From the IMG/VR virus record IMGVR_UViG_3300030333_004057, positions 1 through 28,836 of that record: 28,836 bases of DNA; one strand, given 5' to 3'. Shown in pieces: positions 1 to 28,836 of the stretch. The translations under genes were made by a program, and so were the position numbers. This DNA comes from a virus. Every line of letters starts with the position of its first letter. Within the stretch, counting starts at the first letter, position 1. The notes below the pieces were generated by a model, which worked only from the letters and a program-made list of their open reading frames with translations, made no database searches and was not told the origin of the DNA.

Positions 1-434
1 GCATCCATTAAGAATGTAAATGGTTTTGATAAATCTTCTTTTAGATTATCAGTTGATACAAATGCACAATTGTTAAGGGCGGCATACAAACCTCGTTCTT
101 CTGTGATTGGTGTTCCCATAGCCCATAGACCTCGGCCGGGAGGCAAGAATTTCATATTGAAAATACGGTCATACATCTCTTGTGCTGACCTTTGTGCTTG
201 CCACGCATTCCACCCTAAATGATGTGATTCAATCCATTTCTTTTGCATGTTGTAAGTACCTTCAACTACTCGTTGAACAGTTTCCCACCACATTTCATTT
301 TTCCCATCATCTTTAATTCTTGAGTAGGTTCTCATATATACTAATTCACCAAGACCATTGAACCCGAATGGTGCTCTTTTACGTTTGTATTTTTCGATAA
401 AATTTTCTGATAAATTGAATTTTTTATATTCCAT
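1..434 (-). CDS. Class II (adenosylcobalamin-dependent) ribonucleoside-triphosphate reductase, 5' part
   Basis: The first about 144 codons of a gene that runs off the left edge. The protein would reduce ribonucleotides to deoxyribonucleotides using B12, supplying dNTPs for phage replication. Visible landmarks match the monomeric RTPR family (Lactobacillus leichmannii type): the N-terminal YMRTYSRIK stretch, ETVQRVVEGTYN near residue 51, LPPGRGLWAMGT near residue 97, and LNNCAFVST, whose Cys123 corresponds to the first active-site cysteine. The start is the ATG at 434, preceded by GGGAG about ten bases upstream. It is separated from the methyltransferase gene by a 164-base gap with inverted repeats. 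The radical-site cysteine and the C-terminal redox cysteines lie outside the window, so completeness cannot be judged. Family assignment rests on recalled similarity and is fairly secure. Confidence 0.88.
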   Translation of the reverse strand, partial: MEYKKFNLSENFIEKYKRKRAPFGFNGLGELVYMRTYSRIKDDGKNEMWWETVQRVVEGTYNMQKKWIESHHLGWNAWQAQRSAQEMYDRIFNMKFLPPGRGLWAMGTPITEERGLYAALNNCAFVSTDNLKEDLSKPFTFLMD

Positions 435-528
435 ATTACGTTATTCTCCCACTTTAATGTATAACCATTTTGAGGTATACATATAAATATTAATTATGAT
501 TTTCTTTATTCAAATATTTTACATCTGA

Positions 529-574
529 ATTGGAAAAAGTCCAATAATCTTCCGGTACATATATAATTATTGGA
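529..574 (-). promoter_or_regulatory. Overlapping inverted repeats in the leader before the reductase gene
   Basis: Three arms are visible. TCCAATAAT (540-548) is perfectly complementary to ATTATTGGA (566-574), a 9-bp stem with a 17-base loop. The block ATTGGA (529-534) is complementary to TCCAAT (540-545), a 6-bp stem with a 5-base loop. Both use 540-545, so only one can form at a time. On the minus strand the first stem is followed by CTTTTT. It could be a weak terminator after the methyltransferase gene or an attenuator for the reductase gene. The stems are AT-rich, so function is uncertain. Confidence 0.4.
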
Positions 575-598
575 TAATTTAAATTTTCAACACTTAAA

Positions 599-1924
599 CT
601 ATTCCCAAAACTCTTTTGCTTTTTGTTTTGTTTCATATTCCTTCTCCGTTGGTTTTAATCTTTTCTTTGCTATCTCTATATATTCTGGATTTAATTCAAT
701 ACCTATCCAATTCTTATCCATTTTCATAGCCACTTCACCCGTTGTTCCGCTACCCATAAATGGATCAAGAACTATACCAGGTTCAAATTCATCATTACTT
801 CTACCATCATTATAACCTTTATCATTATATATAGCATATCTCTGACCCTGTTCATATTTACCATCATATCTTTCAGGTCTATAATTAGGATTATCTTCCG
901 GTAATTCATGTCTCTCTAATGATTTCTTTTCCATTATTCTTTCTCTAGGTTTACCAGTTTTCTTATCAATATATTCAGGACAACTCGCATCTATCGGAGT
1001 CTCAATAAGTTTGGGTGGATATACTGCAAAGTGAGCATCTTTAAATCCTTTTGGATTAATATTCCAAACAGTCCTTTTATTTCTACCATTTGGATTTGCC
1101 CATCTATCACCCATTCTATCTGTTTTTTCTGGACTACTTCTACCATCAACTACAGTACCATCCCAACCATATTGAGCTCTCTTTAAACTAAGCTCTTTTA
1201 CTGGTTCAAGTTGTTGTTTGAAATAATATTTTTTATTTTTTGTAAAGAAAAAGAATTTTTCAAAATCTACAGTAAATCTATCCGTAGCAGGTGAAGGCAT
1301 ACAACTTGATTTATGCCAAATTATTTCATTTCTTAATATCCAACCTCTGTTAGTCATCTCAATTGCAAACCTACTTGGTATTTGAACTAAACATTTTTGA
1401 GGTAAATCACAAGTAACTTTGGGTGTCATAGCACCTGGATTATTTTTATTCTGCATATTACCAGTTCCTTTACCATGACCACTATTAGCATAGGTATCAC
1501 CTAAATTGACCCAACAACTTCCGTGAGGTCTTAAAACTCTTTTCACTTCATCAAATATATCACACAAGTGACTAACAAACATATCTGGATTAGGTTCTAA
1601 TCCTAACTCACCTTTCCAAGCACCACATTTACTACAAAAAGCATCTTCAACTTCCCAATCTACTTTATTAGCATTTAAATGATGTGGTAATCCCTTATCT
1701 GAATTTGTTCCACTATGTAATTTTCTTTTTGATATTGTAAAATCATGTTCACAATTTGGGTCACCACCCCATATCTGTCCTTCTGTATTATAGTCACGGA
1801 GTCCCCAATACGGCGGGGATGTAATACACATATCCAAGGATTCATCTGGAAATGTTTTTAATACACTTAATGCACTACCTTGATATATTTTATTTAGTTC
1901 TAAACTTTTCCCATTGTTTTTCAT
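599..1924 (-). CDS. DNA methyltransferase, beta-type N4-cytosine/N6-adenine family, with putative zinc-binding insertion
   Basis: A 441-aa SAM-dependent DNA methyltransferase. The catalytic motif IV, TSPPYW (residues 35-40), comes before the SAM-binding motif I, DPFMGSGTT, near residue 387. This is the beta-class order. SPPY with a following W is typical of N4-cytosine enzymes, but the target base cannot be settled from motifs. An insertion after motif IV carries Cys58, His60, Cys97 and Cys100, a possible zinc site. Start at ATG 1924 with AAGGGTGA upstream. The 5' end overlaps the upstream methyltransferase gene by 35 bases, so the two are probably co-transcribed. No cognate nuclease is certain, but the gene two places upstream is a candidate. 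Confidence 0.9.
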   Translation of the reverse strand: MKNNGKSLELNKIYQGSALSVLKTFPDESLDMCITSPPYWGLRDYNTEGQIWGGDPNCEHDFTISKRKLHSGTNSDKGLPHHLNANKVDWEVEDAFCSKCGAWKGELGLEPNPDMFVSHLCDIFDEVKRVLRPHGSCWVNLGDTYANSGHGKGTGNMQNKNNPGAMTPKVTCDLPQKCLVQIPSRFAIEMTNRGWILRNEIIWHKSSCMPSPATDRFTVDFEKFFFFTKNKKYYFKQQLEPVKELSLKRAQYGWDGTVVDGRSSPEKTDRMGDRWANPNGRNKRTVWNINPKGFKDAHFAVYPPKLIETPIDASCPEYIDKKTGKPRERIMEKKSLERHELPEDNPNYRPERYDGKYEQGQRYAIYNDKGYNDGRSNDEFEPGIVLDPFMGSGTTGEVAMKMDKNWIGIELNPEYIEIAKKRLKPTEKEYETKQKAKEFWE

Positions 1925-2723
1925 TTTCTATCACCCTTAATTTTTTTTGTTTTCTCTCTTGGTAAGGTTTACCTTTAATCTTATGTAATTTAATTTCTTC
2001 ATCTAAAATATTTTTTTCACTTTCATAGTTTCTAATTCTTTTGTTAGCCATATCTATGTATTCATCTGATATATCTATTCCTATATAATCACACCCCAAT
2101 AATTTAGAAGCTACAGCTGTTGTTCCACTTCCAATATATGGATCTATAACCGTTCCTTTGTTTTCATCAAATAAAGAAAGTATAATTCTTAATGGTAAAA
2201 CTAAAGGAAATGGTGCTGGATGAGGGTTTTTCATTTCAGGTTGAAAACTCCATATAGATGAAAATTGAGCGTGTTTGGATTTTAATTCCTTACCCACTCT
2301 ATCATCTTCAGTAGGTTTATATAACCAATATATTCTTTCATCTATCTGCCAAAATCTCCAACCTCTCAATTGCCCACTTATAAATCTATCCCATATAATT
2401 TCTTGTTTAGGCATCCAATCAGTTCTTGTCAACCATTCCATTGGATGTATCAATTCACCATCATCCCATCTACATCTATGATTATAAAAAAATGAACCAC
2501 CTGGTTTTATAACTCTATATAATTCATTTAATACTTCAATCTGTTGTTCCTGATATACCTCTTCTGGTAAGTTATCATCAAACTTATCATAAACAACGGA
2601 CTTGACTATAGGTCCTCCCTTTTTACCTTTATTATATGGAGGAGATGTAATACCTAAATCTATAGAATCAGATTCTAATGTTTTTAATACATCTAATACA
2701 TCACCTTTTAATATTTCATTCAT
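1890..2723 (-). CDS. DNA methyltransferase, beta-type N4/N6 family
   Basis: A 277-aa SAM-dependent DNA methyltransferase. TSPPYN (residues 26-31) is motif IV, and DPYIGSGTT (about 194-202) is motif I, followed by GCDYIGIDISDEYIDMA. The order is again beta class. The C-terminal about 50 residues are charged and lysine-rich and may contact DNA. Its ATG at 2723 directly follows the TAA of the upstream gene, with no strong Shine-Dalgarno, suggesting translational coupling. It differs clearly from the neighbouring 441-aa enzyme (no zinc-like insertion), so the two probably modify different sites. The base specificity cannot be read from the sequence. Confidence 0.88.
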   Translation of the reverse strand: MNEILKGDVLDVLKTLESDSIDLGITSPPYNKGKKGGPIVKSVVYDKFDDNLPEEVYQEQQIEVLNELYRVIKPGGSFFYNHRCRWDDGELIHPMEWLTRTDWMPKQEIIWDRFISGQLRGWRFWQIDERIYWLYKPTEDDRVGKELKSKHAQFSSIWSFQPEMKNPHPAPFPLVLPLRIILSLFDENKGTVIDPYIGSGTTAVASKLLGCDYIGIDISDEYIDMANKRIRNYESEKNILDEEIKLHKIKGKPYQERKQKKLRVIENEKQWEKFRTK

Positions 2724-3473
2724 TTATACATTATCCATTAAAAATTTAAAAAATGGTTTAGTTAAATTTGATTCATAATCTGATATATCTTCATTTATAA
2801 ATCTAATTTTTAAATCAGGACAATCTTTATAATCATTATAATTAAAATTAAATACTCTAGTACTTTTACCCTGTCTACTATTACCATTCTTCACATCTTC
2901 TTTTGTTTTTCCTTCAAATCTATCAAAACTATAATCAATCAAACTTTGACTAAATGGTTTATAACTATATGGAAATTCAATAATATAAACTATTCTACCA
3001 TTCACAAAACCACTAACAATCATATTTAATCTATCATTACTCCACAAATAATGGTCTTTTATAAGTCTCTTTATATTATCTTCTGATGCAAAATCAGTAA
3101 TTCCACCACCACCATCCAATTTTCCACTATTTACAGGTTTAACTTCACCATAAACTTTAGTAGAAGAATTATAACCATCATAAAAATGTTTACCAGGTAT
3201 ATCTACATAATCATCCAATAAATCAAGAGTTACCTGTTCCCTCAATGTAGAACTATTCTTATCATTCATAGTATTTCTAATTAATCTCTCATATTTTTCA
3301 GATTCATTTTCTATTTCACCAGTGAGAGACCATTCTAAACAATCTTTTCTGATATCATTATCTACATTATCTAATGTTATATCTAAATTTAAATAATTAT
3401 CAATTTCAGATTTTAAATCTACTAAAATTTCATTCTGATATTGTTCTGTAACAAGTTTTGTATTTATACTCAT
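2724..3473 (-). CDS. Putative PD-(D/E)XK-type nuclease-like protein next to two methyltransferases
   Basis: A 249-aa protein that I do not recognise with certainty. Residues 96-112 read HFYDG...GEVK, that is Asp99, then Glu110-Val-Lys112. This fits a D-x10-ExK metal-binding core of PD-(D/E)XK nucleases. It is followed by a Gly-rich LDGGGGITDF and predicted strands (MIVSGFVNG, IVYIIEF). I chose ATG 3473, which has AAAGGAAA upstream. The longer reading from a GTG at 3554 would translate through the promoter at 3502-3540 and has no ribosome site. It is the first gene of a unit with two DNA methyltransferases, which makes a restriction-modification-like role or host-DNA degradation plausible. Function is inference. 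Confidence 0.6.
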   Translation of the reverse strand: MSINTKLVTEQYQNEILVDLKSEIDNYLNLDITLDNVDNDIRKDCLEWSLTGEIENESEKYERLIRNTMNDKNSSTLREQVTLDLLDDYVDIPGKHFYDGYNSSTKVYGEVKPVNSGKLDGGGGITDFASEDNIKRLIKDHYLWSNDRLNMIVSGFVNGRIVYIIEFPYSYKPFSQSLIDYSFDRFEGKTKEDVKNGNSRQGKSTRVFNFNYNDYKDCPDLKIRFINEDISDYESNLTKPFFKFLMDNV

Positions 3474-3501
3474 GATATTTGATTTCCTTTCATTAATCAT
3501 A

Positions 3502-3540
3502 CTATAATATACATCATTTAAGCTATAAAAGTCAAGCTTT
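3502..3540 (-). promoter_or_regulatory. Promoter of the nuclease/methyltransferase unit
   Basis: On the minus strand, AAAGCTTGACTT is followed after 18 bases by TATATTATAG. It starts immediately after the helicase TAA. Four sister copies share both boxes and their spacing. It reads as a sigma70-like -35/-10, or as a Bacteroidota-type TTG plus TAnnTT. Confidence 0.7.
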
Positions 3541-4902
3541 TTATTCATCTCCACCCATTAAATCTTCATATTTACTAGCTAACATTTTTTTCATAACATT
3601 ATCTCTATTATCTATTTTCTTTTGTTGTTCTTTACCACCAACTGAATCACTTTCAAATATTTCAACGGCACCATTATTGGTATTTACCTTCGCAGGATAA
3701 GTTATACCATCAGGACCGAATCTGTTTTTAATCACATGAAATCTACCTGTATTAGCTATCTTATCTTCCACTTTTCTACTTAAAGATACAACAAAATCAG
3801 CTGTCATTATTTTCTGATATGATTCAGATACTTTTTGAGCCTCAATCACATCTTCATCAAGAGCACTTCTGTTAGCCTGTGAGGCAGTCCATATTGGAAT
3901 GTCAAACTCACCAGCTAACCCCCTTAAATCTTCATAAATATTTCCGAGAGCATGTCTTATTTCTCTACTATTACTTGTATCTCTCAATATATCACCATAA
4001 TCCACTACAACCATATCAAAAGATTTACCTAAAGTTTTTAACTTTTGTAGATGAGCTGAAAGAGTATGAACCGATGCTGTTTTGGTTGGAAAATACTTCA
4101 CAACCAATTCACCTTCAACTCTCTCCACCGCAGACTTTACATCATCAATATGATACTTTAAATTTTGATTAGCTAATCCTGTTAATACTGAATCATATCT
4201 CATTCCAACATAAGATTCATTTAACTCCAATGTATAATGAACTACATTTGTTCCCCTCTTCATAGCACCTGCTCCAAGAGCACATAATATCCAAGTTTTA
4301 CCAATACCAGCCGGTGCTACAATCACACCAAGTTCTCCACCACCCAATCCACCTTGAGTCAAGTCATTTATCACATCCCAAGGCGTTTCAACTGTTGATC
4401 TAGCAGACTCACTATATCTAATTTCTATATCTTCGGCATATTCATGTCCTATATTTTTTTCACTACCAGCTTTCATAGCACCATCAATAATATTTTTTAT
4501 TTGTTCGTAATCACCCTTCTGTTCAAGTATCTCAACAGATTTTATTATAGCATTTTTTAATGTTTGGTTTTTGAAAAAGTCTATAACCTGATCCTGAATA
4601 AATTCCAAATCAGGTGCTTCAAAATATCTATAAACTTCTTTTAAAGTTTCTACAACCGTAGTTTTCATCACATCATTATCTATTTCACTCACCTTAACTT
4701 TAAAAACATCCAATGTGATTGGTTTTTTATACTCATTAAAATATTTTTTACATTCTTTTACAATCCATTTTAAACTTTCACTTTCATAATGACTTTCATC
4801 AAGAATGTCAATAACTTGTTCAATAAAATTAGGTTTATTCATCAAACAAACAATTGATTTTATTTGAAAATTATGTCCAAATTCCTGTAGTCTATTTGTC
4901 AT
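3541..4902 (-). CDS. Replicative DNA helicase, DnaB/T4 gp41 family
   Basis: A 453-aa hexameric-type helicase that would unwind DNA 5'-3' at the phage fork. The N-terminal about 150 residues are helical. The RecA-like motor has Walker A APAGIGKT (about 196-203), Walker B in VVVDYGDIL (about 298-306), and the TASQANRSA sensor/motif 4 near residue 342. KNRFGPDG follows near residue 393, as in DnaB-family C-terminal domains. Start ATG 4902 has AGGAG five bases upstream and overlaps the end of the exonuclease gene by 11 bases, so expression is coupled. No primase is visible in the window, so a partner would be elsewhere. Confidence 0.92.
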   Translation of the reverse strand: MTNRLQEFGHNFQIKSIVCLMNKPNFIEQVIDILDESHYESESLKWIVKECKKYFNEYKKPITLDVFKVKVSEIDNDVMKTTVVETLKEVYRYFEAPDLEFIQDQVIDFFKNQTLKNAIIKSVEILEQKGDYEQIKNIIDGAMKAGSEKNIGHEYAEDIEIRYSESARSTVETPWDVINDLTQGGLGGGELGVIVAPAGIGKTWILCALGAGAMKRGTNVVHYTLELNESYVGMRYDSVLTGLANQNLKYHIDDVKSAVERVEGELVVKYFPTKTASVHTLSAHLQKLKTLGKSFDMVVVDYGDILRDTSNSREIRHALGNIYEDLRGLAGEFDIPIWTASQANRSALDEDVIEAQKVSESYQKIMTADFVVSLSRKVEDKIANTGRFHVIKNRFGPDGITYPAKVNTNNGAVEIFESDSVGGKEQQKKIDNRDNVMKKMLASKYEDLMGGDE

Positions 4903-5959
4903 TAGTTCTCCTAAATCTATCCAATCTTGTAAACTCCATTAACCAATTATCAAGATTGGGAATTGCGGATGTCAATTTATCCTTTAAAAACATTGTTTGA
5001 AATTTATACTTAACCAATGAAGGGATATCCCCATTAACAGCACCTTGTATTTTCATCTTTGTATGATTCGGTATATCCACTTTATTTAATTGCATTAGTA
5101 AGTAATTTCTTTTAATTAAGTTACTGCCATTTTTTATATTTTCCAAGAGTTTTATTTTTTTATCTGATTTTTCTGCAAATTCCAATAAATCTTTAGCTGT
5201 AAATTTCTCTATAGCCGAAAATTGGGGACAAAATTTTTTCAGAGTTTTGAGTCCTGCACCTTTTATTCCCCCTATATTATCTGACTTATCACCATCTAAT
5301 ATTCTGTAAGTTAATATGTTATGTGAATGTATACCATATTCTTCAAAGATTTCTTTCTTGGTATAAAGTTTCTTTTTTGTTGGACTCCAAACTTTTACCC
5401 TATCATCTACCAATTGTAAGAAGTCTTTATCAGTTGACATTAAAAATATATCACTTTCTTTTAATATTTGCTGTGATATATAAGCCATTGTATCATCTGC
5501 TTCTATCCCATCAACACAAATTAATGTTAAAGGTAGTTGTTCTAAATATTCAATCAACCTACCCATTTGTTGTCTCATCGAAGCTTCTTCATCTTGAGGA
5601 GCAGTACCCCAATCTACATTTCTATTTAATCTTTTTTTAATTTTACGAGTAGCTTTGTATTCTGGATATATCTTTTGTCTTCTACCACTACCATTCTTAC
5701 CATCAAACACAATAATACATCTTGATGGTTTTAATATATCACAAGTATATCTTACAGATTTTAGAAAACCCATCATACCACCAATATGTAATCCATCTTC
5801 ATTGATAGCAGGATTAACTGCGAATGACCTAATAAATGTATTTAGGCCATCCACAATTAAAACTCTATCATTTTTATTTAGTACTGACTTATGTTCTTCA
5901 TTCTCAACTTGATCTAAAAAAGATATAAATTTTTCATTTAAATCACTTTTAGAGTTCAT
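4892..5959 (-). CDS. 5'-3' exonuclease / flap endonuclease (T4 RNase H-like, PolA N-terminal family)
   Basis: A 355-aa metal-dependent nuclease of the FEN/5'-3' exonuclease family that would remove RNA primers or flaps during lagging-strand synthesis. The acidic catalytic residues are in place: Asp37 in LIVDGLN, Asp86 in IVFDGKNG, Glu153/Asp155/Asp156 in GIEADD, Asp177/Asp179 in STDKD, and Asp224/Asp227 in LDGDKSDNIGG. The last is followed by the helix-three-turn-helix GIKGAGLKTL. The arginine/lysine arch (GRRQKIYPEYKATRK) is also present. Its start overlaps the uvsX stop by 11 bases, and its end overlaps the helicase start. As a separate gene it would complement the PolA-like polymerase further upstream, which lacks this domain. 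Confidence 0.92.
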   Translation of the reverse strand: MNSKSDLNEKFISFLDQVENEEHKSVLNKNDRVLIVDGLNTFIRSFAVNPAINEDGLHIGGMMGFLKSVRYTCDILKPSRCIIVFDGKNGSGRRQKIYPEYKATRKIKKRLNRNVDWGTAPQDEEASMRQQMGRLIEYLEQLPLTLICVDGIEADDTMAYISQQILKESDIFLMSTDKDFLQLVDDRVKVWSPTKKKLYTKKEIFEEYGIHSHNILTYRILDGDKSDNIGGIKGAGLKTLKKFCPQFSAIEKFTAKDLLEFAEKSDKKIKLLENIKNGSNLIKRNYLLMQLNKVDIPNHTKMKIQGAVNGDIPSLVKYKFQTMFLKDKLTSAIPNLDNWLMEFTRLDRFRRTNDK

Positions 5960-7067
5960 CCACTACCTCATCAGTTTCTTCTACATCATCAATACCAAGT
6001 TCTTTTGAATCATATTTAAGAATACAAGCTTCACAGATTTGATTATAACACCATTCTCTCAATTCAGAATTTGTAGTTATTAATTTTTCAAAATCTTTAG
6101 ATTGAAACTTATGTTCTTCAATAAGTTCACCAGTTTCAGTATCAACTTGATTGATTGTGTACCAAGCACCCGCTTGTTTTAGTAATTTATGTTCTTTCAT
6201 TACAGTTAACCAACTACCATAGTCATCAATACCTGTATCAAAATATAATGGAAACTCTGCAGTTCTCATTGGAGGACCTAATCTGTTTTTGATTACTTGT
6301 CCTTTAATCTTAATACCTATAGTATTCTTTTTACTTGTGTCTTTGATTTGTCCTGCATTTTTGAATCTAACACGAGTTGATGAATGAAATGGAAGAGCTT
6401 TACCACCTGATGTAGTCCAAGGATCTCCAAACATTACACCTAACTTTTGTCTTAACTGATTTGTGAAAACCAATGCGACTTTTTGTCTCGCTATCATCTG
6501 AGTAATCTTTCTCATAGCCTTACTTATAATAATAGCTTTCGCAGTAGCCCAACCATCTTTATCAAAGTCAGCATCCATTTCTACTTTTGTAGAAGCGGCC
6601 GCCAATGAATCAACAAGAATAGTAACTAACTTATCTTTATTAGATTCTCTGATTTTAGTAACAATTGTTTCAATAGTATCAAATATCTCTTCAACCGTTT
6701 CAAGATGTACATATAACATTTTAGTAGTATCCACACCAATAGCTCTCAAGAACTCTTGAGATACTGCTGATTCTGTATCTATGTAAACTGCTATACCATC
6801 TTTCTTTTGTGTTGAAGCTAACAAATGAGAACCTATCAAAGACTTACCACTACCCTCTAAACCATTTAGTTCTGTGATTTTACCTACGGCAACACCACCA
6901 TTTGGTCTATTGGAAATAGCAATATCTAACATTGTTGAACCTGTTGAAATGAAATCCGTTACATCAGTAGGATTCTCATCTCCATCTAGAAAGTATGCTA
7001 CCTTCTGATGTTTGAACTGTTTATTCAGTTCACCTTGTATAACTTTTGCTAAATCATCTTTAGACAT
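5949..7067 (-). CDS. uvsX: UvsX/RecA-like recombinase
   Basis: A 372-aa ATP-dependent strand-exchange protein acting in phage recombination and recombination-dependent replication. Walker A is GLEGSGKS (69-76). Walker B is LVTILVDSLAA with Asp153. The DNA-binding L2 region is represented by TNQLRQKLGVMFGDPWTTSGGKAL. The C-terminus is acidic (EETDEVVDEL). ATG 7067 has a strong AAGGAG six bases upstream. It is followed by the exonuclease gene with an 11-base overlap and preceded by the SSB gene, as expected for proteins that load together on ssDNA. A 97-base gap upstream contains a GC-richer stem-loop. The UvsX name is by family; a RecA label would also fit. Confidence 0.93.
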   Translation of the reverse strand: MSKDDLAKVIQGELNKQFKHQKVAYFLDGDENPTDVTDFISTGSTMLDIAISNRPNGGVAVGKITELNGLEGSGKSLIGSHLLASTQKKDGIAVYIDTESAVSQEFLRAIGVDTTKMLYVHLETVEEIFDTIETIVTKIRESNKDKLVTILVDSLAAASTKVEMDADFDKDGWATAKAIIISKAMRKITQMIARQKVALVFTNQLRQKLGVMFGDPWTTSGGKALPFHSSTRVRFKNAGQIKDTSKKNTIGIKIKGQVIKNRLGPPMRTAEFPLYFDTGIDDYGSWLTVMKEHKLLKQAGAWYTINQVDTETGELIEEHKFQSKDFEKLITTNSELREWCYNQICEACILKYDSKELGIDDVEETDEVVDEL

Positions 7068-7089
7068 TCAATTCTCCTTATGATGTTAT

Positions 7090-7144
7090 GAGTGGGAGAG
7101 TGATGCTAAGGCGCAACCCTTGTGTGAAAATATACATCCCACCC
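7090..7144 (-). promoter_or_regulatory. Stem-loop element between the SSB gene and uvsX
   Basis: On the minus strand GGGTGGGA (7144-7137) can pair with TCCCACTC (7097-7090), eight pairs with one G-U. Inside lies a small hairpin, AAGG-GTTGCG-CCTT (7121-7108). It is noticeably richer in G and C than the surrounding AT-rich DNA. No T-run follows, so a simple intrinsic terminator is unlikely. It may be a leader structure or RNA processing site controlling uvsX. Confidence 0.45.
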
Positions 7145-7164
7145 ATTAACAATGTGATTATTTA

Positions 7165-7959
7165 TTAACTATTGAACAGTTCGTCAAAAGCATCTTCTAC
7201 TTTTTCTTTTTTGTCAGTATTTTCTGTAGTAGTTCCAGTATTTGTAGTTGGAGCTGTACTAGCAGTAACACCATTAGAAGTTGTAGTAGTTTCAGTACTA
7301 TCATCATCACTTGGATTTAGATAATTCTGAAGAGCTTCTTTTAAGTCATCATAAGTTGGTTCATCCCAAAGTTCTTCCAATTTAGTTTGACTATCAAATA
7401 TTGTTTTAAGAGTCTCTTTGTTTTCGGTGATAGCGGTTTGATTAGGTTTAACTCTTATAGTAGTTTTACCATATTGATTTCCCGCTTCAGCTGGAGTTTG
7501 TCTTTCAACAACAATATCTCTACCAGTTGTAGGATCTGTAATGTCACCATAATCAGGGTCAGCAATTACACCAAGAAGTTCTTGATATACTGTCTTACCG
7601 AATCCCCACCATTTAACACCTTCATGTTCTTGACCTCTTACTACCACAGGAGCAAAAGTTCTCAATCTTGGTTCAATTCTACGACCTTGTAACCAATCTT
7701 CTTTGTTACCACTAGACTTTAATTTTCTTGAAAATTCTTCTACTGGATCTGGTTTACCAAATGAAGTTGGTGATAAGTAAGTTTTATTATTACCAAGACC
7801 ATAATGAAAAAACAATTCCACGAATGGATTATCTTTATTATGTTTGTAAGGTACTATTCTAACTTGAGTTTTACCTGGTTGAGGTTTCCAAAAACTATCC
7901 TTGGTGGATGTTGTTGTTTGAAGTTGACTTAATCTATCTTTTATTTTTGAAATATCCAT
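7165..7959 (-). CDS. Single-stranded DNA-binding protein, T4 gp32-like
   Basis: A 264-aa ssDNA-binding protein that would coat ssDNA at forks and recombination intermediates. It shows the gp32 architecture. A basic N-terminus (about 1-20) would support cooperative binding. The OB-fold core contains KTQVRIVPYKHN, FFHYGLG, RLRTFAPVVVRG and WWGFGKTVYQELL. A Ser/Thr/Asn-rich linker spans about 215-245. The acidic C-terminal tail is EDAFDELFNS, the type that recruits partner proteins in T4. The zinc site of T4 gp32 is not apparent, as in many marine relatives. ATG 7959 has AGGAG upstream. The leader carries its own promoter, a hairpin and five heptamers overlapping the ribosome site, suggesting autogenous control. 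Confidence 0.88.
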   Translation of the reverse strand: MDISKIKDRLSQLQTTTSTKDSFWKPQPGKTQVRIVPYKHNKDNPFVELFFHYGLGNNKTYLSPTSFGKPDPVEEFSRKLKSSGNKEDWLQGRRIEPRLRTFAPVVVRGQEHEGVKWWGFGKTVYQELLGVIADPDYGDITDPTTGRDIVVERQTPAEAGNQYGKTTIRVKPNQTAITENKETLKTIFDSQTKLEELWDEPTYDDLKEALQNYLNPSDDDSTETTTTSNGVTASTAPTTNTGTTTENTDKKEKVEDAFDELFNS

Positions 7960-7969
7960 TGATATTCTC

Positions 7970-8004
7970 CTATTTATTATTTATTATTTACTATTTACTA
8001 TTTA
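7970..8004 (-). repeat. Five tandem TAAATAR heptamers overlapping the SSB ribosome-binding site
   Basis: On the minus strand the five units are TAAATAG, TAAATAG, TAAATAA, TAAATAA and TAAATAG, head to tail without gaps. The last merges with GGAG, the Shine-Dalgarno of the SSB gene. It is unstructured A/U-rich RNA with a period of 7 nt, close to the reported site size of T4 gp32 per monomer. This is a likely autogenous translational operator. Confidence 0.7.
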
Positions 8005-8021
8005 TGGTTTATATAAAACCA
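8005..8021 (-). promoter_or_regulatory. Hairpin in the SSB mRNA leader
   Basis: TGGTTT (8021-8016 on the minus strand) and AAACCA (8010-8005) form a perfect 6-bp stem around a 5-base loop. The outer TAT/ATA can extend it with a bulge. It lies directly 5' of the five heptamers, the position where T4 gene 32 mRNA has its pseudoknot. I see a hairpin only and cannot show a pseudoknot. Confidence 0.5.
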
Positions 8022-8043
8022 CATAACCTATTTTCTTTTTACT

Positions 8044-8080
8044 CTATAATATATATAATTTTATACTATAAAGTCAAGCT
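8044..8080 (-). promoter_or_regulatory. Promoter of the SSB-uvsX-exonuclease-helicase unit
   Basis: AAGCTTGACTT is followed after 18 bases by TATATTATAG on the minus strand. It begins right after the stop codon of the upstream 169-aa gene. This is one of five near-identical copies. It would give an SSB leader of about 75-80 bases. Confidence 0.75.
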
Positions 8081-8590
8081 TTATTTTTTTATTTCTTCAC
8101 ATTTTCCCCATTTTCCAATGGGGCATTCCGCATATGCCCAATGAGCTTTTACATTCATAAAACAACCACATTTTAAACATCTACCATCTGCAACTCCAGA
8201 TTCTGGATTTACTTGGTCATATTTAAAAAATGGACATTCTCTACAGATTTCTAATCTTTCATTAGCCTTATCCGCAGATACCATCCATTGGTATCCTTTA
8301 GATTTGGCTTTCATACTTGTCCAAGTATCCTTAACTAAATTTCTACCCATTTGGAACATAGATGGAAATTTTGTTTTTGAAGCTTCTTCTTCCTCTAACA
8401 TTCTTTCCATCTTAGTAATTCTATCTAAATCTTGATCATCTAAATTATATTCAGATTTTAGAAAGGATTCTAAAGAAGATACTTTAGAGGAGTCATCAAG
8501 TTTTTTAATGAACTCCTCGTAAGTACCAACATTATATCCATCATCTACTAAGCTTTGCCAAAGGGAAGAGAATTTAACTCTTTTAGACAT
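8081..8590 (-). CDS. Conserved phage protein with C-terminal cysteine cluster (putative zinc ribbon)
   Basis: A 169-aa protein of unknown function. Residues 1-80 are charged and helical. The C-terminal region has ERLEICRECPFF, then GRCLKCGCFMNVK and AECPIGKWGKC. This is a Cys-cluster pattern I recall from many phage hypothetical proteins, and it probably binds zinc. No catalytic motif is visible. ATG 8590 lies three bases after the stop of the thioredoxin-fold gene and has only a weak ribosome site, so coupling is likely. The gene ends just before the SSB promoter. It may bind nucleic acid or protein, but nothing in the sequence decides this. Confidence 0.75.
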   Translation of the reverse strand: MSKRVKFSSLWQSLVDDGYNVGTYEEFIKKLDDSSKVSSLESFLKSEYNLDDQDLDRITKMERMLEEEEASKTKFPSMFQMGRNLVKDTWTSMKAKSKGYQWMVSADKANERLEICRECPFFKYDQVNPESGVADGRCLKCGCFMNVKAHWAYAECPIGKWGKCEEIKK

Positions 8591-8593
8591 AGA

Positions 8594-9553
8594 TTAAAAG
8601 CTTTCTATAGTTTTTTTGTTACCTTTACTCTTTGCAGTTGTTTTAGCTTTTGCATTTTTTGCAGCCTGTTTAGTCTTTTCTAAAACTTCTTGAGACTTTT
8701 TCTGTAGTTCTGCCGGCTGAGCTGGCCTTCCAGGAGGAACAGCTTTAGTTCCTTGATATCCAGGGGATGGAACTGCCGCACTTTGTGGAGTCACAAAAGT
8801 TGTATCTCCAACTACTTTAGTCAATCTACCATCTTGTTCTCTCTGAAAATACTGATGTTTTAAAGACTGAATGTATGGTGCATCTGCCTTAACTAAATTA
8901 TTAATACCATCTATTACAACATAGTAAAAGTCAGTATTAAATTTTAAAGCATGTTGTACATTACCACCACCCGGAGTAGGAGCTCCACCAGGAGCACCGG
9001 GAGCACCAGGAGTACCACCAGCCTGTTGTTGTTTTCTCATCTGCTGAGCTTGTTTTACTCTTTCCACAACTTCATTAAATGGAAGTATCTTTGGAAGATG
9101 TTTATTTTCAACAGACCAAGTTTCATATTCACCTTTCCATTTATTAATTTCATCTTCACTAGCAGTTTCTAAATCTGCCGGAGGTGCTGGAGGTGGACTT
9201 TTAGGTTGAGGTGGTTTTGGTATCTCCTCACCTTTTGCCCATTTTTCAAGTACATCCAATTCTCTGAATCCACATACTTGATTACCTGTTTCAGCATCAA
9301 TAAAGAAAGGTGTTCCGCATTGTGCATTATATTTCTGTTTGATTTCATTTGCCCTGCTATTTTCATCAGGTACAGCTACATCTAATTGGGTGATGTCATA
9401 GCCTTTGTCCCTTAGTTGTTCAACTATTGGAGCTGCTTTTTTACACCAACCGCATGAATTACTCATTACATATATTAAATCATGTTTTTGAGTAGTTTTC
9501 TTTTTAGAAGTAGTCTTAGTATTTTTTGTAGATGATTTCTTTGTCATAACCAT
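8594..9553 (-). CDS. Thioredoxin/glutaredoxin-fold protein with proline-rich linker and unknown C-terminal domain
   Basis: A 319-aa protein. After a lysine-rich N-terminus, residues 25-110 form a thioredoxin-like domain. The redox motif Cys34-Gly-Trp-Cys37 and the cis-proline in GTPFFID (Pro82) are both present. A Pro-rich linker (about 111-126) leads to a helical segment, a Gly/Pro-rich stretch (PGAPGAPGGAP) and a small domain around HALKFNTDFYYVVIDGI. The tail is Lys/Ala-rich. It might donate electrons, for example to a ribonucleotide reductase, but the fusion is unusual for a glutaredoxin of about 80-100 aa. Two in-frame ATGs (9553 and 9547) follow AAGGAG; either may be used. It has its own promoter of the shared family. 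Confidence 0.75.
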   Translation of the reverse strand: MVMTKKSSTKNTKTTSKKKTTQKHDLIYVMSNSCGWCKKAAPIVEQLRDKGYDITQLDVAVPDENSRANEIKQKYNAQCGTPFFIDAETGNQVCGFRELDVLEKWAKGEEIPKPPQPKSPPPAPPADLETASEDEINKWKGEYETWSVENKHLPKILPFNEVVERVKQAQQMRKQQQAGGTPGAPGAPGGAPTPGGGNVQHALKFNTDFYYVVIDGINNLVKADAPYIQSLKHQYFQREQDGRLTKVVGDTTFVTPQSAAVPSPGYQGTKAVPPGRPAQPAELQKKSQEVLEKTKQAAKNAKAKTTAKSKGNKKTIESF

Positions 9554-9601
9554 TTACTCCTTCATTTTAAGTTAAAAACCTCATTCCATATTATGTTATT
9601 A

Positions 9602-9637
9602 CTATAATATACATATATATATATTGAAAGTCAAGCT
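9602..9637 (-). promoter_or_regulatory. Promoter of the thioredoxin-fold gene unit
   Basis: AAAGCTTGACTT is followed after 17 bases by TATATTATAG on the minus strand, just past the TAA of the 135-aa gene. The spacer is an (AT)n run. It belongs to the five-copy family. Confidence 0.72.
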
Positions 9638-9642
9638 TTTTT

Positions 9643-10050
9643 TTATTTTTTTGTTTCTATTATTTTATAAATTCTGGTGCTGATTTTATTTAATCCTTCA
9701 GAATTAGTAACTAAAATCATATTACTAAAATTCTCCCAAGGTACTATAAAATCTTTATTTAACACACCATTATTTAAATTTTTAATAGTTTCATTTAAAG
9801 CATTGATAGTGTATAATGTATTTGAATGTTTTTTTCTATGTAGTGATATTGTTTTCGGCACTTCATTATAATCAATACTATTATAAGAATCAACTATTAC
9901 ATTATAAGTACATATTAATTCATTAACATTATTTTCATTTTGTAACACATAAATCTTTTTAAAAGCTAAATTGTATGCACTTTCTATCAATTTAAGACTA
10001 GAATCAAGTTCTTTTTTATCGACAAAAGTACATAATAGTTGAGTCTTCAT
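9643..10050 (-). CDS. Small conserved phage protein of unknown function
   Basis: A 135-aa protein starting MKTQLLCTFVDKKELDSSL. I recall similar hypothetical proteins in T4-like phages of marine bacteria (KIYVLQNENN, NTLYTINALNE, ILVTNSEGLNKI), but no function. I chose ATG 10050, which overlaps the upstream stop as ATGA and has GGAG seven bases upstream. An in-frame GTG at 10056 is less likely. It has mixed alpha/beta character, with no signal peptide or membrane segment. Translational coupling to the 450-aa protein suggests the two are made together. Confidence 0.72.
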   Translation of the reverse strand: MKTQLLCTFVDKKELDSSLKLIESAYNLAFKKIYVLQNENNVNELICTYNVIVDSYNSIDYNEVPKTISLHRKKHSNTLYTINALNETIKNLNNGVLNKDFIVPWENFSNMILVTNSEGLNKISTRIYKIIETKK

Positions 10051-11399
10051 TTCCACTCTCCAAATATGTCAGACCAATCATCTGCATATAATTTGTAACT
10101 AGATTTTGAACCTATACCATCCATCTGTCCCTGTGTATATCTAGTTGTCACTGTTATAACTGCTATTTTCTTAGCAGTAACTGAGCTATAAACTGTTAAA
10201 TGAAATAAATATCCAGACCCAGTATTTTCTAAATCCCATTCAAGATGTATATCTTTAACTAAATCTGCAAATCTATCTTCACTTGGAATAAACCAAAATG
10301 TTTTACCTGCATTTGCAGCATAGAACATATCTTTCTTACCCATACTTAATTGTTTCTGAAATAAAGTAATTAATCCTTGTTCTATATCATCTTCATTTTC
10401 TTTAAAAGCGGCACCAAATATATTATCAAATCTTCTATTTCTTTTTTTAGCCCACTCTGACCATTGTTTAGAAATTTTTAATTCTTGAAACTTTCTACAA
10501 AAATATCTGAATTTTTTATCTTTAGTTATTTTATTCATATCAACCGCATCAGTTAGTAAATCTAATTCATCCTGTTTTAATCTTAATTTCTGATATTTAT
10601 CCCAAGTATTAGATTGTCTTTGTAATTTAGTTAATAAATTTAAAGCTTCTTTTTTTTGTTTTGTATCTAATTTTTTATTAGAATTACTTTGTTTTTTAAA
10701 TTCTTTTTTTATAAGGATATTCCAATCTTTAGTCATACCATCAAATTCTTTCACATATTTTTTTTTGATATAATCCATATTAAAATTCTTTAAATTTAAT
10801 GCCTGTCCAAGTGTTGTAACTGTTAAATTCTTTAATTGTCCTTTTTCATATTTTAATGAAACACCAACATCAGATTTATAATTAGTAAATTTAGCCACAA
10901 TATCAGCAGCTCCAAAGACAGATGAATCATTTGTAGGACCTGACCACCAAACTGGACCTGTAGTAGGACCTAATTCTTTTTTAATTTTTTTAGCTAAATT
11001 TATACCATCAGTTTTTAATTTATCAAATTTAGCATGAGTAGAATTTTCCATATATTTAACTTCCGGATAATTTTTTATTTCTTTACCAGGAACTCCAGCC
11101 TTAACTTTATTACCCATGTATTTTTTTATATCATCACCATTTTTGATACTGCTCATACTAACACCGGCAACAGCTAATGCAGTTAAAACTTCATGATAAA
11201 ATGTAGTTGGATTTTGTCCTTTATGTACAGTCATTTTTTCTTCCTTTTTTTCTGTAAGAATTTCTGAATAACCTAAATAATTAATAACTTCTTTTAATAT
11301 AGACTTGTGTTCTTTATTATTCATATCAGGCATTCCATTTGGAACTCTCCAAGCCCATTCAGTTAATATTTTATTTATTATTTTATCTACTTTAATCAT
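10047..11399 (-). CDS. Unknown 450-aa protein, possible nuclease-like core
   Basis: I cannot name this gene. The N-terminus (IINKILTEWAWRVPNGMPD) resembles a short domain that I recall at the ends of several T4-like phage proteins. The middle has a conserved-looking block, GPVWWSGPTND then FGAADIVAKF and DVGVSLKYEKGQLKNLTVTTLG. The D...SLK spacing could be a degenerate PD-(D/E)XK site, but this is weak. Residues about 205-300 are very lysine-rich and helical. No membrane segment. The ATG at 11399 lies only two bases past the predicted -10 box, so a leaderless mRNA, read-through translation or a later start are all possible. AAAAAGG lies 11 bases upstream. Confidence 0.62.
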   Translation of the reverse strand: MIKVDKIINKILTEWAWRVPNGMPDMNNKEHKSILKEVINYLGYSEILTEKKEEKMTVHKGQNPTTFYHEVLTALAVAGVSMSSIKNGDDIKKYMGNKVKAGVPGKEIKNYPEVKYMENSTHAKFDKLKTDGINLAKKIKKELGPTTGPVWWSGPTNDSSVFGAADIVAKFTNYKSDVGVSLKYEKGQLKNLTVTTLGQALNLKNFNMDYIKKKYVKEFDGMTKDWNILIKKEFKKQSNSNKKLDTKQKKEALNLLTKLQRQSNTWDKYQKLRLKQDELDLLTDAVDMNKITKDKKFRYFCRKFQELKISKQWSEWAKKRNRRFDNIFGAAFKENEDDIEQGLITLFQKQLSMGKKDMFYAANAGKTFWFIPSEDRFADLVKDIHLEWDLENTGSGYLFHLTVYSSVTAKKIAVITVTTRYTQGQMDGIGSKSSYKLYADDWSDIFGEWK

Positions 11400-11401
11400 A
11401 T

Positions 11402-11436
11402 AATTTACTACCTTTTTAACATATAAGTCAAGCTTT
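11402..11436 (-). promoter_or_regulatory. Promoter before the 450-aa gene
   Basis: AAAGCTTGACTT is followed after 18 bases by TAAATT on the minus strand. The TGA inside the motif is also the stop codon of the upstream gene. The -10 box is less canonical than in the sister copies and sits almost on the next ATG. Confidence 0.55.
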
Positions 11437-12924
11437 TTTTATTAAATCTTTTAATTTTACATACCTCTTTGGATACTTTCTGACCATAACTCTTTGTGGT
11501 AAAAAAGTATCAGAATTATCACCCCATCCTGTTTTTATATTTTTAGATTCACCAGGTAATAACTTTCCAAATCTTATAGCTCCCACCGCACCAACTTTTT
11601 TTCTTTTCTTTCTTTTTTTCTCTAAATCTCTATAATATTTATTTATATATTCATCCGAATATTCATTCATAGATTCTTCTTCAGCTGCCCTATCAGAAGC
11701 TTCATAATCAAATTCACCATCATAATCTATAATCTTCACAGGTATATTTCTCCCCCTACTTAAAGATAACATTGTTCTTGTGTTACCGGCCATACAATGC
11801 ATATCACCATTTTTATCTCTTATAATTATAGGTGATGGAAATTCTTCATCTCCCATCAATCCCTGTTCTATACCAGATACATCTTTACCATAAGATTGCC
11901 CTCTTTCTCTAGCAAAATTACTTGCATCTTCAATATTATCAAATCCCAATATTTCACCAGCTTCAGTATTATTAACTTCTTTCCATTGTTCAGGTTTTAG
12001 TAATACTGGTTTAGATGGTTTTATTAAATGTTTAATCAATCCCTCTACACCACCATATTGTTTAGCTAAATTTGGAGCAAGAGAATTGGTCACATTGTTA
12101 TTAACATATTCACCTTCTACTTCTTCTTTCGCATCATTTGGAAAATATCTCCAAGCCACATTAACTTTATTACTATCATCCTTTATCATATTTACTAAAT
12201 TATTTTCACCAGTATCTCGTTTATCTACTTCATCAGATTTCGGTAATCCTTTTTTCTCTACCCTATTACCATTCAAATCACTTTGTATATAAGTATCAGT
12301 AGTCCTAATATCATTAAATTTTTCTACCGAATTTTTAGGAACTGATATCATTGTTTTTTTATAACCTAATTCTTTCATAGCCTGTAATCTATGTCTTCCA
12401 TTACTAATAGCAGTTCTATTACCAAAATCTCTACTAACTTCAGTAGGAATGAAATCAACTTCTTTATTTTTAGAATTAGTAACCCAAAACTCTTTAGCCC
12501 CATCTATTCTACCTAAATCATTCTGATTACCTCTTTCCACATGATGATCTGGATCAGATTCTTTATTAGCTTGTAATAATCTATCCAAGTCAACTTCAAT
12601 CATAACATTATCTGATGGTCTTGGTTCTTTCCAACTCACATTTTTTATATCTTTTTCAACTCTAGGATGTAATTTTCTTTCTCCCGTTTGTTCATCTCCA
12701 CCTGTAGAATGACCATAACCAGTTTTTGCAAATCTTTGAGCTCCTTCTTTAGTATCAAAATATTCTATTCTATCTCCAAATTTTGCACCAAAAGAACCCT
12801 CTTCACCGGAATGGCTCCAGATTGATCCTGATTTTTTAACAACAGGTCTTCCCATTATTTTATTCTTTAAATCGTCAAATAATCCTTCGTCAATCTCTTC
12901 TAATAAATTGGTCAATTTAATCAA
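11428..12924 (-). CDS. ParB/sulfiredoxin-like two-motif protein, possibly virion-internal
   Basis: A 498-aa protein with two ParB-N-like signatures. ISNGRHRLQAMKELGYKK lies near residue 168. MAGNTRTMLSLSRGRNIPVKI lies near residue 382. The fold occurs in nucleases, CTPases and ADP-dependent enzymes, so the activity is open. The start appears to be a TTG at 12924, overlapping the polymerase gene by 8 bases. The first ATG would be 24 codons later and would lose a plausible N-terminal helix (KLTNLLEEIDEGLFDDL). That peptide resembles the amphipathic leaders of proteins packaged into T4-like heads, which is inference. The C-terminus is highly basic, around KKRKKRKK. The stop codon lies inside the next promoter. 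Confidence 0.68.
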   Translation of the reverse strand: MIKLTNLLEEIDEGLFDDLKNKIMGRPVVKKSGSIWSHSGEEGSFGAKFGDRIEYFDTKEGAQRFAKTGYGHSTGGDEQTGERKLHPRVEKDIKNVSWKEPRPSDNVMIEVDLDRLLQANKESDPDHHVERGNQNDLGRIDGAKEFWVTNSKNKEVDFIPTEVSRDFGNRTAISNGRHRLQAMKELGYKKTMISVPKNSVEKFNDIRTTDTYIQSDLNGNRVEKKGLPKSDEVDKRDTGENNLVNMIKDDSNKVNVAWRYFPNDAKEEVEGEYVNNNVTNSLAPNLAKQYGGVEGLIKHLIKPSKPVLLKPEQWKEVNNTEAGEILGFDNIEDASNFARERGQSYGKDVSGIEQGLMGDEEFPSPIIIRDKNGDMHCMAGNTRTMLSLSRGRNIPVKIIDYDGEFDYEASDRAAEEESMNEYSDEYINKYYRDLEKKRKKRKKVGAVGAIRFGKLLPGESKNIKTGWGDNSDTFLPQRVMVRKYPKRYVKLKDLIKKA

Positions 12925-14185
12925 TTAATCTCTCTGTTATGTCTATCATTTCAGAATAATTATGTCCCATTTTAGATTTGGTAATATAACCACCAGTTTC
13001 AATAATTCTTTTTATATTATTCAATGTAGTTACCCCCTCTAATCTACAAAAATCAAATAAGAAACTATCATAACCATATAAAATTAAGTTAGTTTTTTTA
13101 TCCGATAAATAGTCTTGTAATGCATTTATCACCTTAATATTTCTTTCTGTTTCAAATGATTGAATAAGATAATTAAATAGTTTATTTTTATTCATATCAT
13201 TATTATTATGCATACCTATTCTTCTATTATAAATATTAGTTAAAATGCTATTATTGTCATTAAATTCGCGCCATTTTAAATTAATAAAATTATGAACTTT
13301 ATCAAAAAATGGTACTTTTTTTCTAATTTCTTCAGTTATTCCACCATAAAGTAACTTAAATGATATTTGTTTAGACTCTTCATATGTACTACCATAAAAA
13401 TCTGCAAGATGCTGATGTACTGATTCTTTACCAAATTTATAATCTACCAACTCACCAATCAATCTTAAGTGATAAGCATCAAAGTCATACTCTACCAATA
13501 TATCATTTTCTGAAATTATAGCTTTTCTTTTTTCATTAGGTAAAGCGGCAAAATTGACACTTCCAAAAGAATTAGATGGTCTACCCGTAGATGTCCATAG
13601 ATTATATTGTGAATATAATTTACCATCTGATATATGTTTTCTTACTCTCTCATCAAATATATCACATACATCATCTGATACTTTTACTCCGTGTTTTTCT
13701 ATTGAAGAAAAAGCTTTTGTTACATCTGAATGATATTCACTTTCATATATAGCAGTTGTGTAATCATTAATCTTATCAAAAACCTTATCACAATACTCTT
13801 TATGTTTGCACAATGGTATAATCTCATTAAGTTTCTTTACATTATAGTATTTACTATGGAAAAAATCATAAGCATTTATTCTTATATTTTCCAAGTCCAT
13901 TGGTATATTTTTATCCCACCAATGTAAATAATTTATATCAATCAATCTTGTATCTGGAAATATATGTTTTAATTTCTTGACATCAGGTGTGATATAAAAA
14001 TGATTATGGTCATTTTTTATTTCATCAATAGATTCTCTATCACCACAATCTGGGTGATTTATACATATCATTCTACCCTCTCCGTCACCCACATGTCTAA
14101 CATATAATAATGACAATCCATTATCTTTATGTAGTGGATGTAGAAAATTATCTAGAAAAATTGGAATTAATATCTTCATAACCAT
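12917..14185 (-). CDS. Family A DNA polymerase-like protein, polymerase domain without recognisable exonuclease
   Basis: A 422-aa protein whose residues 190-420 carry family A polymerase motifs. TSTGRPSNSFG (198-208) matches the TGRLSS region. Motif A is DFDAYHLR with Asp234 (E. coli Pol I D705) and Arg241. Motif B has Lys272, Phe276 and Tyr280 in KQISFKLLYGG (K758, F762, Y766). NYLIQ (338-342) matches N845/Q849. Motif C is YDS with Asp373 (D882). Both catalytic aspartates are present, but the E710 position is His239, R754 is Tyr268 and E883 is Ser374. The N-terminal 150 residues lack DxE exonuclease motifs. Far-T4 phage RM378 is known to split polymerase and exonuclease into two genes. Start ATG 14185, or 14179, without a good ribosome site. 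Confidence 0.82.
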   Translation of the reverse strand: MVMKILIPIFLDNFLHPLHKDNGLSLLYVRHVGDGEGRMICINHPDCGDRESIDEIKNDHNHFYITPDVKKLKHIFPDTRLIDINYLHWWDKNIPMDLENIRINAYDFFHSKYYNVKKLNEIIPLCKHKEYCDKVFDKINDYTTAIYESEYHSDVTKAFSSIEKHGVKVSDDVCDIFDERVRKHISDGKLYSQYNLWTSTGRPSNSFGSVNFAALPNEKRKAIISENDILVEYDFDAYHLRLIGELVDYKFGKESVHQHLADFYGSTYEESKQISFKLLYGGITEEIRKKVPFFDKVHNFINLKWREFNDNNSILTNIYNRRIGMHNNNDMNKNKLFNYLIQSFETERNIKVINALQDYLSDKKTNLILYGYDSFLFDFCRLEGVTTLNNIKRIIETGGYITKSKMGHNYSEMIDITERLID

Positions 14186-14187
14186 TT

Positions 14188-14225
14188 ATATAATATACAA
14201 CCTTTTTTAGTTAAAAACAAGCTTT
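14188..14225 (-). promoter_or_regulatory. Promoter of the polymerase unit
   Basis: AAAAAGCTTGTTTTT is followed after 17 bases by TATATTATAT on the minus strand. It lies just after the stop of the 1856-aa gene. It is the most diverged -35 of the five. The predicted start site would fall on or next to ATG 14185. Confidence 0.6.
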
Positions 14226-14229
14226 TTAA

Positions 14230-17200
14230 TTAAAAACTACTGTTTACTTTATTTGTAACAACATATGGAAAGTGATCAGCTTCGTCCGAATCAACATTTT
14301 TATAATAACCTCTATAATTAGGGTCACCTTCTACACATCCATATTCAGAAGTACATGCTTTTGATTGACAATTTGATCCCATACCACCATATCCATTATC
14401 ATATTCAGCATTACAAGATTGATTATGACTATATACACCTTTTGATGATTTTCTTGTTCCCAATGATGCTGTACTTGATTCACAATTAAAATCAGATGTA
14501 TAAGTGTAACCATGATAACTACAAGGACCATCTGCATTCATTGAAGGCCATTCTGGTACTGGAGCAGTCCAATCAAAATTTCCAGAACCTTTTCCATGTT
14601 TAGTAAATTTATAGTCTTTGTCAGAATATGCAGCTGCGTATCTACTTTCAAAGTCAGTACCACCATCCCAAAACTCACATTGTTTTTCAATAGTACCACC
14701 AGCCCAAGAAGTATTTAAAGCTTGTAATTGATCATCAGAACAATCACCTTGTTTATAATTACCGTCTGCATCACTACAGAAATTATGTACAGGATTTTGT
14801 TTTCCCATTTCATAGATATACCAATTATCTGCAATTTCAAAACAACCCCAAGGTAACATCCAATATGTACCACTAGATTGTGCATGATAACATCTATGAT
14901 CAATCATGTATTTAGTTTCTCCACCTTCTTGGTAAGTCCAATGTGGACAATCTAATATGTTACCTTTTTTAGCTTCCATTTCTTGAGGTAAAATACAACC
15001 TTCACCCTCTGGATATCCTCCCATTACATCTGAATCATCAGAAGCCCATTCCGTATCAAATGAAGTTATATCTGGTCTATATGACCATCCGTTTGGATGT
15101 GTTGGATTCCATCTACAAGGTTTACCTTTATTTTCAGGATCAGAATCTATCGGTAAAACTTGAGGAATACATGCACCACCACCAGCCCAATAAGCAGTAT
15201 TTCCAGAATCACTAACTACCTGACAATAACTATATCCAGCTACACGATAATTTGACCTTGTACTTCCTTTAGTATGCATATCATCCCAGAAATAAGCAAA
15301 CATATCATCTGTACTATCATATGCAAAATTCTGATGGTCTTCAATACCTAACATTTCAAGTGCTTCATCTGGATCTAATCTTGATTCATAAGTATGTCCA
15401 GGATAACCACCCGATCTCCCAGCTCCGGCACAACTTTGTTGTAAAGCACCCCAAGAATTAGCATTACCAGTTAACATACAAGTCATACACTCTGGTTTAA
15501 CAGACCAATAATGCCACCCTAAAGTTGGATGTTCTGCATAAAATACATCTTTACATTTATGTGGATTTATATGACATTTATTATGTCTCTCATGACCTTT
15601 TAAATACATCTCTTTTTTATATTCAGGAACATCTGTATCTACACCACCGTTATCAAGATAAGGCCATCCATTATCAGTATCAGGTGTGTTCCATCTTCCA
15701 AGTACATTTCCATGAAAACCTGTAGTTTTTTGTGCCAAATCAGCAACCCACCACCAACATAAACCTTGAGTTCCTTGTAATCCTTTAACAGACCAATATG
15801 GAGTCATTTCATGCCAAGCCAATCCACTCCAAGCTAATGATTTTTCCATATATACACTGTATGGTTCATTCAATTGAAGTCCGTCATCATCTCCATCTTG
15901 AATTGTTGTCATTCCCTCTTGAAATGCAAATCTAGCACCATCATCAAAACCTTCACACTCTTGAGCATCACTTAAATTCCAACCACCTTGACCTGACATA
16001 GAACATATTTCTGAACAATATTGAGCAGAATAATAAGTTGGTCTATCTTGATAAATACCTCCACCTTTTTGTAAAGCATATGAATCATTAGGTCCATCGT
16101 TTTCATCATTATAAAAACCACCAAAATTTTCATCAGTATCTGCAAAGTTTGGATAGTTACACCCACCAAATACATCTGTATCCATAACTTCTAACAAACA
16201 AGTTTGACCATGATGTGGATTGGCGTTTTCAACATTTTGATAATCTGAATTTGCATGAATATAATGATAACATTCAGTATTACCATATCCAAGACACCCA
16301 CCCCAATTCATCGCCTGCCAGTCAGGACACCTCCAATAAGCACAACATGAAAAATTAAAACTTGCTAATTCTGGATTATCGGTATAATAATGTTCTTCCA
16401 TATTATCAGTTTTTACAAAGTTGTTACTTTGCATACAATCACTTTGAGCACCTTCTTGGTACATAAAAGATTCATAATCAAGGCATCCCCAAGATCTTTG
16501 ATCTTCACAATATCCTCCATAGAAACCCATATCTGCCCAATATTCTTCAGGAACACCTTCTAAAGTTTGAGGAAACCATTTACAATTTTCACTAGCTGCT
16601 TCACAATCTTGTTTACTTTGTTGGTCACCACATTTTTCATCCAAATCTACTTGAAAATACTGTTCAACTGTATCAACTGGAGATTCTCCATTATCAGAAT
16701 CAACATCTTCATTAGCATCATGTATATCACTTTGATCTACTATAAATTCAACATTACCTTTATCTGAAGTCACCTTACCTTGTTCATCTAACTGATAAAT
16801 ACCAAGTTCTTGTTCCATTTTTTTAGTTTCATTAGGAAACCATGTCCACCAAGGAAAATCTGGATCCTTATTAGCGGCTACAATTTGGTCAGTAGTATAT
16901 CCCAAATCACTTAAAGCCTTTGGATTCCATCTTAAAACTGGTTTGAATGATTCAGTATTACCAAATACCTTATCACTCCTATACATCATCCATCCAGTAA
17001 ATGTAGTAGTCCATTGATCAGCAGTATAAGTATGATTAACTGTTTCTACTATAAAAATAACTTTATTACTATATACTTGAGGTAAATAATCTACTCTAAA
17101 AACATTTCCAGGATACATTCCAGCTATACCGTAAATACTCATTGAAATAGAATATGGTAATTGCATACCAGCATCTGAAGTTTCAACCTCTCCAACTTTT

Positions 17201-19800
17201 TCATTAACTAATTTTTTGTAGTAATAATCTGATATACTACTTACCAATACGGCTCTCTCACCCGCACCTAATTGCATTGTATCAACAGCTTCAGCTGCTG
17301 TAGTACTAACTTTACCACCAGCTTTAGTATATGTATCTACTACTCTAGTTACAGTAGAATCATATTCCTCATCCACTTTATCTATCCAATTAGTTATATC
17401 GGATTCATCAAAATATTTACCTATATTTTTAATAAAAGTTTTTTTAACATTTTCATTGTCACCTATACCATCATCATCAGGTTTAGTTAACGCAGTATAC
17501 TGATCACCTAACATAGAATCATTTAAAGAATCAGCAAAATCAACATCAGTAGATGGTAACCATTCAAAATAATGATTTCCAGTAAATTTATTATCTAAAT
17601 CACCTTGATCATTTTCACTATCCATTTGATGTAAATCTTTTAAACCTAATGCCATAAATATACCTTGACTTCCAGGATAAATAGGACTACCTACACTTGT
17701 AGCATTTATAGCAATCATACTACTTAATACATTACTAGGCATTTCCAAAGATAAATCCATATTTTTAGTCAAAGTATTTGGAGAATAAGGATTAAAAACA
17801 AATAAATCATCAAAATTATATCCACTTTTATGAGCATCTGTAGTTTCTTTTGATAATCCTGCTTCTACATCTTCCGCTGAAACTAGAATAGCACCTCCAC
17901 CATCATCATCACCATCATTAATTATATAATAATATTGACCATTAGTATTAAATTTTATTTCTTCACCAGTCTCTGCATATCCATATTGACCAGGTGTTGT
18001 ATTTGCGTTTGCTTCTTTTTCAGATTTAGTTAAATTAACAATTGGACTATTCAAATCTACAACTGCCATCTTATTATCACCTTGAGATATTAATTTTAAT
18101 TTGAATACATTAGCACCATTAGTATTAATATCAGTCAATAAACCTGTTATAGCACTGAATATATTGTCAGCTGTACTGAAATGAGTTACTATAGATTCTA
18201 AACTAACAAACATTTCATGTATTGGAATTTTTCCTGCAGCTTTTAATCCATCTGGATCATGTGTTGGATATAAAAATGGTATCGGTGCATTATTATTTCT
18301 AAATCCACGAGTCCAAACTTGTCTCCAATATAAATTTTCATGAAACTGCATTACTTGATTACTTGAATCAAACTTTATTTCTTTATCCATGTCTTCAGTA
18401 AATTTCATACCCAAATATTTATTTAATAATTCTTCCTCAAAAAATTTCCAAGTAACATAAGTTAAATTCCACAAAGAATCAGGAGCCGCATCTTGATCAG
18501 AATGATCATCTAAAAATGCAAAATATACACCGACATCACGTGCAATTGGTGGAATAACTGGATATCTAAAAGCTTTTTCATAAGCACTTTGATCTTCACC
18601 ATCCTCACTTTTTATAATTTGTTCTCTTAATGCCGCCCTTGTTTTTACTTCTACCCATTTGTTAGGTTCACATCCAAGTCTTTCAGCAGCTTCTGGATCA
18701 GAAGGACAATTAAATCCACCATCATCAAGAACTTTCTGGTGGCCTTTTAGTTTAGTTAAATCATAAAAAGTTCCAAGATGTACACTTTCAGTGTTACCTA
18801 ATTTATCTAGTACTAATTTAAAAAATGGATTTGTGTCTTGACTTTCTCCACTATTTCTAAAAAGAAAATCTAAATCAAAAACACCTTCCATATCATCCAT
18901 ACCAAAAAAAGCAAAAAATCTTTCAACTATAACTTGAGTTACATCTTTTGTAAAAAGATTACTAGAATTTCTATCATATTCCAATAAAGATTTATTACCA
19001 GAAGTTATAGTAATAGAACATTCAAATGAACCATCTGGTAAAGATTTAGAATTCCAATCTGTTACATATCCTTCAGCTACCCATAAATCACCACCAGATT
19101 TAGTTATCTTTCCGGTATCAATATTAAAAATATCATTGTGCATTTTATGATAATGTTGATCAGCAGTTTCTACATTTTCAGTTCCAACTGTAAAATATTG
19201 TGATTGATCGTAAGCATTTGCTGTATCCCATCCCATATCAACAAATACTCTAGCTCCTGGATGTAAAAAGAATTTTGTAACTATATTACTATAATCAAAA
19301 AAGTTATAGACTTTAAAATCTACTATAGTTTCTACATAAACACCATAATCACCTTGAGTGGAAGATTGAACACCAGTTATTCCAGCAGAAGCTTTATTAA
19401 ACTCATTCCAAGTATTCATACTATCAGGAACTACCTTATCAAGAGCAGTAGCAGTATCTTTACTATAACCATGTAAGTTATAATCATCATAAATATGATT
19501 ACCTATTTCATATAAAGCAACTTTACTTTGATCGTAACTTTTTTTGTTCTCTAATGTAGTTTCATCTTTATCAACCGAGTAAGATCTTACAACAGTCCAC
19601 ATTCTAGCCCATGGTTTCCTAGATGATAAATCTAAATTACTTCCAGGAGGTACTGCTATATTAGAATTATAATTTGTAAATTGAACTGATTCACCTTCAG
19701 CTGCACGAGCATCAGAACCAGATTGTCTTGATTTCAAGGTTTCTTTTACTGGACCGAATATATCCGATCCAAAGGCTCTATCACTTATTAAATTAGCCAT
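14230..19800 (-). CDS. Baseplate hub-like virion protein with long Cys/Trp-rich C-terminal extension
   Basis: An 1856-aa structural protein. Its N-terminal about 1000 residues look like a contractile-tail hub (gp27/gpD type). FFDYSNIVTKFFLHPGARVFVDMGWDT lies near residue 165. Near residues 895-935 there is MYPGNVFRVDYLPQVY, then VIFIVETVNHTYTADQWTT, the typical closing strand pattern of such hubs. From about 1055 to the end the character changes to very Cys-, Trp-, Tyr-, Gly- and Asp-rich sequence, for example WGCLDYESFMYQEGAQSDC and GGCNYPNFADTDENFGG. These resemble GC.D..A.NY repeats of surface proteins. The extension may be a disulfide- or metal-stabilised receptor-binding or piercing part. 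It follows the LysM gene, an order like P2 X-D. Start ATG 19800 with AAGGAAAG upstream. Confidence 0.75.
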   Translation of the reverse strand: MANLISDRAFGSDIFGPVKETLKSRQSGSDARAAEGESVQFTNYNSNIAVPPGSNLDLSSRKPWARMWTVVRSYSVDKDETTLENKKSYDQSKVALYEIGNHIYDDYNLHGYSKDTATALDKVVPDSMNTWNEFNKASAGITGVQSSTQGDYGVYVETIVDFKVYNFFDYSNIVTKFFLHPGARVFVDMGWDTANAYDQSQYFTVGTENVETADQHYHKMHNDIFNIDTGKITKSGGDLWVAEGYVTDWNSKSLPDGSFECSITITSGNKSLLEYDRNSSNLFTKDVTQVIVERFFAFFGMDDMEGVFDLDFLFRNSGESQDTNPFFKLVLDKLGNTESVHLGTFYDLTKLKGHQKVLDDGGFNCPSDPEAAERLGCEPNKWVEVKTRAALREQIIKSEDGEDQSAYEKAFRYPVIPPIARDVGVYFAFLDDHSDQDAAPDSLWNLTYVTWKFFEEELLNKYLGMKFTEDMDKEIKFDSSNQVMQFHENLYWRQVWTRGFRNNNAPIPFLYPTHDPDGLKAAGKIPIHEMFVSLESIVTHFSTADNIFSAITGLLTDINTNGANVFKLKLISQGDNKMAVVDLNSPIVNLTKSEKEANANTTPGQYGYAETGEEIKFNTNGQYYYIINDGDDDGGGAILVSAEDVEAGLSKETTDAHKSGYNFDDLFVFNPYSPNTLTKNMDLSLEMPSNVLSSMIAINATSVGSPIYPGSQGIFMALGLKDLHQMDSENDQGDLDNKFTGNHYFEWLPSTDVDFADSLNDSMLGDQYTALTKPDDDGIGDNENVKKTFIKNIGKYFDESDITNWIDKVDEEYDSTVTRVVDTYTKAGGKVSTTAAEAVDTMQLGAGERAVLVSSISDYYYKKLVNEKVGEVETSDAGMQLPYSISMSIYGIAGMYPGNVFRVDYLPQVYSNKVIFIVETVNHTYTADQWTTTFTGWMMYRSDKVFGNTESFKPVLRWNPKALSDLGYTTDQIVAANKDPDFPWWTWFPNETKKMEQELGIYQLDEQGKVTSDKGNVEFIVDQSDIHDANEDVDSDNGESPVDTVEQYFQVDLDEKCGDQQSKQDCEAASENCKWFPQTLEGVPEEYWADMGFYGGYCEDQRSWGCLDYESFMYQEGAQSDCMQSNNFVKTDNMEEHYYTDNPELASFNFSCCAYWRCPDWQAMNWGGCLGYGNTECYHYIHANSDYQNVENANPHHGQTCLLEVMDTDVFGGCNYPNFADTDENFGGFYNDENDGPNDSYALQKGGGIYQDRPTYYSAQYCSEICSMSGQGGWNLSDAQECEGFDDGARFAFQEGMTTIQDGDDDGLQLNEPYSVYMEKSLAWSGLAWHEMTPYWSVKGLQGTQGLCWWWVADLAQKTTGFHGNVLGRWNTPDTDNGWPYLDNGGVDTDVPEYKKEMYLKGHERHNKCHINPHKCKDVFYAEHPTLGWHYWSVKPECMTCMLTGNANSWGALQQSCAGAGRSGGYPGHTYESRLDPDEALEMLGIEDHQNFAYDSTDDMFAYFWDDMHTKGSTRSNYRVAGYSYCQVVSDSGNTAYWAGGGACIPQVLPIDSDPENKGKPCRWNPTHPNGWSYRPDITSFDTEWASDDSDVMGGYPEGEGCILPQEMEAKKGNILDCPHWTYQEGGETKYMIDHRCYHAQSSGTYWMLPWGCFEIADNWYIYEMGKQNPVHNFCSDADGNYKQGDCSDDQLQALNTSWAGGTIEKQCEFWDGGTDFESRYAAAYSDKDYKFTKHGKGSGNFDWTAPVPEWPSMNADGPCSYHGYTYTSDFNCESSTASLGTRKSSKGVYSHNQSCNAEYDNGYGGMGSNCQSKACTSEYGCVEGDPNYRGYYKNVDSDEADHFPYVVTNKVNSSF

Positions 19801-19821
19801 AAAATATAACTTTCCTTTTTA

Positions 19822-20091
19822 TTATGTGCCACCAACATTATCAATATTAGCCGGAATTCTAATAATAACACCAGATTCTATTGTATTAAAGGATCTACCA
19901 TTTGCTTTTGCTATTACCCACCATAAACTTGGATCATTGTAATATTGAGAAGCTAATAAATCAAATCTATCACCTTCAGTAGTCATAACCATAATGTCTT
20001 CAGAACTCTTAGGAACTTTTCTATAAATAGTAGTAGACTTTACCAAACGTCCATTTTTTTTCTTATGTTTAGTATCTCTATATCTACTCAT
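19822..20091 (-). CDS. LysM-domain baseplate protein (tail protein X / gp53-like)
   Basis: An 89-aa protein. After a basic N-terminus, residues 33-82 form a LysM-like domain: TTEGDRFDLLASQYYNDPSLWWVIAKANG, ending GVIIRIP. Small proteins of this kind join hub and wedge or tube in contractile tails (P2 gpX, T4 gp53 C-terminal part) rather than acting as lysins. The ATG overlaps the upstream stop (TAATG) with GGAG seven bases before, giving coupled translation. The hub-like gene follows 21 bases downstream. The position between two large virion proteins supports a baseplate role. Confidence 0.85.
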   Translation of the reverse strand: MSRYRDTKHKKKNGRLVKSTTIYRKVPKSSEDIMVMTTEGDRFDLLASQYYNDPSLWWVIAKANGRSFNTIESGVIIRIPANIDNVGGT

Positions 20092-23000
20092 TACTCATCT
20101 CCATTGTCTTGTCCTTGACCATTTTCACCTTCTTCAGGTTCACCATTACCATTACCATTACCATTAGGTTCTTCATTAGCTTCATCAGGTTGTTCTTCTT
20201 CATCAACATTAGTTTCTGGAGGTATTCCTCCATTAAAAATATTAACATCACTAGTTAAATTACCACCAGACCAATTAGCTGAATTAATTTTTCTTCCGTC
20301 ACCACCAATATAATCGTTATTTAAACCATAAAAGTTAGTATCAAGACCTGGAACTTGTGCATGTATTACTTGAAATGATATTGTACAATCAATAAATTTT
20401 GGAGCTCTTAATCCTTTTTGAGTTTCCCAAGGTGATTGATCAGAATATATATTATTAATACTTCGTATAAAACCAGGAAGTTCACCTAAAGAATTACCAA
20501 ACAATTCACCAATTCTCATTCTAACTAAAGGAGGTTGAGCTCTTAACTTACCACCGGAATTAATTTGACCAAAATTTGTGTTATCAGTTTTATACCTTGG
20601 ATAAACTAAAGATGTTAGTTGATTTAATTTTTTATATATCATTCTAAATTCAAGTTTAGTTTGAGCAGCTAATCTTAAAGTAAAAGTTATATCTCTAGTT
20701 CCCATTTCATAAGAAAATACAGGTTCACTTCTACCAATATAAGCATCTTCACCCCATCTTCCAGTTAGGTTCTCAACCATATTATTTATATAACCCCTAA
20801 GAATTATATACCCGTTATCTCTTAAATCTTTAAAATAAACTGGTAATTCACCTTCTCCTTCTATCTCCAAAGATCCTGCATCTTTTAATCCCAAACTTCC
20901 TATCAATGGTGAAGTTAATGTAACAGCCGAGTTATTATGAACTTTTCCAGTCATAGTACCAACATCTTGTTTTTTGTTGTTATTTCCCAACCAGTTTCCA
21001 GCACCCATAGTTACAACAGGATCAGAATTTCCACTTGTTAATGAATTGTCTTCAGTACCAAGTTTTTTAAATGTATGAACATCCATATTTCTAATAGCGA
21101 ATGATGCATTATCACCTAAACCTTTCAATCTTCTTGTTTCATATTTATCTATATCTTTACCAAAAAATAAATCAGCTGATGAGTGTCTATTCTCATAAAT
21201 TTGATTATATGTCGGTAAAACAACTCCTTTCTTTTCAGTATGCATTACCCCTTCAAAGCCTGTAACATCATTTATTTCTTGAACATTATCATAAAATACT
21301 TTATCTAAAGTGTTATTTTCACGATTTTTAAAAGTTTCACCACCACCATCTACTATTCTACTACCTAATCTTTTCCAGCTAGAAAAATTATAAGAATTCA
21401 TTACATCGGTATTTCCACCTAAGCCAAAAAACCATGGTTGTTTAAAACCAAATGGACTTACACCTTTTTGCATATATGATAATGCCCTTGGATTACTAAA
21501 TTCTGACATTCCACCTGCATCAGTTTGTAAATATCCTTTACCCAACATTAAACCTATACCAAGTTGAAGTAAATTAGATACGTTTTGATCTAACAATTCT
21601 TCTAATGTTGTTGGAGCTACATTAGTTTTAATAGTTAATCCATTTCTATTCCAATTTAATACTTGAAATGCTGCACCACCTATAAATGGAATAGTAGAAC
21701 CTTCATCATCCAATCTTCCTTCAGCGTGAAGGGTATTTGTAATGAGTAAAGCGGCATCTACTATATCCCCATACATTCCAGTTGGAGTACTCAAATTTAA
21801 ACCAGCAATATTAACTTGAATTCCAAATGGTCTAAAAAGACTTTCAAAAACTGTTCCAGTATAAACATCCATTTCAGCTAAAGCCCCAAAAGCACCTCTA
21901 CTAACTGGTCTATAAGTATCCAATTTACCTTCAGCTCCACTTTCCATTACTCTCTGTACATCATCCTCACCTATCCACATATTCATACTTCTTGGATTTT
22001 TTCTGAAATTTAATTTTTGAGCAGTTAAAAAGTTTTTTCCTTTATTAGTTCTAAAAAATTCAGCCAATCTATCTTTATCAATAGAAGCTCTATCTGCTCT
22101 ACTCGGTGAATATCCATCAGGTGTATATCCAGTAGTTCCAAATAAATAATCATCTACTCGACTGTCATTAAAATTATCAGGAACATTGGTTTTAACATAA
22201 GGTTCTTGTCCTCTAGGTCCACCTAAAGTCGTATATTCTATATCCAATCTATTATCCACATTACCAATAGGATAACCACCAATTGTATCAAATAATGTAC
22301 CAAATATTAAATCATCAAACCCCAATCTTTTTCCAGTTAATTGTGATCCATCTACAGATATAGTTCTTGTATTAAATGAATTAGAATCACCACCGTGTTG
22401 TCCTGTATTATGTGGTGTCATTATTTCCTCATTAGTAACAGTTGTAGCATTTGGAGTTGTCCACAAAGAATAATACCAACTAGCTTTATCTATTTGTACA
22501 CTTCCATTTCCTAATGGTGTTTCACCAGTTATAGGTAATGAAGTACCCTCACCAATATATCCTTGAGTATTAGTATTATTATCACCTTCAAAAACACCAA
22601 AATAAGATTTATATAAATCTATAGCAGTTTGAGCTGCTATATGACCAAATCCTTGATTACCATCTTGTGCTATTTCCTCAATGTTTGGTTTATTAATGAT
22701 TCTAAAAGTATCCGAATACCTTTCCCCATCTACATCAGCATTAAAATTACCTCCCCCATCAACTCCTTCTCTTAATGGATCATCAAATATAGTACCTTTG
22801 TATATATTTTGGGGATGCCAAAATGGAGGATCATGTCCAAATATTATTCTATCTTGAGGTCTTGGATCAAAATATTGTTGATCATATTTTTTAAATGGGT
22901 CTCCTTGACTTTCAAGTCCAGTTCCCATTGATGTACCATTATCCCAAATAGAATAATCATCTGGATTAAAATATGGAGCTCCAGATATTTGTCCTACATA

Positions 23001-24527
23001 TTGAGATATCAACGGATAGTCTTCAGCACCACCAGCAATTGGAGTATTTTGTGGAGTTAAAAGTTCATCTAAATCAGAACCTGAAAATAAATTTGGAGCA
23101 TTATAGAATTTAACTAATTTTTGACCACTAGATCCCAAAGGTCCAGAAGCTCCCAAATTATTTAAAACTGTTCTTTGATGATCTCTAAAATCATACCAAT
23201 AATCATTATATAGTTTATCTAAAATTCCATCACCATCACTATCAGCTACAAAAGGAGCTGTACCACCACCACTGAAAATAGACTCACCATCTTGAGATAA
23301 ATATGGAGTCCAATGATTTAAATTATTTTCTTCTAAATTATCTAATGCAGAACCAAAATAAAAATTTCTATTAGGTAATGAAAAATCAGTATAAGTTGGT
23401 ACACCCAATCTTGGAGTTCTTGGATCATATTTATAGTTTTCATATGCAGCTACTGGTTCATTGGGATTACTATTGTCAATCATATCAAAAGTTCTATAAG
23501 GTAATAAGTTATCTAATGAACTATCAACACCACCAGTAATTAATAAACTTCCGTTTTTATCTGTAAATAAAGACGTAAAACCAACCACTGCCGGATTAAC
23601 ATTTTCCCAATAAGAATTTATACCTTGAAAAAAATCAACTTCTTGAGTAACATTATTTTCTTCAGTTGATAATGTACCTATATTATCTAAATGATTTAAT
23701 GGTCTACCACTAACAGGATTACTTGGTACTAAATTAGATTGTACATCTAAATAATTTGTCTGTACATCTTTACTATACATTGTATCTTCATATTTATTTA
23801 ATGGATTATAAGTAGATTGTTTATCAGGTAAATCTAATGTACTTGAATCCTCAACATATTGAGTTGGTATACCCTCATCAAAATTTTTAGTAAATCCTTT
23901 AGCATTATTATTAGAAAAAAAATCTACTTCTCTAATATCATCATTACCCAACGGAGAATAATCTTTTAAAGAAGATAATTTTTCAGTTGAAAATGGTTTA
24001 AAATCTTTACCTGTATTTTCAAGTTTTGGTGTATCATCATACCCATTAACAATAGGAACAGATTTTTCTTCAGTTGGTAACATATTATTTATTTCAATAT
24101 CACTATTTAATTTACTAGAATTATCAAAAACATTAACATCTTTTCCTATTTTCAAAGGAGTATCAGCTAATGGTGAAGTATCAGTTCCAATTTTTTTAGG
24201 TGTTGATGATAAAGGATTTACATCAGTTCCAATTTTTATAGGTGTTTCAGACAACCCTTTCATATCAGTTCCAATTTTTTTAGGTGTTGATGATAAAGGA
24301 TTTACATCAGTTCCAATTTTTATAGGTGTTTCAGATAATTTATTTACGTCCACACCTTTTTTCATTTGTGTAGACATTGTTTTATTAACTTCTTGAGGTT
24401 TTTTTTCAATTGTAGGCAGAGATCTTTTAACTTCAGGTACTTTATAGTCTGATATTTGTTTAAAAGGTTTTTTCTTTCCAACACCTTCGTTAAATCTACT
24501 TTTATTTCCAAAATTATCTTTTGGCAC
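20091..24527 (-). CDS. Large tail/baseplate virion protein with N-terminal 14-aa repeats and C-terminal tail-type domain
   Basis: A 1478-aa protein starting at GTG 24527 with AGGGAG seven bases upstream. Residues about 55-130 hold six 14-residue repeats of the type IGTDVNPLSSTPKK, probably flexible or extended. Near residue 430, DSDGDGILD is a calcium-binding loop of the thrombospondin-3/dockerin type. The middle is Gly/Asn/Pro-rich and unassigned. Residues about 1235-1400 contain RGYINNMVENLTGRWGE, then GRSEPVFSYEMGTRDITFTLR and YKKLNQLTSLVYPRY. I associate this block with baseplate proteins of contractile-tailed phages. The tail end is acidic with NG and EPEEG runs. It sits between tape measure and LysM genes. 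Exact role is inferred. Confidence 0.72.
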   Translation of the reverse strand: MPKDNFGNKSRFNEGVGKKKPFKQISDYKVPEVKRSLPTIEKKPQEVNKTMSTQMKKGVDVNKLSETPIKIGTDVNPLSSTPKKIGTDMKGLSETPIKIGTDVNPLSSTPKKIGTDTSPLADTPLKIGKDVNVFDNSSKLNSDIEINNMLPTEEKSVPIVNGYDDTPKLENTGKDFKPFSTEKLSSLKDYSPLGNDDIREVDFFSNNNAKGFTKNFDEGIPTQYVEDSSTLDLPDKQSTYNPLNKYEDTMYSKDVQTNYLDVQSNLVPSNPVSGRPLNHLDNIGTLSTEENNVTQEVDFFQGINSYWENVNPAVVGFTSLFTDKNGSLLITGGVDSSLDNLLPYRTFDMIDNSNPNEPVAAYENYKYDPRTPRLGVPTYTDFSLPNRNFYFGSALDNLEENNLNHWTPYLSQDGESIFSGGGTAPFVADSDGDGILDKLYNDYWYDFRDHQRTVLNNLGASGPLGSSGQKLVKFYNAPNLFSGSDLDELLTPQNTPIAGGAEDYPLISQYVGQISGAPYFNPDDYSIWDNGTSMGTGLESQGDPFKKYDQQYFDPRPQDRIIFGHDPPFWHPQNIYKGTIFDDPLREGVDGGGNFNADVDGERYSDTFRIINKPNIEEIAQDGNQGFGHIAAQTAIDLYKSYFGVFEGDNNTNTQGYIGEGTSLPITGETPLGNGSVQIDKASWYYSLWTTPNATTVTNEEIMTPHNTGQHGGDSNSFNTRTISVDGSQLTGKRLGFDDLIFGTLFDTIGGYPIGNVDNRLDIEYTTLGGPRGQEPYVKTNVPDNFNDSRVDDYLFGTTGYTPDGYSPSRADRASIDKDRLAEFFRTNKGKNFLTAQKLNFRKNPRSMNMWIGEDDVQRVMESGAEGKLDTYRPVSRGAFGALAEMDVYTGTVFESLFRPFGIQVNIAGLNLSTPTGMYGDIVDAALLITNTLHAEGRLDDEGSTIPFIGGAAFQVLNWNRNGLTIKTNVAPTTLEELLDQNVSNLLQLGIGLMLGKGYLQTDAGGMSEFSNPRALSYMQKGVSPFGFKQPWFFGLGGNTDVMNSYNFSSWKRLGSRIVDGGGETFKNRENNTLDKVFYDNVQEINDVTGFEGVMHTEKKGVVLPTYNQIYENRHSSADLFFGKDIDKYETRRLKGLGDNASFAIRNMDVHTFKKLGTEDNSLTSGNSDPVVTMGAGNWLGNNNKKQDVGTMTGKVHNNSAVTLTSPLIGSLGLKDAGSLEIEGEGELPVYFKDLRDNGYIILRGYINNMVENLTGRWGEDAYIGRSEPVFSYEMGTRDITFTLRLAAQTKLEFRMIYKKLNQLTSLVYPRYKTDNTNFGQINSGGKLRAQPPLVRMRIGELFGNSLGELPGFIRSINNIYSDQSPWETQKGLRAPKFIDCTISFQVIHAQVPGLDTNFYGLNNDYIGGDGRKINSANWSGGNLTSDVNIFNGGIPPETNVDEEEQPDEANEEPNGNGNGNGEPEEGENGQGQDNGDE
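20143..20166 (-). repeat. Hexanucleotide repeat encoding Asn-Gly units
   Basis: Four copies of CCATTA on the plus strand encode alternating Gly-Asn residues in the acidic C-terminal tail of the 1478-aa protein. This is a slippage-prone low-complexity tract. Confidence 0.7.
24140..24362 (-). repeat. 42-bp coding repeats, with an exact 73-bp duplication
   Basis: Six successive 14-codon units. The 73 bases at 24179-24251 are repeated exactly at 24263-24335, an offset of 84 bases, or two units. Units alternate between SETPIK and SSTPKK endings, so the unit of recent expansion was two repeats long. Confidence 0.85.
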
Positions 24528-24547
24528 TGTAAGTCTCCCTTAAAATA

Positions 24548-26992
24548 TTATTGAGAAAATACTACTTTGTTATATTTCATTCTAGCTAAAGTTGAATTTG
24601 ACTGATTATTTGGAGTTCCATATATTTTCATAGCAGAAATAAATGAGTCTGTTATCATTCTACCAGATTCAGGTGATAAACTAAGACCATTACCACCCCC
24701 ACCTTGATTTCCTGTAGAAAAGTGATTTGGTTGAACACTAAATATAGTATCTCTAGCATCTGCTAAAACTGATCCAGCTGGTCCACTAATTAAGGTTTTT
24801 CCACCTCTACTTGCATTATCATAAGCATGTATCGGTTTATAAGTACCAAACATAGCAGCTTCAGGTCCTAACATAGTAGATAATAACATATCACCTATAG
24901 AACCAATACCAGCACCAAGTAAAGCACCACCAGGACCAGCCAGCATACCTAACATTCCCCCAAGAACCATAAGTTTATTACTATCCAATGTTTTTAATAA
25001 ACCTTGACCAAGTCCATATTCTCCGACATTTCCTATCCCTTCCATACCAGCTCCAATTAAAGACATAGCTCCCCATCCTTTACCAAGACCTTTCATACCA
25101 GATCCAGCTCTACTCCAAAATCCTCTACCACCACCACCTGAAGTAGTAGTAGGTACAGTAGTTGGTTTCCAATTCCTACCACCAGCTTTATGATATTGTG
25201 CTGACATTTTCGATTGACTCCAACCTTTACCTTTATTGGCACTTCTAAATTGATTCCAACTACTTGTTCCTTTTGGATTTCTACCAGTAAATCTGGTTTT
25301 ACCTGGCATACCGAAACCACCTCCACCACCCATACTATTCGCCATCATCATAGCATTGGCATAACTCCAAGCTTGACCAGCAAGTCCCATCATCAACCCA
25401 ATTCCAATTGTTAACAGAGGACCCATCTGATTTAAAAATCCAAGTGCTGTTCTTAAAGCCTTGTTATATGTTTCAGCCATACCAGTTATTTTTTCCCAAT
25501 CTTTAGCTACACCTTCACCTAATACTTTATGCATATTTTCTGTTAAATTTACACCTTGTTGAACTTTGTTTACCGAATTTTCTAAATTAACATATTCAGC
25601 ATTTTGATTTTCTAATTCATCGGTAGTTCTAAATAAACCATCAGTTATCTTATCTGTACCTTTAACAATTTTACTTAATTCATCAAAAGAAAAATTAAAA
25701 GTTTCAGCTAATTTTCTTATAGCAGGTTCTTGTAAACTTGCTAAATCTATCCCTCCAAGTTGATTCTGTAATTCTCTTGCAAATCCAAGAGAATCTTTGT
25801 TCATAGCAAGAACACGAGCTTGTCTTAAATCTACTCTCTGACCAAGTAGAGCACTTATTTCAAATTCATCTCTAATAGATTGTTGAAAATTTAAAACACT
25901 TGATGCTGCTTTATCTATCATATTCATACTAACACCAAGTTTAGTTGCAAACATAGCAGCATTTGCTAAATTAGTAGCTGTACCATCAGTCCACTTGGCT
26001 ACCATTTCTGTATTGGTTGCCATCTGTCTTAACACTGCACTTGGTACAACTCCTTCAGTATCTGCCCAAGCCTTCATTTGTTTCATAGTAGACTCGGCAT
26101 TTTCATCAGATAATCCTACAACATTAACTAATAAATTTTGAAAATCTATAACTTCTTCAACCCCAAGTCCAAATTGTTTAGAAAGTTTAGCAGCTTCAAA
26201 AGCCATTGTCATAGTTTCAAAACTACTTCTACCAAAAGATTCAGCAATCTTTGGAGCATTTTGTGCAATTTTAGACCAATATATATCAAATTCAGCACCT
26301 TGATTATTTAGTACAGCCATAGTGTTTTTCATCTTGGTCATTTCATTTTTATTTAATGCACCAAATTGTTGATTTACATTATCAAGTTCCATTCCAAAAT
26401 CTTTTGTGGTATCCAATCCAAGTTTAAAACTTGTAGCGAACAGTTGCATAGGATTTTCGGAAATTTCCTTCATCTTCTTATACATAGATCCCAACAACGG
26501 AATGGTATCGGCTAGATTCTCCTTCATCTTTTTGGTTGCATCTTGAACTTTTCTAAAAGATATTTCACCTTTTATCATTTCCATCTGCATTTCTTTGGAT
26601 TTTCTAATATCTTCATCTTTAGCTTTTGCAGCTTCTTGAGCAAGTTTTACATAATCTTTATAAAGGTCATTTATAGAAGAACCAGCAGTAGCAATTTTAG
26701 AAAGAGTTTTTAACTCATCATCTATAATATTTAATTGTTTTTTAGAAAGGATATTTGCTCTACCAAGTTCATTTTTTGTTTGGATTCTTACATCCAACTC
26801 CATCTGTAAATCTTGGATTCTTTTGTTTTCGGCACGAGTTAACTTTTCACCAGTCAATAATTGTTTGGCCATAGCTTCTTCTATAGAGACTTGTATATCC
26901 AGTTGTCTTTGAGTTACCTCATTGACTCTCTCATTATAAATCTCTATATTAGATTTACCTTTTTTATTCTTATTTCCCTTTTTAGGAGGCAT
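24548..26992 (-). CDS. Tail tape measure protein
   Basis: An 814-aa protein with the layout of a tape measure. A basic N-terminus (PPKKGNKNKKGKS) leads into long coiled-coil helices over about residues 15-190. A helical body continues to about 510. Hydrophobic Gly/Met/Ala-rich segments follow near 520-550 (GPLLTIGIGLMMGLAG) and 675-710 (LMVLGGMLGMLAGPGGALL). Between them is a Gly/Ser-rich stretch. It would set tail length and be expelled at infection; 814 residues at about 1.5 angstroms each would allow a tail of up to about 120 nm. ATG 26992 has AGGAG ten bases upstream and follows the cysteine-rich gene by three bases. No peptidase or lysozyme domain is visible. Confidence 0.82.
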   Translation of the reverse strand: MPPKKGNKNKKGKSNIEIYNERVNEVTQRQLDIQVSIEEAMAKQLLTGEKLTRAENKRIQDLQMELDVRIQTKNELGRANILSKKQLNIIDDELKTLSKIATAGSSINDLYKDYVKLAQEAAKAKDEDIRKSKEMQMEMIKGEISFRKVQDATKKMKENLADTIPLLGSMYKKMKEISENPMQLFATSFKLGLDTTKDFGMELDNVNQQFGALNKNEMTKMKNTMAVLNNQGAEFDIYWSKIAQNAPKIAESFGRSSFETMTMAFEAAKLSKQFGLGVEEVIDFQNLLVNVVGLSDENAESTMKQMKAWADTEGVVPSAVLRQMATNTEMVAKWTDGTATNLANAAMFATKLGVSMNMIDKAASSVLNFQQSIRDEFEISALLGQRVDLRQARVLAMNKDSLGFARELQNQLGGIDLASLQEPAIRKLAETFNFSFDELSKIVKGTDKITDGLFRTTDELENQNAEYVNLENSVNKVQQGVNLTENMHKVLGEGVAKDWEKITGMAETYNKALRTALGFLNQMGPLLTIGIGLMMGLAGQAWSYANAMMMANSMGGGGGFGMPGKTRFTGRNPKGTSSWNQFRSANKGKGWSQSKMSAQYHKAGGRNWKPTTVPTTTSGGGGRGFWSRAGSGMKGLGKGWGAMSLIGAGMEGIGNVGEYGLGQGLLKTLDSNKLMVLGGMLGMLAGPGGALLGAGIGSIGDMLLSTMLGPEAAMFGTYKPIHAYDNASRGGKTLISGPAGSVLADARDTIFSVQPNHFSTGNQGGGGNGLSLSPESGRMITDSFISAMKIYGTPNNQSNSTLARMKYNKVVFSQ

Positions 26993-26995
26993 CTA

Positions 26996-28192
26996 TTATT
27001 TTCTCCTGTTACGTTTAGCCTGATTAAAGTTTCTAGTTCCACCTGAAACTCTTCCACCTCTTCTATGTGAAACTCTTCCACCTCTTCTATGTACCATAGA
27101 TGAAACTGGTCTGTTTCTTGTTTTCTCTGCATGAGGACCACCACCACAAGATTGATTTTGACATTTACATGTATTTGTGTTGGAACACCATTTACAACCC
27201 CAACCTTGATTTGCAGAAGTTATACACATTGAATAATTAGCCCCGATACAATCAAACTCTTGACCTTGTATTGTATATCCACAACAAGGATCTAATTGAC
27301 AATCAGTTGATCCACCACCACCATCATCTGATCCACCATCACATGGACCACAATTTTGGCCAAAGACACTATAACAATAGCCATCCTGACCATCAATTGG
27401 ACAACCATTATACCCCGAACAATCACATTCCCAAGGAACTAAATCAAATTCACATTCACAATTACTATTACAAAAATGAGTATTAGGACATATAGATGGA
27501 TCTTCACAACAAGTTGTTGGTGGTTGGTAATTATCAGAATCACATTCCCAATCTTGCCATTGGCAATTACATCCTATTGTCTGGTAACAACTACCTTGAG
27601 TTTGTTGTTCTGAACATGTTCCTACTACTTGACCCAGTATGTTATAACACATTTGATTTGGATCCTCACCTGGTTGAGAACAACATTGATACTCATCTAC
27701 TGGATTATATTCACAAACACAATTACTATTACAAAACATATCATTAGGACACATATTAGGATCATCACAACATGTTGGATCAGGATTGCCGTAGTCCCAG
27801 TAACAAGTTGATCCAATGCATTGGTGACATTGACCTTCAGAACTTATATTAGAACAAGGGCCTAAATTCTGACCTAATATATTATAGCAATTACCATTAC
27901 CTAAACATTGACCGTTTCTCGAACCACCACCTCTAGTACCACCTGCAGAACCATTATTAATTGGACGTTTTCTTTCTCTATATACACAATATTGTTCTTC
28001 CATTCCTAATGGGACACAATGTGGATGATTTGCAAGTGGTAAATGTGAAGCTCTTTTCACATAATTGGATCCAAGAGCCCAACTGCAGTATCCATATCCA
28101 TTTGGACATGGTTCATTTAATCCTCCACCTCCAGTATTTCCACCTGATGATGTTCTTGTTCTTTGTTGTTTTCCCTGATTATAATTTGGCAT
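26996..28192 (-). CDS. Cysteine-rich repeat protein in the tail module
   Basis: A 398-aa protein of unrecognised family. Two full repeats of about 75-85 residues are visible. Each starts CYNILGQ, runs through Cys/Trp pairs (TCYWDY, NCQWQD) to CCDDPNMCPNDMFC or CCEDPSICPNTHFC, and ends NSNCVCEY or NSNCECEF. A third, partial copy starts CYSVFGQNCGPC. A Gly/Ser-rich spacer and a last Cys cluster follow. The C-terminus is basic, with a doubled HRRGGRVS. There is no signal peptide, so disulfides would form only outside the cell; metal binding is an alternative. ATG 28192 has AGGAG seven bases upstream. Its place directly before the tape measure suggests a virion or tail-assembly role, which is inference. 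Confidence 0.72.
   Translation of the reverse strand: MPNYNQGKQQRTRTSSGGNTGGGGLNEPCPNGYGYCSWALGSNYVKRASHLPLANHPHCVPLGMEEQYCVYRERKRPINNGSAGGTRGGGSRNGQCLGNGNCYNILGQNLGPCSNISSEGQCHQCIGSTCYWDYGNPDPTCCDDPNMCPNDMFCNSNCVCEYNPVDEYQCCSQPGEDPNQMCYNILGQVVGTCSEQQTQGSCYQTIGCNCQWQDWECDSDNYQPPTTCCEDPSICPNTHFCNSNCECEFDLVPWECDCSGYNGCPIDGQDGYCYSVFGQNCGPCDGGSDDGGGGSTDCQLDPCCGYTIQGQEFDCIGANYSMCITSANQGWGCKWCSNTNTCKCQNQSCGGGPHAEKTRNRPVSSMVHRRGGRVSHRRGGRVSGGTRNFNQAKRNRRK
27044..27091 (-). repeat. Perfect 24-bp tandem duplication
   Basis: Positions 27044-27067 and 27068-27091 are identical. They lie near the end of the cysteine-rich gene and encode a doubled eight-residue basic unit, HRRGGRVS. Confidence 0.9.
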
Positions 28193-28206
28193 TTAAATTC
28201 TCCTGT

Positions 28207-28452
28207 TTACAAGAAAAAGTCAGATAACTTGTATCTATTTCTTTTATATCTTTTTCCGTATTTTTCCTGTCCTAATTTGTCAAGAACAGCAGCTGCATCA
28301 TTTAAATCTTTTAAAGCTTTCATAACTTTTCTATCTTTAGTAGCTCTTTGCAAAGCTCTAAATTGACCTTTTTTCCATAAGGTAAAGAAATCTTTTAAAA
28401 AACCTTCAGAAAGAATATTTTTTGTACTCATATATGATTTTTTAGGCTGCAT
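28207..28452 (-). CDS. Small basic helical protein of unknown function
   Basis: An 81-aa, lysine/arginine-rich, mostly helical protein (FLKDFFTLWKKGQFRALQRA, then KALKDLNDAAAVLDKL) ending SDFFL. I recall similar short hypothetical proteins near tail genes in T4-like phages of marine bacteria, but no function. ATG 28452 has GGAG five bases upstream; a second ATG seven codons on is possible. The stop lies 14 bases before the cysteine-rich gene. A tail-assembly helper is one reading of the context; nothing in the protein proves it. Confidence 0.72.
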   Translation of the reverse strand: MQPKKSYMSTKNILSEGFLKDFFTLWKKGQFRALQRATKDRKVMKALKDLNDAAAVLDKLGQEKYGKRYKRNRYKLSDFFL

Positions 28453-28516
28453 GTATTCTCCAATTAAATAATATTATACAATTATAAATATCTAATTTTA
28501 CGAAAATTTGTTGGTC
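28453..28516 (-). promoter_or_regulatory. Gap with possible weak promoter before the 81-aa gene
   Basis: The 64-base AT-rich gap contains TATAAT on the minus strand (near 28475) but no good -35 at 16-18 bases, and none of the AAGCTTGACTT family. A promoter here is only possible. The ribosome site GGAG for the 81-aa gene lies at its end. Confidence 0.25.
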
Positions 28517-28804
28517 TTAAAACCTTTTTCTTGCACTTGGAGGTGGAACGCCTTGATGTGACATTTGAGTTGAAGCATTATTAGCTTTATCCCTAGCTTT
28601 TTTCTCTTGTTCTTTTTCCTTTAAAAGAGCTTCAGAATAAAATCTTCTCAAATAAACAGGCATTGTATATAGGTCAGAGAAAGAAAACCCCTGACCATAA
28701 TATACTAATGTGAATATTTCTTGATGTAAGTCTTTTCTATAACGTGCTGGAAGGCCAAAAAAAGTTGACGTCCATTGGTATGGACATTTCCCTCCTCTCA
28801 CCAT
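28517..28804 (-). CDS. Small tail-assembly-type ORF, probably the frameshifted extension of the upstream gene
   Basis: A 95-codon ORF. The part that looks like a real protein begins at FFGLPARYRKDLHQEIF and continues VYYGQGFSFSDLYTMPVYLRRFY, a pattern I recall from short proteins beside gp26-like baseplate genes in T4-like phages. The preceding 15 residues (MVRGGKCPYQW...) are simply another reading of the upstream gene. The ATG at 28804 has no good ribosome site. A T7 run at 28757-28763 sits exactly where the two frames meet, so a +1 frameshift could fuse this segment to the upstream protein. The position upstream of the tape measure fits a tail-assembly chaperone. Independent translation from 28804 cannot be excluded. 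Confidence 0.62.
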   Translation of the reverse strand: MVRGGKCPYQWTSTFFGLPARYRKDLHQEIFTLVYYGQGFSFSDLYTMPVYLRRFYSEALLKEKEQEKKARDKANNASTQMSHQGVPPPSARKRF

Positions 28805-28836
28805 TTACTTCTACATCTTGAACCATGTTGATATCA
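28737..28836 (-). CDS. 3' end of a gp26-like tail/baseplate gene
   Basis: The last 32 codons and the TAG of a gene entering from the right edge. It reads ...EVNGERREMSIPMDVNFFWPSSTL. The IPM...NFFWP ending is one I associate with gp26-like (T4 baseplate hub assembly) proteins of T4-like phages, from recall only. It overlaps the next ORF by 68 bases in another frame. The T7 run falls on the Phe-Phe codons before TGG. Confidence 0.55.
   Translation of the reverse strand, partial: DINMVQDVEVNGERREMSIPMDVNFFWPSSTL

Follow-up and report, generated by a model that had tools for sequence, protein, structure and literature searches.

What a leader made of a hairpin and a run of near-identical 7-nt repeats does ahead of a single-stranded DNA-binding protein (SSB) gene is the question raised by this locus, which lies in a window of 28,836 nt (the whole stretch of DNA analyzed, itself part of a 37.7-kb viral record from a marine phage). 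The gene behind the leader (7165–7959, minus strand; 264 aa), presumed to be both the repressor and the regulated gene, encodes a gp32-family SSB. Its open reading frame matches Pfam PF08804 (E = 1e-14) and PHROG 1192 and 224 ('single strand DNA binding protein'), and 1gpc, the solved core of T4 gp32, was matched at E = 4.5e-4 using an SSB family profile; by all of these, homology to the gp32 core is present in the sequence. Where T4 gp32 carries its zinc-binding His/Cys set, the aligned positions of the window SSB have no cysteines, and its membership in the wider gp32 family therefore follows from the Pfam and PHROG models and not from zinc binding. The AlphaFold2 model of the protein is of low confidence (pLDDT 44), and a fold search on it is meaningless as evidence for or against an OB-type fold. 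Reading along the minus strand, two short genes come first, then the leader, the gp32-type SSB, a RecA/UvsX-type recombinase, a 5′–3′ exonuclease and a DnaB-type helicase. Downstream of these replication genes, two N6/N4-type DNA methyltransferase genes lie side by side with a slight overlap (599–1924 and 1890–2723, minus strand). Elsewhere in the window, an 84-bp unit built of 42-bp units occurs almost twice with a 100% match inside a large ORF (24179–24335), and a 24-bp sequence is present in two identical copies at 27044–27092.

Read directly on the minus strand, the leader consists of AAATAGGTTA, TGTGGTTT, TATAT and AAACCATA, followed by five heptads, GAGAATATCA and ATG. The heptads run from 8004 down to 7970 as TAAATAG, TAAATAG, TAAATAA, TAAATAA and TAAATAG, and are followed by GAG, AATATCA and the start codon at 7959–7957; the Shine–Dalgarno sequence AGGAG (7967–7971, minus strand) takes its first AG from the last heptad. 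The original prediction had described just this, five gapless TAAATAR copies of which the last runs into the Shine–Dalgarno, and Tandem Repeats Finder agrees with the direct reading (period 7, 5.0 copies, 92% match). Immediately 5′ of the array is the hairpin TGTGGTTT-TATAT-AAACCATA (8003–8023, minus strand), seen in RNA folds; it had been correctly located at 8005–8021 and extends to 8 pairs (8023–8016 with 8010–8003). The extension carries its 3′ arm into the first heptad, such that hairpin and array overlap by one heptad start. The hairpin's 5′ flank is a GGUUAU (8023–8028, minus strand) that is conserved in alignment columns and forms the 5′ arm itself in some relatives.

Farther upstream, a consensus scan placed a sigma-70-like promoter, TTGACT-18-TATATT (10/12 matches), at 8048–8077 on the minus strand. 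Sigma-70-like sites are no more numerous in the leader region than in shuffles, and hexamers similar to those of the window are visible in most relatives. With the mRNA 5′ end placed by this promoter-like site, the element would occupy the interval between the 5′ end and the SSB start codon, overlapping the ribosome-binding site. The leader region folds at −11.4 kcal/mol, compared to −7.0 ± 2.2 for shuffles (z = −2.0). The arrangement of hairpin and heptads is real and far beyond chance: the leader holds six URA triplets at exact 7-nt spacing, one of them within the hairpin 3′ arm, and no such run arose when the leader was shuffled 20,000 times with its dinucleotides preserved. No described Rfam family was matched at the leader, and matches in the region were far below gathering scores.

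To place the array in a comparative setting, two scans of viral contigs, one with the window SSB and one with a divergent homologue, returned about 158 loci, many contigs being common to both; these loci, together with ten more from a pattern scan, provided 90 distinct leaders. Nearly all of the 90 share the layout GGUUAY, hairpin, URAANNN units, Shine–Dalgarno and ATG, and thus retain the combination of hairpin and repeats whose absence from close relatives would have counted against the original prediction. In the first 60 distinct leaders, identity at lag 7 between hairpin and Shine–Dalgarno was 0.774 compared to 0.469 ± 0.010 after shuffling; lag 14 gave 0.716, and no other lag stood out in this way. 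Of the 90 leaders, 78 contain four or more URA units exactly 7 nt apart, a state reached by 0.1% of dinucleotide shuffles. The same periodicity emerges from a MAFFT alignment of 42 diverse leaders that was built blind to the repeat: its invariant columns (T30 A32, T37 A39 A40, T44 A46 A47, T51 A53) follow a strict period of 7, U being present in 42/42 leaders at positions 30, 37, 44 and 51, and the columns G6 G7 T8 T9 A10 T11, corresponding to GGUUAU, are conserved in at least 90% of them. Averaged over pairs, the UAAA columns show 97% identity but the three spacer columns 56%, close to the 52% at four-fold degenerate codon sites of the same SSB genes (saturation expectation, 42%), whose proteins are on average 74% and at minimum 61% identical. 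These identities indicate that UAAA and its spacing are held by selection while the spacers drift at a near-neutral rate.

The 7-mers themselves vary while the frame is kept, as in CTAAAAA (L043), CATAAAA (L096), ACTGAAT/ACTAAAT (L100) and ATAAACA (L109), and in 13 of the 90 leaders the Shine–Dalgarno is itself the next in-register unit, UAAGGAG or UGAGGAG. The register is broken in some leaders, for example L098, L122 and L146. A 57%-identical SSB in a contig from a Saprospiraceae metagenome-assembled genome (L454) is preceded by a GTTAC/GTAAC hairpin and four units with a U every 7 nt; at 3.3 kb, this contig is too little to name a host.

The hairpin is retained among the leaders through compensatory changes and with stems that differ. 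When the window structure was imposed on the leaders, 87.7% of cells paired, compared to at most 46.5% with the 3′ side slid, and the covariation score of 0.170 exceeded that of shuffles (0.066; 0/500). Divergent groups carry other stems at the same place (GTTATATT/AATATAAC, TTATCG/CGATAA, GTTATAC/GTATAAT and TTACA/TGTAA), with short loops of about 3 to 7 nt that differ among relatives. Stems of at least 6 pairs are found in 88 of the 90 leaders, although stem length alone is weak evidence, since shuffled AT-rich leaders yield 57 on average; the argument for the hairpin as a selected feature instead rests on covariation and position. RNAalifold returned no consensus structure from the MAFFT alignment, probably because the stems of divergent leaders were misaligned, and pairs of a named structure were therefore counted. 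Inspection of the relatives' hairpins by eye revealed no consistent second stem that would make a pseudoknot. Separately, RNA folding weakly indicates a small hairpin, GAATATC-AATG-GATATTT, at 7950–7967 (minus strand) with the start codon in its loop. Both of its sides are changed in L096 (AAUGUC/GACAUU). As a general feature this start-codon hairpin was rejected, since only some relatives have it and permuted leader/CDS pairs come close to the same level.

Whether the element marks SSB genes in particular was evaluated at several levels of stringency. Across 15 whole contigs totaling about 0.7 Mb, a covariance model derived from the leader alignment gave one match below E = 1e-5 per contig, in 15/15 cases the SSB leader, the next best match having E = 0.002; several SSB leaders were in the training set, and the informative part is therefore the lack of second matches. 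Chain scoring of 292 mechanically called ORFs with a Shine–Dalgarno and ATG, drawn from the window and five relatives, placed SSB leaders in the top three positions, whereas 277 of the 291 scored ORFs received 0 or 1. The heptad pattern by itself is not specific to SSB. With the looser pattern WTAAAYR ×3, 28 of 158 sites precede the window-type SSB family among the matches listed, and the majority of ATAAAYR arrays in viral contigs lie outside SSB leaders, many being AT-rich and unrelated to SSB; bare heptad arrays elsewhere are AT-rich simple repeats, some of them ahead of the start codons of other genes. In G007, a sliding-clamp-like gene has three in-register UAAA units before its Shine–Dalgarno (17192–17254; L417). 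A wider regulon including the clamp was considered and rejected in favor of chance, as the readable leaders of related clamps are without heptads.

A complete, protein-blind scan of viral contigs for (TRAANNN)4TAAGGAG, that is, (URAANNN)4-UAAGGAG in the RNA, returned almost only two kinds of gene, the 30 contigs comprising 17 with window-type SSB, 10 with PHROG 2402 and 3 others. Genes of PHROG 2402 (PF23977, Pam3_Gp34-like; L456:6448–7227, L220:3665–4444, L282:3047–3823 and L225:7049–7825 (minus)) stand directly before those for primase, helicase and DNA polymerase. Their leader has a UUUGAW-GGAA-WUCAAA hairpin inside the end of the upstream gene, followed in some members by URAANNN units and UAAGGAG; at least four units occur in 29% of 56 leaders compared to 0.25% of shuffles. 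The model of this protein has a pLDDT of 51, and its top PDB matches include OB and Whirly proteins that bind single-stranded DNA, none of them significant (E = 0.05). It is possible that PHROG 2402 is an unrecognized SSB with a convergent operator, which we offer as a lead rather than a result. Among gp32 proteins proper, a separate T4-type group with zinc ligands (L369, L370, L372) includes some leaders with 3–4 in-register units. Heptads of the type ATAAACG were seen in some members of the zinc group (L224, L369, L370, L372), and L375 has a 6-nt ACAAAA repeat.

Taken as a whole, we interpret hairpin and (URAANNN)n array as a putative translational operator of the T4 kind in a new 7-nt format, by which the SSB would switch off its own production, and we place the probability of this reading at roughly 0.7 on the comparative evidence. 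We infer that the SSB itself binds the leader and represses, its monomers keeping a register of one per heptad. The hairpin would mark the 5′ edge of the operator and probably position or nucleate the first SSB, from which further monomers would line up cooperatively along the unstructured (URAANNN)n lattice, probably one to each heptad, contacting UAA(A) by preference. The row would extend over the Shine–Dalgarno and block the ribosome. While abundant single-stranded phage DNA draws SSB away, the mRNA would be translated; once SSB is in excess, its own synthesis would be shut off. If each URAANNN unit seated one monomer, the strictness of the spacing, the freedom of the spacers and the in-register Shine–Dalgarno would all be accounted for. 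The strongest form of the proposal, in which each unit seats exactly one monomer, the Shine–Dalgarno provides the final seat and the layout arose by convergence in unrelated phage SSBs, seems to us doubtful, although worth stating given that the protein-blind scan yielded almost exclusively window-type SSB and PHROG 2402.

The array could also act on translation without any repression by SSB, as an unstructured A/U-rich loading or standby region for ribosomes (a translational enhancer serving, for instance, ribosomal protein S1) that supports high SSB expression while the hairpin shields the mRNA 5′ end. SSB is needed in large amounts, and the array, A/U-rich and open in folds, is located directly before the Shine–Dalgarno. 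However, a loading region would not require UAAA to recur at exactly 7 nt between 3-nt spacers that evolve neutrally, and the pattern is rare before other genes in the same phages; we regard this explanation as unlikely, although it retains some weight. Less credible still is an operator that is real but read by another RNA-binding protein, be it a RegA-like repressor of the phage or a factor of the host, for example Hfq. RB69 RegA is reported to select UAA triplets in vitro, yet repressors of the RegA type have many target mRNAs, and in the examined contigs the element occurs at SSB alone. RegA (PF01818) had 0 matches in 15 contigs, an absence that weighs little because the control was silent and the contigs are fragments.

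A reading at the level of DNA, with a repressor of double-stranded DNA or a replication initiator bound to the repeats or the dyad, draws on the hairpin being a DNA palindrome and on tandem repeats being typical of iterons. Several features of the leaders speak against it and favor action in RNA: a period of 7 bp does not correspond to a helical repeat, loop length in the hairpin ranges over 3–7 nt, and the distance from the −10-like box to GGTTAY ranges from 5 to 21 nt across leaders. Moreover, in L047 and L032 a tRNA-Met gene (L047:2852–2926; L032:2393–2468) ends directly before the element, such that the usual promoter is gone while hairpin and heptads remain, which suggests that the mRNA 5′ end in these two cases is produced by processing of the tRNA. 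As the element also ends at the Shine–Dalgarno, we consider a DNA operator or iteron very improbable. A functionless AT-rich microsatellite born by slippage deserves almost no credence: similar ATAAAYR arrays do occur in other AT-rich viral contigs, but here degenerate units hold the frame while their spacers evolve near neutrally, several different 7-mers share that frame, and the hairpin covaries, so that the comparative data already contradict it.

The leaders display, in dozens of natural variants, which letters are kept by selection (UAAA every 7 nt) and which are ignored (the 3-nt spacers). In-register reading of RNA by an SSB would thereby become approachable through spacer length, and the signature may serve to find such operators, and possibly unrecognized SSBs, in uncultured phages. 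No earlier description of a 7-nt version was found in the open-access full texts that were searched.

Comparison with known systems locates the proposal more precisely. T4 gp32 represses its own mRNA: it nucleates on a fold at the 5′ end and from there spreads across UUAAA/UAAA repeats and the ribosome-binding site, although how a sequence-indifferent SSB recognizes its own mRNA has been called unclear even there (PMC535899). The operators of gene 32 in T4 and RB69 resemble the window leader in belonging to a gp32-family SSB gene, in having a folded element at the leader 5′ end, and in the open A/U-rich stretch with UAAA-type repeats that lies 3′ of the fold and overlaps the ribosome-binding site. 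They differ in that the T4 fold is a pseudoknot of about 28 nt, where the window leader shows a simple hairpin; the T4 repeats, as read from its leader, are 5-nt UUAAA, few and irregular, rather than the strict 7-nt (URAANNN)n of the window clade; the Shine–Dalgarno is an in-register unit in some relatives of the window SSB; and zinc-binding cysteines are present in T4 gp32 and absent from the window SSB. Repression has been shown for T4 and RB69, whereas the window operator is proposed from sequence comparison. The predicted analogy to T4 stands for architecture and placement. RB49 has been reported to be without the element, and study of more phages called for (PMC3014915).

The predicted match between repeat period and gp32 site size fared less well as a rule. 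T4 gp32 does cover 7 nt per monomer (PMC7826291), as had been claimed, with one analysis inferring a site reduced to nearer 5 nt when filaments are crowded (PMC10484735). However, the T4 period is 5, the heptad array is absent from Mel-JY01, immuto, Goe26 and other distant relatives, and no period of 7 was detected among 71 distinct cyanophage gp32 leaders, in which no common hairpin was seen. Equality of period and site size is therefore not a general gp32 rule, and the 7-nt format belongs to one clade with partial parallels; the original interpretation remains plausible and draws its comparative support from the conservation of hairpin and heptads, the selection on them and their specificity to SSB in the examined contigs. 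The cyanophage leaders (Kyanoviridae type) are likewise short, A-rich, placed before the gp32 gene and marked by recurring AAUCC/AAUAC words, but their lag-7 identity equals the shuffled value, with excesses at lags 5, 9, 10 and 15. In the last 60 nt before the gp32 start codon of L289–L368, the AAUCC/AAUAC repeats possibly constitute a repeat format of their own. A further likeness is to TRAP and the trp leader, where a series of repeated protein units reads short RNA words set at regular intervals. The TRAP protein forms a closed ring and reads NAG triplets, whereas the SSB proposed here would form an open row ending at the Shine–Dalgarno.
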